A stretch of 64,000 bases of DNA from Luteimonas terricola. GTDB lineage: Bacteria; Pseudomonadota; Gammaproteobacteria; Xanthomonadales; Xanthomonadaceae. The DNA lies in contig NZ_SJRX01000002.1 of assembly GCF_004352845.1 (NCBI RefSeq), positions 372,001-436,000 on the forward strand. Reading direction: 5' to 3'. The notes beneath the pieces were generated by a model, which was not told where the DNA came from, did no database searches, and saw only the letters and a list, made by a program, of their open reading frames with translations. Shown in pieces: positions 1-64,000 of the stretch (position 1 is the first letter of the stretch; each line of letters opens with the position of its first letter). The position numbers and the translations under genes are program-made.

Positions 1-636
1 GGCGATCGCCTGCGCCCACATCATCAGCGACGAGGCCAGGCCCAGCCCGCCGGCGCCCATCTCGGGCAGGCCGAAGCGGCCGAAGGTGAAGGCGTAGCCC
101 AGCGGCACCAGCAGCAGCAGGCCGCCAAAGCCGAGCAGCATGGTCGGCAGCGTCCAGTGCAGGCCGTCGCTCAGGTAGCGCATGGCGTAGTACAGGGTCA
201 GCGCCGGCACGCCCCAGCGGATGCCGTGCAGGAAGTCGCGGGCGCCCGGGCGGATGCCTTCGGCAATGCCCATCGGCGCGAGCACCATCGGCGCCAGGCT
301 AAGGAAAGCGAACAGCAGCAGGCCCAGGCCCAGCGCCAGCCACAGCGACTGCCGGAACAGCGGCGCGATCTCGCTGCGGCGGCCGGAGCCATTGAGCTGC
401 GACACCGAGGGCGGCAGCGCCATCAGCGTGCCCATCGGGATCATCATCGGCAGCCAGAACATGGCCGTGCCGACCGACACCGCGGCCAGCGTCGCGGTGC
501 CGTGGCGACCGGCGATCACGCTGTCGACCAGGCCGATCATGCCGGTGGCCAGGTGCCCGAAGACCAGCGGAGTGGCGAGCACGGCCGTGGCACGGACTTC
601 GCCGCCGAAGCGAAGCGGTTCGGATTGCGTGGACAT
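1..636 (-). CDS. MATE family multidrug/Na+ antiporter, 3' part cut by window edge
   Basis: This is an inner-membrane drug/cation antiporter of the MATE (NorM-like) family. The reading frame opens with ATG at 636 (MSTQSEPLRF) and runs to base 1 without a stop, giving the first 212 residues of a protein that is normally about 450-500. The N-terminus shows the typical MATE first helix pair, with GLVDSVIAG after about residue 34, followed by hydrophobic segments near residues 53-75, 97-123 and 160-185. The gene follows the DUF3106-type gene by only 5 bases on the same strand, so the two are probably co-transcribed. Substrate cannot be told from the sequence. Family assignment is firm, but the C-terminal half lies outside the window. 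Confidence 0.85.
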   Translation of the reverse strand, partial: MSTQSEPLRFGGEVRATAVLATPLVFGHLATGMIGLVDSVIAGRHGTATLAAVSVGTAMFWLPMMIPMGTLMALPPSVSQLNGSGRRSEIAPLFRQSLWLALGLGLLLFAFLSLAPMVLAPMGIAEGIRPGARDFLHGIRWGVPALTLYYAMRYLSDGLHWTLPTMLLGFGGLLLLVPLGYAFTFGRFGLPEMGAGGLGLASSLMMWAQAIA

Positions 637-641
637 GGTGC

Positions 642-2108
642 TTACTGGACCGGCGCCACGGTGCGCCGCAGCCAGCGGCCGCGCTGCGCGGCCGGGATGG
701 CGAGCAGCTCGATGCGCAGCTCGGCGCGCGCTTGCGGCGGCGTACGCGCGGCGAGCACGGCCAGGTCGTCGCGGGCCTGCGGGTCCAGTCCGCGCAGGGC
801 CTCGAGCAGCGCCGTCCGCGCATCGAGCGGCACCTGGGCGATCAGCGGATGCAGCCGCGGGTAGTCGGCGCCAAGGTCGGGACCGAGCAGCCAGCCGTGG
901 CGCTCGCTGGCATCCATGGCGTCGAAGCGGGCGCGTAGCGCAGCCTGTTCGTCAGGGCTGCGCAGCGCGAAGCCGGCGACCACCTGGCGCAGCTGCGCGC
1001 GCTCCGTCGCGGAGAAGTCGTGCCATGCCTGCCAGCGCTCGCGGCGATCGCCGCGCTCGGCATGCGGCAGCGCGTCCCACTGGTCGCGGCGCTGGACCAG
1101 GCGCGTGCGGGCGGCAGGGTCGAGCGCGGCGAGGCGCTCCGTCGCCGGCCGGGACCGGGGTTCCGGGCGCGCAATGGCAGCAGCGGACGCAGCGACACCG
1201 GCGGACGCGGCATCCGCATCCGCGTTCGCCCGGGCTTCCGCCACCAGCCAGGCGTGGAACGCGGGATCGGCGGCCGCGGCGTCCTGGTCCTCGCCGTCCA
1301 GCAACAGGCCCAGGTCGGGATGCAGGGCCAGCGCGTCCTCATCCGCATAGCGCCCGGCCGGTGGTTCGGCCATGGACAGGGGTTCGGACAGGATGTGGCC
1401 CGGCGCTTCGTCCAGGCCTTCGGGCAGGCGGTCGATGGCAACGAAGGTGGCCCCCAGGCCGCCGAGAGTAACCAGCGCCACCAGCCACAGGGCCGCGCGG
1501 ACGCCGCGGCCCGCCGGCTGGCGGCCTGAGGCGCGCGGTGGTGCGGCGTCACCCGTCCCGTCACCCACCCTCTCGCCCAACCGCAAGGACAGCGCCAGGG
1601 ACCCCGGCGGCAGCGCGCGCTGCATGTCCTGCGCCGCCTGGCCGAGCGCCTGCCAGGCTTCAACGTCGGCGCTGCCGTCGGCGTGGTGCGGCAGCGCGCG
1701 CTGCAGGCCGAGGCGGTAGGTGGGTCGCGCGATGCCGAGCACGCTCGCGGCATCGGACTCGGCCAGCCCCGCCACCAGGCGCAGCAGCAGGGCCGCCCGC
1801 GGGCCGTGGCCGATCCGCGACAGCCATTCGAACCGGGGGTCCCAGCCTGGATCCGACGGCGTGCGCCGCAGCGCGGGCGCGGCCAGCAACAGCGACCAGA
1901 AGCGGCGCGGCCATTCGCCGAAGGCGATCCTCCCGGCCTCGCCCGCGAAGCGCTCCAGCGCCCAGGCTAGGGCGTCGTCCCCGGCCTCACGGGAGCCGGC
2001 CAGCAGCCGCGCGAACACCAGGCCCCGGCGCTCCACGCCGCGCAGGAAGGCGCCCAGCGCAGTGGGCGCGGCGGCATCGGCGGGTTCGGTCGGGAGTCGT
2101 GGGGTCAT
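642..2108 (-). CDS. Sigma-factor-like membrane protein with DUF3106 C-terminus
   Basis: This protein of 488 residues has three visible parts. The first (about 1-160) resembles sigma-70 regions: a helix pair followed by a region-4-like helix-turn-helix (RAALLLRLVAGLAESDAASV). A single transmembrane segment lies near residue 215 (ALWLVALVTLGGLGATF). The rest is a charged, Ala/Arg/Asp-rich tail with repeated 'L..LDP..R..L..RR..WDALP' units typical of DUF3106. I took ATG 2108 (MTPRLPTEP) rather than the upstream in-frame start at 2246, because the extra N-terminus is low-complexity and crosses the upstream regulatory DNA. A tethered sigma-like or anti-sigma-like role is only inference. It is probably co-transcribed with the MATE gene. 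Confidence 0.7.
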   Translation of the reverse strand: MTPRLPTEPADAAAPTALGAFLRGVERRGLVFARLLAGSREAGDDALAWALERFAGEAGRIAFGEWPRRFWSLLLAAPALRRTPSDPGWDPRFEWLSRIGHGPRAALLLRLVAGLAESDAASVLGIARPTYRLGLQRALPHHADGSADVEAWQALGQAAQDMQRALPPGSLALSLRLGERVGDGTGDAAPPRASGRQPAGRGVRAALWLVALVTLGGLGATFVAIDRLPEGLDEAPGHILSEPLSMAEPPAGRYADEDALALHPDLGLLLDGEDQDAAAADPAFHAWLVAEARANADADAASAGVAASAAAIARPEPRSRPATERLAALDPAARTRLVQRRDQWDALPHAERGDRRERWQAWHDFSATERAQLRQVVAGFALRSPDEQAALRARFDAMDASERHGWLLGPDLGADYPRLHPLIAQVPLDARTALLEALRGLDPQARDDLAVLAARTPPQARAELRIELLAIPAAQRGRWLRRTVAPVQ

Positions 2109-2314
2109 GGGGCCGGGCGCGTGCAGGGCGCCATCATAGCCGTGGCCGTGGCGGGGGCCGCCCCTTGACGGGGCGCACACTTTACGTTCCAGCGGTCCCG
2201 CGCGAGCGTTCCGCACCCCTGAAGGTTGTTCACAGCGGTCACGCAAATGTCATTGATCGGGCCTTCACTCCAACGTGGAGCATTGCTACAGCCATGTTTC
2301 ACGGCCAAGTATTT

Positions 2315-2330
2315 GAATTCAATTGAATTC
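2315..2330. promoter_or_regulatory. AT-rich 16-bp palindrome upstream of priA
   Basis: GAATTCAATTGAATTC is its own reverse complement and lies in an AT-rich stretch (about 2305-2350) that stands out in this GC-rich DNA. It lies about 90 bp from the DnaA-box pair. It could be a protein-binding site or an easily melted element; nothing in the sequence decides which. Confidence 0.4.
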
Positions 2331-2416
2331 TTTCGAATGGTGAATTTTTCGCCAACGCAGCCTGAACGCTGTTCCCATGCGCTATTGCGCACTCCCCGCA
2401 GACACCATGCACAGAC

Positions 2417-2439
2417 TTATCCACAGCCTGTGTGGATAA
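2417..2439. promoter_or_regulatory. Inverted pair of perfect DnaA boxes upstream of priA
   Basis: TTATCCACA (2417-2425) and TGTGGATAA (2431-2439) both match the DnaA consensus TTATNCACA exactly and face each other across 5 bases. A weaker box, TTGTTCACA, lies at 2225-2233. They sit in the 440-bp divergent region between the sigma-like gene and priA. DnaA regulation of priA, or a DnaA-titrating/reactivating site, are the likely readings. The rest of the 2109-2548 region holds no gene that I can support. Confidence 0.65.
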
Positions 2440-2548
2440 ACAAAATTCCTTTGTCTGTCGAGGACTTGCAGCCGAATCGTAGTTTGCAAGGCAACTATGG
2501 CCTGCAACCGACCTCCGACCCCTCCGGGTGAGTCGCTAGACTGCCGCG

Positions 2549-4764
<2,216 letters not shown>

Positions 4765-4771
<7 letters not shown>

Positions 4772-5598
4772 GGCGGGCCCTTTGCCTTGGTGGACTTGGC
4801 AGCCTTCTTGGCAGTCCTGCCTGCCTTCGCCGCGGGCGCGGCCGCATCGCCCTTCGCCGTCGCCTGCTTGCGGGCGGCACCACGGTTCCCGCTGTTGCGC
4901 ACCTCGATCACCTGGCCCTGGCGACGTACCTCGAACAGGCCGATCGCTTCGATCAGGTCGCTGAGCTTGCGGTAGCCATGGTTGCGCGAGTCGAACGAGC
5001 CCTGGTTGCCGACGTGGCTGCCGACCGCGCCCAGTTTGGACCAGCCGTCCTCGCCCTGGGTGGCGTCGACCGCGCCGCGCAGCAGGCGCACCAGGTCGGC
5101 ATCGTGCTGCAGCTGCGCCGGCGAAGGCGCCTGGCGGGCGTCGCCGTTGTCTTCGTCGGGTTCGCCGAGCTTCTCCAGGTACAGGAAGGTCGAGCAGGCG
5201 CGCACGAACGGCTCCGGCGTCTTCTCCTGCCCGAAGCCGTACACCGCCACGCCGTCGTTGCGCAGGCGCATCACCAGCGGCGTGAAGTCCGCGTCGGAAG
5301 ACACGATGGCGAAGCCGTCCAGGTTGCGCGCGTACAGCAGGTCCATGGCATCGATCACCATCGCCATGTCGGACGCGTTCTTGCCGCTGGTATAGGCGAA
5401 CTGCTGGATCGGGCGGATGGCCCAGGTGTGCAGGCATTTTTCCCAGCCCACCAGGTGCTGGCTCTTCCAGTTGCCGTAGGCGCGGCGCACATTGGCCACG
5501 CCGTGGCGCGCGATCTCGGCGAGGATCACCTCGATCTTCGACGCCGGCGCGTTGTCGGCGTCGATCAACAGTGCGATGCGCTTCTCGTGATCGGGCAT
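4765..5598 (-). CDS. NYN-domain protein with C-terminal OST-HTH/LOTUS domain
   Basis: A 277-residue protein. It opens with a NYN (PIN-like ribonuclease fold) domain: ALLIDADNAPASKIEVIL near residues 9-26, SDMAMVIDAMD and VSSDADFTPLVMRLR supply the conserved acidic residues expected at a metal-dependent nuclease centre. A C-terminal OST-HTH/LOTUS-type RNA-binding domain follows (about 190-240: W.KLGAVG..., SDLIEAIGLFEV), with a Lys/Ala-rich tail. Start ATG 5598 (MPDHEKRIALL) was chosen over an upstream frame extension with no domain signal. The family is widespread and thought to act on RNA; its substrate here is unknown. It is divergent from ndh (52 bp apart). Confidence 0.85.
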
Positions 5599-5650
5599 TG
5601 CGTGGGCTCCGGCGGTGCGCCGGGTGGCGCGATGCGAGCACAATAGCGCA

Positions 5651-6919
5651 ATGGATGTGTCCTCCCTTCCCCGGGTGGTGGTCGTGGGCGGCGGCTTCGC
5701 CGGCCTCTGGGCCACGCGTGCACTGGCCCGCGACCGCGTGCGCATCACCCTGGTCGACCGCAGCAACCACCACCTGTTCCAGCCGCTGCTCTACCAGGTG
5801 GCGACCGCGGGACTGTCGGCACCGGACATCGCCGCGCCGCTGCGCCACATCCTGCGCGGGCAGCGCAACGTCGAAGTGCGGCTGGCGGACGTGGAGGCGG
5901 TCGATGCAGCGGCCGGATGCATCCGCCTGGACGACGGCACCGACCTTGCCTACGACTACCTGCTGCTGGCCGCCGGTTCCACCCACGCGTATTTCGGCAA
6001 CGACCAGTGGGCCGCGCACGCGCCCGGCTTGAAAACCCTGGACGACGCACTGGGCATCCGCCGCCGCGTACTGCTTGCCTTCGAGCGCGCCGAAGCGGAA
6101 TCCGATCCCGCGAAGCGCGCCGCCTGGCTCGACTTCGCCATCATCGGCGGCGGACCGACCGGAGTGGAGCTGGCCGGCACCCTGGCGGAGATCGCACGCC
6201 ACACGCTGCGCGACGAATTCCGCAACATCGATCCGGCCAGCGCGCGGGTGCGCCTGATCGAGGCCGGCCCGCGCGTGCTGGCCTCGTTCCCCGACGCTCT
6301 TTCGGAGCGGGCGCGGCGACAGCTCGAGCGCCTGGGTGTCGAGGTGCTCACCGGCACGCCGGTCACCGCCATCGACGCCTCTGGTTACCGCCTGGGCGAT
6401 CGCTTCATGCCGTCGCGCACCGTGCTCTGGGCGGCGGGCGTCGCCGCCTCGCCATTGGCGCGATCACTCGGCGTGCCGCTGGACCGCGCGGGACGCGTGC
6501 CCGTCGAGTCGGACCTGGGCGTGCCGGGGCAGCCGCGGATCTTCGTCGCCGGCGACCTGGCCGCCGTCACCCGCCCCGACGGCCAACCGGTGCCCGGCGT
6601 TGCACCGGCGGCCAAGCAGATGGGACGCCACGTCGCGCAGGCGATCCGCGCGCGCATCGGCGGCCACGCCGCGCCCGCCTTCGGCTACCGTGACTGGGGC
6701 AACCTCGCCACCATCGGCCGCATGGCCGCGGTGGTGCACTTCGGGCGCATCAAGCTCTCCGGCGTGCTGGCGTGGTGGTTCTGGTTGCTGGTACACATCC
6801 TCTTCCTGATCGGCTTTCGCAACCGCGTGGTGGTGATGTTCAACTGGACCTGGGCGTACTGGAGCTACCAGCGCGCGGCACGGATCATTTTCGGAAAGGG
6901 CGGGAGCGGCGGCACATGA
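5651..6919 (+). CDS. ndh: Type II NADH:quinone oxidoreductase
   Basis: A single-subunit, non-proton-pumping NADH dehydrogenase (NDH-2) that passes electrons from NADH through FAD to quinone at the inner face of the cytoplasmic membrane. The 422-residue product has two Rossmann signatures: the FAD-binding GGGFAG at residues 13-18 and the NAD-binding GGGPTG at 166-171. The FAD-contacting GDLAAV stretch precedes the C-terminus. The last 60 residues are hydrophobic/amphipathic and Trp-rich (WWFWLLVHILFLIGF) and serve as the membrane anchor. Start ATG 5651 (MDVSSLPRVVVVGGG) puts the FAD motif at the expected N-terminal position. Its last bases overlap zupT by ATGA, so the two are translationally coupled. 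Confidence 0.93.
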   Translation: MDVSSLPRVVVVGGGFAGLWATRALARDRVRITLVDRSNHHLFQPLLYQVATAGLSAPDIAAPLRHILRGQRNVEVRLADVEAVDAAAGCIRLDDGTDLAYDYLLLAAGSTHAYFGNDQWAAHAPGLKTLDDALGIRRRVLLAFERAEAESDPAKRAAWLDFAIIGGGPTGVELAGTLAEIARHTLRDEFRNIDPASARVRLIEAGPRVLASFPDALSERARRQLERLGVEVLTGTPVTAIDASGYRLGDRFMPSRTVLWAAGVAASPLARSLGVPLDRAGRVPVESDLGVPGQPRIFVAGDLAAVTRPDGQPVPGVAPAAKQMGRHVAQAIRARIGGHAAPAFGYRDWGNLATIGRMAAVVHFGRIKLSGVLAWWFWLLVHILFLIGFRNRVVVMFNWTWAYWSYQRAARIIFGKGGSGGT

Positions 6920-7725
6920 TCGAGTTCTCCAACGCCAACCTGCTCATGGCGCTGGCCGTGACCACCGCGGCCGGGCTGGCCACCGGCGTGGGCGGCCTGC
7001 TGGTGTTCGCGCAGAAGACGCCCAACGCGCGCCTGCTCGCCTTCGGCCTGGCCTTTGCCGGCGGTGCGATGGTCTATGTCTCGCTGTCGGAGATCCTCAA
7101 CAAGTCGATCCATTCCTTCAGCCAGGGCTACGGCGACCGCGCGGGCTTCAGCCTCGGCACGCTGGCCTTCCTGTGCGGCGTCGGCCTGATCATGGCCATC
7201 GACCGCCTGATCCCCAACCCGCACGAGCGCCTGGAGGCCGACGATCCCTTCTTCCGCGAGCACAACGCCGCCTACATCAAGCGCGTCGGCCTGCTGACCG
7301 CGCTGGCGATCACCGTGCACAACTTTCCCGAAGGCCTGGCAACCTTCTTCGCCACGCTGGAGAACCCCGGCGTGGGCATGCCGCTGGCCTTCGCCATCGC
7401 CATCCACAACGTGCCCGAGGGCATCGCGATCGCGGTGCCGGTGTACTTCGCCACCAACAACAAGGCCTACGCCTTCGGCGCCTGCCTGCTGTCGGGGCTG
7501 GCGGAGCCGGTGGGCGCGATCATCGGCTATACGCTGCTGCGGCCGTGGATGTCGGACGCGGTGTTCGGCAGCGTGTTCGGCGTCATCGCCGGCGTGATGG
7601 TGTTCCTGGCGCTGGACGAACTGCTGCCGGCGGCCAAGCGCTATTCGCGCGGCCACGAGACCGTCTACGGCCTGGTCAGCGGCATGGGCGTGCTGGCGAT
7701 CAGCCTGGTGCTGTTCAAGTGGTGA
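6916..7725 (+). CDS. zupT: ZIP-family zinc transporter ZupT
   Basis: An inner-membrane divalent metal importer (zinc, with broader specificity known for ZupT). The 269-residue protein has about eight hydrophobic segments and the two metal-path signatures HNFPEG (from His135) and HNVPEG (from His164) in helices 4 and 5. These are the known transport site in ZIP proteins. Length matches E. coli ZupT (257). The start ATG overlaps the ndh stop (ATGA), giving an ndh-zupT operon. No Zur box was recognised upstream of ndh. Confidence 0.93.
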   Translation: MIEFSNANLLMALAVTTAAGLATGVGGLLVFAQKTPNARLLAFGLAFAGGAMVYVSLSEILNKSIHSFSQGYGDRAGFSLGTLAFLCGVGLIMAIDRLIPNPHERLEADDPFFREHNAAYIKRVGLLTALAITVHNFPEGLATFFATLENPGVGMPLAFAIAIHNVPEGIAIAVPVYFATNNKAYAFGACLLSGLAEPVGAIIGYTLLRPWMSDAVFGSVFGVIAGVMVFLALDELLPAAKRYSRGHETVYGLVSGMGVLAISLVLFKW

Positions 7726-7758
7726 AACCAAGGCGGCGATAGCCCGGCCACGAACGGA

Positions 7759-7780
7759 ACGGCCCGGTTTCCCGGGCCGT
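7759..7780. terminator. GC-rich hairpin between convergent zupT and rpoH
   Basis: ACGGCCCGG and CCGGGCCGT form a perfect 9-bp stem with a 4-base loop, midway between the converging zupT and rpoH ends. No T-run follows on either strand, so it may act as a bidirectional barrier or simply protect 3' ends. Confidence 0.45.
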
Positions 7781-7804
7781 CGCGGCGCTGCGGTGTCGTG
7801 CGGC

Positions 7805-8689
<885 letters not shown>

Positions 8690-8690
8690 T

Positions 8691-8717
8691 TTAGCAGTGT
8701 CCAACTTCGACTGCTAA
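8691..8717. promoter_or_regulatory. Inverted repeat abutting the rpoH start codon
   Basis: TTAGCAGT (8691-8698) and ACTGCTAA (8710-8717) form a perfect 8-bp stem around an 11-base loop in the rpoH 5' leader. On the mRNA the 3' arm ends one base before the chosen AUG. It could be a translation-blocking (temperature-sensitive) hairpin or an operator. Confidence 0.5.
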
Positions 8718-8797
8718 GGATCGTGAAGGTTCCCATCGTTGCGTTAATGGAACGATAAGCACGTCCGAGCGCGCCTTCCCCGACCTCGTGGCCCGGT

Positions 8798-9511
8798 TTA
8801 CGCCGGGACCAGCGCTGCGGCAGGCGGCAGCGACCAGTCCATCGGCCTTCCACCGCTGCGCACGAGATATTCGCTGGCCGCGGAGAAATGCCCGCAGCCC
8901 AGGAATCCCCGGTGCGCCGACAGCGGCGAGGGATGCGTGCTGCGCAGCACGCGGTGGCGGCGCGGGTCGATCACCTTGCCCTTGGCCTGGGCATAGGCGC
9001 CCCAGAGCATGAACACCAGGCCCTCGCGCTCGCGGCCAAGCACTTCGACCACGTGGTCGGTGAAGCCCTCCCAGCCCTTGCGCTGGTGCGACCCCGCGCG
9101 CCCTTCCTCGACGGTAAGCACGGCGTTGAGCAGCAGCACGCCGCGCTGCGCCCAGGGCAGCAGGCAGCCGTGGTCGGGGCGGGCGATCCCGAGGTCGCGC
9201 TGGATCTCCTTGAAGATGTTGTCCAGCGACGGCGGCACGCGCACGCCGGGGCGCACCGAAAAGGACAGCCCGTGCGCCTGGCCGGCGCCGTGGTAGGGGT
9301 CCTGGCCGAGCACCACCACGCGCACGTCGTCGAAGGGCGTGGCGTCGAAGGCGGCGAAGATCTCCGGACCCGGCGGGAAGATGCGCGCGCCCGCCGCCTT
9401 GCGCTCGCGCAGGAAGGCCGACAGCTCGCGCATGTCGTCGCGTTCGAACCAGTCGCCCACCCGCGCCTTCCAGGACGGTTCCATGCGGATGCGGTCTTCG
9501 GCGTCGTTCAC
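8798..9511 (-). CDS. ung: Uracil-DNA glycosylase
   Basis: Family 1 uracil-DNA glycosylase, which removes uracil from DNA as the first step of base-excision repair. The 237-residue protein has the water-activating motif GQDPYHG (catalytic Asp71) and the uracil/minor-groove loop HPSPLSAHRGF (193-203). LLLNAVLTVEEGRAGSH supplies the Pro/Ser region. The length is standard. The start ATG overlaps the stop of the upstream receiver gene by 4 bases, which suggests translational coupling within the ftsE-ftsX-receiver-ung block. Confidence 0.97.
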   Translation of the reverse strand: MNDAEDRIRMEPSWKARVGDWFERDDMRELSAFLRERKAAGARIFPPGPEIFAAFDATPFDDVRVVVLGQDPYHGAGQAHGLSFSVRPGVRVPPSLDNIFKEIQRDLGIARPDHGCLLPWAQRGVLLLNAVLTVEEGRAGSHQRKGWEGFTDHVVEVLGREREGLVFMLWGAYAQAKGKVIDPRRHRVLRSTHPSPLSAHRGFLGCGHFSAASEYLVRSGGRPMDWSLPPAAALVPA

Positions 9512-10356
9512 GCGCCGAAGACCGTGGATCCGGGTGTCCGCGCCAGGCGCAGCTGGAACAGCGCCTTGGTCACCAGCAGGCGCTCCTCGATGGGCTTCAG
9601 CACCAGGTCGTTGGCGCCTTCGCGCAGCAGCGCGGCCTGGTTGGCGGGATTGGCGTCACCGGTCATCACCAGCACCGGCAGGCGGCGCTTGGAGTAGTCG
9701 AACTCGCCGCGGATGGCCCGCACCAGGTCACCGCCGTCGAGCTCGCCCTTGAGGTAGACGTCCGTGAGCACGAGGTCGACGCCGGGGGCGTCGCCGGCGT
9801 CGCGGCGCGCCTGCAGGAACTCGAGCGCGGCCTCGACGCTGGTCACGTGCTCGACCTCCATCTGCTGCGCCTTGAGCATGCGCGACGTCGCCAGCGCCAC
9901 GGTGCGGCTGTCCTCGACGTAGAGCACGCGCACGCCCGGGATCGGCGCGGGCTGCACGTAGCCGCGGATGAACTCGGCGAGCGCGTGGTGGCCGTGCGAC
10001 TTGTCGAAGTAGTCGGTGATGTCGTCGCTGAAGTGGCGCCCTTCGAGATGTTGCTGCGCATTGCCGGACACCACCACCACCGGCACGTAGCGCTGGCCGG
10101 CCGCGGCGCGCACGGCTTCGGCCAGCTGCTGGCCGTCGCCGTCGGGGAGCACGAGCGAGGTGGTGGCGAGGTCGATCGGCGCGGCCTCGAGCGCGGCGTG
10201 CGCCTCCGCCAGGCCGGCACAGGCGACGACCTCGGCACCGGGCAACTCGCGCTTGAGCACGTCGCCGATCAGCTTGCGCACCAGGCGCGAACCGTCGACG
10301 ACCATGATCCTCGGCGCGGTGCCATCGAGGTGCCGGATGTCGTTGGGCTCGGCCAT
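9508..10356 (-). CDS. Tandem-receiver response regulator; first receiver lacks the phospho-Asp
   Basis: A 282-residue protein made of two CheY-like receiver domains and no output domain. In receiver 1 (about 15-135) the position of the phosphorylated aspartate is Ser67 (DLATTSLVLPDGDG), so it is probably a pseudo-receiver. It keeps the acidic start (MVVDGSR) and DKS. Receiver 2 (about 142-275) has VLYVEDSR, Asp199 (LVLTDVYLKG), LVMTGD and LKPI, and should be phosphorylatable. It is squeezed between ftsX (2 bp upstream) and ung (4-bp overlap), so it is part of that transcript. The partner kinase is unknown. Such single-protein double receivers usually work by protein-protein contact; that is inference. 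Confidence 0.85.
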   Translation of the reverse strand: MAEPNDIRHLDGTAPRIMVVDGSRLVRKLIGDVLKRELPGAEVVACAGLAEAHAALEAAPIDLATTSLVLPDGDGQQLAEAVRAAAGQRYVPVVVVSGNAQQHLEGRHFSDDITDYFDKSHGHHALAEFIRGYVQPAPIPGVRVLYVEDSRTVALATSRMLKAQQMEVEHVTSVEAALEFLQARRDAGDAPGVDLVLTDVYLKGELDGGDLVRAIRGEFDYSKRRLPVLVMTGDANPANQAALLREGANDLVLKPIEERLLVTKALFQLRLARTPGSTVFGA

Positions 10357-10358
10357 GC

Positions 10359-11306
10359 TCAGGTTTCAGTGGGCCGGGTCTGGCGCAGGAAATGGCCGGT
10401 GACCGCGCCGGCGCCAAGCCAGCCGAGCACGGTGGCGCCGGCGATCACCGCCAGTGCCTGGCGTGGCGCGAAGCCGTTGAGCGCGAAGCTGCTGCCGTAG
10501 CTTGCGGCGAGCTCGGCCAGCGGCGCGCCCAGGGCCGTGCCGGCCACGGTGAGCAAGCCCAGCGCGAGCGCGCCCGCGGCGAGCCCATACCAGGCACCGA
10601 GATACAGGAAGGGGCGACGGATGAAGCCGTCGCTGGCGCCGAGCAGCTGCAGCACGCCGAGTTCTTCGCGCCGCGACTGGATGTCCAGGCGCACCGTGTT
10701 GCCGACCACCAGCAGCGCGCCCAGGCCAAGCAGCGCCGCAAGCACCCAGGCCACGCGTCCGCCGAAGCGCAGCCAGTTGTCCAGGCGTTCGCGCCATCCG
10801 GCGTCGTGCTGCACCAGTTCGGCTTCGGGCAGGGTGCGCAGCGAGTCGGCCAGCAGCGCCTCGTCGCCGGCTGGCGTCACCACCAGCACGTGCGGCAGCG
10901 GGTTCTCACCCAGCGCGTCGATGGCCTCGTCCAGGCCGCTGCGCGCGCGCAACTCCTCCAGGCCCTGCGCGGGCGTGCGGTGTTCGACCACGCCGATGTC
11001 GGCGCGCCCATCGAGCGCGGCCACCAGTTCGGCCACGCGCGCAGGCGCGGTGTCCTGCTTCAGGAAGATGCTCAGCTGGCGCGAGGACTGCACGTCGCCG
11101 GCGAAGCGTTCGACGTTCGCCAGCACCAGCCACAGCCCCAGCGGCAGCGCCAGCGCCACCGCCATCACGCCGATGGTCAGGGCCGTGGACCCGGGCTTGC
11201 GGAACAGGCGGCCGAGGCTGGCCACGATGCTGTAGGCGTGGTGGTCCAGCCAGGCGCCCGGTCGCGAGGGGGCCGGCACCTTCCTGCGTGCGATGGGCTC
11301 ATTCAT
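10359..11306 (-). CDS. ftsX: Cell-division ABC transporter permease FtsX
   Basis: The membrane subunit of FtsEX, which regulates septal peptidoglycan hydrolases at the divisome through a periplasmic loop. The 315-residue product has a cytoplasmic N-terminus and TM1 near residues 40-66. A large periplasmic domain (about 70-185) contains ELVAALDGRADIGVVEHRTP. Three further TM segments follow (about 190-213, 235-262, 288-308), the MacB/FtsX permease layout. The start overlaps the ftsE stop by 8 bases, as in most FtsEX operons. Downstream, the receiver gene begins almost immediately. Confidence 0.95.
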   Translation of the reverse strand: MNEPIARRKVPAPSRPGAWLDHHAYSIVASLGRLFRKPGSTALTIGVMAVALALPLGLWLVLANVERFAGDVQSSRQLSIFLKQDTAPARVAELVAALDGRADIGVVEHRTPAQGLEELRARSGLDEAIDALGENPLPHVLVVTPAGDEALLADSLRTLPEAELVQHDAGWRERLDNWLRFGGRVAWVLAALLGLGALLVVGNTVRLDIQSRREELGVLQLLGASDGFIRRPFLYLGAWYGLAAGALALGLLTVAGTALGAPLAELAASYGSSFALNGFAPRQALAVIAGATVLGWLGAGAVTGHFLRQTRPTET

Positions 11307-11991
11307 CGGCCAGGTCCTCCGGCGCGATGTCGTCCGCCAGGCGGCCGTGGTCGAGCACCAGCACGCGTTTCTTCATGCGCTTCACCAGGCCCAGGTCGTG
11401 GCTGGCGACCAGCACGCTGGTGCCCTGTCCGGGCAGCGATGCGAACAGCGCCATGATCTCGGCGGCCAGCGTGGGATCGAGGTTGCCGGTGGGCTCGTCG
11501 GCCACCAGCAGGCGCGGCTCGGCCACCACAGCGCGCGCGATGCCGACGCGCTGCTGCTCGCCCGCGGAGAGTTCGCCGGGCAGCGCATTGCCGCGCGCGC
11601 CCAGGCCCAGGCGCTCGAGCACCGGGCGCACCCGCCGCCCGGCCTCGCCGCGGCGCATGCCGCGCAGTATCAGTGGCAGGGCGACGTTGTCGTGCACGCT
11701 GCGGTCGGCGAGCAGGCGGTGGTCCTGGAACACCACGCCCACCTCGCGCCGATGCAGGGCCACGCGGCCGCCACGGACCTTGAGCAGGTTGCGCTCGCCG
11801 AACAGCACCGCGCCGCGGCTGGGCCGTTCGGACAGGTGGATCAGTCTGAGCAGGGTGCTCTTGCCGGCGCCGGAATGGCCGGTGACGAACAGCATTTCAC
11901 CCGCGTCGACCTTGAAGCTGACGTCCTCCAGCGCGACGTGCCCGCCCGGGTATTGCTTGCAGACGTTGTCAAAGCGCAGGACCGGCGGCAT
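11299..11991 (-). CDS. ftsE: Cell-division ATP-binding protein FtsE
   Basis: The ATPase of the FtsEX complex. The 230-residue product shows Walker A GHSGAGKST (38-46), the ABC signature LSAGEQQRVGIARA, Walker B LLVADEPTGNLD, and the H-loop VLVASHDLGLV, in order and at FtsE spacing. It is the first gene of the minus-strand block ftsE-ftsX-receiver-ung-rpoH. A REP-like hairpin lies between it and the end of rhlB, so a separate promoter in 11992-12040 is likely but not identified. Confidence 0.96.
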   Translation of the reverse strand: MPPVLRFDNVCKQYPGGHVALEDVSFKVDAGEMLFVTGHSGAGKSTLLRLIHLSERPSRGAVLFGERNLLKVRGGRVALHRREVGVVFQDHRLLADRSVHDNVALPLILRGMRRGEAGRRVRPVLERLGLGARGNALPGELSAGEQQRVGIARAVVAEPRLLVADEPTGNLDPTLAAEIMALFASLPGQGTSVLVASHDLGLVKRMKKRVLVLDHGRLADDIAPEDLADE

Positions 11992-12040
11992 CGCAAGGCT
12001 CGAGTCGGGGGAGGCATGAGTATCGCCTGCCCGCCGAGTT

Positions 12041-12086
12041 TGTGGGAGCGGCCATGGCCGCGATCGCCGCTATAGCGGCTCCCACA
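12041..12086. repeat. REP-like double hairpin, ftsE/rhlB gap
   Basis: TGTGGGAGC at the left end is the exact reverse complement of GCTCCCACA at the right end. Each arm also holds its own small palindrome (GCGGCCATGGCCGC; GCCGCTATAGCGGC), and the arms meet head-to-head at CGATCG. This head/palindrome/GCGAYC layout is also seen in the element after trxA (14419-14495), so both look like members of one dispersed palindromic repeat family. Confidence 0.7.
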
Positions 12087-12111
12087 GGGATGTCGGCAGC
12101 ACCTGCTGTGC

Positions 12112-13863
12112 TCAGTGCTGCGAACGCGGGGCGCGCGTGACCAGCTTGCGCAGGCCCTGGCCGATGCGGCCGAACAGCGACGGCGCCTGTTCCGAAGCCG
12201 AGGTGGCGGGCCGGCCGGCGGCCTGCTGCGGCCCGGGCTGTACGCCCTGCGGCTGCGGCTTCGCCGGCGCCTGCTGGCCTTCTTCGCCATTGACGCGGCG
12301 GCCGCCACGGCGGCGGCGGCGCTTGCGCGGCGCACGTTCGCCTTCGGCGCCCGGCGTGGTCCCGCCCGCGCTGGCGGGCGCGGCCGGAGCCGACGCGACG
12401 GCGGGCGCGGCTGCGGTCGGCACGGCGTCGGCGCTCACTGCCTCGGCGGGCATGGCCGCGACGACGGTCTCGTCCTGCGCTGCGCGCGGCTTGCGCGGGG
12501 CGCGTTCGCGGCGCGCTTCACTCCCGGCACGGGGGCCGGGCGAGCGCCCGCCGCCGCCGTCGCGTCGGCCACCGCCGCGACGGGCGTCGTCGGCGGCGCG
12601 CTGCTCGCGCGCCTCGCGGAAGATCTCGCTGACGCTCTCGCCTTCTTCGGGCTGCAGCTCAACGCCCTCGCGCGGCTTGCGCGGCAGCGCGGTCAGGAGT
12701 TCGGCGCTCACCGGTTCCGACGGGATCTTCTGCTCGATGAAGGCCTCGATGTCCGGCAGGCCGATCGCGTAGCGCTCGCAGGCGAAGCTGATCGCATCGC
12801 CCTCTTCGCCCAGGCGCGCAGTGCGGCCGATGCGGTGGACGTAGTCCTCTGCGTCGAACGGCAGGTCGTAGTTGTAGACGTACTTCACGCCGTCGATGTG
12901 CAGGCCGCGGGCGGCGACATCGGTGGCGACCAGGATCTCGAGCTGGCCGGCCTGGAACTTCTTCAGCAAACTTTCGCGCTTCTTTTGCGGCACATCGCCC
13001 GACAGCACGCCGACGCGGTAGCCGGCGCGTTCCAGCGCGCGGGCCACGCGCTCGACGAACACCTTGGTGTTCACGAACACCATCGTGCGGGCACCCTCGC
13101 CGCGCGAGAGCAGGCCGATCAGCAGCGGCAGCTTCTCTTCGTCGGAGGGGTAGTAAAGCTTCTGGCGCACGCGCGCGGCGGTGATGGTCTCGGTCTCGAC
13201 CACCATTTTCTGCGGCTCGTTCATGTGCTCGTAGGCGAGCTCGAGCACGCGGTGGCTCAGCGTGGCCGAGAACAGCAGGGTCTGGCGCTCGGTGCGCACC
13301 GGCATGCGGCGCAGCAGGAAGCGGATGTCCTTGATGAAGCCGAGGTCGAACATGCGGTCGGCCTCGTCCAGCACGCAGATTTCGCAGGCGTGCAGGCTGA
13401 CCACCTTGTGCTGCTTGACGTAGTCGATCAGCCGGCCGGGGGTGGCGATGATGACGTCAACGCCCTCCTGCAGCAGCTGGCGCTGCTTGTCGTAGTCGAC
13501 GCCGCCGTAGACCAGGGCGAAGCGCAGGCCCAGCTCGGGGCCGAACTTCACGGCGTCCTTGTGGATCTGGATCGCGAGCTCGCGGGTGGGCGCCAGGATC
13601 AGCGCGCGCGGATCCTCCGGCTTGCGCTCGGCCAGCGCCGGGCGCGTCAGCAGGCGGTTCACCACCGTGACCAGGAAGGCCAGCGTCTTGCCGGTGCCGG
13701 TCTGGGCCTGCCCGGCGACGTCGCCGCCGGGCAGCGCGACCGGCAGGGTCAGCGCCTGGATCGGCGTGAGGCGCGTGAACCCGGCGGCCACGAGGCCGGC
13801 CTGCAGCCGCGGGTGGAGGTCGAAGGAAGAGAAGGTGAGGTCGGTAAGTGGTTTGTCGGTCAT
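12112..13863 (-). CDS. rhlB: DEAD-box RNA helicase RhlB
   Basis: ATP-dependent RNA helicase; RhlB works with the RNA degradosome and ribonucleases. The 583-residue product has the Q motif (GFTRLTPIQ), motif I AQTGTGKT (53-60), a DEAD box, [18 protein letters not shown] and [11 protein letters not shown] long basic, low-complexity C-terminal tail follows (from about residue 420, rich in Arg/Gly/Ala/Pro), ending in [11 protein letters not shown]. This Xanthomonad-type extension probably binds RNA or partners. Start ATG 13863 ([16 protein letters not shown]) is the conserved one; an upstream in-frame extension is not. The gene is divergent from trxA, as in related genera. Confidence 0.93.
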
Positions 13864-14066
13864 TCGTCGGAAGTCTGCGCGGCGGGGCGCGCTTGCGTGG
13901 AAGGCGGCAGCCAAGCAGACTGCCGTGGTGATGGCGCGGCGGCTTGCCCCCTCCGACGGGGCAGCCCCTTGAATCGGCCGCGAATCGCCCAAGTTTAGCA
14001 GCTACCGCGGCTGTCAACCGCCTGCCTCCGGGCCGGCCCGGCCGCCCCCCCACGCAGGAGATCCCC

Positions 14067-14393
14067 GTGAGCCAAGACGTCATCCACACCAGCGACGCCG
14101 ACTTCGACGCCACCGTCCTCGCCTCCGAGGAGCCGGTGCTGGTCGATTTCTGGGCGCCCTGGTGCGGCCCGTGCAAGATGATCGCCCCCGCCCTGGACGA
14201 GCTCGCAGGCGAGTACGCCGGCCGCGCCAAGGTCGTGAAGATCGATATCGACCAGAACCGCGCCACCGCCATGAAGTACCACGTGCGCTCGATCCCGATG
14301 CTGCTGCTGTTCAAGGGCGGCCAGGTCCAGGCCACCCAGATCGGCGCCGTCGGCAAGCCGGTCCTGGCCCAGATGATCGACAAGGCCCTCTGA
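14067..14393 (+). CDS. trxA: Thioredoxin 1
   Basis: Small cytoplasmic dithiol reductase that keeps protein thiols reduced and supplies ribonucleotide reductase. The 108-residue product has FWAPWCGPCK with active-site Cys33 and Cys36, and the cis-Pro in VRSIPMLLLFK, as in E. coli TrxA. The start is GTG 14067 (SQDVIHTSD), seven bases after a CAGGAG ribosome site at 14055-14060; upstream in-frame starts lack one. It is followed by a perfect 25-bp inverted repeat and then rho. The trxA-rho neighbourhood is conserved in many Gammaproteobacteria. Confidence 0.96.
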   Translation: MSQDVIHTSDADFDATVLASEEPVLVDFWAPWCGPCKMIAPALDELAGEYAGRAKVVKIDIDQNRATAMKYHVRSIPMLLLFKGGQVQATQIGAVGKPVLAQMIDKAL

Positions 14394-14418
14394 TCGATCC
14401 CCCGGGGGCCATGCCCCC

Positions 14419-14495
14419 CGCAGGAGCAGCTGCAGCTGCGACCGTGACAACCGGTAGACGGCGCTACCCGGGTCGCAGCTGCAGCTGCTCCTGCG
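14419..14495. repeat. Perfect 25-bp inverted repeat (REP-like) after trxA
   Basis: Bases 14419-14443 are the exact reverse complement of 14471-14495, with 27 bases between. Each arm contains the palindrome GCAGCTGCAGCTGC and ends in GCGACC. It shares its architecture with the repeat at 12041-12086. It could end or stabilise trxA mRNA; no T-run follows. Confidence 0.75.
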
Positions 14496-14654
14496 GGTCC
14501 AGACGCGCGCGCCCCCGCTTGCCGTAACGGGCCGGGAGTGCTAGCTTCAACCGCACCCCGGCGCGCTCCAGTCACGCCGCACCTTCTGCAATACCCCACC
14601 AGTCCACTCTCAGGCCGCCCGTCCAGGGCGCTCGCAGCGAGCGAGGTTCCGCAC

Positions 14655-16415
14655 TTGTCAGACAATCCTTCCGATCCCGGCGATACCGCCGCGAAGCGCG
14701 TGCGCAAGCCGCGCGCAACCAAGACCGCAACGGCCCAGGCCGAGGCTCCCGCCAAGGCCGGGGCCGAGAAGCCGGCCGACGCGCCGGTCCAGGCCGAGCT
14801 CAAGGTCGAGGCCCCCGCCAAGGCCTCCCCGCCGCCGCCCGCACCGGCCGCTGAAGCGCCCGCGGGCGCCTCCCAGCAGCAGCCGCAGCAGGCCGACGCC
14901 CCACAGCCCCGCAATGACGGCGACAGCCAAGATGCGCAGGACGGCCATCGCCAGTCCCAGGGCGGCCAGCAGCAGGGCGGAGGCCAGCAGCACCAGCAAC
15001 AGGGCCAGGGCAACCGCCGCGAGCGCTTCCGCAACCGCCGCGACCGCGAGCAGCGCCCCCGCGGCGACCGCCCGCGCGACGACGGCCTGCCGACCGACAA
15101 CAACGACCAGGCCAACCGCCTGCCGCCGCCGAACATCCCCGAAGGCTTCCCGCAGTACTCGCTGTCCGACCTGAAGCGCATGCCTGCGCAGAAGCTCATG
15201 GACATCGCCGAGCAGCTGAACATCCACGAAGGCGTGGCCCGCGCGCGCAAGCAGGACGTGATCTTCGCCCTGTTGAAGGTGCTGACCCGCCACGGCGAGG
15301 GCGTCGTCGCCGACGGCGTGCTCGAGATCCTGCCCGACGGCTTCGGCTTCCTGCGTGCCGCCGAGGCCAGCTACCTGGCCGGCCCGGACGACACCTACAT
15401 CTCGCCCAGCCAGATCCGCCGCTTCAACCTGCGCACCGGCGACCATCTGTCGGGCCGCATCCGCTGGCCCAAGGACGGCGAGCGCTATTTCGCGCTCAAC
15501 GTGGTCGACACCATCAACGGCGAGCCGCTGGAAGCCAGCAAGGGCAAGGTACTGTTCGAGAACCTGACGCCGCTGTTCCCGCGCAGGAAATTCAAGCTCG
15601 AGCGCGGCGACGGCAGCAGCGAGGACATCGCCGGCCGCGTGCTCGACCTGATGGCGCCGCAGGGCAAGGGCCAGCGCGCGCTGATCGTGTCGCCGCCCAA
15701 GGCCGGCAAGACGATGATGATGCAGCAGATCGCCACGGCCATCACCACCAACCATCCCGACGTGCACATGATCGTGCTGCTCATCGACGAGCGGCCCGAG
15801 GAAGTCACCGAGATGCAGCGCACCGTGCGCGGCGAAGTGATCAGCTCGACCTTCGACGAGCCGGCCGCGCGCCACGTGCAGGTCGCCGAAATGGTGATCG
15901 AGCGCGCCAAGCGCCTGGTCGAGCACAAGAAGGACGTGGTGATCCTGCTCGACTCCATCACCCGCCTGGCGCGTGCGTACAACAACGTGATGCCGAGCTC
16001 GGGCAAGGTGCTGACCGGTGGCGTCGACGCCAACGCACTGCATCGCCCCAAGCGCTTCTTCGGTGCCGCACGCAACGTCGAAGAAGGCGGCTCGCTGACC
16101 ATCATCGCCACCGCGCTGGTCGATACCGGCAGCGCGATGGACAAGGTGATCTACGAGGAGTTCAAGGGCACCGGCAACTCGGAAGTGCACCTGGACCGCC
16201 GCATCACCGAGAAGCGCGTCTACCCGGCGATCAACGTCAACCAGTCCGGCACCCGCCGCGAGGACTACCTGATCGAGCCCGAGCTGCTGCAGAAGATCTG
16301 GATCCTGCGCAAGCTGCTGCACCCGATGGACGAGATCGCGGCGATGGAGTTCCTGCTCGACAAGATGAAGACGACCAAGTCCAACGACGAGTTCTTCGCT
16401 TCGATGAGGCGCTGA
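14655..16415 (+). CDS. rho: Transcription termination factor Rho, with Gln/Arg-rich N-terminal insert
   Basis: Hexameric RNA-dependent ATPase that ends transcription. The protein of about 586 residues is longer than E. coli Rho (419) because of an N-terminal disordered stretch of about 165 residues: Ala/Lys/Pro-rich, then Gln/Gly-rich, then Arg/Asp-rich. The Rho core then starts with [19 protein letters not shown] and carries the cold-shock RNA-binding fold, Walker [22 protein letters not shown] (Q-loop region) and [20 protein letters not shown] (R-loop). I chose TTG 14655 (SDNPSDPGD) by resemblance to Xanthomonad Rho N-termini; an upstream in-frame start at 14538 would add 39 residues of unlikely sequence. 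Its terminator T-tract contains the ICE attachment core. Confidence 0.94.
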
Positions 16416-16430
16416 GCTACAACGGAAGAA

Positions 16431-16458
16431 AAAGCTCCACTCCGGTGGGGCTTTTTTT
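16431..16458 (+). terminator. Rho-independent terminator of rho
   Basis: AAAGCTCCAC and GTGGGGCTTT form a 10-bp stem (one G-U pair) with a TCCG loop, followed by seven Ts (16452-16458), starting 15 bases after the rho stop. The T-tract is shared with the ICE left attachment core, so after integration the terminator still works. Confidence 0.9.
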
Positions 16459-16462
16459 ATTT
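16453..16462. other. attL core of the ICE
   Basis: TTTTTTATTT, identical to 54815-54824. The first six bases lie in the T-tract of the rho terminator. Bases 16463-16635 between the core and int hold no gene and probably contain integrase arm sites and the int promoter. Confidence 0.8.
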
Positions 16463-16635
16463 CACCATGACTCCAGCACCGAACTTCGCTGGACTACGCC
16501 ACAGCCCGTTGTGGCAGGTTTATCAAGAGCTTACGTGAGTTCATCCTATGCCGGTGCTTTCCGAAACTTGACCCGGCTTCCGTCCGCTTGGCTCCCAACA
16601 GGCTCCTGGAAACCGTGTCCTTCCGAGGAGTCATC

Positions 16636-17835
16636 ATGGCCAAGATCAAACTCACCAAGTCCGCAGTCGATGCGGCACAACCCCAGGGGCAGCCCATCGA
16701 GCTGCGCGACACGCTTGTTCCCGGCTTCCTGTGCAAGATCACGCCGGCCGGTCGCAAGGTCTTCATGCTCCAGTACCGCACGAACGCCGGCGAGCGCCGC
16801 AAGCCCGCGCTGGGCCAGTACGGCGAACTGACCGTCGAACAGGCCCGCTCGCTGGCGCAAGAGTGGCTGGCCCAGGTGCGCCGGGGTGGCGATCCGGCAG
16901 CGGACAAGGCCGAGGCACGCACGGCGCCAACGGTCAAAGAGCTGTGCGCGAAGTTCATGGAGGACTACTCCAAGCAGCGCAACAAGCCCAGCACGCAGAA
17001 AGGCTACCAGAGCGTCATCGACCGCAACATCATCCCGATGATCGGCCGGCTGAAGGTTCGGGACGTGAAGCGCCCGGACATCGCCGGGATGATGAAGAAG
17101 ATGGCCCACAAGCCCGCCGACGCGAACCGCACGTTCGGCGTCATGCGCCGGATGTTCAACCTGGCCGAAGTGTGGGGCTACCGTCCCGACGGCACGAACC
17201 CATGCCGCCATGTCCCGATGTACCCCAACGGCAAAGCCACTCACCTCATCAGCGACGAGGACATGGGGCGGATCTTCCGCCAGCTCGACAAGCTGGAGGC
17301 GGAGGGGCTGGAGAACTATGTCATTCCCCTGGCGATCCGCTTGCAGTTCGAGTTCGCCGGCCGCCGCTCCGAAATCGTCGGCCTGCAATGGGATTGGGTC
17401 GATCTGGAGAACCGGCGGGTGGTCTGGCCCGACAGCAAGACCGGCGGCATGTCGAAGCCCTTGAGCGAGGAAGCCCACCGGCTGCTCTCGACGGCACCAC
17501 GGCGGGAAGACTGCCCCCACGTCCTGCCGTCGCCGAGCCATCCAGGGCAGCACCTGACCACGGGAGAGTATTACAACGGCTGGAGCCGCGTGCTCAAGGC
17601 GGCGGGTGCGACGCATGTGGGGACGCACGGCATCCGCCACCGCTCGGCCACCGACATTGCCAACTCCGGTATCCCGGTCAAGGTCGGCATGGCGCTGACC
17701 GCGCACAAGACCGTGGCGATGTTCATGCGTTACGTCCACACCGAGGATGACCCGGTGCGCCAGGCGGCGGAACTGGTGGCGAACCGGCGCAAGACGATTA
17801 CGGGTGCGCGCCGCGCCGAGGAAGCGGTGGCATGA
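16636..17835 (+). CDS. int: Tyrosine recombinase (ICE integrase)
   Basis: Site-specific recombinase that inserts and excises the ICE. The 399-residue product has an N-terminal DUF4102-type arm-binding domain (about 1-95), a SAM-like core-binding domain (about 98-195) and a catalytic domain. The catalytic residues I can place are Arg243 (AGRRSEI), Lys268, His331 and Arg334 (HGIRHR), His357 (TAHKT) and the nucleophile Tyr366 (FMRYVH). Start ATG 16636 (MAKIKLTKS) follows GAGGAG at 16625-16630. It lies directly inside attL and reads inward, as in Tn4371-type elements. Confidence 0.95.
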   Translation: MAKIKLTKSAVDAAQPQGQPIELRDTLVPGFLCKITPAGRKVFMLQYRTNAGERRKPALGQYGELTVEQARSLAQEWLAQVRRGGDPAADKAEARTAPTVKELCAKFMEDYSKQRNKPSTQKGYQSVIDRNIIPMIGRLKVRDVKRPDIAGMMKKMAHKPADANRTFGVMRRMFNLAEVWGYRPDGTNPCRHVPMYPNGKATHLISDEDMGRIFRQLDKLEAEGLENYVIPLAIRLQFEFAGRRSEIVGLQWDWVDLENRRVVWPDSKTGGMSKPLSEEAHRLLSTAPRREDCPHVLPSPSHPGQHLTTGEYYNGWSRVLKAAGATHVGTHGIRHRSATDIANSGIPVKVGMALTAHKTVAMFMRYVHTEDDPVRQAAELVANRRKTITGARRAEEAVA

Positions 17836-17879
17836 GCAAGAAGGTGCTTTCGGCGGCGGGGGTTCTCCCCGCCATGCCA

Positions 17880-17938
17880 ATTCGCCAGACAGTGTCTGGC
17901 GAATCTTCCTCGGCACCGATGCCAAAGGGTGGCATCGG
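17880..17938. promoter_or_regulatory. Two tandem hairpins after int
   Basis: Bases 17880-17891 and 17893-17904 form a perfect 12-bp inverted repeat around one base (core CCAGACAGTGTCTGG). CCGATGCCA (17916-17924) and TGGCATCGG (17930-17938) form a second perfect 9-bp stem. They lie between int and the toxin-antitoxin promoter. The near-gapless first repeat looks more like an operator; the second could be a terminator without a T-run. Confidence 0.55.
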
Positions 17939-17949
17939 CGGTCATTCTG

Positions 17950-17965
17950 GTATAAAATTTTATAC
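17950..17965. promoter_or_regulatory. Palindromic operator/-10 of the toxin-antitoxin operon
   Basis: GTATAAAATTTTATAC is a perfect 16-bp palindrome ending 9 bases before the toxin start and containing a TATAAA -10-like hexamer. Autoregulated toxin-antitoxin operons commonly have such operators, so the HigA-like antitoxin is the likely binder. Confidence 0.7.
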
Positions 17966-17974
17966 AGGCGGTGC

Positions 17975-18316
17975 ATGATGGAGAAAGAGATTCGCTGGGT
18001 CGGGTCGGCCTACGACGACCTCTTGGCCTTTCCCGTCGAACCCCGCCGGCAGGCAGGGTTCCAGTTGGGCAAGGTCCAGGCAGGACTGGAGCCGGAGGAC
18101 TGGAAGCCCTTCGATGAAGTGGGGGCCGGCACCCGTGAAATCCGCATCCGGGAAGCTAACGGTGCGTTCCGGGTGATGTATGTGGCCAAGTTCGAGGAAG
18201 CCGTGTACGTCCTGCACTGCTTCCAGAAGAAGACGCAGGCGACCAGCCAGCAGGACAAGCGCATCGCCGAGGCGCGCTATCGGGCCATCGTCAACGCGAG
18301 GAAAAGCAAGCCATGA
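17975..18316 (+). CDS. RelE/HigB (Gp49) family toxin
   Basis: A 113-residue protein of the phage-derived Gp49-like/HigB toxin family (RelE superfamily, ribosome-dependent mRNA interferase or related). Family features are WVGSAYDDLLAFP at the N-terminus, the central VGAGTREIRIREANGAFRVMYV strand pair and VLHCFQKKTQATSQQDKRIAEARYR near the end, with the basic residues expected for activity. Two adjacent ATGs (17975, 17978) could start it. The gene is preceded by the palindrome at 17950 and overlaps the antitoxin by 4 bases (ATGA), the toxin-first HigBA order. It probably stabilises the ICE. Confidence 0.88.
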   Translation: MMEKEIRWVGSAYDDLLAFPVEPRRQAGFQLGKVQAGLEPEDWKPFDEVGAGTREIRIREANGAFRVMYVAKFEEAVYVLHCFQKKTQATSQQDKRIAEARYRAIVNARKSKP

Positions 18317-18648
18317 AGATCGACACTGAAATCCGCCATGTGACCAAGCCGGGAGCGAATCTGTTCCTGGAACTAGGGTTCCCACCGGAGGAAGCCAAGC
18401 GGCTGCATCTGGCGTCGCAAAAGCAGATCAATGACACGAAGCAGCTCAAGGAACAGCTCATGGCCGAGTTGGCGGCGTGGATCGAGCAGCATCACTTGAA
18501 GCAGGCCGAAGCGGCGGAAATCCTGATGGTGTCTCGCCCGCGCGTGTCGGATGTGGTGAACAGGAAGACGACCAAGTTCACTATTGATACGCTGGTCGAG
18601 ATGTTGAGCCGCATTGGCAAGCCCGTCCGGTTGGCTGTTGGCCAGTAG
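18313..18648 (+). CDS. HigA-like XRE/HTH antitoxin
   Basis: A 111-residue helix-turn-helix protein that should neutralise the preceding toxin and repress the operon. The HTH lies near residues 57-85 (LKQAEAAEILMVSRPRVSDVVN), in the Cro/C1-type HTH_37 fold usual for partners of Gp49-like toxins. The N-terminal ANLFLELGFPPEEA motif is also typical of them. Start ATG overlaps the toxin stop. Downstream 18649-18736 is a short AT-richer gap before the OLD/UvrD pair, marking the edge of a lower-GC insert. Confidence 0.88.
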   Translation: MKIDTEIRHVTKPGANLFLELGFPPEEAKRLHLASQKQINDTKQLKEQLMAELAAWIEQHHLKQAEAAEILMVSRPRVSDVVNRKTTKFTIDTLVEMLSRIGKPVRLAVGQ

Positions 18649-18736
18649 GTACATCGTCGCTACCCAGCAGAGGCTTTACGCATAGAAAAAACAATATTAG
18701 CGCCGCCTTGTCGTCGGTAGCGAAGGGATAAACAGA

Positions 18737-21103
18737 ATGCATATTCAGCACGTCGAGATTGGTAACTTCCGAAAGCTCAAAGCAGTACGCATAGATTTCT
18801 CGGAACAGAAGACTGTCTTTGTGGGGGCGAACAACAGCGGTAAAACATCTGCGATGGTTGCGCTTCGGCGATTCTTGGTCGAGCCGTCTGAGTTCACTGT
18901 CAATGACCTGACTCTTTCTCATTGGACAAAGATCAATGCCTCCGCCGCGGCGTGGGAGGCGGCTGTCAATAACGGTGAAGCACTGCCCGAACTTGATTGG
19001 AGCGAGGTTCTCCCATTCTTGGACGTATGGCTCAATGTTCCCAACAACGAACTGCACTATGTCCAGAAATTGCTTCCTACTCTGGACTGGGCGGGAGGCC
19101 ATCTCGGCGTTCGACTTCGCCTAGAACCTAAGGACAACGAAGGAATACAGCGAGAGTATTTGAAGGCAAGAACGGCAATCGCTGAGCTACTTGCGCAGCC
19201 GCTTGTCACGGCAGCCGCCTCCGCAGTTGTGGAGTCCGAAGGCGGTGCTGACGTAGTTGTGGAAACAGCATCGGCGTCGTCAGCCGCGCCTGCATTTACC
19301 TTCTCACTTTGGCCCCAGTCCATGATGGACTTCCTTGGTCGCCGCTTGCGTAGCTTGTTCACGGTTCGTGCTTACCTTCTTGATCCGGCGGCACTCAAGA
19401 GCCCCCAAGGAGGCTTGGCAGTACCCCAGGTGTTGTCACCTGACAGTGATCCAGTCGATGGAGACCCATTCAAGGGCCTGATCTGTGTCGATGAGATAAG
19501 TGCGCAACGCGGCTTTGGGCATGCTGGTATCTCGCGTACATCCAGCGAGGACGGCCCCACCTACGATCCACAGGAAACACGCGGCGGGAAAAAGCTATCA
19601 GCGCAACTGCGCTCGTACTATCAACAGCATCTGGACCCGTATGACAAGCCGGAGCCTAGTGACTTGCAGGCATTGCAGGCGCTCCATGAGGCGGAAGCGG
19701 CTTTTGAAGCTCGGCTGACCGAGGGATTCGCCGCTGCACTGAAGGAGCTGGAGCATATCGGCTATCCGGGTGTCACAGATCCGAAGCTAACGATCACGAC
19801 ACGGATCAAGCCGACGGATGGCCTGAATCACGGATCAGCAGTCCAGTACGAAGTACCGACGCATCTGGCTGAACCGGCAAAGGGACACCGCTTGCCGGAA
19901 GACTCTAATGGCCTTGGATACCAGAATCTGGTTTCGATGGTGTTCGCGCTTATGAGCTTTCGCGACAGGTGGATGCGCGTCGGTAAGGCCGGCGGCACCA
20001 CCACAGTGGAGGATGGTTTCGTTGCCCCCCTTCATCTCGTGCTTGTTGAAGAGCCTGAGGCACACCTGCACGCTCAGGTACAGCAGGTATTCATCAAGCA
20101 GGCTTATGCCGTACTTCGGAAGCATCCCCAATTGGGGGATGCTTCCGCCTTGAGAACCCAATTGGTTGTCAGCACACATTCCAGCCATCTCGCGCACGAG
20201 TGTGAGTTTGCATCCCTTCGGTATTTTCGCAGGCTACCGGCTCCTGCCGAAGCTGGTGCCGTGCCGGTAGCCTCCGTAGTTAACCTTTCAGAGGTTTTCG
20301 GTGGCCTCGACCCAACCGAGAAGTTCGTTACGCGCTATCTCAAAGCCACGCACTGCGACTTGTTCTTCGCAGATGGCGCTGTGCTTGTCGAAGGCCCCGC
20401 AGAACGAATCCTCGTACCGCATCTTGTTCGTGAGCGTTCAGATTACGAGTATCTGCGACGATGCTACATAACTTGGCTGGAGATCGGTGGAAGCCATGCG
20501 CACCGCCTTAAGCCGTTGTTGGAGCATCTCGGGCTTACCACCTTGATCGTGACTGACATTGATGCCAAGGACGGCACGTCGAGCGCAGCTTTACCCCCGA
20601 AGCGCAATAGCGGCCAGAAGGCGCGGAACGAAACATTGAAGTCGTGGATTCCTGCCGAAGACTCTCTGGACACATTGTTGGACAAGACTGCCGCCGACCT
20701 TACCAAGGCGGACCCCAGCGGATACGCGATACGGGTGGCTTATCAGCAACCTATCGCCCTGGGGTTCAAGTCGAATGATCCAGCCGAGGCATTGGCAAAC
20801 ACATTCGAGGACGCACTTCTCTATGAAAATACGGCACTGTTTGCCGATCTTGAGGGCCATGGACTCATTGCGAAATTTCGGGATGCTCTAGCGGACAGTG
20901 CAGATTTGGATGCTCTTGCCGCAGCAGTGCATAAAGCACTGAAGGCAGGGAACAAAGCAGAGTTTGCACTCGATCTTCTGTATAGCGAGAAGATAGAAGC
21001 GTTGAAGGTGCCTGCATACATCCATGATGGCCTTATCTGGCTTGCGGTGCAGTTGAAGCGTAAAGAACAGGATGTTATTGGCAAGACAAAGGTGGTCGCA
21101 TGA
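18737..21103 (+). CDS. OLD-family ATPase/TOPRIM nuclease, GajA-like (Gabija-type)
   Basis: A 788-residue class 2 OLD nuclease: an ABC/SMC-type ATPase head fused to a TOPRIM nuclease. Visible motifs are Walker A GANNSGKTS (30-38), the ABC-signature-like EDSNGLGYQNL (about 390-400), Walker B LVLVEEPEAHLH (434-445), the H-loop STHSSH (479-484), then TOPRIM Glu552 (LVEGPAE) and DxD at 607/609 (TDIDAKDG). A UvrD-like helicase follows with a 4-base overlap, the Gabija GajA-GajB arrangement known to cut phage DNA when nucleotides are depleted. It is about 200 residues longer than the Bacillus GajA, with extra sequence at about 70-330. GC is lower than the flanks (31 of 60 bases in 18781-18840), suggesting separate acquisition. 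Confidence 0.78.
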   Translation: MHIQHVEIGNFRKLKAVRIDFSEQKTVFVGANNSGKTSAMVALRRFLVEPSEFTVNDLTLSHWTKINASAAAWEAAVNNGEALPELDWSEVLPFLDVWLNVPNNELHYVQKLLPTLDWAGGHLGVRLRLEPKDNEGIQREYLKARTAIAELLAQPLVTAAASAVVESEGGADVVVETASASSAAPAFTFSLWPQSMMDFLGRRLRSLFTVRAYLLDPAALKSPQGGLAVPQVLSPDSDPVDGDPFKGLICVDEISAQRGFGHAGISRTSSEDGPTYDPQETRGGKKLSAQLRSYYQQHLDPYDKPEPSDLQALQALHEAEAAFEARLTEGFAAALKELEHIGYPGVTDPKLTITTRIKPTDGLNHGSAVQYEVPTHLAEPAKGHRLPEDSNGLGYQNLVSMVFALMSFRDRWMRVGKAGGTTTVEDGFVAPLHLVLVEEPEAHLHAQVQQVFIKQAYAVLRKHPQLGDASALRTQLVVSTHSSHLAHECEFASLRYFRRLPAPAEAGAVPVASVVNLSEVFGGLDPTEKFVTRYLKATHCDLFFADGAVLVEGPAERILVPHLVRERSDYEYLRRCYITWLEIGGSHAHRLKPLLEHLGLTTLIVTDIDAKDGTSSAALPPKRNSGQKARNETLKSWIPAEDSLDTLLDKTAADLTKADPSGYAIRVAYQQPIALGFKSNDPAEALANTFEDALLYENTALFADLEGHGLIAKFRDALADSADLDALAAAVHKALKAGNKAEFALDLLYSEKIEALKVPAYIHDGLIWLAVQLKRKEQDVIGKTKVVA

Positions 21104-22971
21104 CTGCCGCCAGTATGATTAACAATGATATGGATAGCTCGGCTGATGAAGAGATCGCGGGCTGTCTTGACCTTAGTTCCCCTAAGAGCTTCTTCTTGTT
21201 CGCCGGCGCGGGTTCTGGCAAGACGCGCTCACTGGTCAAAGCGCTTGACCATGTCCGGCGGACGTTCGGCGAAACGCTTCGGTTTCGTGGTCAACGGGTT
21301 GGTGTCATCACATACACCAATGCCGCATGCGACGAGATCAACCGCCGTTTGGAGTTCGATAGCACAGTTGAAGTCTCGACGATTCACAGTTTTGCTTGGT
21401 CTCTCATCAGCGGACTGAACCATGACATTCGCGAGTGGCTGCGAACTAATCTTGCAGCAGAAATTGAGGAACTCAAAGCGCTTGAGGCCAAAGGTCGGAG
21501 CGGAACTAAGGCATCAGCAGAGCGAATCAGCAAGATCGCGTCAAAGGGAAAGCGGCTGGCCAACCTGAATACCGTGCGACGATTTGTCTACAGTCCCACC
21601 GGAGACAACAGAGGTCGTGATGCGCTCAACCATAGCGAAGTCATCAAAATATCGGCGACCTTTTTGCAGACCAAGCCAATAATGCAGAGCATCTTGGTCG
21701 GGCGCTACCCGATCTTGCTGATTGACGAGAGTCAAGATACTAACAAACTCTTGATCGATGCCCTATTCACAGTTCAATCCATACATCGGGAGAGCTTTGC
21801 CCTCGGCCTGCTAGGGGACATGATGCAAAGGATTTACAGCGATGGCAAAGAAGGACTTGGTCAGAATCTGCCGGATGATTGGGCCACGCCGGGGAAACGC
21901 TTGAATCATCGCTGTCCCAAGCGGGTGATTGGTCTAATCAACAAGGTACGCCAGACGGTTGACGGCCAGGAACAAATCCCCCGTAGCGACAGTGCAGAAG
22001 GTTGGGTTCGACTCTTTGTCTTGCCTGGAGATACAGCAGACAAACCTGCTGCGGAACGTGCAGTAGCGCAGTATATGGCGGAGCTTACGGGGGACAATGA
22101 CTGGACCAGTAGCGCAGCCTGTAAGAGCTTAATCCTTGAGCACCGTATGGCAGCGCGGCGAATGGGTTTCTTGGAAATGTTCGTTGCTCTCCATCAGGTG
22201 GAAAGCTTTCGGACGGGGTTGCTTGATGGAAGCCTTCCCCTCGTGCGCTTCTTCTCCGAGCAGATATTGCCACTTGTGAGAGCACAGCAACTCGATGATC
22301 GGTTTGCTGTCGCACGCATCGTTCGCGAATCCTCGCCTCTCCTCAGTGGCGACAAGCTCCGATATGCCGAAGACCAGACGATGCAGTTGCGACATGCTCG
22401 TGAGGCGATAAGCAGCCTCCTTTCACTATGGCACACAGATGCCAGTCCAACTTTTGGCGAGATTTTGGGAAATATTGCGGCCAGCGGACTGTTTGCCGTG
22501 CCCGAGGCTCTTCGGCCAACAGTTGACCGTGACGTATCGCTGAGTGCCGTGGAGGAAGATGGCGAACTTGATGAGGTTAATCGCCAAACTGAAAAAGCGA
22601 AAGCGATAGAAGAATTTCTTGCGGCACCTTTTTCGCAGATCGAGCCTTATGTCACCTACGTTTCAGGCAAAGCGCATTTCGACACCCACCAAGGCGTTAA
22701 AGGGCTGGAGTTCCCGAGAGTCATGGTCATCATGGATGACACCGAAGCCCGGGGTTTCTTGTTTAGCTACGACAAGCTATTTGGTGGAAAGGAGGCAGGT
22801 GACACATCAGTTGAATCTACGCGAAGATTGTTCTATGTCACCTGTAGTCGTGCGGAAAATAGTTTGGCATTGGTGGCTTATTCGATACAGCCAGATCGTG
22901 TCCGCCAGTTTGTTCTAAAAGAGGGGTGGTTCGAATCCGAAGAAGTTATCGTCGGAATTCCTGGCCACTGA
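21100..22971 (+). CDS. UvrD/Rep-like superfamily 1 helicase, GajB-like
   Basis: A 623-residue SF1A helicase. Motif I is AGAGSGKT (35-42), with VGVITYTNAACDEI (Ia), STIHSFAW, motif II LLIDESQD (206-213), the NHRCPK motif and QGVKGLEFPRVMVI (V); motif VI is STRRLFYVTCSRA. It follows the OLD nuclease with an ATGA overlap and has the same lower GC. In Gabija systems GajB forms a complex with GajA and contributes DNA binding/unwinding; that role is transferred by analogy. ATGs at 21115 and 21130 are alternative starts, but the overlap favours 21100. Confidence 0.8.
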   Translation: MTAASMINNDMDSSADEEIAGCLDLSSPKSFFLFAGAGSGKTRSLVKALDHVRRTFGETLRFRGQRVGVITYTNAACDEINRRLEFDSTVEVSTIHSFAWSLISGLNHDIREWLRTNLAAEIEELKALEAKGRSGTKASAERISKIASKGKRLANLNTVRRFVYSPTGDNRGRDALNHSEVIKISATFLQTKPIMQSILVGRYPILLIDESQDTNKLLIDALFTVQSIHRESFALGLLGDMMQRIYSDGKEGLGQNLPDDWATPGKRLNHRCPKRVIGLINKVRQTVDGQEQIPRSDSAEGWVRLFVLPGDTADKPAAERAVAQYMAELTGDNDWTSSAACKSLILEHRMAARRMGFLEMFVALHQVESFRTGLLDGSLPLVRFFSEQILPLVRAQQLDDRFAVARIVRESSPLLSGDKLRYAEDQTMQLRHAREAISSLLSLWHTDASPTFGEILGNIAASGLFAVPEALRPTVDRDVSLSAVEEDGELDEVNRQTEKAKAIEEFLAAPFSQIEPYVTYVSGKAHFDTHQGVKGLEFPRVMVIMDDTEARGFLFSYDKLFGGKEAGDTSVESTRRLFYVTCSRAENSLALVAYSIQPDRVRQFVLKEGWFESEEVIVGIPGH

Positions 22972-23063
22972 AATGTAAGCGTCCCGGCGTTCCGCCGTCG
23001 GGCTCGCGGGCTGCGCCCCGCGCTTCGTGCCGAATCGCGGCCATCCGGCTTTGATCCCTGACG

Positions 23064-23287
23064 CCTCCGGCCCTTGAGGGCCTGCGCGCTCCGCTTGCCC
23101 ATCCGTGCCTTCGATAGAGGTGGGATGGGCGGTCTTGCTGTTTCCCTTCACCGTACCACGGCGTTCTCGCCGTCAAGGGCTGCGCGTGCCTTGCACGCTT
23201 GCGGCCGTGGCCGTCCATGACCCTGTGACAGCTTGCGCTGCGCCGTGCTGGCGCCGGTTCCGGGCAATTCCGCCCGAGCAACCGGAG
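23064..23287 (+). repeat. Repeated leader, copy A (upstream of radC)
   Basis: This non-coding block of about 224 bp recurs as copy B at 23846-24067. Shared landmarks are CTGCGCGCT, GGCGGTCTTGCTGTT, CGTTCTCGCCGTCAAGGGC, GCTTGCGCTGCGCCGTGCTG and GGTTCCGGGCAATTCCGCCC, ending in the ACCGGAG ribosome site. The 90 bases before it (22975-23063) resemble 27780-27866. The repeat therefore delivers a leader and ribosome site to the following gene. No ORF in it is credible. Confidence 0.8.
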
Positions 23288-23294
23288 CACGATC

Positions 23295-23801
23295 ATGTCG
23301 CAACTTTCTCTCACTTCCGATGCCTCGCTGCTGGTGCGTGACGACCAGGGGCGCTACCTGCCGGCGACTGCCGACCAGATTCTTGAAGCTGCACGCCTGG
23401 TCATCGACCAGAAGAACCCGCGCGGGGCGCTGTTCACTTCGCCGGCGCTAGTCAGGGACTACCTGTGCACCAAGCTGGCCGGCTTCGAGCACGAAGTCTT
23501 CGCGGCGCTGTTCCTCGACACACAGCATCGGCTGATCGAATACGTCGAACTGTTCCGGGGCACCATCGACGGTGCATCGGTGTATCCGCGCGAGGTGGTC
23601 AAGGAAGCGCTGCGGGTCAATGCGGCGGCAGTGATCTTCTCGCACAACCATCCGAGCGGGAATCCCGAGCCGAGCCAGGCCGACAAGGTGCTGACCTTGC
23701 GGCTCAAGGAGGCGCTGGCGCTCGTGGAGATCCGCACGCTGGATCACATCATCGTCGGCGGTGAGACCACGGCGTCCTTCGCCGAACGCGGCCTGCTGTG
23801 A
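23295..23801 (+). CDS. radC: RadC-like JAMM-domain protein
   Basis: A 168-residue RadC-family (DUF2466/JAB) protein. It carries the JAMM metalloprotease-like motif SHNHPSGNPEPSQAD, with His117, His119 and Asp130, followed by LDHIIVGG. Compared with chromosomal RadC (about 220 residues) it lacks most of the N-terminal helix-hairpin-helix domain, as mobile-element RadC proteins usually do. Function is not established; these genes are common in conjugative elements and prophages. ATG 23295 (MSQLSLTSDASLLV) sits 7 bases after the CCGGAG of the repeated leader. A strong terminator follows. Confidence 0.88.
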   Translation: MSQLSLTSDASLLVRDDQGRYLPATADQILEAARLVIDQKNPRGALFTSPALVRDYLCTKLAGFEHEVFAALFLDTQHRLIEYVELFRGTIDGASVYPREVVKEALRVNAAAVIFSHNHPSGNPEPSQADKVLTLRLKEALALVEIRTLDHIIVGGETTASFAERGLL

Positions 23802-23805
23802 TCGC

Positions 23806-23826
23806 GGGGGCCTCGGCCCCCTTTTT
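23806..23826 (+). terminator. Terminator of radC
   Basis: GGGGGCC and GGCCCCC form a perfect 7-bp stem with a 2-base loop, followed by TTTTT, five bases after the radC stop. It separates radC from the next repeated leader. Confidence 0.8.
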
Positions 23827-23845
23827 GCTGCGCCTTGTGACGAAC

Positions 23846-24067
23846 CCTCCGGCCCTGTGGGCCTGCGCGCTGCGCTTGCCTGTCCGTGCCTTCGTTGGAG
23901 TTGGGTAGGCGGTCTTGCTGTTCCCTTCACCGTATCACGGCGTTCTCGCCGTCAAGGGCTGCGCGCGCCTTGCGCGCTGGCGTCCTGGCGGCCGTCTGCG
24001 ACCCCTGACTGCTTGCGCTGCGCCGTGCTGGCGACGGTTCCGGGCAATTCCGCCCCAGTAACCGGAG
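23846..24067 (+). repeat. Repeated leader, copy B (upstream of the Cys-rich gene)
   Basis: This near-copy of 23064-23287 starts just after the radC terminator and ends in the ACCGGAG that serves the gene at 24077. Differences from copy A are mostly single bases and one-base indels, so duplication is fairly recent or the sequence is constrained. Confidence 0.8.
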
Positions 24068-24076
24068 ATCGTCATC

Positions 24077-24472
24077 ATGAACGACAAATCGCATATTTCG
24101 CTGGAACGCCATGTCTGCCTGGTCTGCGGCGTCGCTTACGACACGGGCAATCTGCTTCTCGACAAGCGCCTGCGCGCGAGCATGGAGCGCCACACGACGA
24201 CAGGCTGGGGCTTGTGCCCCGAACACCAGAAACTGTCCGACGACGGCTTCGTCGCGCTGGTCGAATGCGACCCGCAGCGCAGCGGCTCGCCGTCCGGTGC
24301 TGCCCGCATGAAGCCTGAGCAGGCTTACCGGACTGGCCGCTTGGCGCACCTGAAACGCAACGTATTCGCCAAGGTGTTCAACGTGCCGATCGAGGCCAAT
24401 CAGCCGTGCGTGTTCGTCGAACCCGGCGTGATCGAGCAGCTTCAGTCGATGGTCGCGCCGGCAACGAGTTGA
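24077..24472 (+). CDS. Small Cys-rich ICE protein of unknown function
   Basis: I do not recognise a named family. The 131-residue product has CLVCG (14-18) and later CPEH, the spacing of a small zinc-binding knuckle. A basic middle (AARMKPEQAYRTGRLAHLKR) and a hydrophobic C-terminal part (VFNVPIEANQPCVFVEPGV) follow. ATG 24077 lies shortly after CCGGAG in leader copy B. It sits between RadC-like and ParB and has its own leader and terminator, so it is a separately expressed single gene of the ICE maintenance region. Confidence 0.75.
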   Translation: MNDKSHISLERHVCLVCGVAYDTGNLLLDKRLRASMERHTTTGWGLCPEHQKLSDDGFVALVECDPQRSGSPSGAARMKPEQAYRTGRLAHLKRNVFAKVFNVPIEANQPCVFVEPGVIEQLQSMVAPATS

Positions 24473-24489
24473 TCGCACGGCAAACATCC

Positions 24490-24523
24490 GGTGCGCTGCC
24501 CTGCGGGGCGGCGCACCTTTTTT
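24490..24523 (+). terminator. Terminator of the Cys-rich gene
   Basis: GGTGCGC and GCGCACC, with further pairing through TGCC/GGCG, form a long stem followed by TTTTTT (24518-24523), 18 bases after the stop. Confidence 0.75.
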
Positions 24524-25027
24524 CTGCTGCGCCTGGTGTCGAGTCCTTCGGCCCTGCGGGCCTGCGCGCTGCGCTTGCACTCCAGGGGAACGGCTTGCAG
24601 CCGATCCCCGCCGCGCATGGCTTGGCGCCCCTGACAGCCGCCGAACAGGTTGCACCTGATCGGCCTTCGCGCCTGCGGCGCTGCGCGCTTCGCTTGCGTG
24701 GGGTCGGCGCCATCTGCGGCCGTTGCCACAAACGCCGTCTTCCCTCGCTCATCACCTCATCCGCGACTGTAGCCCGCGCCCGTGTGCCGTCAAGGCGCGT
24801 CGGGCCGTGTCCTCGCTGCGCTGCGGGCCGCACCAACCCGTCGCTGGTTTCCTTGACGGCCCCCGTTCGCGCGCTCCTGACCGTCGCGGGCGATGAACTC
24901 AGGAAAGACGGGCAACGGGGCCGGCCCAGGTCTCCGCGCCGACCCCACCGGAAAACCGCAAAAGCGGGCTCCGAATCTAGGAATCCGGTGGGGTTTCAAC
25001 AGCAAACCCTTTGTCAGGAGTAACACC
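24524..25027 (+). promoter_or_regulatory. Long non-coding parB leader with repeat motifs and nested stems
   Basis: About 500 bases hold no credible gene. They contain two copies of the repeated CTGCGG(G/C)(C/G)CTGCGCGC-type motif (near 24557 and 24672). GCCGTCAAGG (24786-24795) faces its exact inverse CCTTGACGGC (24851-24860). CCCCACCGG (24943-24951) pairs with CCGGTGGGG (24985-24993), enclosing a smaller CCGC/GCGG stem, 34 bases before the parB start. This could be a structured regulatory leader or contain ParB-binding sites. Confidence 0.5.
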
Positions 25028-27079
25028 ATGAACGCAATGACCCAAACCGAAGTCCACACCACCCACACCGCCGCCGCACTGGAAGTGGCCGACCCGACCA
25101 AGAACCTGATTTTTGTCCCGCTGTCGCAGTTGCTGCCGCGCCAGTCCAAGCGCAACGTGCGCAAGACCCCGCGCATGTCCATTCCAGAACTCGCCGCGAG
25201 CATTGCGCGCGTCGGCCTGCTGCAAAACCTGATCGTCATCCTGTCCGCCGATGGCGAGCATTACGAAGTGGTGGCCGGAGGCCGCAGGCTGGCCGCGTTG
25301 AAGCTGCTGGCGAAGAAAAAGCGCATCGCCAAGGATTGGGACGTGCCTTGCCTGCTGGTGGCCGATGCGTCCGCCCGCACCGTGAGCCTCACCGAGAACG
25401 TGCAGCGCGAAGCCATGCACCCCGCCGACCAGTTCGAGGCGTTCGCCGCGCTGGTCAAGGAAGGCCGCCCCATCGAGGACATTGCCGCCGATTTCAGCGT
25501 GACCCCGCTGGTGGTGCAGCGCCGCCTGAAACTCGCCAACGTCTCGCCGCGCCTGATGACCGACTACCGCGCCGGAGCCGTCACCCTGGAACAGTTGATG
25601 GCCCTTGCCATCACCGACGACCACACCGCGCAGGAAGCTGCGTTCTACAGCGCGCCGCAGTGGCAGCGCAGCCCGTCCACATTGCGCGAGCACCTGACCG
25701 AGCGCGAAATCGACGCACAGCACCCGCTGGCCCGCTTCGTCGGAATGGACGCCTACACCGACGTAGGCGGCGGCACCCGCCGCGACTTGTTCGCGGAGGA
25801 CGATAGCGGCGTCTATCTGAACGATGCGGCGCTGCTGGAACGGCTGGTGCGCGAGAAGCTGGCAACGCTGGCCGAGGACGTGCGCGCCGAGGGATGGGCA
25901 TGGGTGGAGGCCGTGCCGCACCTGAGCCACGCCGACCGGCAGGCGTTCCAGAACGCCCCGCGCCAGCGGCGCGAACCGACCGCCCGCGAAGCCCGCCGCC
26001 TCGTTTCGCTGCAAAACCGTTTCGACAAGATCGACACCGAACTGGAAGAAGCCTACGACGCCGAAGACGAGGACAAGGCCGAGACACTGGAATCGCGCCG
26101 TGAACAAGCCGCAGAGGAACTGCAAGCCGCAGAGGATGCCTTACAGGACTACGCCTCGGACGTGCGCGCCGTGGCCGGTGCTATCGTCACCATCGACCGC
26201 GAGGGCGATGCCGCGATTTATCGCGGGCTGTTGCGCGAGGCTGAGGCCAAGGCACTGCGCACGCTGGAAAAGCTGCGCCAAGGCTTCACCGGCACCGAAG
26301 GCGCGGACGACGACGCAGGCGAAGATGCCGAGCCGCCCAAGTCCGCCAACCTGTCCGACCGGCTGGCGCAGCGCCTGAGCGCGCACCGCACCGCCGCGCT
26401 GCAAATCGAAGTGGCCCGACATCCGCAGGTGGCGCTGGCCGCGCTGGTGCATGGCATGGTGCAAACCATCTTGCAGGAAGGCCACTACGGCCACGACCTG
26501 CCGCTGGGCATGAGCCTGAAAGTGCAAGACCGGCTGGAAGGCATGGCCCCGGACTGGCCGGAATCATCCGCCGCCGTCGCCCTGCGCGAATTGCAACAGG
26601 CATGGGGAGAGCGGCTGCCGCAGGACAGCGCCGAACTGTTCGTCGCGCTGCTGGCGATGGAGCAAGGCGAACTAGTGCGGCTGCTGGCCGTGTGCGTGGC
26701 CGCCAGCGTGGACGTGGTGACGCCCCGCGCCACGCCGTACCAGCCCGGCGCGGAACTGGCGCAGGCGGTCGGGCTGGACATGGCCGCATGGTGGCAGCCG
26801 ACCGCCGATGGCTATTTCAACCATGTGTCCAAGGCTGTGATCCTCGATGCCGTGCAGCAATTCGCACCGTCGCACGTCACCCGCTTGTCCAAGCTCAAGA
26901 AGACCGATATTGCCAGCGAGGCCGAGCGGCTGGCTGATGGCACCGGCTGGATGCCCACCGTGTTCAAGGCCGAGGACGAGGCGGCGCAGGCGAGCGCGCC
27001 GGAAGAAGCGCAGGACGCCGCCCCGCAGGAAGCCAAGGCCGACGCCGAAGCGGAGAAAACGGAAACGCTGGCGGCATGA
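25028..27079 (+). CDS. parB: ParB/RepB/Spo0J-type partition protein
   Basis: A 683-residue ParB-family protein, probably for ICE maintenance. The ParB N-terminal domain is clear: NLIFVPLSQLLPRQSKRNVRK near residue 30, IARVGLLQNLIVI, the VVAGGRRLAALKLL box, then LTENVQREAMHPADQFEAF. A KorB-like HTH follows (IEDIAADFSVTPLVVQRRLKLA). The middle has an acidic coiled-coil-like stretch (about 325-400, LEEAYDAEDEDKAETLESRR), and the C-terminus is Ala/Glu/Lys-rich. It is much longer than chromosomal ParB (about 300), as is usual for this ICE family. ATG 25028 follows CAGGAG at 25015-25020. Confidence 0.9.
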   Translation: MNAMTQTEVHTTHTAAALEVADPTKNLIFVPLSQLLPRQSKRNVRKTPRMSIPELAASIARVGLLQNLIVILSADGEHYEVVAGGRRLAALKLLAKKKRIAKDWDVPCLLVADASARTVSLTENVQREAMHPADQFEAFAALVKEGRPIEDIAADFSVTPLVVQRRLKLANVSPRLMTDYRAGAVTLEQLMALAITDDHTAQEAAFYSAPQWQRSPSTLREHLTEREIDAQHPLARFVGMDAYTDVGGGTRRDLFAEDDSGVYLNDAALLERLVREKLATLAEDVRAEGWAWVEAVPHLSHADRQAFQNAPRQRREPTAREARRLVSLQNRFDKIDTELEEAYDAEDEDKAETLESRREQAAEELQAAEDALQDYASDVRAVAGAIVTIDREGDAAIYRGLLREAEAKALRTLEKLRQGFTGTEGADDDAGEDAEPPKSANLSDRLAQRLSAHRTAALQIEVARHPQVALAALVHGMVQTILQEGHYGHDLPLGMSLKVQDRLEGMAPDWPESSAAVALRELQQAWGERLPQDSAELFVALLAMEQGELVRLLAVCVAASVDVVTPRATPYQPGAELAQAVGLDMAAWWQPTADGYFNHVSKAVILDAVQQFAPSHVTRLSKLKKTDIASEAERLADGTGWMPTVFKAEDEAAQASAPEEAQDAAPQEAKADAEAEKTETLAA

Positions 27080-27098
27080 GGTAGCCGCGCAAAGCATG

Positions 27099-27127
27099 GC
27101 CCCGGCGCTGCCCGCGCCGGGGCTTTT
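27099..27127 (+). terminator. Terminator of parB
   Basis: GCCCCGGCGC (27099-27108) and GCGCCGGGGC (27114-27123) form a perfect 10-bp stem with a 5-base loop followed by TTTT, 20 bases after the parB stop. Confidence 0.75.
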
Positions 27128-27216
27128 GCCGCCCTCAAAACCGGGCACGGCGGTGCCCGCCGCGCCCGGTTTCAACGGCCAAAGCCAAACCGCCACGCCG
27201 CCGCCTTCGCGGTGGC

Positions 27217-27735
27217 TCAGGCGGCGGCGTTGAAGGCATCGCTGTAGTGCGCGGTGCCTTCCGGTACTGGCCCATGCAGGGCCAGCGCCATAAAGTAGTT
27301 GGGCGGCACGCCCGGCAGTTGCAGGCCCGCATGGGCCTGAAAGCCAAAGCGCCCGTAGTACGCGGGATCTCCCAACAGCACGCAACCTGCGGCCCGCATG
27401 GTCCGCAGTTCGGACAGTGCCTGTTCCATCAAACGTGAACCGATGCCTTGCCCCTGCCGTTGCGGCAGGACGGAGATCGGCCCCAGTCCATACCAGCCCT
27501 CGGCCTGCTGGTGGTGGCCATCGGTGATCGTGACGGGGGACAGCGCAACGTGGCCGACGATCTGCCCCTGTTCCTGGGCCACGATGGAAAGCGTCAGTTC
27601 GTTGGCTGCGCGCAAGGCGCGCATGATGAATTGCTCGGTGTGGCTGGTGTGCGGTGCATCGGCGAAAGCCGCAACCGTGACGGCTTCGATGGCGGCAATG
27701 TCATCCGGGGTTTCGTGTCGGAGCTGGAGGGTCAT
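27217..27735 (-). CDS. GNAT-family N-acetyltransferase
   Basis: A 172-residue acetyltransferase that should use acetyl-CoA; substrate unknown. LGPISVLPQRQGQGIGSRLMEQAL (about 93-116) is the acetyl-CoA-binding motif A (Q/RxxGxG/A), and GDPAYYGRFGF is the motif typical of the YhbS-like subfamily. Start ATG 27735 (MTLQLRHETPDDI) is the conserved N-terminus; a longer upstream frame lacks support. It is oriented against parB and away from DUF736, and looks like a single-gene accessory insertion in the ICE. Confidence 0.88.
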   Translation of the reverse strand: MTLQLRHETPDDIAAIEAVTVAAFADAPHTSHTEQFIMRALRAANELTLSIVAQEQGQIVGHVALSPVTITDGHHQQAEGWYGLGPISVLPQRQGQGIGSRLMEQALSELRTMRAAGCVLLGDPAYYGRFGFQAHAGLQLPGVPPNYFMALALHGPVPEGTAHYSDAFNAAA

Positions 27736-28485
27736 GGGCTTGTCTTCGGTTGCTTCCTGAAAATATAGAACGGCCTGGGCGTGTCGGCGCATAGCGCCGC
27801 CGGGCTTTCGGGCTGCGCCCCGTGCCGACTTCGCTGTCACGGCCATTCGGCTTCAATCCCTCACGCCTTCGCACCTGCGGCGCTGCGCGCTGCGCTTGCC
27901 TCCAGGGGAAAGCCCTGCGGGCTATCCCCGCCGCGCACAGCTTGGCGGGGCGCGGGGCTACGCCCCGGCTTGCTGCGGCAGGTTGCACCAAAGCGTACCG
28001 CCCTCGACGCTGGCGGTTCAGCGCAACCCCGTCACGAAGGACGGTTTACCGACACGCCGCCCGGCCACGCCTATGGAGCTTCCACACCACGCCGCAAGCA
28101 CGTCGCCGCCAGCAACGGCAGGGGGCATTCTTGCCTGTCATTGGCGTGTTGGCCTTGCCCGCGCCAGGGCGCAGGCCGGTGCAGCCGTCATGCGGGGATG
28201 CCGAGGCGGCCATCTCTCCCTTCGGGACAGGGCGGCCCCTGCGTCCTTGTCTCGTTGTGAATCCTGGCGGTGGCGCGGCTGCGCCTTGGGCTTCATGGCC
28301 GCAACCTTGCAGCGAAAACAATTTCCCCTGCGCTGCGCGCATTCCTCGCGGGACAAATTCTTTTCGCTTCCAGGTTCTCCACTGCGTTTCGACCGCAAGC
28401 GGTGCGGCCAGCCCATCCCCCGCTGACCGGATCACAACAAGGACGCGATGGGCGCGGCCTTGTTCAACCCGAAAGGAGAAACATC
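27736..28485. other. 750-bp non-coding region between GNAT and DUF736, with repeat copies
   Basis: No credible gene. Bases 27780-27866 resemble the start of leader A (22980-23063). Bases 27866-27988 share with 24547-24657 the TGCGCGCTGCGCTTGC, TCCAGGGGAA, ATCCCCGCCGCGCA and CAGGTTGCACC blocks. The end carries the AAAGGAG ribosome site for DUF736. Overlapping open frames on both strands reflect high GC rather than coding. Confidence 0.55.
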
Positions 28486-28800
28486 ATGGCTACCATCGGC
28501 ACCTTCACCGCAGAGAAAGACGGCTACACCGGCCAGCTCCGCACCCTGACCCTGAACGTCAAGGCTAAGCTGATTCCCAACGACAAGGGCGACACCGAGA
28601 ACGCCCCTGACTTCCGCTTGCAGGCGGCGGGCCACGACATTGGCGCGGCGTGGAAGAAAACCAGCGAGGCCGGGCGGCCCTACCTGTCGGTGAGCTTGGA
28701 CGATCCTTCGTTCCCGGCGACGGTCTATGCCCGCCTGATCGAAGGCGAGGACGGCACACACGACCTGATCTGGTCGCGCAGCAAGCCCAAGGCGGCCTGA
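28486..28800 (+). CDS. DUF736 family protein
   Basis: A 104-residue soluble protein of the DUF736 family, common on conjugative elements and plasmids of Proteobacteria. Typical features are [21 protein letters not shown] at the start, the central [23 protein letters not shown], and the IWSR ending. Biochemical function is unknown. ATG 28486 follows AAAGGAG at 28472-28478, one of the best ribosome sites in the ICE, suggesting strong expression. It converges on the TIR gene. Confidence 0.9.
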
Positions 28801-28814
28801 TGACGGCTCACTGC

Positions 28815-28845
28815 GCCCCGTCCATTGCGGCGGGGCACTTCGTGC
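28815..28845. terminator. Hairpin pair between convergent DUF736 and TIR genes
   Basis: GCCCCG (28815-28820) and CGGGGC (28831-28836) form one stem, and GCAC/GTGC with a TTC loop follows at once. It sits between the two converging stops and may end transcription in both directions. Confidence 0.35.
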
Positions 28846-28884
28846 CTATGAGTTTTCGCTGTCAGACAGCGCACTTCAGATGCA

Positions 28885-29766
28885 TCAAGGCCCAGCGGGG
28901 GGCAAATTATTCAAGCGAACTCGCTCAACAACCATCCGCGCTGCCTCCAGCGGTGTGTACTCATCCAAATCCACGTAACCATCAATCGAAAAGCTGCCGC
29001 TTATATCGGCATGATCGAAGCGCATGAACATGATTGCGTGATCGTTCTTGTTCTTGATGATGTTTCGGATGGCGCGCCACTCTAGGCCGCACCATTCCTT
29101 TCGCTCGTACTCTGCGCAAAGAAATACGACGACCAGATCGGAGTTATTGAGGTAGATGCGCTGCAACAAGGTGTCCAGATTAGGCCGCGCTAGCTGTGCA
29201 GTGAAATCCTTGTCATAGAAAACGGCATCGCGTCCCAATCGTTTCTTTACTTCGGCGGCTACGGCAGCTACGTAATCTCGTTTTTCACCGGGAAAGGACA
29301 AAGCAACCCGAAATCGCATTTCTTCAACGCGACCGGGCGGGCGGCCTTCGGCCACATAGCTCTCATCTACAAGGCCCTCTGAGGCAAGTAGCTCGAAAAG
29401 ATCCTCGTCCTTTACAGCCCAGTGGGTGCGCGACATCTCCCACCTTCCAATATCAAGCTTTGTCAGCAATGGCTTCAGTTTGGAGAAATTGAAAGCAGGG
29501 ATACTGTCATCGAACTCATACTCGACCAGGATGCTTCGCCCTCGCTCTTTTATTCTTCTGATGTACCCAACCTGCACAACCTCATCGTCGCCTTCATACG
29601 TGAAAAGTGTCGGCAGCGATTTCAGCTCTTCCAGAGCATTTGCATCAAGGCTGGAGAATTTCGCCTTGAGGCTATCTGTGGTGTGCTCAAGAAACCGCGT
29701 CCGATCATATTCGTATGCGGAAATGTCCCATGCACCTTCGGCAGCTGTAACAAGCAGGTTGTACAC
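28885..29766 (-). CDS. TIR-domain effector with an uncharacterised N-terminal domain
   Basis: A 293-residue two-domain protein. Residues 1-140 form an alpha/beta domain that I cannot name (AYEYDRTRFLEHT, LPTLFTYEG, VGYIRRIKERG, HWAVKDEDLFELL). Residues 151-285 are a TIR domain: FRVALSFPGEKRDYV (strand A), AVFYDKDF, LDTLLQRIYLNNSDLVVVFLCAEY, then WCGLEW with Glu229 at the catalytic position of NAD-cleaving TIRs. Bacterial TIR proteins of this kind act in anti-phage defence by NAD+ depletion or signalling; for this one that is inference. Start is GTG 29766 after an AAGGAA site. The XRE gene lies 48 bases upstream on the same strand, so they form an operon. GC is lower than the ICE backbone. Confidence 0.85.
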   Translation of the reverse strand: MYNLLVTAAEGAWDISAYEYDRTRFLEHTTDSLKAKFSSLDANALEELKSLPTLFTYEGDDEVVQVGYIRRIKERGRSILVEYEFDDSIPAFNFSKLKPLLTKLDIGRWEMSRTHWAVKDEDLFELLASEGLVDESYVAEGRPPGRVEEMRFRVALSFPGEKRDYVAAVAAEVKKRLGRDAVFYDKDFTAQLARPNLDTLLQRIYLNNSDLVVVFLCAEYERKEWCGLEWRAIRNIIKNKNDHAIMFMRFDHADISGSFSIDGYVDLDEYTPLEAARMVVERVRLNNLPPAGP

Positions 29767-29814
29767 AATTCTAATCTTCCTTAGTCAGCGTCCGCGGGAT
29801 GAAGGGGCTGCGAT

Positions 29815-30108
29815 TCAGTCACCACCTTCTCCGACAATTTCTTTGAGTTCCTGCCGTACCTGCTCCAGAACATCCTCAGCCTTGCGCGTGCTGTCGCCGG
29901 CATACGCCAACGTCAGCAGCGTGAGCGGATGAACTTCCATGACTTCGCACAGTTCGGCCAGCTTGTTCAGGGTCGGGCTTTTCAGATCGCGCTCCAGCGA
30001 ACTCAGGTAGGTGCGGCTGGACACGTCCGAGAATGCCTCTTGGCTCAGGCCGCGTGCCTTCCTGATCTGCCGCAGTGCATCGGGCAATGATGGCTTGCGC
30101 GTCGTCAT
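29815..30108 (-). CDS. XRE/Cro-C1 family transcriptional regulator
   Basis: A 97-residue helix-turn-helix repressor-like protein. LRQIRKARGLSQEAFSDVSS and RTYLSSLERDLKSPTLNKLAEL (about 11-52) make a complete XRE HTH with the usual SxxExG-like turn; a short helical tail follows. It is the first gene of an operon with the TIR effector. An 11-bp inverted repeat overlaps its start codon and a second lies at the likely promoter, consistent with autoregulation. It reads against all neighbouring ICE backbone genes. Confidence 0.88.
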   Translation of the reverse strand: MTTRKPSLPDALRQIRKARGLSQEAFSDVSSRTYLSSLERDLKSPTLNKLAELCEVMEVHPLTLLTLAYAGDSTRKAEDVLEQVRQELKEIVGEGGD

Positions 30109-30173
30109 TCTGGACTTTCCCCAAAATCCAGAATGACAACTTATTGCGCACTATAGGACTACAATCTATAGTG
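30104..30173 (-). promoter_or_regulatory. Two inverted-repeat operators at the XRE-TIR promoter
   Basis: GTCATTCTGGA (30104-30114) and TCCAGAATGAC (30127-30137) form a perfect 11-bp inverted repeat with a 12-base spacer and overlap the XRE start. CACTATAG (30149-30156) and CTATAGTG (30166-30173) form a second, 8-bp one with a 9-base spacer, about where the promoter should be. The remaining 30174-30370 holds small stems (TTCCGT/ACGGAA at 30207-30224) and the leader of the DUF2958 gene. Confidence 0.65.
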
Positions 30174-30370
30174 TTCATTTGGTGTTGTGAACCGCCGTCT
30201 CTGTTCTTCCGTGCTTTTACGGAAATCCGCTTCGGTGGATGTGTACTGATCCGGGGAACCGCTTCTGTGCCTTTGATGCTTTCCACTATTCTGGCTTTGC
30301 GCCTCCACGGATTGGCGCACAAGCGCATCCGTGCATTAGCGGTTTTGCAGGTGCAGGAGGCGCGCCGCCC

Positions 30371-30718
30371 ATGAAGCCCCTCATCACCGACGCGCAGCGC
30401 GCGCAACTGCTCGCCAACGGCCGCGCCCGCGCCGAGGACCAGGCCCTCGACCCGCTGCCGGTGGTTCGCTTGTTCACCCTGGATGCGCACGCCACCTGGC
30501 TGCTGGCCGCCCTCGATCCCGAGGACGGCGATACGGCCTACGGCTTGTGCGACATTGGCATCGGCATGCCCGCGCTGGACACCGTGCGGCTGTCCGAGCT
30601 GGCGTCTATCCTGGGGCCGCAGGAGCAACCCATCGCGCGTGACCTGTACTTCGTCGCCACGCGCACGCTGTCGGAATACACGCGGCTGGCGCAGCGCAAC
30701 GGGTCGATCATCGACTGA
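30371..30718 (+). CDS. DUF2958 family protein
   Basis: A 115-residue protein of the DUF2958 family found on ICEs and plasmids (MKPLITDAQRAQLLANGRAR; ALDPLPVVRLFTLDAHATWLL; CDIGIGMPALDTVRLSEL; RDLYFVATRTLSEY). Function unknown. ATG 30371 follows AGGAGG at 30355-30360 with a slightly long spacer. An 8-bp inverted repeat just after the stop (TGCCGACC/GGTCGGCA, 30725-30750) may end the transcript. Bases 30751-31072 to the next gene show no coding signal. Confidence 0.85.
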   Translation: MKPLITDAQRAQLLANGRARAEDQALDPLPVVRLFTLDAHATWLLAALDPEDGDTAYGLCDIGIGMPALDTVRLSELASILGPQEQPIARDLYFVATRTLSEYTRLAQRNGSIID

Positions 30719-30724
30719 CCGGCC

Positions 30725-30750
30725 TGCCGACCCGTTCGGGCAGGTCGGCA
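30725..30750 (+). terminator. Hairpin after the DUF2958 gene
   Basis: TGCCGACC (30725-30732) and GGTCGGCA (30743-30750) form a perfect 8-bp stem with a 10-base loop, seven bases after the stop; no T-run. The following 320 bases up to the DUF2285 gene contain nothing else I can support. Confidence 0.4.
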
Positions 30751-31072
30751 CAGCACCGCCAAGCGGAGCGCATTGCGTCTATTTCGGTCTGGTTTCAGAC
30801 CGTCCGTGCATCAATCGGCACTCATGCACCGCAGCGGTGCGGCAAGACCAAAACAGTCCTGATCCCTGGCGCAGCTTTCGGCAAGGTATCCCATGCCGCG
30901 CACCACCAGTGGCCGCGCGGCCGTCGCATTCGGACGATCCGTGCAATACCCTGGAGCCGATCGGTCTTGACACCACCAGCCTGGCGAATACCTGTGACGA
31001 TACGCCGATGACACCGTAGCTCCCCCTGACGCCCGTGGCGACGAGTCCTGCTGTCCGACAGGAGGCCGCGTC

Positions 31073-31858
31073 ATGGCAGAGTCCGATCATTGGCACCCCG
31101 GTGCCGCCTACCTCTACGTCCTGCACCTGGACGGTCCCGCGCTGGCGTGGGAGTACCTGCGTCGCCACCCCGGCTACCGGCGCGACTGGCAACGCCGCCG
31201 CCGTCATCCCGCAACGGCGCAGCGCTGGGGGCTGCGCCTGCTGGAAAACCCTGTCCTGGATGCGCGTGACGCGCATCCGGCCTGGTTTCCCGACCACGAC
31301 GGCGTGGTGCAGGTTTATCCCGATGCCGACCCGCCACCCGATGCACAGCGTTTCGCGTTCTGGCGCATCCCCGGCCGCAAGCACCTGATCCACGATGGCC
31401 GGCGTCTGGTGCTGGCCACGCACTGGGCGGGCTACTGCATCCGCCTGGCCCTCGCACCGGGCCTCGAAGATGGCATGGCTTACGCCTATGCCGTGCGTGC
31501 CGCACCCGATCCGTGCGCGCGCTGCCGCGCGCTGGTGGGCGAACTGGACAAGCTCATGGTCGTCACCGTGCCGGTGGCCCTGGCCGGCCCGCGCCCTTCG
31601 ACGACCGCGCTGCTGGAACTGCACACCTTGCAGGCGCTCGATGGTGCGCTGGCTGGAGCCTCCCTGCGCACCGTGGCCCAGGTGCTGTTCGGCGCGGGGG
31701 CCATCCGCCACGACTGGCACGCCGACGGTGCGCTGCGCGCCCGCGTGCGTCGCCTGGTCCGGCGCGGCCAAACCCTGATGTGCGGCGGCTATCGCCGCCT
31801 GGTACAGCTTCCCGCGCTTGAACAGGGACGTTCTGCCGCGCGCGCAAAACGTCCCTGA
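31073..31858 (+). CDS. DUF6499/DUF2285 domain protein
   Basis: A 261-residue protein. The N-terminal part (YLYVLHLDGPALAWEYLRRHPGYRRDW) is the DUF6499-like transcriptional-regulator-like segment seen on ICEs; the C-terminal part (LQALDGALAGASLRTVAQVLFG, then a basic RRLVRRGQTLMCGGYRRL) is DUF2285. Function is not known; the basic C-terminus suggests DNA binding. ATG 31073 follows ACAGGAGG at 31059-31064. It precedes the AlpA-like gene and RepA, the usual order in Tn4371-type ICEs. Confidence 0.85.
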   Translation: MAESDHWHPGAAYLYVLHLDGPALAWEYLRRHPGYRRDWQRRRRHPATAQRWGLRLLENPVLDARDAHPAWFPDHDGVVQVYPDADPPPDAQRFAFWRIPGRKHLIHDGRRLVLATHWAGYCIRLALAPGLEDGMAYAYAVRAAPDPCARCRALVGELDKLMVVTVPVALAGPRPSTTALLELHTLQALDGALAGASLRTVAQVLFGAGAIRHDWHADGALRARVRRLVRRGQTLMCGGYRRLVQLPALEQGRSAARAKRP

Positions 31859-31876
31859 GCAAGACGCCTTGCTTTT
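31823..31876 (+). terminator. Stem structures at the end of the DUF2285 gene
   Basis: CAGGGACGTT (31823-31832) and AACGTCCCTG (31848-31857) form a perfect 10-bp inverted repeat that runs into the stop codon. GCAAG/CTTGC with TTTT (31859-31876) follows. Together they look like a terminator overlapping the gene end. Confidence 0.45.
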
Positions 31877-31941
31877 CTGAGACTGCCTCCATCCGGCCGC
31901 GCCGTCGCGGTCGGCGATTCAGACCGATGGAGGTTCACGCC

Positions 31942-32232
31942 ATGAGACCCGCACCGCTGCGGCCGCAAACCGCACCCGCTGCCACTACGCAGCCCGCACA
32001 GCCTTCGCGCTACCTCACCAACGACGAAGCTGCCGAATACCTGCGCCTGTCGCCGCGCACGCTGGAGAAGCAGCGCGTGATCGGCGGCGGCCCGCGCTTT
32101 CGCAAGTTCGGCCGCCGCGTCATGTATTCGGTGGCTGACCTCGATGCCTGGGCCGACGCGCGCAGCTTCGAGGCCACGTCCGACCCCGAATACGCCGAAC
32201 GCCACGCCGGCGATTACCGCGATGGCCGCTGA
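31942..32232 (+). CDS. AlpA/MerR-type helix-turn-helix protein (excisionase-like)
   Basis: A 96-residue protein with a winged HTH of the HTH_17/AlpA type at about 26-75: RYLTNDEAAEYLRLSPRTLEKQR, GGGPRFRKFGRRVMYSVADLDAW. Such proteins act as directionality factors or regulators in mobile elements; which applies here is not shown. The upstream ATG at 31927 is inside the GATGGAGG ribosome site, so I use ATG 31942. It precedes repA by 14 bases. Confidence 0.87.
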   Translation: MRPAPLRPQTAPAATTQPAQPSRYLTNDEAAEYLRLSPRTLEKQRVIGGGPRFRKFGRRVMYSVADLDAWADARSFEATSDPEYAERHAGDYRDGR

Positions 32233-32246
32233 CAGCCGGCGCGCGG

Positions 32247-33089
32247 GTGGCCCTCGTCGTGTCCAGCTCGGAGAAGGAGCGCGAACAGCTCGACCTGTTC
32301 CGTGCGCTACCGGGCGACATGGCGCCGCGCGATGCACAAGACCTGATGGCCTATCCGTTCTTCTCGCTGGCGAAATCGCGGCGCACCGCGCCGATCGACT
32401 TCCACTCCGGCGGCGTCACCGTGCGCGTGGAAGGCACGCAGGAGCACGGCATCGCCACCATCTGGGATGCGGACATCCTCATCTGGGCCGCCAGTCAGAT
32501 CGTCGAAGCGCGCGACGCAGGCATTCGCCCGTCGCGCAGGATGCAGGCCACGCCCTACGAGATACTGCGCTTCATCGGCCGCGGTACCTCGCTGCGCGAC
32601 TACCAGCGCCTCAAGGCCGCGCTGGATCGCCTGCAATCGACCACGATTGCCACCTCGATCCGCGAGACGACCGGGCGGCGTCTGCACCGCTTCTCGTGGA
32701 TCAACGAATGGAAGGAGCGCGCGGACGCCAAAGGTGCGCCGCTGGGCCTCGAACTCATCCTGCCGGACTGGTTCTTTGCCGGCGTGCTGGACGAAGCGCT
32801 GGTGCTGACCATCGACCGGGCCTACTTCAAGCTCACCGGCGGCATCGAGCGCTGGCTGTACCGCCTGGTGCGCAAACACGGCGGCAAGCAGCGCGACGGC
32901 TGGCAGTTCGACTTCCCCTACCTGTATCGCAAGTCGGGCAGCCTGGCGCAGCCCCGCGACTTCGCCCGCGACCTGCGCCTGCTGGCCGCCCGGCAGTCGC
33001 TGCCGGGCTATGTGCTGTCCGTCGAACGCTGGCCCGGCGAGCCGGAAATCCTCGCCTTCCGCCCCGTGCCGTCCACGGCACGTGGATAA
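32247..33089 (+). CDS. repA: Plasmid-type replication initiator RepA
   Basis: A 280-residue replication initiator of the RepA family conserved in Tn4371-type ICEs and related plasmids: MAYPFFSLAKSRRTAPIDF, ATIWDADILIWAASQI, RMQATPYEILRFIGRGTS, RLKAALDRLQSTTIATSIR (winged-helix DNA-binding part) and LPDWFFAGVLDEALVLTIDRAYF. The start is GTG 32247; GTG 32259 is an alternative. Three iterons and DnaA-box-like sites lie immediately downstream, so the ICE probably replicates as a circle after excision. The stop codon sits inside one DnaA-box-like sequence (33081-33089). Confidence 0.88.
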   Translation: MALVVSSSEKEREQLDLFRALPGDMAPRDAQDLMAYPFFSLAKSRRTAPIDFHSGGVTVRVEGTQEHGIATIWDADILIWAASQIVEARDAGIRPSRRMQATPYEILRFIGRGTSLRDYQRLKAALDRLQSTTIATSIRETTGRRLHRFSWINEWKERADAKGAPLGLELILPDWFFAGVLDEALVLTIDRAYFKLTGGIERWLYRLVRKHGGKQRDGWQFDFPYLYRKSGSLAQPRDFARDLRLLAARQSLPGYVLSVERWPGEPEILAFRPVPSTARG

Positions 33090-33306
33090 CCGTGGGAATG
33101 AAAACGGGACAAGCTGTGAATGGGCTCGTGCTATCAGGCGCGCCGCGACTCGTGCTATCAGGCGCACCCGTATCGTGCTATCAGGCGCGTAAATCGCAGC
33201 TAACTTCAGCGGCCGCAAGGGTTTTTCCGGCCCTTAACTTTATATCTAACTTTAAAAGCTATCTAACACATACCAATAACTTGTTATTGGCGCGGTGGAT
33301 AACCGC
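33081..33306. other. Candidate oriV: three iterons, DnaA-like boxes and an AT-rich tract
   Basis: TCGTGCTATCAGGCGC occurs three times (33126-33141, 33150-33165, 33173-33188) at 24- and 23-base steps. DnaA-like boxes one mismatch from TGTGGATAA lie at 33081-33089 and 33294-33302, the second inside GCGGT..ACCGC arms. Between them is an AT-rich tract (about 33234-33290) with the palindrome CCAATAAC-TT-GTTATTGG (33273-33290). This is the layout of an iteron plasmid origin next to repA and parA. Confidence 0.75.
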
Positions 33307-33375
33307 CCGAGATCAACAGCAACAGCGTTTTTCAGGCCGATCATGGTGCCGCCATCCGCAACGGAGGGCTGCGCC

Positions 33376-34014
33376 ATGATCGTCGCCTTGCTAAATCAGA
33401 AAGGCGGTGTCGGCAAGACCACGCTCGCCACCCACATCGCCGGCGAACTCGCGCTGCGCGGTCAACAGGTCATCCTGCTGGATGCCGACCCGCAAGGCTC
33501 ATCACTGGACTGGACGCAGCGGCGCAGCCAGCAGGGCCTGCCGCGCTTGTTCAGCGCCGTCGGTCTCGCACGCGAAACGCTGCACCAGGAAGCGCCGGAG
33601 CTCGCACGGCGCTGCGATCACATCGTCATCGACGGCCCGCCACGCATCGCCGCACTCGCGCGCTCCGCGCTGCTGGCGGCCGACCGCGTGCTAGTGCCGG
33701 TGCAGCCGAGTCCTTACGACCTGTGGGCGTCTGCCGAAATGGTGGCGCTGATCCGCGAAGCGCAAGTGTTCCGGCCGGCGCTGCGCGCGGCCTTCGTCAT
33801 CAACCGGCGTGTCGTGCGCACCGTGATCGGACGCGAAGCGCGTGGCGCGCTCGCCGAACAGCCGCTGCCCGCACTGCACGCTGAAATTCGCCAGCGCATC
33901 GTCTTTGCCGACAGCGTGGCCGCTGGGCGGCTCGCACGCGAAACCGCGCCCGACAGCACGGCGGCACGCGAGATCGCCGCACTGGCCGACGAACTGCTGC
34001 GGTGGTCGCCATGA
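33376..34014 (+). CDS. parA: ParA-family partition ATPase
   Basis: A 212-residue deviant-Walker ATPase that segregates the ICE circle. KGGVGKTT (residues 9-16) is the ParA/MinD Walker A; DADPQGSS and IDGPPR follow as the A' and Walker B regions. It lacks an N-terminal DNA-binding extension (type Ib-like). ATG 33376 follows ACGGAGG at 33361-33367. The stop overlaps the next gene by 4 bases, so the pair ParA plus ribbon-helix-helix protein may be a complete small partition unit, in addition to the large ParB at 25 kb. Confidence 0.92.
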   Translation: MIVALLNQKGGVGKTTLATHIAGELALRGQQVILLDADPQGSSLDWTQRRSQQGLPRLFSAVGLARETLHQEAPELARRCDHIVIDGPPRIAALARSALLAADRVLVPVQPSPYDLWASAEMVALIREAQVFRPALRAAFVINRRVVRTVIGREARGALAEQPLPALHAEIRQRIVFADSVAAGRLARETAPDSTAAREIAALADELLRWSP

Positions 34015-34262
34015 GCAGCGCACGCGGCAAGCGCATCGCCATCGGCGCGCGTCCGCCCGCGAATCCCGAGGCGGAAGCCTGGATTCGCCAGGGCGACGCC
34101 AACGGCGTGCAGAAAGGCGACCTCTACACCGCACGCCTGACCCTCGACGTGACGCCGGCCATGCGCGCCCGCATCAAGGTCTCGGCCTTCACGCAGGGCG
34201 TGACGGTGGCCGAGCTGCTGCGCGCGCTGCTGGAGCGCGAGTTCCCGGAGCGCACGCCATGA
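34011..34262 (+). CDS. Small ribbon-helix-helix-like partner of ParA
   Basis: An 83-residue basic protein. The C-terminal half (LYTARLTLDVTPAMRARIKV, SAFTQGVTVAELLRALLE) fits a ribbon-helix-helix DNA-binding fold, as in small centromere-binding proteins paired with ParA. It is coupled to parA (ATGA) and to the following DUF2840 gene (4-base overlap). The role as centromere-binding factor is inferred from position and fold. Confidence 0.78.
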   Translation: MSSARGKRIAIGARPPANPEAEAWIRQGDANGVQKGDLYTARLTLDVTPAMRARIKVSAFTQGVTVAELLRALLEREFPERTP

Positions 34263-34804
34263 CCCTCACCGCGCAGGCACAGCCCCATGAAAGCACGACC
34301 GCGCCGCCGCCTTCACCGCAACCGCTCGCCGCGCTCGACAGCCGCGTGCCGCTCACGCGCGTATCGCTCGCCTACCTCGCGCAGCGCATCAACCTCTATC
34401 TGCGCTTCGGCCATCCGGCGCGCACCGTGCAGCTCGATCGCTGGCGGCGTTGCGCCGTCTTCCTGCCGGCCGCGATCTTCTGCCGCATCCGCTGGGAGTC
34501 CAACGACTACGCCACCGTGCGCTGGCAGCTCATGGTGCTGCAAGCCTGCACGCCACTGGATGCCATGCAGCGCATCCCCGGCATTCGCCCCGGCGCGCGC
34601 ATCCTGCTGCACACCGAAGGCGAACAGAAGGTGCGCGCCGTGCTCGCGCAGATCGACGCCATCGAGGCGCTGGGCATCGACCCCGCCGAGGTGTCGCCCG
34701 CGTACTGGCGCACGCTGGGCAACCGCCTGGCCGCGCGCCTGCCGCTGCCGGACTACACCCGCGAACGGCACGCGGCTTTCCTGGCCGGGAGGAACCTGCA
34801 ATGA
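34259..34804 (+). CDS. DUF2840 family ICE protein
   Basis: A 181-residue protein of the DUF2840 family, which is tied to conjugative elements and sits between ParA and TraF in this ICE type. Recognisable stretches are VPLTRVSLAYLAQRINLYLRF, RCAVFLPAAIFCRIRWESNDY and IPGIRPGARILLHTEG. No catalytic motif is evident; function unknown. It overlaps both neighbours by 4 bases, making parA-RHH-DUF2840-traF one coupled transcript. Confidence 0.85.
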   Translation: MTLTAQAQPHESTTAPPPSPQPLAALDSRVPLTRVSLAYLAQRINLYLRFGHPARTVQLDRWRRCAVFLPAAIFCRIRWESNDYATVRWQLMVLQACTPLDAMQRIPGIRPGARILLHTEGEQKVRAVLAQIDAIEALGIDPAEVSPAYWRTLGNRLAARLPLPDYTRERHAAFLAGRNLQ

Positions 34805-35376
34805 CCGCCACGACCGCAACCCTTCCTCGCCCGCGCCGTCGCGCGCGCATCGTCCTGGCCGCACTCGCTGCCGGCGGCCTCGCTGCGCTGGCCTGGGCGG
34901 CCTTCGTGCAGCCTGCGGTGCGCATCGTCTACAACCCGTCCGACAGCGTGCCGATCGGCTGGTATCGCATCGAACCACGCCAGCACCGGGCCGACTCGCT
35001 ACCCCGTCCGTTGTCCGTGGGCAGCATCGTGTTGACCTCCTTGCCGGCAGACGCCGCCGCGCTGGCCGCGCAGCGCGGCTACCTGCCGTCGCACGTTCCG
35101 CTGCTCAAACGGGTGGGCGCGGTCGCGCCGCAACACGTCTGCATCGCCAATGGCGGTGTGCGCATCGACGGCGTGCCGGTGGCCGCCGTGCTGCGCGCCG
35201 ACCGCTGGGGCCGGCCGCTGCCATCCTGGCCGCAGTGCCGGCAGCTCGCCCAGGGCGAACTGTTCCTGCTCAGCGCCACCAACCCGGCGTCCTTCGACAG
35301 CCGTTACTTCGGCCCGGTCAGCGCATCCGCCGTGCTCGGCGTCGCGCGACCGATCCGCCTGGAGCCGCAGCCGTGA
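34801..35376 (+). CDS. traF: TraF-type S26 signal peptidase for conjugation
   Basis: A 191-residue membrane peptidase of family S26. In IncP-like systems TraF matures and cyclises the TrbC pilin. A basic N-terminus and one TM helix (about 15-36) precede NPSDSVPIGWY, which carries the catalytic Ser, and LLKRVGA, the catalytic Lys; the C-terminal FGPVSASAVLGVA is the conserved last box. The matching TrbC is encoded at 46.1 kb. It overlaps the DUF2840 gene by 4 bases. Confidence 0.9.
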   Translation: MTATTATLPRPRRRARIVLAALAAGGLAALAWAAFVQPAVRIVYNPSDSVPIGWYRIEPRQHRADSLPRPLSVGSIVLTSLPADAAALAAQRGYLPSHVPLLKRVGAVAPQHVCIANGGVRIDGVPVAAVLRADRWGRPLPSWPQCRQLAQGELFLLSATNPASFDSRYFGPVSASAVLGVARPIRLEPQP

Positions 35377-35776
35377 CGGCGCACATCCGTGCGCCGCTTG
35401 GCATGCAGCCTTCGCGTTCATGCCGGTGCGGCGCGCGTGCATTCGCACCGCGCCTCGCCCGGCATTCCCCCGTGCAGACAGCTTGCCCCGAGCGCGCCAT
35501 GCCGCAGGCATGGCTGGCGCTCGCCGGCGGCCGGGCTGCGCCTTGCGCAGCGGCGCCGGGGCATCGCACCCCCGTGCCGTCAGGCCGGGGGAAGATGCAG
35601 GGCAAGATTGAAGGGTGCGGCACCACGGTGCGCACAAAGCCAGTCTGCACGTGGGGTTGGCGCGGCACGCGCCCTATCGCGGCACCGTGCCGCGAGCAGC
35701 GTCAATGCCGCACGGGCATTGGCGAAACCGCGTGCATCACGCCCTGTGGTGCGCTGCACTTCGCCGGAGCTGCCGC
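35377..35776. other. 400-bp non-coding region with inverted repeats, candidate oriT
   Basis: This gap directly precedes the relaxase gene, where oriT often lies. TCGCGGCAC (35677-35685) and GTGCCGCGA (35687-35695) form a perfect inverted repeat around one base, and GGTGCGGCACC-like repeats lie near 35615. Open frames here overlap on both strands and have no family resemblance. No nic consensus was identified, so oriT is a position-based guess. Confidence 0.35.
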
Positions 35777-37729
35777 ATGAGCCGGCGCAGCAATGACGAC
35801 GCCGACCGCTTCCGCCTGCGCCCCGGCGCGCCGAAGCAGCGCGGCGATGCCTTCGTCTCCAAGGTGCTGCGCCAGGCCAGCAAAGCGGCCAATGCCACCG
35901 GCGGCAAACGCGGCAAGGCACCCGGTTCGCGGTTGGGGCGCGGCCACGTCGCCGCGCGCTTCACCGGGCAGTCGCTGTCCGCGACCTCGCGCCGCGCCAC
36001 CGTCAAGGTGCGGTTGGTGTATCTCAAGCAGGCCGGCGCGCGTTCGACCATCACGCACCTGCGCTACATCGAGCGCGAAGGCGTCGGCCGCGACGGCGAG
36101 CCGGGGCAGGCGTACAGCACGACCACCGACGACGCCGACCTGGCCGCCTTCGAGGAACGTGGCCGCGAGGACCGTCACCAGTTCCGCTTCATCGTCTCGC
36201 CGGAAGATGCCGCCGAGCTGGAAGACCTGCGGCGCTACACCCGCGACCTGATGACCCGCATGGAAGCCGATTTGGGCACGAGACTCGATTGGGTTGCCGT
36301 CGATCACTGGAACACCGACAACCCGCACACCCATGTCGTCTTGCGCGGCAAGGACGACACCGGCAAAGACCTCATCATCTCGCAGGAGTACATCACGCGC
36401 GGCATGCGCGAACGTGCCGCCGAACTCGCCACCGAATGGCTCGGGCCTCGCACCGAGCTGGAGATCCAGCGCAGCATGGCGCGCGAGGTGGAACAGGAAC
36501 GGTGGACGGGGTTGGACCGTACCCTACAGCGTGAAGCGGCGGACGGCCTGGTGCATGTCGAACACTTCAACGAACCCCGGCTGCAACGCCAGCGCCTGCT
36601 GCTGGTTGGCCGCCTGCAACGCTTGCAGCGCATGGGACTAGCGAGTGAAAGCCAGCCTGGTGTGTGGGCCGTTCATGCCGACGCGGAACCAACGCTGCGC
36701 GCGATGGGCGAGCGCGGCGACATCATCCGCACCATGCAACGGGCCATGAGCGGCCAGCCGCGCGAGCTGGCTGTCTTCGAGCCAGGTGAGGACGGCCGAA
36801 CCGTCATCGGCCGGGTGGCCGCCAAGGGGCTGGCCGACGAACTGCTCGACCGGGGCTATCTGATCATCGACGGCGTGGATGGCAAGGCCCACTATGTCGC
36901 GCTCAACGCCCGCGACGCACCCGGCAACTACCCGACCGGCGCTGTGGTGGAAGTGCACGGTTCCGCCGAGGTGCGGACGGCGGACAGGAACATCGCCGCG
37001 CTGGCGAGCGATGGGCTGTATCGCACCGATCATCACCTGGCGATTGCACAAGGTCAGGCGCAGGCCGGCCGCGATCCGCAGGAAGTCGTTGCGGCCCATG
37101 TCCGTCGGCTGGAAGCCCTGCGCCGGGCCGGTATCGTGGAGCGTGTGGCCGAGGGGCTGTGGAAGGTGCCGGACGATCTGCCCGCACGCGGGCATCAGTA
37201 TGACGCGCAGCGCCTGGGCGGCGTGGCCGTGGAGTTGAAATCGCACCTGCCCATCGAGCGGCAGGCTCACGTGATCGGGGCTACCTGGCTGGATCAGCAG
37301 TTGATCGGTGGCGGCAAGAGATTTGGAGATTTTGGCTTTGGCAGCGAGGTCAAGGACGCGCTACAGAATCGGGCAGATTTCCTGGCCAAACAGGGACTGG
37401 CCGAGCGGCGCGGCCAGCGGGTGATCCTGGCGCGCAACCTGCTGGCGACGCTGCGCAATCGGGAACTGACGCAGGCCGCGCAGGACATTGCCACCGAAAC
37501 CGGGCTGGAGCATCGCTCAGTGGCCGACGGGCAGCGCGTGGCCGGCATCTATCGGCGCAGCATCATACTTGCCAGCGGGCGCTATGCGATGCTCGATGAC
37601 GGCATTGGGTTCCGTCTGGTCCCGTGGCGGCCGGTGATCGAACAGAGACTGGGACAGCAGATCGCCGCCACGGTGCGAGGCGGTGGCGTGTCGTGGGAAA
37701 TCGGACGTACCAAGGGCATATCCGTCTAG
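35777..37729 (+). CDS. DUF3363 (VirD2-type) relaxase
   Basis: A 650-residue conjugative relaxase that should nick oriT and pilot the transferred strand. The catalytic metal triad is visible in DHWNTDNPHTHVVLRG (His177, His184, His186). The preceding EDRHQFRFIVSPEDA and YTRDLMTRMEADLGTRLDWV are typical of VirD2/RlxS-like relaxases. The C-terminal half is DUF3363 (LLVGRLQRLQRMGLA, GRVAAKGLADELLDRGYLIIDG, IERQAHVIGATWLDQQL). Start ATG 35777 (MSRRSNDDADRFRLRPG). Length agrees with intact family members. Accessory cargo begins right after its stop. Confidence 0.92.
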   Translation: MSRRSNDDADRFRLRPGAPKQRGDAFVSKVLRQASKAANATGGKRGKAPGSRLGRGHVAARFTGQSLSATSRRATVKVRLVYLKQAGARSTITHLRYIEREGVGRDGEPGQAYSTTTDDADLAAFEERGREDRHQFRFIVSPEDAAELEDLRRYTRDLMTRMEADLGTRLDWVAVDHWNTDNPHTHVVLRGKDDTGKDLIISQEYITRGMRERAAELATEWLGPRTELEIQRSMAREVEQERWTGLDRTLQREAADGLVHVEHFNEPRLQRQRLLLVGRLQRLQRMGLASESQPGVWAVHADAEPTLRAMGERGDIIRTMQRAMSGQPRELAVFEPGEDGRTVIGRVAAKGLADELLDRGYLIIDGVDGKAHYVALNARDAPGNYPTGAVVEVHGSAEVRTADRNIAALASDGLYRTDHHLAIAQGQAQAGRDPQEVVAAHVRRLEALRRAGIVERVAEGLWKVPDDLPARGHQYDAQRLGGVAVELKSHLPIERQAHVIGATWLDQQLIGGGKRFGDFGFGSEVKDALQNRADFLAKQGLAERRGQRVILARNLLATLRNRELTQAAQDIATETGLEHRSVADGQRVAGIYRRSIILASGRYAMLDDGIGFRLVPWRPVIEQRLGQQIAATVRGGGVSWEIGRTKGISV

Positions 37730-37769
37730 TGTCGGATGCCCCATGCAGCTCCACGTCTCGAAGCCGGCG

Positions 37770-38729
37770 TCAATCGCGCGGCGGGTGGCCTGCTGATCGC
37801 CGAGCGCTTCCGTTTGTGTTCGCACGCCCTAGCACGATCTCAACTTGACGCGCCAGATCAGCTTCCTGGTGCAACCAAGCGCGAAAAGCTAGAAGTGCCG
37901 GATCTTCCTTTCGAATAGCGCGGTATTCTAGAAGCCAACTCCCGACTGTGTGCGCGACGATCGGGAATGGCGCGACCAACCGGCCCGCTGCCAGGGCGTC
38001 GCTGACGTAAGGGATTTGAGCGATAGCGACTCCGACCCCGTCGAGCGCTGCCTGCATCGCCATGACATTGCTCTCGAACGACACTTCACTGGCGGGGTGC
38101 ACGGGAGAACGCAAGCCCGCAGCCTCGAACCAGTACGGCCATTCATTGGGCATGTCGGACACGACGATGAGAATCGCGTCGCGCAAATCGTCAGGCGAGC
38201 GCAGCGTCGATGCGAGTTTAGGGGTGCAGACCGGCACGACGGCGCTCGGGAATAGGCGTTCTGCATCGTAGCCTGGCAACGCGTCGGTATCGCGTCGGAT
38301 AGTGCAGGTCCAGTCATCGCGTACCGGACGAGTTGCGCCACCCGTCGCCATGCGCACTTCGACGTCGGGATGGCTGCGATAGAAGCTTGCCAGTCGCGGG
38401 ATCAACCAAGTGATCGCCAAGGTTGGACCGACTCCAACCGTCAGCACCGGGCCACTACGCATTGCCGTAACGCTTTCGGTGAGCCGGGCAATGGAATCGA
38501 AAGCATCAGTCAGACCGGACAGCAGCGCCTGCCCTTGCGCCGTCAGTTCAAGCGCGTTCGCATGTCGCAGAAACAGAGGAAAGCCAAAACGATCTTCCAG
38601 CAGACGGACCAAGCGACTTACCGCAGTTTGGGTGACGTTCAGCTCTCTTGCCGCGGCAGTGAAACTGCCATGCCGGCCAGCCGCCTCAAAAGCCCGCAGT
38701 CCGTTCAGCGAGGGTAATTGTCGCATCAT
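37770..38729 (-). CDS. LysR-family regulator (GcvA-like), cargo
   Basis: A 319-residue LysR-type regulator. The winged HTH is at about 4-62 (LNGLRAFEAAGRHGSFTAAARELNVTQTAVSRLVRLLEDRFG) and the effector-binding domain from about 90 (LTVGVGPTLAITWLIPRLA). The 'FEAAGRHGSFTAAARELNVTQ' style resembles the GcvA/AmpR group. It is divergent from the exported cupin gene with a 109-bp shared region, the classical LysR arrangement, so it probably controls cupin and porin. Two adjacent ATGs (38729, 38726) could start it. The Arg-rich last residues look species-specific. Confidence 0.9.
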   Translation of the reverse strand: MMRQLPSLNGLRAFEAAGRHGSFTAAARELNVTQTAVSRLVRLLEDRFGFPLFLRHANALELTAQGQALLSGLTDAFDSIARLTESVTAMRSGPVLTVGVGPTLAITWLIPRLASFYRSHPDVEVRMATGGATRPVRDDWTCTIRRDTDALPGYDAERLFPSAVVPVCTPKLASTLRSPDDLRDAILIVVSDMPNEWPYWFEAAGLRSPVHPASEVSFESNVMAMQAALDGVGVAIAQIPYVSDALAAGRLVAPFPIVAHTVGSWLLEYRAIRKEDPALLAFRAWLHQEADLARQVEIVLGRANTNGSARRSAGHPPRD

Positions 38730-38735
38730 GTGAGA

Positions 38736-38754
38736 CCCCAATTTTTTCTTGGGG
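38736..38754. promoter_or_regulatory. Inverted repeat in the LysR/cupin divergent promoter
   Basis: CCCCAA (38736-38741) and TTGGGG (38749-38754) face each other across 7 bases just upstream of the LysR start. It is a plausible autoregulatory site within the divergent intergenic region 38730-38838. Confidence 0.4.
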
Positions 38755-38838
38755 GAATGGTAAGTTAAAGTCGTTTGTCTGACAATGCCTACTACCTTAA
38801 TATGCCTTGAAAGAATCAAATTTCTTACGGAGGCTCAC

Positions 38839-39378
38839 ATGCACTACTTCGCTAATTCAGGCTCTGTTTTCAACTGGCTATCGCCAGCGCAATGTCCGGT
38901 TCCAGTCGGACCCGGCCTTTGGGCATCTCTGAAGGTTGGGAGGCAATGTGTGACCAAAGGCGCTCTCTTCAGCATCGTCATTGCGATAACAGGAGTTTTA
39001 TGTATGGCTTACACCCAACCGGCTTTCGCCCAGGAAAAGCGAGGCGTGATACCGCATGCGCCGCTGCTGAGAACAGCCGTGCCCGATACGGCTAACCAGG
39101 AAGTCGCCGTCTATCACGTCGAATATGAGCCGGGTGGCATCAATCCACGGCACCTTCATCCGGCTGCGGTCACCTTCCACATCCTTTCCGGCACTGGCAT
39201 CTGGCAGGAGGAAGGTGAACCGCCAGTCACTCTACGCGCTGGCGACAGTCTGCTCGTTCCGGCCGGCACCATTCATGCTCACTGGAATCCGAGTTCAACG
39301 GAGAGACTCCGCTTTCTCGAATTCATCGTGGCTGAAAAGGACAAAGGGCGGTCCATTCCAAAACCATTGGAAGACTAG
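38839..39378 (+). CDS. Exported or membrane-anchored cupin-domain protein
   Basis: A 179-residue protein with a hydrophobic segment (FSIVIAITGVLCMAYTQPAFAQ, about 43-64) ending in a signal-peptidase-like AFAQ, then a single cupin domain (about 80-165): PGGINPRHLHPAAVTFHILSG with metal-ligand histidines, and GDSLLVPAGTIHAHWN. ATG 38839 follows ACGGAGG, but the extra 40 residues before the signal are unusual; GTG 38950 (residue 38), just ahead of the hydrophobic segment, is an alternative start. Periplasmic cupins of this kind have no assigned reaction. It is followed by an outer-membrane porin gene, so both may serve uptake of one compound. Confidence 0.8.
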   Translation: MHYFANSGSVFNWLSPAQCPVPVGPGLWASLKVGRQCVTKGALFSIVIAITGVLCMAYTQPAFAQEKRGVIPHAPLLRTAVPDTANQEVAVYHVEYEPGGINPRHLHPAAVTFHILSGTGIWQEEGEPPVTLRAGDSLLVPAGTIHAHWNPSSTERLRFLEFIVAEKDKGRSIPKPLED

Positions 39379-39498
39379 CGTGTGTCGGGGACTGGGCAAT
39401 TCAGTACGAGCAGGATCTTCGTGAGCAGGCACATTAAGCGAAGTGGTTTGGAACCTGCACCGGACCATTCTTGTCCTCGCCCGCGTAAATGTAATTGC

Positions 39499-40914
39499 GT
39501 GAAACGATGCGGAATCTTCACGGCGACGGCGATTGTCGCTGCGATCCTCGCCGGCGGACCCGCCGCCGCGCAGGATTCCGCCAGCGCCCGGCTGGAGGCG
39601 CTGAAGGCGGAAATCAACGAGCTGCGGAACGAAGTCGAGGCCCTGAAAGGGGACGTTGCGGAGGGGCGAGAGGAAGCCAGAGGGGCCACTGGGCAGATGG
39701 CTGCGGCCAAAACGGAGCCGCCCGCCGACGCACCTAGCATTCGAGTATCCTCCAGCAACCAGCCGACGATCTGCAGTTCCGACGGGCGAAACTGCATCTC
39801 GCTCACGAGCCGCCTGCAGCTCGACTTCGGCGGCTACAACTACCGGCCGAACACCACGGCCACGACGCCGCAGAATCTTGTCGGCGGCGTGATCGCGCGC
39901 CGAGCGAAGTTCGGGGTCATCGGCGCGTTCCTGAACGACTGGGGATACAGCATCGAATTTGAGGGTGGCGGGTCCGGCGGCGGGTCCGGCGTGGTCCTAG
40001 ATAAAGCTTACCTTTCCTATAGTGGTTTCGAACCATTCAAGATCTGGGCCGGCATTCTCAGCGTGCGCTACTCGCTCGACCGAGCGACAAGTAACAACAA
40101 CATCACCTTTATGGAGCGAGCCGCGCCCGTGGAAGTCGCCGCCGGCATCGGCGCCGCCACGCGTTCAGGCTTCGGCATTACCGCCAACGAGCGGCAATGG
40201 TGGGCCGGCGCCTTCCTGACGGGACCGGCCTCCGGCAGGACATCGCACGATGCAAGGCAGACCGCCGCGACCGGACGGGTGGTGTTCCTGCCAGTTCTGA
40301 CCGACAGCGCCTCGCTCCTGATCGGCGGCGACGTGCAGTACCTGTTCGATGCGCCGACGGGCGCCTCGGAACTGAACCTGCGAGACCGGATTGAGATGCG
40401 CATCGACGGCAACCGCATCTTGGGCACCGGTCCTCTTCCGATCGACTCCGCGCGCGTCTTGAGCGCGGAACTGGCCGGAACACTGGGCAGCTTCCACTTC
40501 CAGGGCGAGTATTTCGATTTCAACGTCGAGCGGCCCCCTGGCAACGGGCCCAGCCTCAACTTCAGCGGCTATTACATCCAAGGCGGCTATATCCTCACCG
40601 GCGAGACGCGACGCTACAGCGCAAGCTCCGGCTCTTATGGGAGCGTTGCGCCAAGTCGTCCCTTCGACTGGAGGATGGGCGACTGGGGCGCATGGGAGAT
40701 TGCTGCGCGCTACAGCATGATTGATCTCAACGACAGGGACATCTTCGGCGGCCGGCAGGAGAACCTCACGCTCGGCCTGAACTGGTATGTGAACAGCAAC
40801 ATCCGCTTCATGCTTAATTACATCAACGGCACGGTGGACAAGCGAACGGGTGGCGGTGGCGACATTGGCGCGAGGTACCAAGCCGTTGGTGCCCGCACGC
40901 AGATCGCGTTCTGA
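39499..40914 (+). CDS. OprO/OprP-type outer-membrane porin
   Basis: A 471-residue porin of the phosphate-selective porin O/P family. GTG 39499 starts a signal peptide (FTATAIVAAILAGGPAAAQ); a longer frame from 39382 would bury it. The mature protein begins with a short coiled coil (LEALKAEINELRNEVEAL), then the barrel: RLQLDFGGYNYRP, IARRAKFGVIGAFLNDWGYS, FKIWAGILSVRYSLDRATS and NFSGYYIQGGYILTGETRRY. It ends ARTQIAF with the C-terminal Phe needed for outer-membrane insertion. Despite the family name, substrates vary. It is the last gene of the LysR-cupin-porin cargo; 40915-41168 after it holds no gene. Confidence 0.88.
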   Translation: MKRCGIFTATAIVAAILAGGPAAAQDSASARLEALKAEINELRNEVEALKGDVAEGREEARGATGQMAAAKTEPPADAPSIRVSSSNQPTICSSDGRNCISLTSRLQLDFGGYNYRPNTTATTPQNLVGGVIARRAKFGVIGAFLNDWGYSIEFEGGGSGGGSGVVLDKAYLSYSGFEPFKIWAGILSVRYSLDRATSNNNITFMERAAPVEVAAGIGAATRSGFGITANERQWWAGAFLTGPASGRTSHDARQTAATGRVVFLPVLTDSASLLIGGDVQYLFDAPTGASELNLRDRIEMRIDGNRILGTGPLPIDSARVLSAELAGTLGSFHFQGEYFDFNVERPPGNGPSLNFSGYYIQGGYILTGETRRYSASSGSYGSVAPSRPFDWRMGDWGAWEIAARYSMIDLNDRDIFGGRQENLTLGLNWYVNSNIRFMLNYINGTVDKRTGGGGDIGARYQAVGARTQIAF

Positions 40915-41168
40915 CCTCCATCCACGAAAGACCAAGGAATGACCGCCGCATCGACGCCTCTTCCTTGACCTACAGCGACGTGCCCCGCGCGAACACGAAG
41001 CTGCAACGTTCGCTAGTTCCAGCGCTGGGTTGAGGCGGTGCTGTTGCTCCTCGCACCTCTGACTGGGGACACCATCTTTACGGCTAACGCAAATGATGGC
41101 GATCAAGGCTAAGGCTTCCACAACGATCGAAGCAGTCGGTGGTGCTATCACACAAAGGAGATCGTCCA

Positions 41169-42110
41169 GTGGAATTTCGTCATCTGCGTTGCTTTCTGGC
41201 CGTTGCTGAAGAACTCCACTTTGCCCGTGCCGCTGAGCGGCTACACATCGAGCAGTCACCTCTATCACGTGCTATCAAGGAACTGGAAGAGGAGTTGGGC
41301 GTGCAGCTCTTTGTGCGCACTACTCGCAGCACGCGCTTGACTCTCGCCGGAAAGCTGTTCCTCAATCACATTCCGCGCGTGTTTGCAGTCCTGGAGCAGG
41401 CGCGTGAAAGCGTGAAATCGGCTACCAATGGCTTTCACGGGCAGTTGCGCATTGCTTTGTCTGATGGCATCACACCATCGCGCCTGCCGGCGCTACTGGC
41501 ACGTTGCCGCGAAGAATATCCAGAAATCGAAATCCGGCTCTTCGAAGTGCCGCTGGATCAGCAGATCAAGGGCCTGCATGATGATCTGTACGACGCGGGC
41601 TTTTCCATGGCCGATGAGGCCGGCGACGGCATCATCGTCAATCCAGTTTGGGAAGACCAGTTGATGGTAGCCGTGCCCGCGCGTCATCCCGTGCTGGCTT
41701 ACAAACGAATTCCGCTGGAAGAAGTGCTGCGCTACCCGATCGTGCTGGGTGATCCCGCAGCATGCGAAGGCCATGCTCGCCAAGTTGATCGCATCCTGCG
41801 CCGACAGGAACGGGAGCCGCTGATCGCGCAGCGTGTGGCGACGTTCGACGTGATGATGATGCTGGTATCGGCCGGCTTGGCATTGGGCCTTGCGGGTGGC
41901 GCGCACATCGCATTCAGTCGTGAGCTAGGCGTCGTGGCGCGCCCGCTTGCGGGACAGCCACCCTTGTTGACTACTTACCTGCTTCGTAGGGACGCCGAAC
42001 CGTCGCAGATGCTGGCTCGCTTCATTGAACGGCTGGCGTCCATGGAGTCGAACGATCCTGATTGGCCTGCATCCTCAAAATCTGGTGCTTTGAAGGATAT
42101 CGAGCTATGA
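41169..42110 (+). CDS. LysR-family regulator of the transfer region
   Basis: A 313-residue LysR-type regulator (EFRHLRCFLAVAEELHFARA; LHIEQSPLSRAIKELEEELG as recognition helix). Its position upstream of traG is that of TraR in Tn4371-type ICEs, so it is likely part of the backbone and may control transfer genes; that is inference. The GTG start at 41169 follows AAAGGAG. Its stop overlaps the EexN-like lipoprotein gene by 4 bases, which couples the regulator to entry exclusion. Confidence 0.88.
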   Translation: MEFRHLRCFLAVAEELHFARAAERLHIEQSPLSRAIKELEEELGVQLFVRTTRSTRLTLAGKLFLNHIPRVFAVLEQARESVKSATNGFHGQLRIALSDGITPSRLPALLARCREEYPEIEIRLFEVPLDQQIKGLHDDLYDAGFSMADEAGDGIIVNPVWEDQLMVAVPARHPVLAYKRIPLEEVLRYPIVLGDPAACEGHARQVDRILRRQEREPLIAQRVATFDVMMMLVSAGLALGLAGGAHIAFSRELGVVARPLAGQPPLLTTYLLRRDAEPSQMLARFIERLASMESNDPDWPASSKSGALKDIEL

Positions 42111-42373
42111 AGAAGATCATCCTGCTTCTGCTCGCTTTGATGCTAACCGCATGCGGTCAGTCAAACCCGATCGCGACCAAGACCACCATTGAAACGGTGG
42201 AGTCCCTTGCAGCTAATCCCGAGCGCCTCAAAGAGCTGCGTCAGCAATGCAAGCTGGAACGAGCCAAGCTGGGCAATGAGTTGTGCAACCGGGTTTCTGA
42301 GGCAACGCGCAAGCGCTTCTATGGCGACGGCAAGGTGCCGTATACATCACTGGAGAATCCGCCCAAATTTTGA
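42107..42373 (+). CDS. EexN-family entry-exclusion lipoprotein
   Basis: An 88-residue lipoprotein: signal KKIILLLLALMLTACG with lipobox Cys18, then TVESLAANPERLKELRQQCK, LGNELCNRVSEATRKRFYGDG, two cysteines and the motif set of EexN-like/TrbK-like exclusion proteins. These block redundant conjugation into cells that already carry the element. The ATG overlaps the LysR stop. A strong terminator follows, so it is not in the traG transcript. Confidence 0.85.
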   Translation: MKKIILLLLALMLTACGQSNPIATKTTIETVESLAANPERLKELRQQCKLERAKLGNELCNRVSEATRKRFYGDGKVPYTSLENPPKF

Positions 42374-42416
42374 TTGTAGGCAGTTCGCCACGAATCATTT
42401 AATTTCTGTCAAACAC

Positions 42417-42448
42417 GCCGCAATGCGCCATCGCTTGCGGCTTTTTTT
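42417..42448 (+). terminator. Terminator after the exclusion lipoprotein gene
   Basis: GCCGCAA (42417-42423) and TTGCGGC (42435-42441) form a 7-bp stem with an 11-base loop followed by TTTTTTT (42442-42448). It separates LysR-EexN from the traG-trb operon. Confidence 0.8.
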
Positions 42449-42591
42449 CTGCCTACGCCCCTGCGCGAGTTCTTGCTTTTTGTTCGACCTTTCTCCCGAT
42501 AACGGTCTTTGACCGGCACTGACCCGGCACCGATCCTGACACCAGCGGCACGTTGAACGCAGTGCGCGCAGGGGAAATCGGAGGCCGGGAG

Positions 42592-44586
42592 ATGCAAGGG
42601 ACGAACGTGTTGTTCGGTCAGATTGCCGTGGTATTCAGCATCGTGATCGCCGGAGTGTGGAGCGCCACACAATGGACAGCTGCGACCCTTGGTTATCAGA
42701 TACGTCTTGGCTCGCCGTGGTTCGATTTCCTTGGCACGCCGATCTACCACCCGTGGAAGCTGTTCGAGTGGTGGTTCCTTTTCGACGCCTATGCGTCGCA
42801 CGTCTTTGACATTGGTGGCGCCATCGCGGGCGGAAGCGGCTTGGTGGCCGTGGTGGTCGCCATAGGCATGTCCATCTGGCGCTCGCGCCAATCTCGTCTG
42901 GTCACGACCTACGGCTCGGCCCGCTGGGCCGATGCCGCGGAAATCTGCAAAGCCGGGCTGACCCAGCCATCCGGAGTCTTCCTCGGCCTGCATGGCCGCC
43001 AGTACCTGCGACACGAAGGCCCAGAACACGTCCTGACCTTCGCGCCCACGCGCTCGGGCAAGGGCGTCGGCCTGGTGGTGCCCACGCTGCTGTCGTGGCC
43101 CGCGTCCGCCGTGATCCACGACATCAAGGGCGAGAACTGGGCTATCACCGCCGGCTGGCGCTCGCGCTTCTCGCACTGCCTGCTATTCAACCCTACCGAT
43201 GCGAAGTCCGCCGCCTACAACCCGCTGCTGGAAGTACGGCGCGGTGCGCATGAAGTGCGCGACGTGCAGAACATCGCGGACATTCTGGTCGATCCCGAAG
43301 GCGCGCTGGAGCGGCGCAACCACTGGGAGAAGACTTCGCACGCGCTGCTGGTCGGCGCGATCCTGCATGTGCTCTACGCCAGCGAGGACAAGACGCTGCG
43401 CGGCGTCGCCAACTTCCTGTCCGATCCCGCGTGTCCGTTCGAGGTGACGCTGCATCGGATGATGACGACGAAGCACCTCGGCGATGCACCGCATCCCGTC
43501 GTCGCGTCTGCTGCGCGCGAAGTGCTCAACAAGTCGGACAACGAGCGGTCCGGCGTGCTGTCCACCGCGATGAGTTTCCTTGGCCTGTACCGCGACCCCA
43601 CGGTGGCCGAAGTCACGTCGCGCTGCGACTGGCGCATCGCGGACCTGATTTCCGCGCAGCATCCTGTATCGCTGTACCTCGTGGTACCGCCGTCGGACAT
43701 CAGCCGCACCAAGCCGCTCATTCGTCTGATCCTCAACCAGATCGGACGGCGCCTCACTGAATCGCTCGATGGCAGCGACGGCGTGGAGCGCAAGCACAAG
43801 CTGCTGCTGATGCTCGACGAGTTCCCCGCACTCGGCCGGCTCGACTTCTTTGAATCCGCGCTCGCCTTCATGGCCGGCTACGGGCTGCGCGCCTTCCTGA
43901 TTTCGCAGTCGCTCAACCAGATCGACAAAGCCTACGGCCAGAACCATTCGATTCTGGACAACTGCCATGTGCGCGTGACCTTCGCCACCAACGACGAACG
44001 CACGGCCAAGCGCATTTCCGAAACGCTGGGCACCGCCACCGAGCTGCGCGCGCAGCGCAACTACGCGGGCCATCGGCTCGCGCCCTGGCTCGGGCACCTG
44101 ATGGTGTCGCGGCAGGAAACGGCGCGCCCGCTGCTCACGCCCGGCGAGGTGATGCAGCTCCCACCCGACGACGCCGTGGTGATGGTCTCCGGCCATCCGC
44201 CGATCAAGGCGAAGAAGCTGCGCTACTACGCGGACGCCAACTTCAAGCGCCGCGTGTTGCCAGCACCCACGCTGGCGCAGGGCCGCTACGCCGATGCCCC
44301 GGCCGCGCGGCCCGATGACTGGAGCGCCTTGGCGATTCCCGCCATGCCTGCCGTGCCCGCTGTGGCTTCGGACTTGGGAGACGCCAACGAAGGCGGCCCG
44401 CGCCAACAGCCCGAGCTGTCCGAAGTCGTCGCCTACAGCTCTGAATCCGAGCACGCGGCCAGCGATCTGGCGCTGCTCGATGACGACGACGATCTGCCGC
44501 TTCCCCTGCCGTCCCAGCTCGACCCGCGCTTGCAGCGCGCGGCTCGGCTGGCCGCCCTCAACCCCGACGACGGAATCCAGCTATGA
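42592..44586 (+). CDS. traG: Type IV coupling protein TraG/VirD4
   Basis: A 664-residue coupling ATPase that brings the relaxase-DNA complex to the transfer channel. Two N-terminal TM segments (about 8-35 and 72-96) anchor it in the inner membrane. Walker A is PTRSGKGV (152-159), and Walker B is LLLMLDEFPALG; the VirD4 all-alpha region lies between. The C-terminus is acidic (LLDDDDDLPLPLPSQ). I use ATG 42592 (MQGTNVLFGQ), preceded by GGAGG, rather than the TTG at 42553. The stop overlaps the following small gene by 4 bases. Confidence 0.94.
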   Translation: MQGTNVLFGQIAVVFSIVIAGVWSATQWTAATLGYQIRLGSPWFDFLGTPIYHPWKLFEWWFLFDAYASHVFDIGGAIAGGSGLVAVVVAIGMSIWRSRQSRLVTTYGSARWADAAEICKAGLTQPSGVFLGLHGRQYLRHEGPEHVLTFAPTRSGKGVGLVVPTLLSWPASAVIHDIKGENWAITAGWRSRFSHCLLFNPTDAKSAAYNPLLEVRRGAHEVRDVQNIADILVDPEGALERRNHWEKTSHALLVGAILHVLYASEDKTLRGVANFLSDPACPFEVTLHRMMTTKHLGDAPHPVVASAAREVLNKSDNERSGVLSTAMSFLGLYRDPTVAEVTSRCDWRIADLISAQHPVSLYLVVPPSDISRTKPLIRLILNQIGRRLTESLDGSDGVERKHKLLLMLDEFPALGRLDFFESALAFMAGYGLRAFLISQSLNQIDKAYGQNHSILDNCHVRVTFATNDERTAKRISETLGTATELRAQRNYAGHRLAPWLGHLMVSRQETARPLLTPGEVMQLPPDDAVVMVSGHPPIKAKKLRYYADANFKRRVLPAPTLAQGRYADAPAARPDDWSALAIPAMPAVPAVASDLGDANEGGPRQQPELSEVVAYSSESEHAASDLALLDDDDDLPLPLPSQLDPRLQRAARLAALNPDDGIQL

Positions 44587-45071
44587 GCCATCTTCATTCC
44601 CGCCATCGCCTGAACCTGTTCATCGAGCGCGACCATGCGAAGCGCCTGGACGAGCTGGCCGCGAAGAAAGGCGTCTCGAAATCCAGCATCGTCGCGGCCG
44701 CACTCGCGTCCTGGCTGTCGCCGGATGCGGCCGACCAGCGCGAAGCGGCGATGGCGAAACGGTTGGATCGGCTGTCGCGCCAGTTCGAGAAGCTGGAGCG
44801 CGACCAGAACATCCTGATCGAGACGCTGGCGCTGTTCGTGCGCTACTACCTGACGGTCAGCACACCGCTGCCCGAGGCGCATCAGGACGCGGCGAGAGCA
44901 CAAGGCAAGGCGCGCTTCGAGCAGTTCGTCGAACAGCTCGGCCGCCACCTGCTGCGTGGTCGCAGCCTGGTGCGCGAAGTTTACGAGGAGATCCAGCCCG
45001 ACACGCAGCGGCTGGACGAGACGGCGGCACTGGCCGAAGCGCAGGAACGTGCACGGGAGGCTGCCGTATGA
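44583..45071 (+). CDS. Ribbon-helix-helix (CopG-like) protein between traG and trbB
   Basis: A 162-residue protein with an N-terminal ribbon-helix-helix (HRLNLFIERDHAKRLDELAAKKGVSKSSIVAAAL) and a longer helical C-terminus (RLSRQFEKLERDQNILIETLALFVRYYLTV). It overlaps traG and trbB by 4 bases each, so it is made with the mating machinery. Such CopG-family proteins are a regular part of this operon in Tn4371-type ICEs and may repress it; no target site was identified. Confidence 0.85.
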   Translation: MSHLHSRHRLNLFIERDHAKRLDELAAKKGVSKSSIVAAALASWLSPDAADQREAAMAKRLDRLSRQFEKLERDQNILIETLALFVRYYLTVSTPLPEAHQDAARAQGKARFEQFVEQLGRHLLRGRSLVREVYEEIQPDTQRLDETAALAEAQERAREAAV

Positions 45072-46081
45072 GTGCCGTCCCACAGCAACCGTCGTCCTCT
45101 GTCACCTCACTGGATCGGCGCATCCGCATGTTGCGCACGGCAATGGGACCGCTGATCGCCGCCGCGCTGGAAGACCCGGACGTGGTGGAAGTGATGCTGA
45201 ACCCGGACGGCGCGCTGTGGATCGACCGCCTCTCCACCGGGCGGGCCGCCACCGGCGAGTCGCTGTCCGCCGCCGATGGCGAACGCATCATCCGCCTGGT
45301 CGCCGCTCACGTCGGCACGGAAGTGCATCGCGGCCGGCCGCTGCTGACTGCCGAGCTGCCGGAGACCGGCGAGCGCTTCGAGGGCATCCTGCCGCCGGCG
45401 GCGCCGGGCCCGGCCTTCGCCTTGCGCAAGCGCGCCGTGGGCGTGATCGGCCTGGCCGACTACGTGGCCGATCGCATCCTGTCCGAGCAGCAGGCCGAGT
45501 TCCTGCGCCGCGCGGTGCGCGAGCGACAGAACATCCTGATCGCCGGCGGCACCAGCACCGGCAAGACCACGCTCGCCAATGCGCTGCTGGCCGAAATCGC
45601 CAGCACTGGCGACCGCGTGCTGGTGCTGGAAGACACGGTGGAATTGCAGTGTGCGGCACGCGACCACGTGCCGCTGCGCACCCGCGCCGGCGTGGTGTCG
45701 ATGACCGAGCTGGTGCGCGCCACGATGCGCCTACGGCCCGACCGCGTGATCGTCGGCGAGGTGCGCGGCGGCGAGGCGCTGGACCTCATCAAGGTGTGGG
45801 GCACCGGGCATCCCGGCGGCATTGCCACGCTGCACGCCAGCTCCGCGCACGGCGCGCTGCTGCGCCTCGAACAACTGATTCTCGAAGTCGCCATGACGCC
45901 GCCGCGCGCGCTGATCGCCGAAGCGGTGAACGTCATTGTCTTCATTGCCGGGCGCGGCCGTGCCCGCCAGGTCCAGACCGTCGCCCGCGTGACCGGCTTC
46001 GACGGTCAGGGCTACCAACTCGACGACGCGCTCGCGCCGCTTCCTTCCCCGTCCTCAACCCACTCTGGAGAACTGCCATGA
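45068..46081 (+). CDS. trbB: Conjugal transfer ATPase TrbB (VirB11-like)
   Basis: A 337-residue VirB11-family secretion ATPase powering pilus assembly. Walker A GGTSTGKTT (160-168), VLVLEDTVELQ, the MRLRPDRVIVGEVRGGEA box and GTGHPGGIATLHA are in order. Start ATG 45068 overlaps the RHH gene stop. First gene of trbBCDEJLFGI. Confidence 0.95.
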   Translation: MSAVPQQPSSSVTSLDRRIRMLRTAMGPLIAAALEDPDVVEVMLNPDGALWIDRLSTGRAATGESLSAADGERIIRLVAAHVGTEVHRGRPLLTAELPETGERFEGILPPAAPGPAFALRKRAVGVIGLADYVADRILSEQQAEFLRRAVRERQNILIAGGTSTGKTTLANALLAEIASTGDRVLVLEDTVELQCAARDHVPLRTRAGVVSMTELVRATMRLRPDRVIVGEVRGGEALDLIKVWGTGHPGGIATLHASSAHGALLRLEQLILEVAMTPPRALIAEAVNVIVFIAGRGRARQVQTVARVTGFDGQGYQLDDALAPLPSPSSTHSGELP

Positions 46082-46464
46082 CGCCTGCTTACGTTTCTCA
46101 TGATTCCCGCATTTCCGTAAATCCGCTTTCCCTGCTCGCACGCCTACGGTGCCTGGCCGGGCCAGCACAACAGGGGCTGCTGCTGGCGGTCGTATTCCTG
46201 CTGGCGACCGGCACGGCGCACGCGGCCGGTTCCAGCATGCCCTGGGAAGGGCCGCTGCAAGCCATCCTCGACTCCATCCAGGGGCCGGTGGCGCGCATCG
46301 TCGCAGTCATCATCATCATTGCCACCGGCCTGGCGCTGGCCTTCGGCGATACCAGCGGCGGTTTTCGCAAACTGGTCCAGATCGTCTTCGGCCTGTCCAT
46401 CGCGTTCGCGGCGTCCTCGTTCTTCCTGTCCTTCTTCAGCTTCTCCGGTGGGGCTGTCGTATGA
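46078..46464 (+). CDS. trbC: Conjugal pilin TrbC
   Basis: A 128-residue prepilin of the VirB2/TrbC family. A long leader ends in LLATGTAHAAGSSMPWEGPL, followed by two hydrophobic helices (IVAVIIIIATGLALAFGD; VFGLSIAFAASSFFLSFF) around a short turn GFRKLVQ. In IncP the TraF peptidase cyclises it; a TraF homologue is present at 34.8 kb. Overlaps trbB and trbD by 4 bases. Confidence 0.92.
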   Translation: MTPAYVSHDSRISVNPLSLLARLRCLAGPAQQGLLLAVVFLLATGTAHAAGSSMPWEGPLQAILDSIQGPVARIVAVIIIIATGLALAFGDTSGGFRKLVQIVFGLSIAFAASSFFLSFFSFSGGAVV

Positions 46465-46733
46465 GTGCGCCCGATGAGTTCGCCAGCGGCTTCGAGGTGC
46501 CGCTGCATCGTTCGTTGACCGAAACCATCCTGCTGGGCGGTGCGCCGCGCACGGTCGCCATTGCCAACGGCACGCTGGCCGCCGCCGTGGGACTGGGCCT
46601 GCAACTGTGGATTCCGGGTCTGGTGATGTGGATCGTCGGCCATTCGCTCGCGGTATGGGGGGCGCGCGTCGATCCGCAGTTCATGCAGGTGTTCGCGCGG
46701 CACATCAAGCACAAGCCTCTGCTGGACGTGTGA
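46461..46733 (+). CDS. trbD: Conjugal transfer protein TrbD (VirB3-like)
   Basis: A 90-residue inner-membrane protein of the VirB3/TrbD family: FEVPLHRSLTETILLGGAPR then a hydrophobic hairpin (IANGTLAAAVGLGLQLWIPGL; MWIVGHSLAVWGA), ending in the cytoplasmic DPQFMQVFARHIKHK. It lies between pilin and ATPase genes as in all Trb operons. Confidence 0.93.
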   Translation: MSAPDEFASGFEVPLHRSLTETILLGGAPRTVAIANGTLAAAVGLGLQLWIPGLVMWIVGHSLAVWGARVDPQFMQVFARHIKHKPLLDV

Positions 46734-46743
46734 GGACGACGCC

Positions 46744-49182
46744 ATGTTGCATCTCGCCGAATACCGTCAGCGTCCCGCACTGCTCGCCGACTGGCTGCCC
46801 TGGGCCGGGTTGATGGCGCCCGGCATCGTGCTCAACAAGGACGGTTCGTTCCAAAGGACAGCATGCTTTCGCGGGCCGGACCTGGACAGCGCGACGCAGG
46901 GCGAGCTGATCGCCACGTCAGCGCGGCTCAACAACGCGCTACGCCGCCTGGGTTCCGGGTGGGCCTTGTTCGTCGAGGCCGAAAGGCTGTCAGCGGCTGA
47001 CTATCCGCAGTCCGAGTTTCCCGAACCGCTGTCGTGGCTGGTGGACGAGGAACGCCGAGCGGTGTTCGAGGAAGACCAGAGCCACTTCGAGAGCCGCTAT
47101 CACCTGACGCTGGTGTACCTGCCGCCGGAGGAATCGCGCGCACGCGCCGCCAAGCTGCTCTACGAGAACACGCCGCAGCGCGGCGTGGACTGGCACGAGC
47201 GCCTGACGGCCTTTCTGGCGGAGACGGATCGCTGCTTCGACCTGCTCGACGGCGTGATGCCGGAGATTGCCTGGCTCGACGACAGCGAGACGCTGACCTA
47301 TCTGCACGCGACCATTTCCACGCGACGCTATCGCGTGGCGGTTCCGGAACATCCGTTCCACATCGATGCGCTGCTGACCGACTGCCCACTGACCGGCGGG
47401 CTGGCGCCGATGCTGGGCGATGCGCATTTGCGCGTCGCATCGGTACGCGGCTTTCCGACTTCGACCTGGCCGGGACTGCTCGATGACCTGAACCGACTCG
47501 GCTTCGCGTACCGCTGGAGCACGCGCTTCCTGTGCATGGACAAGGCCGAGGCGGAAAAGGAGCTGGGCCGCCTGCGTCGCCAGTGGTTCGCCAAGCGCAA
47601 GAACGTCGTCGCGCTGCTGCGCGAAACCATCTTCCAGCAGGAAAGCCCGCTGGTGGATACCGATGCCAGCAACAAAGCAAGCGACGCCGACGCTGCTTTG
47701 CAGGAGCTGGGCAGCGATCAGGTGGCGTTCGGCTACGTCACCGCGACGGTCGCGGTGTTGGATGCGGATGCAGCGGTGGCCGACGAGAAGCTGCGCATGA
47801 TCGAGCGCGTCATTCAGGGCCGTGGCTTCGTCACCATTCCCGAGACGCTGAATGCGGTGGATGCCTGGCTGTCCTCGATTCCGGGCAATGCCTACGCCAA
47901 TGTGCGCCAGCCCATCGTCTCGACGCTGAACCTCGCGCACCTGATGCCGGTGTCGGCGGTGTGGGCCGGGCCGGAGCGCAATGCGCACCTGGACGGGCCG
48001 CCGCTGATCGTCACGCGCACCGATGGCGCCACGCCGTTCCGTTTGGTGACGCACATCGGCGATGTCGGGCATGTGCTGATCGCCGGCCCGACCGGCATGG
48101 GCAAGTCGGTATTGCTGGCGACGCTGGCGATGCAGTTCCGCCGCTATCGCGGCTCACGCATCTTCGCGTTCGATATGGGCCGCTCGCTGCGCGCCACGAC
48201 CCTGGGCCTGGGCGGCGAGCATTACGACCTCGGCACGGACGGCGGCATCGCGTTCCAGCCGCTCGCCCGCATCGACCAGGAGGGCTACCGCACCTGGGCC
48301 GCCGAATGGCTGGAAGGCCGGATGGTGCAGGAAGGCGCGGCCATCGGCCCCGACGAGAAGGCGGCCATCTGGTCGGCGCTGGAAAGCCTCGCCGGCGCGC
48401 CGGTGGAACAGCGCACGCTGACGGGGTTTTCCGTGCTGTTGCAGAACAACGCGCTGCGTCAGGCGCTCGCGCCCTATGTGCTCGGCGGCGCGCACGGCAA
48501 GCTGCTGGACGCCGACCACGACCGGCTGGGCACGGCCGACGTGCAGTGCTTCGAGATGGAGGAACTGATGGCCAGCCGCGCCGCTGTGCTGGCCGTGCTG
48601 CGCTATTTGTTCGCCCGTTTCGACGAGCGCTTCGACGGCGCGCCAACGCTCTTGATCCTCGACGAAGCCTGGCTGTTTCTCGACGACCCGGTGTTCGCCG
48701 CGCGCATTCGCCAGTGGCTCAAGACACTGCGCAAGAAGAACGTATCGGTGATCTTCGCCACGCAGTCGCTCGCCGACATCAAGGACTCCAGCATCGCGCC
48801 CGCGATCATCGAGAGCTGCGCGAGCCGCATCTTCCTGCCCAACCCGCAGGCGACCGAGCCGCAGATTCGCACGATCTACGAAGGCTTCGGGCTCAACGCC
48901 CGGCAGATCGAGATCGTCGCCACCGCGCAGCCCAAGCGCGATTACTACTACCAGTCTCGGCTGGGCAATCGCCTGTTCGACCTCGACCTGGGGTCGGTCG
49001 CGCTGGCTTTTGCCGGCGCCTCGACACCGCAGGACCAACGCGACATCGACGCGGTGGAGGCGGCCGCTTCGTCTTCCAGCTTCGCAGCCGCCTGGCTGCG
49101 TCACTGCGGTCTGGATTGGGCGGCCGATCTGCTGCCGTCCGCGCCTGCCGCTTCCAACCCACCACAGGAGAACCCGTCGTGA
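46744..49182 (+). CDS. trbE: Conjugal transfer ATPase TrbE (VirB4-like)
   Basis: An 812-residue VirB4-family ATPase, the largest motor of the channel. The CagE/TrbE N-terminal domain occupies about 180-390. Walker A is AGPTGMGKS (447-455), Walker B is LLILDEAWLFLDDPVFA, and the VIFATQSLADIKDS and ASRIFLPNPQA motifs follow. The length is normal for the family. It ends overlapping the trbJ start by 4 bases. Confidence 0.95.
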   Translation: MLHLAEYRQRPALLADWLPWAGLMAPGIVLNKDGSFQRTACFRGPDLDSATQGELIATSARLNNALRRLGSGWALFVEAERLSAADYPQSEFPEPLSWLVDEERRAVFEEDQSHFESRYHLTLVYLPPEESRARAAKLLYENTPQRGVDWHERLTAFLAETDRCFDLLDGVMPEIAWLDDSETLTYLHATISTRRYRVAVPEHPFHIDALLTDCPLTGGLAPMLGDAHLRVASVRGFPTSTWPGLLDDLNRLGFAYRWSTRFLCMDKAEAEKELGRLRRQWFAKRKNVVALLRETIFQQESPLVDTDASNKASDADAALQELGSDQVAFGYVTATVAVLDADAAVADEKLRMIERVIQGRGFVTIPETLNAVDAWLSSIPGNAYANVRQPIVSTLNLAHLMPVSAVWAGPERNAHLDGPPLIVTRTDGATPFRLVTHIGDVGHVLIAGPTGMGKSVLLATLAMQFRRYRGSRIFAFDMGRSLRATTLGLGGEHYDLGTDGGIAFQPLARIDQEGYRTWAAEWLEGRMVQEGAAIGPDEKAAIWSALESLAGAPVEQRTLTGFSVLLQNNALRQALAPYVLGGAHGKLLDADHDRLGTADVQCFEMEELMASRAAVLAVLRYLFARFDERFDGAPTLLILDEAWLFLDDPVFAARIRQWLKTLRKKNVSVIFATQSLADIKDSSIAPAIIESCASRIFLPNPQATEPQIRTIYEGFGLNARQIEIVATAQPKRDYYYQSRLGNRLFDLDLGSVALAFAGASTPQDQRDIDAVEAAASSSSFAAAWLRHCGLDWAADLLPSAPAASNPPQENPS

Positions 49183-49910
49183 AAAAGACACTTCTCGCAA
49201 CCGTTGCCGCCGCGCTGTTTTGCACGCTGCCTGTCGCGCACGCGCAGTGGGCCGTGATTGATCCAACCAATCTGGTGCAGAACACGCTGACCGCGATCCG
49301 CACGCTGCAACAGATCGACAACCAGGTGCGGCAACTCCAGAACGAAGCGCAAATGCTCATCAACCAGGCGCGCAATCTGGAGCGGCTGGATTACAACACG
49401 GTCAACCGCCTGCGCTCGACGCTGGCGACCATCGAACGCCTGATGGCCGAGGCGCAGGGGCTGGCCTACGACGTGGCGAACATGGACCGGGAGTTCGCCC
49501 GGCTGTATCCGCACGAGTACGCCGCCACCGTCAGCGGCGACCGCATGGCGCAGGACGCGCGCGAGCGCTGGCGCCATACGCTCGACGGACTGCACACCGC
49601 GATGCGTGTGCAGGCGCAGGTGTACCAGAACCTCAGCGAAGACGAAGGCGTGCTCGCCGATCTGGTCGGCCAGAGCCAGTCGGCCAACGGCGCGCTGCAA
49701 GCCATGCAGGCGACCAATCAGTTGCTGGCCTTGCAGGCCAAGCAGGCGATCCAGGCGCAGCAGCTCCAGTTAACGCAGGATCGCGCCGCGTCGTTGGAGC
49801 TGGCGCGCCAGGCAGCGGCCACCGAGCGCGCCCGCGAAGTGCGGCGGCGCTTCCACGGCGAGGGCACGCCCTACACGCCGCAGACCGTGCCGTTCTACGG
49901 CGGCGACTGA
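49179..49910 (+). CDS. trbJ: Conjugal transfer protein TrbJ (VirB5-like)
   Basis: A 243-residue periplasmic, pilus-tip-associated protein. GTG 49179 starts a signal peptide (KKTLLATVAAALFCTLPVAHAQ); the mature part is almost wholly helical (NTLTAIRTLQQIDNQVRQLQ, then MLINQARNLERL) as in TrbJ. CAGGAG at 49165-49170 supports the start. It overlaps trbE by 4 bases. Confidence 0.92.
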   Translation: MKKTLLATVAAALFCTLPVAHAQWAVIDPTNLVQNTLTAIRTLQQIDNQVRQLQNEAQMLINQARNLERLDYNTVNRLRSTLATIERLMAEAQGLAYDVANMDREFARLYPHEYAATVSGDRMAQDARERWRHTLDGLHTAMRVQAQVYQNLSEDEGVLADLVGQSQSANGALQAMQATNQLLALQAKQAIQAQQLQLTQDRAASLELARQAAATERAREVRRRFHGEGTPYTPQTVPFYGGD

Positions 49911-49920
49911 GGCACGCGCC

Positions 49921-51282
49921 ATGAACGACATCTCGGTGATCGACCGCTTCCTCATCGTCTTCTCCACCTACATCGACTCGGGTTTCGGTCTGCTGGGTGG
50001 TGAGGTCGCGTTCCTCACCGCCACCTTGATCGTGATCGACATGACCATCGCGGGCCTCTATTGGGCGATGAGTCACGCCACCGGCCAGGGCGAGGACGTG
50101 ATCGCCAAGCTGATTCGCAAAGTGCTCTACGTCGGCGCTTTCGCCTACATCATCGGTAACTTCAACTGGCTGGCGAGCATCGTGTTCCGCTCCTTCGCGG
50201 GGCTGGGTTTGATGGCGTCGGGTTCCACGATCTCACAGGCCGAGTTCCTGCAACCCGGCCGGCTGGCCAAGGTGGGCGTCGATGCCGCCTCGCCGATCCT
50301 CGAACAGATCAGCGACATGGCGGGCTTCCCCGAGGTGTTCGTGAACATGACCCCCATCGTGGTCATGTTCCTGGCCTGGCTGGTGGTGATCGTCACGTTC
50401 TTCGTGCTGGCGATCCAGCTTTTCATCACGCTGATCGAGTTCAAGTTGACCACGCTCGCCGGCTTCGTGCTGGTGCCGTTCGCACTGTGGAACAAGACGG
50501 CGTTCCTGGCCGAGAAGGTGTTGGGCAACGTGGTGTCGTCGGGCATCAAGGTACTGGTGCTGGCGGTGATCGTCGGCATCGGCACCGGCCTGTTTGCCGA
50601 GTTCCAGGTTGCGCCGAACGAACCCTCCATCGACCACGCGCTGGTCATCATGCTGGCGTCCCTCGCGCTGCTGGCGCTCGGGATCTTCGGGCCGGGTATT
50701 GCCACCGGCCTGGTGTCCGGTTCGCCGCAGCTCGGCGCCGGTGCGATGGCGGGTGCCACGCTCGGCGCGGCCGGTACGGCTGTCGCGGTGGGCGCGGTGG
50801 CCACGGGTGTCGGTGGTGCCGTCGCGGCTGGTGCGCGCATGACGCCCGGCGCTGCCCGCATGGCCGTCGGCGGCGCACGTTCGATGGCATCGACCGCCAG
50901 CAGCGCGAGGTCGGCCTTTCAGGCTGGTTCCGCCGGTGCCGGCGGTGGCCTCAGGGGCGCGGCGGTGGGTCTCGGCAACGTCGCCCGGACCGGCGCGCAG
51001 TCGGTTGGGCAGCACGTGGCCGCCGGTGCGCATTCGCTGAAGACGCGTGCCGCTGCCGCCATCAATCCCGATGCTTCCACAGGCAGCGCTGCTACCGGCT
51101 CGCCCGCTCAGGGCAGCGCGGAGGCCGCGACCGCCAACACCGGACAACCCGCGTGGGCCAGCCGCCTGCAACGTCGCCAGCAGCTCACCCATGCCGCCAC
51201 CACCGTCGCACACACGCTGCGCGGCGGCGACGGCGGAGGCTCGGGCAGCGGCCCCAGCCTGCGCGACCCATCGAACTCATAA
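49921..51282 (+). CDS. trbL: Conjugal transfer protein TrbL (VirB6-like)
   Basis: A 453-residue polytopic inner-membrane protein of the TrbL/VirB6 family. About six hydrophobic helices lie in the first 270 residues (VAFLTATLIVIDMTIAGLYW; MTPIVVMFLAWLVVIVTFFV; LVIMLASLALLALGIFGPG). A long Gly/Ala/Ser/Thr-rich, probably disordered tail follows (about 275-453), typical for TrbL. Confidence 0.94.
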   Translation: MNDISVIDRFLIVFSTYIDSGFGLLGGEVAFLTATLIVIDMTIAGLYWAMSHATGQGEDVIAKLIRKVLYVGAFAYIIGNFNWLASIVFRSFAGLGLMASGSTISQAEFLQPGRLAKVGVDAASPILEQISDMAGFPEVFVNMTPIVVMFLAWLVVIVTFFVLAIQLFITLIEFKLTTLAGFVLVPFALWNKTAFLAEKVLGNVVSSGIKVLVLAVIVGIGTGLFAEFQVAPNEPSIDHALVIMLASLALLALGIFGPGIATGLVSGSPQLGAGAMAGATLGAAGTAVAVGAVATGVGGAVAAGARMTPGAARMAVGGARSMASTASSARSAFQAGSAGAGGGLRGAAVGLGNVARTGAQSVGQHVAAGAHSLKTRAAAAINPDASTGSAATGSPAQGSAEAATANTGQPAWASRLQRRQQLTHAATTVAHTLRGGDGGGSGSGPSLRDPSNS

Positions 51283-51294
51283 GGAGAACCTGCC

Positions 51295-51999
51295 ATGCGA
51301 TTCAAACGACCGCAGGTACGCTACGCCGACACACCGCAGCCGGCCACGCCGTACCAGGCCGCCGAACAGGTATGGGACGAGCGCATCGGCTCGGCCCGTT
51401 CACAAGCGAAGAACTGGCGGCTGATGGCCTTTGGCTGCCTCACACTCGCGTTGCTGATGGCCGGCGGCCTTGTGTGGCGCTCAGCGCAGTCCATCGTCAC
51501 GCCCTACGTGGTGGAGGTGGACCACGGCGGGCAGGTCCGCGCTGTGGGCGAGGCCGCCACGCCGTACCGGCCCAACGATGCGCAGGCCGCGCATCACCTC
51601 GCGCGCTTCGTCACGCTGGTGCGCTCGCTGTCCATCGACCCGATCGTGGTGCGGCAGAACTGGCTGGATGCCTACGACTACACCACCGACCGCGGCGCAG
51701 CCGTGCTCAATGACTACGCGCGCGTCAACGATCCCTTCGCGCGCATCGGCCGGGAAACGGTGACGGTACAGGTCAACAGCGTCGTGCGCGCAAGCGGTGA
51801 GTCATTTCAGGTGCGGTGGACGGAGCGCCGCTACGTCAACGGCGCAGCGGCGGGACTGGAGCGCTGGACGGCGGTGGTCTCCATCGTGCTGCAAACGCCG
51901 CGCACCGAGGAGCGGCTGCGCCGCAATCCCTTGGGCATCTACATCAACGGCTTGTCGTGGAGCCGGGAACTCGACTCGATCGAAGGAGACAGGCCATGA
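51295..51999 (+). CDS. trbF: Conjugal transfer protein TrbF (VirB8-like)
   Basis: A 234-residue bitopic inner-membrane protein of the VirB8 family: a short cytoplasmic N-terminus (YQAAEQVWDERIGSARSQAKNW is within it), one TM helix (LMAFGCLTLALLMAGGLVW) and a periplasmic NTF2-like domain with WTERRYVNG near residue 180. AAGGAG precedes the ATG. It overlaps trbG by 4 bases. Confidence 0.94.
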   Translation: MRFKRPQVRYADTPQPATPYQAAEQVWDERIGSARSQAKNWRLMAFGCLTLALLMAGGLVWRSAQSIVTPYVVEVDHGGQVRAVGEAATPYRPNDAQAAHHLARFVTLVRSLSIDPIVVRQNWLDAYDYTTDRGAAVLNDYARVNDPFARIGRETVTVQVNSVVRASGESFQVRWTERRYVNGAAAGLERWTAVVSIVLQTPRTEERLRRNPLGIYINGLSWSRELDSIEGDRP

Positions 52000-52985
52000 A
52001 ACCGTCTTTGCGCTTTTACGCTGTTGCACTGATTGCCGTCACGCTGGCGGGCTGCGCCACGCCGCGCAAGCCGCCGACCATCACGCTAGACGAGCTGGTG
52101 CAGGCGCAGCCCCTGCCCGAACCACCCCTGCCGGTGGAAGTGGTCGCTGTGCCGGAGCCCTTGCCGCTGCCGGGACAGTTGATGCCGCTGCCGGTGCAGG
52201 ACGAGACGCCGCCGACGCCCGAGCCGGAAGACGCGCGCGAGCGCGTATCCCTCGCCAACGCGGAAGCACGCATGGCGCCCACACGCGAAGGCTACATCAA
52301 CGCGATTCAGGTCTGGCCCTTCACCGACGGCGCGCTCTATCAGGTCTATACCAGTCCAGGCCGCGTGACGATGATCGCCTTGCAGCCCGGCGAGGAACTG
52401 GTGACGGTCGCCGCCGGCGACACGGTACGCTGGATCGTCGGCGATACCTCCAGCGGCGGCGGTGACGAGTTGCGAGTCAACGTGCTGGTGAAGCCCACCC
52501 GCACCGCACTGAAGACCAACCTGGTCATCACCACCAGCCGCAGGACGTACCTGATCGAGCTGACCTCGACCGAGAGGGCGTGGATGGCGTCGGTATCCTG
52601 GGACTATCCGCGCGACCGCATGCTCGCCTTGCAGCGACAGTCACAAGCGGCGCAAAGCACCGCACCGGTCGATACGGGCCTGACGCTGGAGAACATCCGC
52701 TTCCGCTACGTGATCAGCGGCAGCAATGCGTCGTGGAAGCCGCTGCGCGCCTTCGATGATGGCGAGAAGGTCTACATCCAGTTCCCCGGCGGCATCGCAC
52801 AGGGCGAGCTGCCGCCGCTGTTCGTGATCGGTGCGCAGGGCGATGGCCAGCTCGTGAACTACCGCTTCCGGTCACCGTACTACATCGTGGACCGGCTGTT
52901 CGGCGCCGCCGAGCTGCGCCTGGGCGGCGACAAGAGCGACGTGGTGCGCATCGAGCGCACGGACGGCGTCGCGCGGAGGAACTGA
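51996..52985 (+). CDS. trbG: Conjugal transfer protein TrbG (VirB9-like)
   Basis: A 329-residue core-complex protein of the VirB9/TrbG family. The signal has a lipobox-like LAGCAT (Cys20), then a Pro/Glu-rich linker (about 38-85), the N-terminal VirB9 domain (VWPFTDGALYQVYTSPGRVTMI) and the C-terminal domain (RFRYVISGSNASWKPLRAFDDG) that reaches the outer membrane. Confidence 0.94.
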   Translation: MKPSLRFYAVALIAVTLAGCATPRKPPTITLDELVQAQPLPEPPLPVEVVAVPEPLPLPGQLMPLPVQDETPPTPEPEDARERVSLANAEARMAPTREGYINAIQVWPFTDGALYQVYTSPGRVTMIALQPGEELVTVAAGDTVRWIVGDTSSGGGDELRVNVLVKPTRTALKTNLVITTSRRTYLIELTSTERAWMASVSWDYPRDRMLALQRQSQAAQSTAPVDTGLTLENIRFRYVISGSNASWKPLRAFDDGEKVYIQFPGGIAQGELPPLFVIGAQGDGQLVNYRFRSPYYIVDRLFGAAELRLGGDKSDVVRIERTDGVARRN

Positions 52986-52987
52986 CC

Positions 52988-54283
52988 ATGAGCCAAGACG
53001 ACTCCCCGGACATGCCTCGCGCCGCACCGAAGCTGGCACCGGAACAAGTCGCCCTGCGGGCGCAGCCGCGTCCGGTCACGCGGTTGAACCGGCGCATGCT
53101 GGCGATTCTGGTCGGCAGCGTGGCCATCGCAGTATTGGGCGCAACGCTCTGGTCGCTGCAAGCGCCGCAGCGCCGTGGCGCAAGCGAGTCAGCTGAGCTG
53201 TACAACGTCGATCGCGTCTCGCGCTCCGAAGGGCTGGCGCAGTTACCCGCCGACTATTCGCAACTACCGCCGACCTTGCCACCGCTGCCGCCGGAGCTGG
53301 GCGAACCGCTGCCCGGCGACCTCGGCGCGCCGATCCTGCGCGCCGAGCAGCGGGCGCAGGGTTACTCACAACCGGGCTATGACCCGGCAGAGGCCGAGCG
53401 CCTGGCGCGGCTCAAGGAGGCCGAGGAAGCGGCAGCTTCGTCCGTGTTCTTCAGCACGGGCGGACAGCGCGCTGCCGTAGCCGCCCCCACTCGGAGCGTG
53501 GCAGGGCCGCCAGCGCTGACCGGGCTGGCTGGCTTCGACCCGCTGGCCGCCGGGCCGGCTTCGACGGCTGCGCAGCCCGCCGATCCCACCGCCGTGCAGA
53601 ACCGGCAGGACCAGAAGGAAGCGTTTCTGAGCAATGCCGGTTCTACGCAAACCCGTAATTCCGGCAACTTGCAACTGCCGACCTCACCGTACCAGTTGAT
53701 GGCCGGCACGGTGATCGCGGGCGCACTGGTGACGGGCATCAAGTCCGACCTGCCGGGCGACGTGATCGCCACGGTGACGGAGCCGGTCTACGACACGGCC
53801 ACCGGCCGCCATCTGCTGATCCCGCAGGGCTCGCGCATCCTGGGCCGCTACAACAGCCAGGTCAGCTATGGGCAGACCCGAATCCAGATGGTGTGGCACC
53901 GGCTGATTCTGCCGGACACCTCATCAAGCCAGCTCGACAACCTTGTGGGCACCGACCCGGCCGGCTACGCAGGGCTGGAGGATGGCGTCGATTGGCATTG
54001 GGACCGCATCTTCGCCGGTGCGGTGCTGACCACGCTGCTGGGCGTCGGCGCCGAGCTGGCCGCCCCGGAGAATCGCCAGGACGGCGACCGCGTCATCGTC
54101 GCCGGCCGCGACAGCGTGCAGGATAGCGTGAACCAGATCGGCCAGGAGATGACCCGCCGCAACATGAACATCCAGCCCACGCTGACGGCTCGCCCCGGCC
54201 TGCCGGTGCGCATCATCGTCAACCGGGATCTGGTGCTGCGGCCGTACCAGCCGCTGTTCTTCCAGAGAGGATCATCGCAATGA
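52988..54283 (+). CDS. trbI: Conjugal transfer protein TrbI (VirB10-like)
   Basis: A 431-residue VirB10-family scaffold spanning both membranes. It has a cytoplasmic N-terminus, one TM helix (MLAILVGSVAIAVLGATLW, about 37-55), a Pro-rich periplasmic linker and the C-terminal barrel domain: LPTSPYQLMAGTVIAGALVTGI, TGRHLLIPQGSRILGRYNS and MVWHRLILPDTSS, ending VRIIVNRDLVLRPYQP. It overlaps the DUF2274 gene by 4 bases. Confidence 0.95.
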   Translation: MSQDDSPDMPRAAPKLAPEQVALRAQPRPVTRLNRRMLAILVGSVAIAVLGATLWSLQAPQRRGASESAELYNVDRVSRSEGLAQLPADYSQLPPTLPPLPPELGEPLPGDLGAPILRAEQRAQGYSQPGYDPAEAERLARLKEAEEAAASSVFFSTGGQRAAVAAPTRSVAGPPALTGLAGFDPLAAGPASTAAQPADPTAVQNRQDQKEAFLSNAGSTQTRNSGNLQLPTSPYQLMAGTVIAGALVTGIKSDLPGDVIATVTEPVYDTATGRHLLIPQGSRILGRYNSQVSYGQTRIQMVWHRLILPDTSSSQLDNLVGTDPAGYAGLEDGVDWHWDRIFAGAVLTTLLGVGAELAAPENRQDGDRVIVAGRDSVQDSVNQIGQEMTRRNMNIQPTLTARPGLPVRIIVNRDLVLRPYQPLFFQRGSSQ

Positions 54284-54537
54284 ACACGAACAAACTGCGG
54301 CTCGGCCCGCTGCCCAAGAGCGAGACCGTCAAGCTGACATTCGCGTGTCCGGCCAGCCTGAAGGCTGATCTTGACCGCTACGCCACGCTGCACGCGCAGA
54401 CCTACGGCGAGGCGGTCGATGCGGTGACGCTGATCCCGCACATGCTGGAAACGTTCATCGCACGGGATCGGGGATTCAGGAAAGGGACGACCGCGAAAAC
54501 GCCTTCAGCGTCCCGCCGGGACGCGCCGCCGACGTAG
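54280..54537 (+). CDS. DUF2274 family protein, last gene of the trb operon
   Basis: An 85-residue protein of the DUF2274 family, regularly the last gene of this operon type: LGPLPKSETVKLTFACPASLKADLDRYA, TYGEAVDAVTLIPHMLETFIARDRGF. The first part resembles a ribbon-helix-helix fold. Function unknown. It overlaps trbI by 4 bases and is followed by a strong terminator and the ICE right end. Confidence 0.87.
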   Translation: MNTNKLRLGPLPKSETVKLTFACPASLKADLDRYATLHAQTYGEAVDAVTLIPHMLETFIARDRGFRKGTTAKTPSASRRDAPPT

Positions 54538-54563
54538 GCGTGCCTCACATCGGCGGCGACTCA

Positions 54564-54599
54564 CGAAGGCGCAGGTCACTGACCTGCGCCTTCGCTTTT
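54564..54599 (+). terminator. Terminator of the traG-trb operon
   Basis: CGAAGGCGCAGGT (54564-54576) and ACCTGCGCCTTCG (54582-54594) form a perfect 13-bp stem with a 5-base loop, followed by CTTTT. Bases 54600-54814 from here to the right attachment core hold no gene; a short AGAAGC direct repeat lies near 54733-54750. Confidence 0.85.
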
Positions 54600-54814
54600 C
54601 TGGGCTATGGTTCGCGGGAGCCTTGTCATATCATTTGCACGGACATTGCCGGACGCTTGCTCGGCTACGCCGAGACCCGCAACCGCCTTGCTCCTATGTG
54701 GCTCCCAGCTTGCAAGAGCAGGTATGTGCTAGAAGCTGGCATAGAAGCCAAAATCCTTGTCCCATATAGACTTAGGTCTTTTGCCGGTCAGCAGAGAATT
54801 CTTGACAGGCGACA

Positions 54815-54824
54815 TTTTTTATTT
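54815..54824. other. attR core of the ICE
   Basis: TTTTTTATTT, identical to 16453-16462. Joining the left flank (rho terminator) to the right flank (GTGGCGGCC) through one core would restore the uninterrupted chromosomal terminator T-tract. Confidence 0.8.
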
Positions 54825-54887
54825 GTGGCGGCCGGGACAACGGCCAGTGGCCCGGGCCAGGTGCACGCCGTGCGCCGGCGCAACAGG

Positions 54888-55733
54888 TCACATCGCGCCG
54901 GGCTCCAGCGGCGACAGCAGTTTCATGCCGCTGCCGGCCAGCATCACGCGCCCGGGAACCGCGGCGTCGTTGCCACCGTCGTCGCGCTTGGACCACGGCG
55001 CGCGCGTCCGCTCGCCGGGAAGGTAGACCTGCCAGTTGCCGTAGCGCGAAGTCTGGTCGCCGATGACGAACTGCACGGGGACGCGGACGACGTAGTAGTC
55101 GTCCCGCACATCCGGCCCGGTCGTGGGTACGTCGTAGCCCCACGTCTGCGCCGCGCGCATTACCGCGTCGCCCAGCTCACGGCGGATCTGGACGGCCTGG
55201 GCGTCCTTGGCGAGCACCGTCAGGTCGACTCGCTCTACGTGCGAGCCGATGGCGGCGCCACTGCGATCGATCTGGACCAGCACGTAGACCGTGCCCGTGG
55301 CGCCCATGCGCAGCATCCGGTGCGGATAGGTTGGCGGGTCGAACCGGCGGGACTTCAGCCGTGCGCGCTCCTCGAGTTCCTCCTCGATGTGGACGCTCGC
55401 GATGTTGAAGCGGAAGGTGGAGCGATCCACCGGGCGCGCGACCAGGCGCAAGCTGAAACGCGTGGACGAGGCCACCGGCTGGTCGTCGACAGTCGCCGGA
55501 AGTACCTGCCAGAGCGGAACGTGATGCGCGATATGCGCCATCACATCCGCCGACACCTCGTCTTGCCGGTCGATCGACCAGGAGGTAATGCTGCCGTCGG
55601 CCGCCACGTCGATGCGGCCGGTGAGGAGCATCGTCCCTTCTAGCTGCTTCATCAGCCCCGCGCGCGTCTGCGCCACGGCATCCAGGGACACGAGCGCGAG
55701 CAGCAGCACGAGCCAGACGGAAAGTCGCTTCAC
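54888..55733 (-). CDS. Secreted TonB-C-domain-like protein, first of a pair
   Basis: A 281-residue protein with a signal peptide (RLSVWLVLLLALVSLDAVAQ) and a TonB C-terminal-like segment (FDPPTYPHRMLRMGATGTVYVLVQIDRSG, about 130-158). The pattern 'PxYPxxxLRxGxxGxVxVxVxxDxxG' is the TonB-C signature. It lacks the Pro-rich linker and N-terminal anchor of true TonB, so an energy-transducing role is unlikely. It overlaps the homologous gene at 55730 by 4 bases. First chromosomal gene right of the ICE; its stop is 63 bases from the attR core. Confidence 0.75.
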   Translation of the reverse strand: MKRLSVWLVLLLALVSLDAVAQTRAGLMKQLEGTMLLTGRIDVAADGSITSWSIDRQDEVSADVMAHIAHHVPLWQVLPATVDDQPVASSTRFSLRLVARPVDRSTFRFNIASVHIEEELEERARLKSRRFDPPTYPHRMLRMGATGTVYVLVQIDRSGAAIGSHVERVDLTVLAKDAQAVQIRRELGDAVMRAAQTWGYDVPTTGPDVRDDYYVVRVPVQFVIGDQTSRYGNWQVYLPGERTRAPWSKRDDGGNDAAVPGRVMLAGSGMKLLSPLEPGAM

Positions 55734-56530
55734 AGCGTTGCTCCTATCACGGGTTCAATGAGCCGGAGCGCGGAATCCACCGCCCGCACGTCGCGGCTGT
55801 CCAGCGCGGCCAAGGCCTCGGCAGGGAGGGTCGGCAGGTCGGGCGCCCACGGTGCCTGACGCACCGGCCCGGGGGCGAGGCTGCTCCCGTGCTGGCCCAC
55901 GAAGAACTCGACCGGAATGCGAAGCGTGCCGCCGGTGGGCACTCCGTCGACCCGTTCGCGGACGCCGAAGCGCCAGCGCCGGGCGACGCCCATGCTTGCC
56001 TTCTCGAAGGCTTCGGCATAGCGACGCGCCCGATCGTGCGGCAGGCGATCGCTGACGCTGGTCTGCTCGACCGCGACGTCGAGCACGTCGCCCTCCCCGT
56101 CGACGCGCAGGAGCAATACGACCTTCCCGTTCACCCCGCTGCGCAGCGCCTCGACCGGGTACGGGGGCGGCGCCAGTGCCCGCCCGCCTTCGTGCGCGCC
56201 GAAGGCTACATCCTTCAGGCGCAGCGCGAGCTGGTCGCCGCCCTTGTCCCAGGCGTCGAACACCAGCAGCAGGCCGGTCTCGGCGGTGACCGCGCGGCCC
56301 TCGACGACCACCGGCTCAAACCCCCAGCCGCGAACCATCGACTGCAGCATCGCCTCGACCCCGGGTGGAACGTCGACGCTGGGCCGGTATTCCATCACTT
56401 CGCCGCTCGGGTCGACCGCGATTCGCCCCTTGATGCGGACCTCGACCTTGCCCACCGGCACGGCAGCCGCCGCAGCCAGCGGCCAGGCCAACAGCAGCCA
56501 CGCGATGATCAGGATCCAGTGCTTGTGCAT
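55730..56530 (-). CDS. Secreted TonB-C-domain-like protein, second of a pair
   Basis: A 266-residue protein similar in layout to its downstream neighbour: a signal peptide (HWILIIAWLLLAWPLAAAAA), then a domain with KVEVRIKGRIAVDPSGEVMEY, and a TonB-C-like PPPYPVEALRSGVNGKVVLL segment near residue 120. The two are probably a tandem duplication that diverged. ATG 56530 gives a proper signal peptide; the open frame extends further upstream without support. Role unknown. Confidence 0.75.
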   Translation of the reverse strand: MHKHWILIIAWLLLAWPLAAAAAVPVGKVEVRIKGRIAVDPSGEVMEYRPSVDVPPGVEAMLQSMVRGWGFEPVVVEGRAVTAETGLLLVFDAWDKGGDQLALRLKDVAFGAHEGGRALAPPPYPVEALRSGVNGKVVLLLRVDGEGDVLDVAVEQTSVSDRLPHDRARRYAEAFEKASMGVARRWRFGVRERVDGVPTGGTLRIPVEFFVGQHGSSLAPGPVRQAPWAPDLPTLPAEALAALDSRDVRAVDSALRLIEPVIGATL

Positions 56531-56684
56531 GCCGCCCTCCCCGGCGACGGTGCCTGCACGGAGACTAGCCCATGGCCCGGCATCACTGCACGCGCACGGG
56601 AATGCCCGATCGGGCGCTTCACTGACGGGCGGCCGGCGATGCGCAATACTCCGGCCCTTCGGGGGGGGGAAATTGCAGAGCTCC

Positions 56685-58747
56685 ATGGGCAAGACCTGGT
56701 TCCGTGCGTCGATCGCCGCCGCCATCCTGCTGGCCTGGACCGCCTCGGCCGACGCCAGCCTGTACGGCCGCGACGGCTTCTCCGGGAATCCCGGCATCAA
56801 CAACGGCGCCAACTGCAACGCCTGCCACGCTCCCGGCGCGGCGACGCCGACGGTGACCATCAGCGGCCCCAGGTCCTCGACGCCGGCACGATCGCCGAGT
56901 TCACGGTGACTATCAGCGGCGGCCCCGGCGCGACCGCCGGCCTGGGCGTGTCGGCCGCCGGTGTCGTGGGTGCCGCCGGCACCTTCCAGGCGCCGGCCGA
57001 AGACGTGCACGTGGTCGGCGGCGAGTTGTCGCACACGCAGCCCAAGCGCTTCGCCCAAGGCACGGCAAGCTTCCAGTTCCGCTGGCAGACCCCGGCCTAC
57101 AACGGCCCGGTGACCCTGTACGCGGCGGGCAATTCCAGCAACGGCCAGCTCGACTTGCTCGGCGACGGCATCGGCACCGGCCAGCTCGCCGTGACAGTCA
57201 GCAACGGCGATGCCGATCCGCCGCCGCCAATCACCCCGCCACCGACCGACGCCGCGCTCGAGTCCTTCGTTTCAGGCCTGACGCAGCCGGTCGTGATCAC
57301 CCACTCCGGCGACACGGCCTGTTCGTCGCCGAGCAGCCCGGACGCATCCGCGTGATCGACGGCGGTGTGGTGCTGCCCGTGCCCTTCCTCGACATCCGCG
57401 ACCGCGTCGACGACAGCGGCAACGAGCAGGGCCTGCTCGGCCTGGCCTTCCATCCCGACCACGCGGACGACGGCTACTTCTACGTCAACTACAGCTGGGA
57501 TCCACCCGGCAGCGGCCTCGACCGCACCCGCATCTCGCGCTTCACCGCAGGCACGAATGCCAACGTGGCCGACCCCGGCTCCGAACTGGTGCTGATGGAG
57601 TTCGACCAGCCCTGCGCCAACCACAACGGCGGCGACATCCAGTTCGGACCCGACGGCTATCTGTACATCGCATCGGGCGACGGCGGCAGCGGCGGCGATC
57701 CGCAGAACAACGCGCAGAACCCCGGCAGGCTGCTCGGCAAGCTGCTGCGCATCGACGTCGACGGCGGCGGCGCGCCGGACTGCAACCTGGCCTCCGGCCA
57801 GCACTACGGCATCCCGCCGGACAACGCGTACACCGACGGCACCGGCGGCGCGGGCTGCGACGAGATCTACGGGCTCGGCCTGCGCAATCCCTGGCGCATC
57901 GCCTTCGACGCGCTCACCGGCGACCTTGTGGATCGCGGACGTCGGCCAGAACGCTTACGAGGAAATCAACTTCGTGCCGGCGGACACCGCCGCAGGCCTC
58001 AACTTCGGCTGGCGCTGCTACGAGGGCGACCAGCCCTACAACGGCGCGGGCTGCAACAGTGCCTACTTCGCGCCGCTGGTGACCACCCGCCACGCTGACG
58101 GCAACTGCTCGATCACCGGCGGCCGCGCGTATCGCGGCGCCGCGTCACCGTCGCTGGCCGCGCGCTATTTCTTCACCGATTACTGCAACACGGCCATCCA
58201 CACCATCACCTTCGACAACGGCCAGCCGCGGGTGGAGACCCCGATCCCGGCCGGCGCGATCAGCCAGCCGGTCGCGTTCGGCGAGGACGTGTTCGGCGAG
58301 CTGTACGTGTCCAGCCTCACCGGCACGATCTATCGCATCGTCGGTACGGGCGACACCGGGGAGTCGCAGGTCACCACGCTCACGGGGCAGTGCCTGCACG
58401 CGCAGGGCACCCAGCTCCTGGTGTGGCCGTGCACTGGCGGCAGCGGACAGCGCTGGGTGCTGCAGGGGGACGGCGCACTGCTCAACCCCGCATCCGGACG
58501 CTGCGCCGATTCCGCCGCCAGCGTCTCCCTGCGCGGAGCAGGCCAGCTGCGGCTCTCGGACTGCAACAGCCAGTCTTCGCAGCAGTTCACGCCCACTCCC
58601 GACAACGAGCTGCGCGGCGCCAGCGGCCAGTGCCTGGACCACTCGCGCACCGCCCGCCGCAGCGTGGAGATGTCGGACTGCAGCGGGGCCAACAGCCAGG
58701 TGTGGGTGTTCGTGCCCGCACCGGCACCGGCACGCGCCAAGCGCTGA
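56685..58747 (+). pseudogene. PQQ-type sugar dehydrogenase with CxxCH and ricin-type lectin domain, three frameshifts
   Basis: One gene is spread over four reading-frame pieces. Piece 1 (from ATG 56685) has a signal peptide and CNACH (44-48), a haem-c-like motif. A lost base near 56867-56870 (CCCC run) moves the frame; piece 2 is an Ig-like/linker part to PPPPITPPPT and TQPVVITHSGD. A lost base near 57316 leads to piece 3, the sorbosone/glucose dehydrogenase propeller (GLLGLAFHPDHADDGYFYVNY; GDIQFGPDGYLYIASGDGG). An extra base near 57926 leads to piece 4, with WIADVGQNAYEEIN and a C-terminal ricin-type trefoil (QCLHAQGTQLLVWPC; QCLDHSRTARRSVEMSDC). The pieces join smoothly, so it is a recent pseudogene or carries sequencing errors. 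Confidence 0.82.
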
Positions 58748-58814
58748 GGAAAGCGCCGGATCCGCACGCCCCCACTGCACTCGCGCGCACGCTTGGCGCG
58801 AGTCGCAGTGAGCC

Positions 58815-61800
58815 TCAGCTCCGGTCGCGCAGGAACCGCGCCATCGACACCCCGGTCGGCGCCGGCGCGAACTCGGCGGCGACGTCGATGAAACCGCGCA
58901 TCACCGCGACCTCGCGCGGGCTGCGGTTCAGCGCGTCGCGCAGGTCGGGATCGCAGCCGGCGCGCAGCAGGTGGCGGGCCAGGCGCAGCAGGCCGTGGAG
59001 GGCGGTCAGGTGCAGCGGGCCGAAGCCGCGCGGGTCCTGGGCGTCCAGGCGCGTGTCTTCGTCGAGCAGGCGGTCGACCGCGGAGAGCACCACGTCCTCG
59101 TCGCAGGCGGTGCCCGGTTCGGCGCGCGCGCCCAGCAACAGCAGCAGCGGGGTCACGCCGCCGGCGGCGACGGCATCGGGCTCGGCGCCGGCCAGCAGCA
59201 GGGTGTCGAACAGGGCCAGCAGGCGCGGACGGTCGCGCGCGGTGAAGCCGTAGAGCGCGGCGCAGTGCAGCGGCGTGAGGCCCTGGGCGTCGGCCGCCTG
59301 GACGTTGGCGCCGGTGGTGAGCAGGCGCGCGCAGATGTCGGGCATGCCGAGCGCTGCGGCGAGCATGAGCACGGTGACGTCGCCCGGCAGGCGCTGTTCC
59401 AGCGCGGCGCCGGTGGCCAGCAGGCGCTCGACGATCGCGCCGTGGCGCATGCTCACCGCGGCCGAGAGCGGCGTGGCACCGGTATGCGCCGCGCGCTGTG
59501 CATCCGCGCCGCGCTGCAGCAGCAGCTCGAGGGTGTCGGCGTGGCCGCCGCCGGCGGCGCGCAGCAGCGCGGTGCAGCCCTTGTCGTCGGCGGCATCGAC
59601 CGGGAAACCGAGTTCGAGCAGGCGGCGCACCGCGCCGGTGTCGCCGGCCATGGCCGCGGCCGGCAGGTCGCCGGCCTGCAGCGGGCGCCCGGGCAGCGCC
59701 CAGCCGTTCCAGTCGAGCCAGTCGGCAAGGTCGCGGCGGCCGGCGGACAGGGCCACGCCCAGCGGCGTCTGGCCGTCGGCGGCACGCACGCCGGGCGAGG
59801 CGCCGCCCTTGACCAGCAGCTTCAGCGCCGGCTCGCGCGCCAGGGCCGCGGCCAGGTGCAGGGCGGCCATGCCGTGGCCGTCGCGGCGGTCGAGGTCGAC
59901 GCCGTCGGCGACCAGGCGTTCGAGCAGGCGCATCCAGCCCAGACGCACGGCAAGCGCCGCGGCGGGGTCGCCGCCCGGCGATGGCGCGAACACGTCGGCG
60001 CCGCGTTCGATGAGTTCCAGCGCGAACTGCTCCAGCCCGCGTCCGGCCTGGTCCTCGCGCACGCAGGCTTCGAGGAAGCGCGCCAGGCCGCCGGCACCCG
60101 CCGGCGAGGCGCCGCCGCGCAGCAGCGCCTGCGCCGCGGGCAGCGCGGCGGTGCCGCGGCCGAGCAGCTGCATCAGCGCGCTGTCGCCGCCGCCCTCGCG
60201 CACGTCGGGATCGGCGCCGTTGAGCAGCAGCCATTCGATGCGCGCCGCTGCCGGCGGCGCGTCGCCGGCCAGGAGCAGGCCGCCGAGCTCGGCCGGGGAC
60301 ACCAGCTGCGCCAGCGGCTCGAGGCCTTCGAAGCGGCCCTCCCCGAGCTGTTCGCGCAGCACGTCCAGCGGCGGGCGATCGGCCGGAACGTCGCTGTCGC
60401 CGCCGAGCACGCCGGCCGGCAGCGGGTGCGCGGGGTCGAGCAGGGCCACCATCGCCCAGCGGCCACCGGCGGCGGCGTGGTCCACCGGTCGCTTGCCGGC
60501 GGCGTCCGCCAGCCCGGCATCGACGCCGAGCTCCAGGAGGCGCGCAGACAGCGGCGCGCTGCCGGAGGCGCAGAGGCAGGCCAGGTGCAGCGCGTTGCGA
60601 CCCTCGCCGTCGAGCGCATGGGCGTCAGCGCGGTCGGCCAACAGTTCGAGCGCCGCCAGGTGGCCACCGAAGGCGGCTTCGTGCAGCGGGCTGCGGCCGT
60701 CCGCGTCGCGGGCATCGGCATCGGCGCGGGCATCGAGCAGGGCCGCCATGATCTCGGCGTGGCCGGCCAGGGCGGCCTCGTGCAGGGCGCTCCGGCCTCG
60801 GGCGTCGCGGGCGTCGACCTTCGCCTTGTGGCGGAGCAGCAGCGCCACGCCGGCGACGTCGTCGTCATCGCCACCGGCGGCGGCCAGCAGCGGCGGCGAG
60901 CCGCCTTCGGGCTCGGTGCGCGCGCCGCGCTCCAGCAGGAAGCGTGCAAGCCGCCAGTTGCCGCAGCCACAGGCGACGCCCAGCGGCGTCAGGCCCTCGG
61001 CGTTGCGGGCGTCGAGCTCGGCGGCGGCATCGCGCAGCAGCGCGGCCACGCCCGGATCCGAGCTGCGCGCGGCGTGGTGCAGGGGCGTGTTGCCGTCGCG
61101 ATCGGCGGCACGCGGGTCGGCGCCGTTGGCGAGCAGCGTCATCACCGCTTCCGGCCGGCCGTGCCAGCTGTCGCGGGTCGCGGCCAGCAGGGGCGTCAGG
61201 CCGGCATGGGCGTGGTTGAGGTCGATGCCGCCGGCGATCAGCGCGCGCAGTAGGCGCAGGTCGGGCAGCACGGCGGCCAGCACCGCAAGCGGGCGCTGGT
61301 CGCGACCGTCCGCATCGGGCAGGGCGCGCGGGTCGGCGCCGTCTTCGAGCAGGGCCAGCGCACGCTCGACGCGCCCGCCCCGCGCCGCTGCGTACAGCGC
61401 CGCGGTGGCGTCGCCGGCTTCGGCCTCTTCAAGGGCGGCCGGCTGCGCCGGCTCCGGCATGTCCACCACTTCGATCAGGGCCTGCGACAACGGCGTCCGC
61501 AGCACGGCGAAGTGCAGCAGCGGCCAGGCCGCGGCCGCCAGCGCTGCCAGCGCCCAGCGCGCACCGCCGGCCACCAGCCCCGGCCAGGCAAGCGCCAGCG
61601 CCAGGGCCAGGATGGCGGCGATCGCCAGCGCCGCGCCCAGGCCGCGCCAGCTGGAACCGTCGTAGTCGTCCAGCGCGCGCCAATGGCCCGCCAGGCCCTG
61701 GCCGCCCGCGCCTTCGACCAGTTGCCACAGCGGCCACAGCCGCCACAGCGCGATCACGCCAAGGCCGGCGGTGGCACTGAGCGCGACCGCCGACCCCAGC

Positions 61801-62132
61801 GAGGCGCCGCGGCTTGCGAGCAGCGCCGACAGCGGCCAGCCCACCAGCAGCGCGGTGGCGGCCATGGCCAGCCCCCACAGCATGGCGAGCGCCAGCAGGT
61901 CGCGGCGCAGCCCGGCGTCCGCGGGCAGCGCACCGCCGCGCACCGTGCGCAGGCCGAGCGCGAACGCCGGCTGCGCCAGCCAGGCCGCCACGACCGCGAC
62001 CACCGCTTCGGGAACGCCGGCCAGCAGGGCCAGCACCCCGCCGGCGGCGAGCGGCATCCACCCCTTCAGGGGCGGGCTCTTCGGGGGCGCACTCTTCACG
62101 GACGAACTGTCCACTTGCGACGGCTCAGGCAT
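58815..62132 (-). CDS. Membrane-anchored multi-ankyrin-repeat protein
   Basis: A 1105-residue protein. The N-terminal 230 residues contain about six hydrophobic helices (for example LAAGGVLALLAGVPEAVVAVVAAW and ALAIAAILALALALAWPGLVAG). The rest is a long array of roughly twenty ankyrin repeats: GNTPLHHAARSSDPGVAALL, GRSALHEAALAGHAEIMAAL, GCTALLRAAGGGHADTLELL and others, with a less regular stretch near 560-680. Ankyrin arrays bind proteins; the partner is unknown. The start (MPEPSQVDSSSVKSAPPK) overlaps the YcgL gene by 8 bases. Long open frames on the opposite strand are GC artefacts. Confidence 0.88.
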   Translation of the reverse strand: MPEPSQVDSSSVKSAPPKSPPLKGWMPLAAGGVLALLAGVPEAVVAVVAAWLAQPAFALGLRTVRGGALPADAGLRRDLLALAMLWGLAMAATALLVGWPLSALLASRGASLGSAVALSATAGLGVIALWRLWPLWQLVEGAGGQGLAGHWRALDDYDGSSWRGLGAALAIAAILALALALAWPGLVAGGARWALAALAAAAWPLLHFAVLRTPLSQALIEVVDMPEPAQPAALEEAEAGDATAALYAAARGGRVERALALLEDGADPRALPDADGRDQRPLAVLAAVLPDLRLLRALIAGGIDLNHAHAGLTPLLAATRDSWHGRPEAVMTLLANGADPRAADRDGNTPLHHAARSSDPGVAALLRDAAAELDARNAEGLTPLGVACGCGNWRLARFLLERGARTEPEGGSPPLLAAAGGDDDDVAGVALLLRHKAKVDARDARGRSALHEAALAGHAEIMAALLDARADADARDADGRSPLHEAAFGGHLAALELLADRADAHALDGEGRNALHLACLCASGSAPLSARLLELGVDAGLADAAGKRPVDHAAAGGRWAMVALLDPAHPLPAGVLGGDSDVPADRPPLDVLREQLGEGRFEGLEPLAQLVSPAELGGLLLAGDAPPAAARIEWLLLNGADPDVREGGGDSALMQLLGRGTAALPAAQALLRGGASPAGAGGLARFLEACVREDQAGRGLEQFALELIERGADVFAPSPGGDPAAALAVRLGWMRLLERLVADGVDLDRRDGHGMAALHLAAALAREPALKLLVKGGASPGVRAADGQTPLGVALSAGRRDLADWLDWNGWALPGRPLQAGDLPAAAMAGDTGAVRRLLELGFPVDAADDKGCTALLRAAGGGHADTLELLLQRGADAQRAAHTGATPLSAAVSMRHGAIVERLLATGAALEQRLPGDVTVLMLAAALGMPDICARLLTTGANVQAADAQGLTPLHCAALYGFTARDRPRLLALFDTLLLAGAEPDAVAAGGVTPLLLLLGARAEPGTACDEDVVLSAVDRLLDEDTRLDAQDPRGFGPLHLTALHGLLRLARHLLRAGCDPDLRDALNRSPREVAVMRGFIDVAAEFAPAPTGVSMARFLRDRS

Positions 62133-62397
62133 CGGTGCCCCAGTCTTCCGTCAGCGGGTCGAAGTCGGGACGCGGCGGCATCTGCAGGTGGAAGCCGTGG
62201 GCGACGAGATTGGCGCGCACCACGTCGGCGTCCTCGCGGGCGAGGCGACGGCCGGGGTCGAGCGCGACCTCGAGCACGAAGCGCAGCTCGCCAAGCTCGC
62301 CGCGGACCGGAACGGGGATGCGGCCGAAGTCGTCGTGGCCGGCGAGGTAGACGTAGGTATCGGCCTTTCGAAGGCTCTTGTAGACGAAGGCTTGCAT
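62125..62397 (-). CDS. YcgL-domain protein
   Basis: A 90-residue protein of the YcgL family, found in Gammaproteobacteria with unknown biochemical role: MQAFVYKSLRKADTYVYLAG at the start, then LGELRFVLEVALDPGRRLAREDADVVRANLVAHGFHLQMPP. I use ATG 62397, the family's normal N-terminus; the upstream extension is not similar to anything I know. Coupled to the ankyrin gene (8-base overlap). Confidence 0.88.
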   Translation of the reverse strand: MQAFVYKSLRKADTYVYLAGHDDFGRIPVPVRGELGELRFVLEVALDPGRRLAREDADVVRANLVAHGFHLQMPPRPDFDPLTEDWGTDA

Positions 62398-62495
62398 CTG
62401 CTGGTCCGGCGTGTGGGCGCACGCGTGCAGGGGGAAGCATAAAGCAAGCGCGCCGCGGTGCCCGGGACCGGGCCCGCGGGCTGCTGCGGGTGCGT

Positions 62496-63512
62496 TCAGT
62501 GATAGCCGGCGTCGGCCTGGATCTTGCCGCGGAACACCGAATACGACCACGCCGTGTAGCCGAGGATGATCGGCAGCAACACCACCAGCCCGACCAGGGT
62601 GAATATCTGCGAGGACGGCGGCGAGGCCGCGTCCCAGATGCTCAGCGACGGCGGGATGATGTTGGGCCAGATGCCCACCACCAGGCCGATGAAGCCGAGC
62701 ACGAAGAAGCTCAGCGTCAGCAGGAACGGACTGGCATCACGGCCCTCGCGCATCGCCGCGCGCCAGAGCAGCACGGCGTTGACCAGGGCGAGCAGCGGCA
62801 CCGGCGCCAGCCACCAGAAGTTGCCGCTTTCGAACCAGCGCGCCATCACCTGCGAGTCCAGGAACGGCAGCCAGGCGCTGACCAGGCCCATGAAGGCCAC
62901 CACCACCAGCACCAGCGGCCGCGTCAGCGTGCGCGCCACCTTCTGCAGCGGCCCTTCGGTCTTGAGGATCAGCCAGCCGGCGCCAAGCAGCGCATAACCG
63001 AACACCACCGCCACGCCGGTGAGCATCGAGAACGGGCTGAACCAGTCGAAGGCGCCGCCGAGGTACTTGCCCTCTTCCAGCGGCATGCCTTCCACCAGCG
63101 CGCCCAGGATCAGGCCCTGTGCGAACGCCGCCACCATCGAGCCGGCCGAGAACGCGCCACCCCAGAACCGCCTGGCACGCCGCGCCTTGAAGCGGAACTC
63201 GAAGGCCACGCCGCGGAAGATCAGCGCGATCAGCATCACCAGCACCGGCAGGTAGAGCGCCGACAGCAGTACGGCATAGGCCTTGGGGAACGCGGCCAGC
63301 AGCGCGGTGCCGCCGAGCACCAGCCAGGTCTCGTTGCCGTCCCAGATCGGCGCGGCGGTGTTCATCATGTGGTCGAGCTGGCCGCTGTCCTCGGCGAACG
63401 GCGCAAGGATGCCCAGGCCGAGCACGAAGCCGTCGAGCAGCACATACATGAGCACCCCGAAGCCGATCACGCCGTACCAGGCCACCGGCAGCCAGGTCGC
63501 GGTGTCCATCAC
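62496..63512 (-). CDS. cydB: Cytochrome bd ubiquinol oxidase subunit II
   Basis: The 338-residue second subunit of the high-affinity bd quinol oxidase in the inner membrane. Typical features are VLLDGFVLGLGILAPF near the N-terminus, the AAPIWDGNETWLVLGGTALL segment, and the C-terminal FTLVGLVVLLPIILGYTAWSYSVF. It has 8-9 hydrophobic helices. It overlaps the upstream cydA by 4 bases. No cydX-like small gene is evident in 62398-62495. Confidence 0.95.
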   Translation of the reverse strand: MMDTATWLPVAWYGVIGFGVLMYVLLDGFVLGLGILAPFAEDSGQLDHMMNTAAPIWDGNETWLVLGGTALLAAFPKAYAVLLSALYLPVLVMLIALIFRGVAFEFRFKARRARRFWGGAFSAGSMVAAFAQGLILGALVEGMPLEEGKYLGGAFDWFSPFSMLTGVAVVFGYALLGAGWLILKTEGPLQKVARTLTRPLVLVVVAFMGLVSAWLPFLDSQVMARWFESGNFWWLAPVPLLALVNAVLLWRAAMREGRDASPFLLTLSFFVLGFIGLVVGIWPNIIPPSLSIWDAASPPSSQIFTLVGLVVLLPIILGYTAWSYSVFRGKIQADAGYH

Positions 63513-64000
63513 GCACCCTCCGTCTGGGCATCGTCGCGGTCGCCGACCGACAGCGGCCGCGCCGGGGTCTTGTCGCCCCCTTCGGTACCGGGCGCGTCCT
63601 CATGCCGCTGCGGTCCCTTGCGCACCAGGCCCAGCAGGTACCAGATCCCGGCGCCAAAGATCACGGCGTAGGCGACGGCATAGGTGATCAGCGACGTCAT
63701 CACGGCCGCCGCGGTGATATTGGGGCTGACCGCTTCGCTGGTGCGCAGCAGTCCGTAGACGACATAGGGCTGGCGGCCGATCTCGACCACGTACCAGCCC
63801 GCGACCAGGGCCACGAAACCCGCGGGGCTGAGCAGTCGCCAGCCGTTGAGCAGCCACTTCGATTCGAACAGCCAGCCGCGCCACCAGGCCCAGGCCGAGG
63901 CCAGCGCCAGCAGCAGCATGGCCACGCCCAGCCCGACCATGATCCGGAAGCCCCAGAACACCGGCGCCACCGGCGGTCGTTCGCTGGCGGGAACAGCGGT
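63509..64000 (-). CDS. cydA: Cytochrome bd ubiquinol oxidase subunit I, C-terminal part
   Basis: The last 163 residues of CydA; the frame runs open to the window end. Visible are the final helices (VFWGFRIMVGLGVAMLLLAL; LLSPAGFVALVAGWYVVEIGRQPYVVYGLLRT; ITYAVAYAVIFGAGIWYLLGL). GWYVVEIGRQPW-like sequence is the conserved CydA signature near the C-terminus (here QPY). An acidic tail of about 35 residues follows. The haem and quinol-binding parts lie outside the window. Confidence 0.93.
   Translation of the reverse strand, partial: TAVPASERPPVAPVFWGFRIMVGLGVAMLLLALASAWAWWRGWLFESKWLLNGWRLLSPAGFVALVAGWYVVEIGRQPYVVYGLLRTSEAVSPNITAAAVMTSLITYAVAYAVIFGAGIWYLLGLVRKGPQRHEDAPGTEGGDKTPARPLSVGDRDDAQTEGA

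Follow-up and report, generated by a model that had tools for sequence, protein, structure and literature searches.

The window analysed here, a 64,000-nucleotide stretch of Luteimonas terricola DNA, carries a minus-strand gene pair in which a gene for an XRE-type regulator precedes a gene for a TIR protein, with a gap of 48 bp between the two reading frames (Table 1). The initial annotation had described a regulator paired with a two-domain TIR protein containing Glu229 in the sequence WCGLEW, and both the reading frames and the matches to HTH_3 (41 bits) and PF13676 bear this out. The lower GC content that it had noted is equally real (51.5% in the TIR gene and 59.2% in the XRE gene vs 67.1% in the window). 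Its statement that the pair reads against the whole ICE backbone does not hold, as the GNAT and LysR genes also lie on the minus strand. The TIR gene is present as a single copy in the genome.

Table 1 Features of the XRE–TIR locus and its borders (positions in the window).
Feature	Position	Strand	Basis
N-module + TIR protein gene (slot cargo)	28885..29766	-	ORF, 293 aa, GTG start
N-module, ~aa 1-145, candidate sensor/input domain	29332..29766	-	no Pfam/NCBIfam/PADLOC match; fused elsewhere to other effectors
RTHWAVK signature of the N-module, aa 113-119	29410..29430	-	conservation in 44 sequences
TIR_2 domain, aa 154-268	28963..29307	-	PF13676
Glu229 codon, putative catalytic glutamate	29080..29082	-	invariant 44/44 and 18/18; catalytic role presumed
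XRE (HTH_3) regulator gene, Tn4371-like ICE core gene	29815..30108	-	ORF, 97 aa, ATG start
Inverted repeat across the XRE start, predicted to form an RNA hairpin	30101..30140	-	arms 30101-30118/30123-30140; folding
CACTATAG-N9-CTATAGTG element, -10 region, candidate XRE operator	30149..30173	-	arms 30149-30156/30166-30173; repeat search, conserved core
DUF736 gene, downstream border of the slot	28270..28800	+	PF05284
DUF2958 gene, upstream border of the slot	30239..30718	+	PF11171
GNAT gene	27217-27846	-	Pfam
LysR gene	37770-38819	-	Pfam

A Pfam scan of the flanking genes identified ParB (ParB_N), GNAT, DUF736, DUF2958, a RovC-like regulator, RPA, DUF3363, a LysR regulator and a TrbE/TraG P-loop protein (TrbE-like). 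None of these scanned genes encodes a ThsA, an Argonaute or a cyclase and, as far as they go, the earlier view that no such partner lies nearby and that the locus cannot be counted as Thoeris, SPARTA or CBASS still stands. The order of the genes is that of the core of Tn4371-like ICEs (ParB, XRE region, RepA, ParA, relaxase, LysR regulator and Trb genes), and annotated ICEs show the same order around XRE. Here, ParA was placed from the annotated ICEs and a tblastn marker instead of Pfam, and DUF3363 presumably fills the relaxase role. A further mark of this family is a Tn4371-type integrase together with the attB site TTTTTCAT; the ICE of the window was assigned from its core genes.

The TIR_2 match of the TIR protein scored 38 bits, above the cut-off of 28. 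Glu229 is invariant in 44 aligned sequences, that of the window included, and is kept throughout the wider TIR_2 class (18 of 18 proteins); the protein thus has a TIR domain with a conserved, presumably catalytic glutamate. Its relatives are numerous (2190 at E ≤ 1e-3 among 4879 candidates) and include homologues at 85–88% identity, and the ICEs of two Pseudomonas plasmids encode one that is 96.2% identical. Within 398 genomes of the order, a search at E ≤ 1e-20 found matches in six, namely the window's own genome and five others, the nearest of which is 52% identical. The protein matched no PADLOC model, those for ThsB included, and a profile search of the PDB gave weak matches only (the best one being a plant TIR at E 0.033), with nothing useful for either the TIR domain or the N-terminal part. 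The earlier suggestion that a TIR NADase is plausible is supported to the extent that the gene probably encodes a TIR NADase acting in defence as a single protein, with both the NADase activity and the defence role inferred from sequence.

The N-terminal part of the protein (residues 1 to about 145, hereafter the N-module) matched no Pfam, NCBIfam or PADLOC model, in agreement with the earlier remark that its first 140 residues match no nameable domain, and Pfam detected neither a SAVED nor any other named sensor domain in it. This unnamed domain recurs widely. When the TIR protein was compared with plasmids and phages using tblastn, some proteins aligned only at residues ~1–145; these were FRG proteins of the phages Tritos and P2_2H1 and of Paraburkholderia, a Vibrio CAP12/PCTIR-TIR protein, and a SEFIR/TIR protein of E. 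coli plasmids. A profile built from seven modules then yielded 80 genome loci (the best 80 of 223 relatives) and 36 viral-contig (IMG/VR) loci. Because these 116 loci were fetched by the motif RTHWA-K, the motif is not independent evidence among them; in 44 sequences not chosen by it, however, R113, T114, H115, W116 and K119 are invariant and A117 is present in at least 90%. Other near-invariant residues are E58 (120 of 120 sequences), E27 (117), G67 (116), and P52 and F55 (115 each).

To the 116 loci were added the window and five annotated records, giving 122 proteins, of which two frame-broken ones without the motif and seven with too little sequence behind the module were excluded from classing. 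The remaining 113 fell by BLAST clustering into FRG (52), CAP12-TIR (25), TIR_2 (18), NDT-like (9), SEFIR/TIR (8) and Abi_C (1) effectors, the clusters being named from a few Pfam-scanned members each. Of these labels, NDT-like (deoxyribosyltransferase-like) is tentative, since PF05014 was matched below its cut-off in two of four scanned proteins and not at all in the other two; the TIR_2 match of one member on a P. aeruginosa plasmid (L006) is also below the cut-off. The models bSEFIR, PDC-S15 (FRG) and PDC-S35 (CAP12-TIR), on which five of six scanned N-module proteins score well, cover in their best matches the C-terminal effector part (for example, residues 166–440 of P0121, 156–304 of P0125 and 126–304 of P0126) and not the N-module. 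A length-restricted search for short module proteins found 278, many of them partial, including a second Abi_C protein (P0185). One genome has a module-bearing 615-residue frame whose C-terminal part matches none of the effectors listed above and contains an R-x5-H motif reminiscent of HEPN.

A tree of the module alone was built by a quick method from 112 rows (104 of them different) and 134 columns, and has long branches. On this tree, the six effector labels require eight changes, where the minimum possible is five. The group of the window, consisting of eight TIR_2 proteins, sits in a supported clade with 36 FRG-linked modules, and the ten remaining TIR_2 modules form part of a second supported clade. 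Because the TIR_2 modules are thus split over two supported clades, one of which is mostly FRG-linked, the N-module has, as judged from this tree, been exchanged between effectors, FRG and TIR_2 at the least. The module could itself be an enzyme. It is present in 7 of 369 genomes of the window's class (its own included) and in 8 of 399 Burkholderiaceae genomes.

XRE has a distribution of its own. At E ≤ 1e-12, its relatives occur at 67 places in 51 of the 399 Burkholderiaceae genomes, and in the best 60 of these 67 places, which were fetched, ICE markers adjoin XRE in 49, with both DUF2958 and DUF736 in 45. These data identify XRE, on the strength of gene context, as a core gene of Tn4371-like ICEs and not as a partner of the TIR gene. 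In the available part of the 2009 family description, two XRE homologues follow the ParB-like gene in Tn4371-like ICEs, and hotspots with different adaptive genes are reported (PMC2789088); the same part of that account does not treat the gene behind XRE as a slot and mentions neither defence cargo nor a hairpin there. The best PADLOC match of XRE is HTH_VI (46 bits, profile positions 2–88 of 92). We take HTH_VI to be the regulator of type VI retrons; no reverse transcriptase was found among the scanned proteins encoded behind XRE. A phage origin of XRE was rejected, as 50,697 phage records gave no match at E ≤ 1e-8. A decayed XRE relative in E. coli precedes patatin and nucleotidyltransferase genes.

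Between XRE and DUF736, the 49 ICE loci differ. No ORF of at least 120 aa lies there in 28 of them, 18 have a co-directional ORF and three have an antisense ORF only, although some ORFs in GC-rich slots are possibly spurious and some loci are near copies. Grouped at ≥97% DNA identity, the 49 loci form 38 clusters, of which 18 are wholly empty and 20 contain some cargo. A cargo scan, which did not extend to L190, L193 and the two loci named below as unscanned, identified Thoeris ThsB and ThsA (ThsA-macro) in L218, a ThsB-like TIR with a caspase in L198, DUF4917/PDC-S21 in L189 (L221, not scanned, begins alike), CAP12-TIR/PDC-S35 in L223, and an AAA ATPase with a D12 methylase in L211 (L219, not scanned, begins alike). 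On plasmids, the slot of pKAZ5 holds GajA of Gabija and, as the next gene, one with the annotation PcrA helicase, and that of the two Pseudomonas plasmids holds the TIR gene; of the other plasmid records, four regions (one of them also in the Burkholderiaceae set) have no ORF of at least 120 aa and a fifth has antisense genes only. Other cargo speaks against a purely defensive slot. It comprises a pirin (L206), a MORN protein with an M15 peptidase (L205), a BrnT-like toxin match below the cut-off (L222), DUF6367 (L213), exonuclease/phosphatase and trypsin-like matches that stay under the threshold (L183 and L220), and ORFs with no Pfam match (L216, L224 and L227). Overall, the slot behind XRE is, by comparison of these loci, an exchangeable cargo site, either empty or variably filled, often but not only with defence genes. 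Among 11 XRE relatives outside ICEs (L228–L238), no common cargo was seen by eye.

The initial annotation had proposed a stand-alone XRE–TIR defence module, and this proposal fails on both genes. In none of the 116 N-module loci, some of which end close to the module gene, was an XRE relative found (phmmer at E ≤ 1e-5, followed by a profile of the four sequences found), nor in 18 further N-module loci within ~1.5 kb on each side; for its part, XRE is kept with no TIR gene in most of the ICE loci examined. A dedicated XRE–TIR module was therefore rejected. Likewise, the five non-window TIR matches in the 398 genomes of the order have no XRE within ~1.5 kb, and the four Burkholderiaceae genomes that contain both the N-module (8 of 399) and XRE (51 of 399) have them at different places. 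The idea that XRE and TIR recur together in other ICEs is borne out by the ICEs of the two Pseudomonas plasmids, which with the window are the only cases among the loci viewed, but not by the 116 and 18 other module loci. Further ICEs, for example around the TIR homologues at 85–88% identity, may also have the pair. Next to the distant TIR_2 relative L006, another HTH gene is annotated on the opposite strand; our search, which was for XRE relatives only, showed no relation between this gene and XRE.

These counts also bear on whether the pair is a type II toxin–antitoxin system that stabilises the ICE, with XRE binding and neutralising the TIR toxin and repressing the operon. The regulator–effector order, the 48-bp gap and the promoter repeat described below would suit such a system, and XRE does match the antitoxin model TIGR03070, albeit weakly (26 bits, far below the cut-off of 71.65). 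Nevertheless, this explanation is very improbable, as XRE persists in 28 of 49 ICE loci with no ORF of at least 120 aa behind it, precedes unrelated cargo such as Thoeris and Gabija in others, and has no relative found in any of the 116 N-module loci.

Both inverted repeats that the initial annotation had read as double operators are real, one lying over the XRE start and the other at a promoter-like site, yet only the latter is the likelier operator. It consists of perfect 8-nt arms. Promoter-like sites are weak evidence by themselves, with two found vs 0.7 expected in shuffles. The core GATTGTAG[CT][CT]CTATAG is found upstream of XRE exactly in 51 of 57 ICE loci and with at most two changes in 56; in 17 XRE relatives outside ICEs, the corresponding numbers are 5 and 10. 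An additional CTATAG stands ahead of the core in three of four sequences compared. Because the core is conserved across the ICE loci, CTATAG-N9-CTATAG is the likelier operator or promoter element, to which XRE would bind.

The other repeat has 18-nt arms that are 89% complementary and contain the 11-bp repeat noted earlier. The leader with this hairpin is present in all 57 ICE loci (window included) in 36 distinct versions, every one of which folds into a long hairpin, with a median energy of -16.6 kcal/mol. Relative to dinucleotide shuffles, z has a median of -3.6 and extends from -6.3 to -2.1, the value of the window being -6.0. As the MAFFT alignment of the leaders misaligned the loops, stem pairs were counted on the predicted fold of each sequence, a procedure that leans towards pairing. 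Counted in this way, several positions of the stem vary on both sides: position 12 is A-U in 17 leaders, U-A in 16, G-C in one and unpaired in two; position 8 is U-A in 23, U-G in seven, C-G in two and unpaired in four; and position 7 is C-G in 34 and U-A in two. In the window, the loop contains an SD-like GGGG, and the 3' arm includes the XRE start codon. Rfam gave no match at E ≤ 1 across 28700–30500.

Regulators of the Cro/C1 type commonly recognise palindromic sites in their own promoters. If XRE bound a DNA operator at the repeat over its start, it would follow that habit, and the repeat of the window is nearly perfect. Such an operator is nonetheless unlikely: both arms vary together across the 36 distinct leaders, yet the HTH segment SQEAFSxVSSRTY stays nearly constant; G-U pairs, which form only in RNA, make up 133 of the 561 pairs in the stems (a count on own folds, which favours pairing); and the loop contains the SD-like run. 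Because the stem co-varies while the helix that would read the DNA hardly changes, the 11-bp repeat is more likely an RNA hairpin, predicted to lie close to the putative 5' end of the transcript, than an operator. This hairpin would govern the translation of XRE.

Taken together, these results make it reasonably likely, with some room for other readings, that the TIR protein is a one-protein sensor–NADase carried as exchangeable slot cargo of a Tn4371-like ICE, behind an XRE gene with a shared promoter and hairpin. The domain make-up, the conservation of Glu229, the exchange of the N-module, the slot, the promoter element and the covarying hairpin were observed in the sequences compared; the following steps are put forward as a model. 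The ~145-residue N-module would most likely recognise a cue from a phage or other invader, whereupon the C-terminal TIR domains would assemble and destroy NAD+ with Glu229 as the catalytic residue, and the loss of NAD+ would stop the growth of the infected cell (abortive infection). XRE, a regulator of the ICE, most likely represses the shared promoter through CTATAG-N9-CTATAG, and the RNA hairpin over the ribosome-binding site may limit XRE's own translation. Any gene entering the slot in the same direction would come under the shared promoter, which XRE would keep low in a settled host. As a guess, an ICE entering a cell that has no XRE could have its slot genes transcribed freely for a while.

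SpbK of ICEBs1 from Bacillus subtilis would be a close working analogue of this protein. In the available part of its description (PMC12847820), SpbK is likewise a single ICE-borne TIR protein whose TIR domain is C-terminal; its N-terminal domain docks on the phage portal YonE, whereupon the TIR domains cluster and cleave NAD+. That N-terminal domain, however, is a four-helix bundle of 94 residues, whereas the N-module has ~145 residues with the signature RTHWA-K and is common to FRG, CAP12, SEFIR, NDT-like and Abi_C effectors. A review (PMC9503650) places TIR among the NAD+-consuming domains and considers NADase activity possible for the Frg domain, too. With Thoeris, the window shares a TIR-type enzyme, and a true ThsB/ThsA pair occupies the same slot in the sister ICE L218; Thoeris itself places a ThsB TIR beside ThsA, but the protein of the window matches no ThsB model and no ThsA lies among the scanned flanking genes. 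CBASS and Pycsar differ from it as well, as the scanned flanking genes include no cyclase and the N-module has no SAVED or named sensor domain.

The TIR domain might instead act in the manner of ThsB and produce a cyclic ADP-ribose isomer as a signal to an effector whose gene lies elsewhere. The enzyme type, the ThsB systems in the slot of other ICEs, and the production of N1-cADPR by SpbK as well (in the available part of PMC12847820) are in keeping with this, but no ThsA-like gene was found among the scanned flanking genes, and the fusion of the N-module to chemically different effectors (FRG, NDT-like and Abi_C) fits a self-contained input domain better, which makes signalling to a distant effector rather improbable. 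It is quite improbable, too, that the TIR module protects the ICE from plasmids, rival ICEs and other mobile elements rather than from phages. Its location in an ICE would suit this role, and Gabija and Thoeris in the slot show only that some defence is carried; module proteins, however, are themselves encoded by the phages Tritos and P2_2H1 and at the 36 IMG/VR viral-contig loci, which suits competition between phages.

Considering the sensor–NADase protein together with its relatives, we tentatively propose, at somewhat less than even confidence, that the N-module is an unrecognised universal immunity input domain, in which one sensor, probably of one conserved phage feature, would be wired to at least six interchangeable outputs (FRG, TIR_2, CAP12-TIR, SEFIR, deoxyribosyltransferase-like and Abi_C). 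Most of these would be expected to attack NAD+ or nucleotides, and to them may be added the long HEPN-like architecture in one genome and RHIM-like amyloid motifs in separate proteins of some phages; Tn4371-like ICEs would add a plug-in slot, with the XRE promoter and start-codon hairpin, for exchanging such defence genes. An input domain common to chemically unrelated effectors means that the trigger of one natural member should be testable on the others. In addition, this fixed slot comes with a promoter, exists in empty and filled versions and belongs to an ICE family widespread among proteobacteria, which makes it a ready-made collection of defence genes. Reading all filled versions should yield known systems (Gabija and Thoeris) side by side with unknown ones.

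XRE regulators in Tn4371-like ICEs (from 2009, in the available part of PMC2789088) and TIR NADases on ICEs were already known. Our literature searches, with most subscription papers and bioRxiv outside their scope, returned no description of the shared N-module, of an XRE slot with defence cargo or of the hairpin; the main text of PMC12629846 mentions neither Tn4371, XRE nor DUF736, and that of Rousset 2022 (PMC9122126) does not mention FRG. What appears to be new is a putative sensor–effector family with an unrecognised shared sensor, located in an exchange slot.

The genes surrounding stand-alone module genes were also compared with PADLOC. At E ≤ 1e-10, they matched 184 families (141 proteins), against 52 (62) in a control made up of 10 of 20 requested stretches (10 contigs being too short), and several of the module loci are closely related; the ORFs of L036 and L057, which are pieces of broken module genes, had been removed beforehand. 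These neighbours are thus not clearly richer in PADLOC matches than the small control. Strong matches to Lamassu LmuB and PDC-S06 were seen among them.

The N-module, the N-terminal part of roughly 145 residues of the window's TIR protein and a candidate sensor, was also found without an effector, namely in the comparison loci L122 (2881-7323), L123 and L121 (3806-4456), of which the first two are viral contigs. In these three loci it forms the C-terminal part of proteins of about 200 residues, whose N-terminal motifs (GKGVQVG, GSGIQVG and NGVQIA) we take to be RHIM-like. Both viral contigs carry a tandem pair of such effector-less genes, followed by a 768-residue ORF with a P-loop.

Unusual architectures were seen as well. 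In L097 (4001-4914), the N-module and a sequence judged by eye to be CAP12-TIR-like lie on two overlapping but separate frames rather than in a single protein, which could be either a natural split or a frameshift. In L255, the N-module stands near the start of a 615-residue frame, the C-terminal part of which contains an RRNGIIHG motif resembling HEPN. A distant N-module-TIR gene on a P. aeruginosa plasmid (L006:4001-5169) is adjoined by a different HTH regulator gene on the opposite strand.

Relatives of XRE, the Cro/C1-type regulator, were also seen in front of other genes. One in E. coli AR_0128 (L010, around 3900-4250), decayed together with its promoter, precedes genes for a patatin-like phospholipase, a nucleotidyltransferase and a 581-residue protein, a set that is CBASS-like by annotation. 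Another, a non-ICE relative on the Achromobacter A8 plasmid pA82 (L144:3492-5583), stands ahead of two genes, the first for a further HTH protein and the next for a HipA-family toxin.

Among the other genes of the window's ICE, the GNAT gene has a positional counterpart, an acetyltransferase, in the annotated BYT-5 ICE. One of the two LysR-type regulators may be TraR, which a published account reports as conserved in the Tn4371 family of ICEs (PMC11448139).

Further genes in the ICE region of the window
Feature	Position	Strand	Remark
GNAT acetyltransferase gene	27217-27846	-	between ParB and DUF736; same strand as XRE-TIR pair
LysR-type regulator	37770-38819	-	ICE region
LysR-type regulator	41139-42110	+	ICE region
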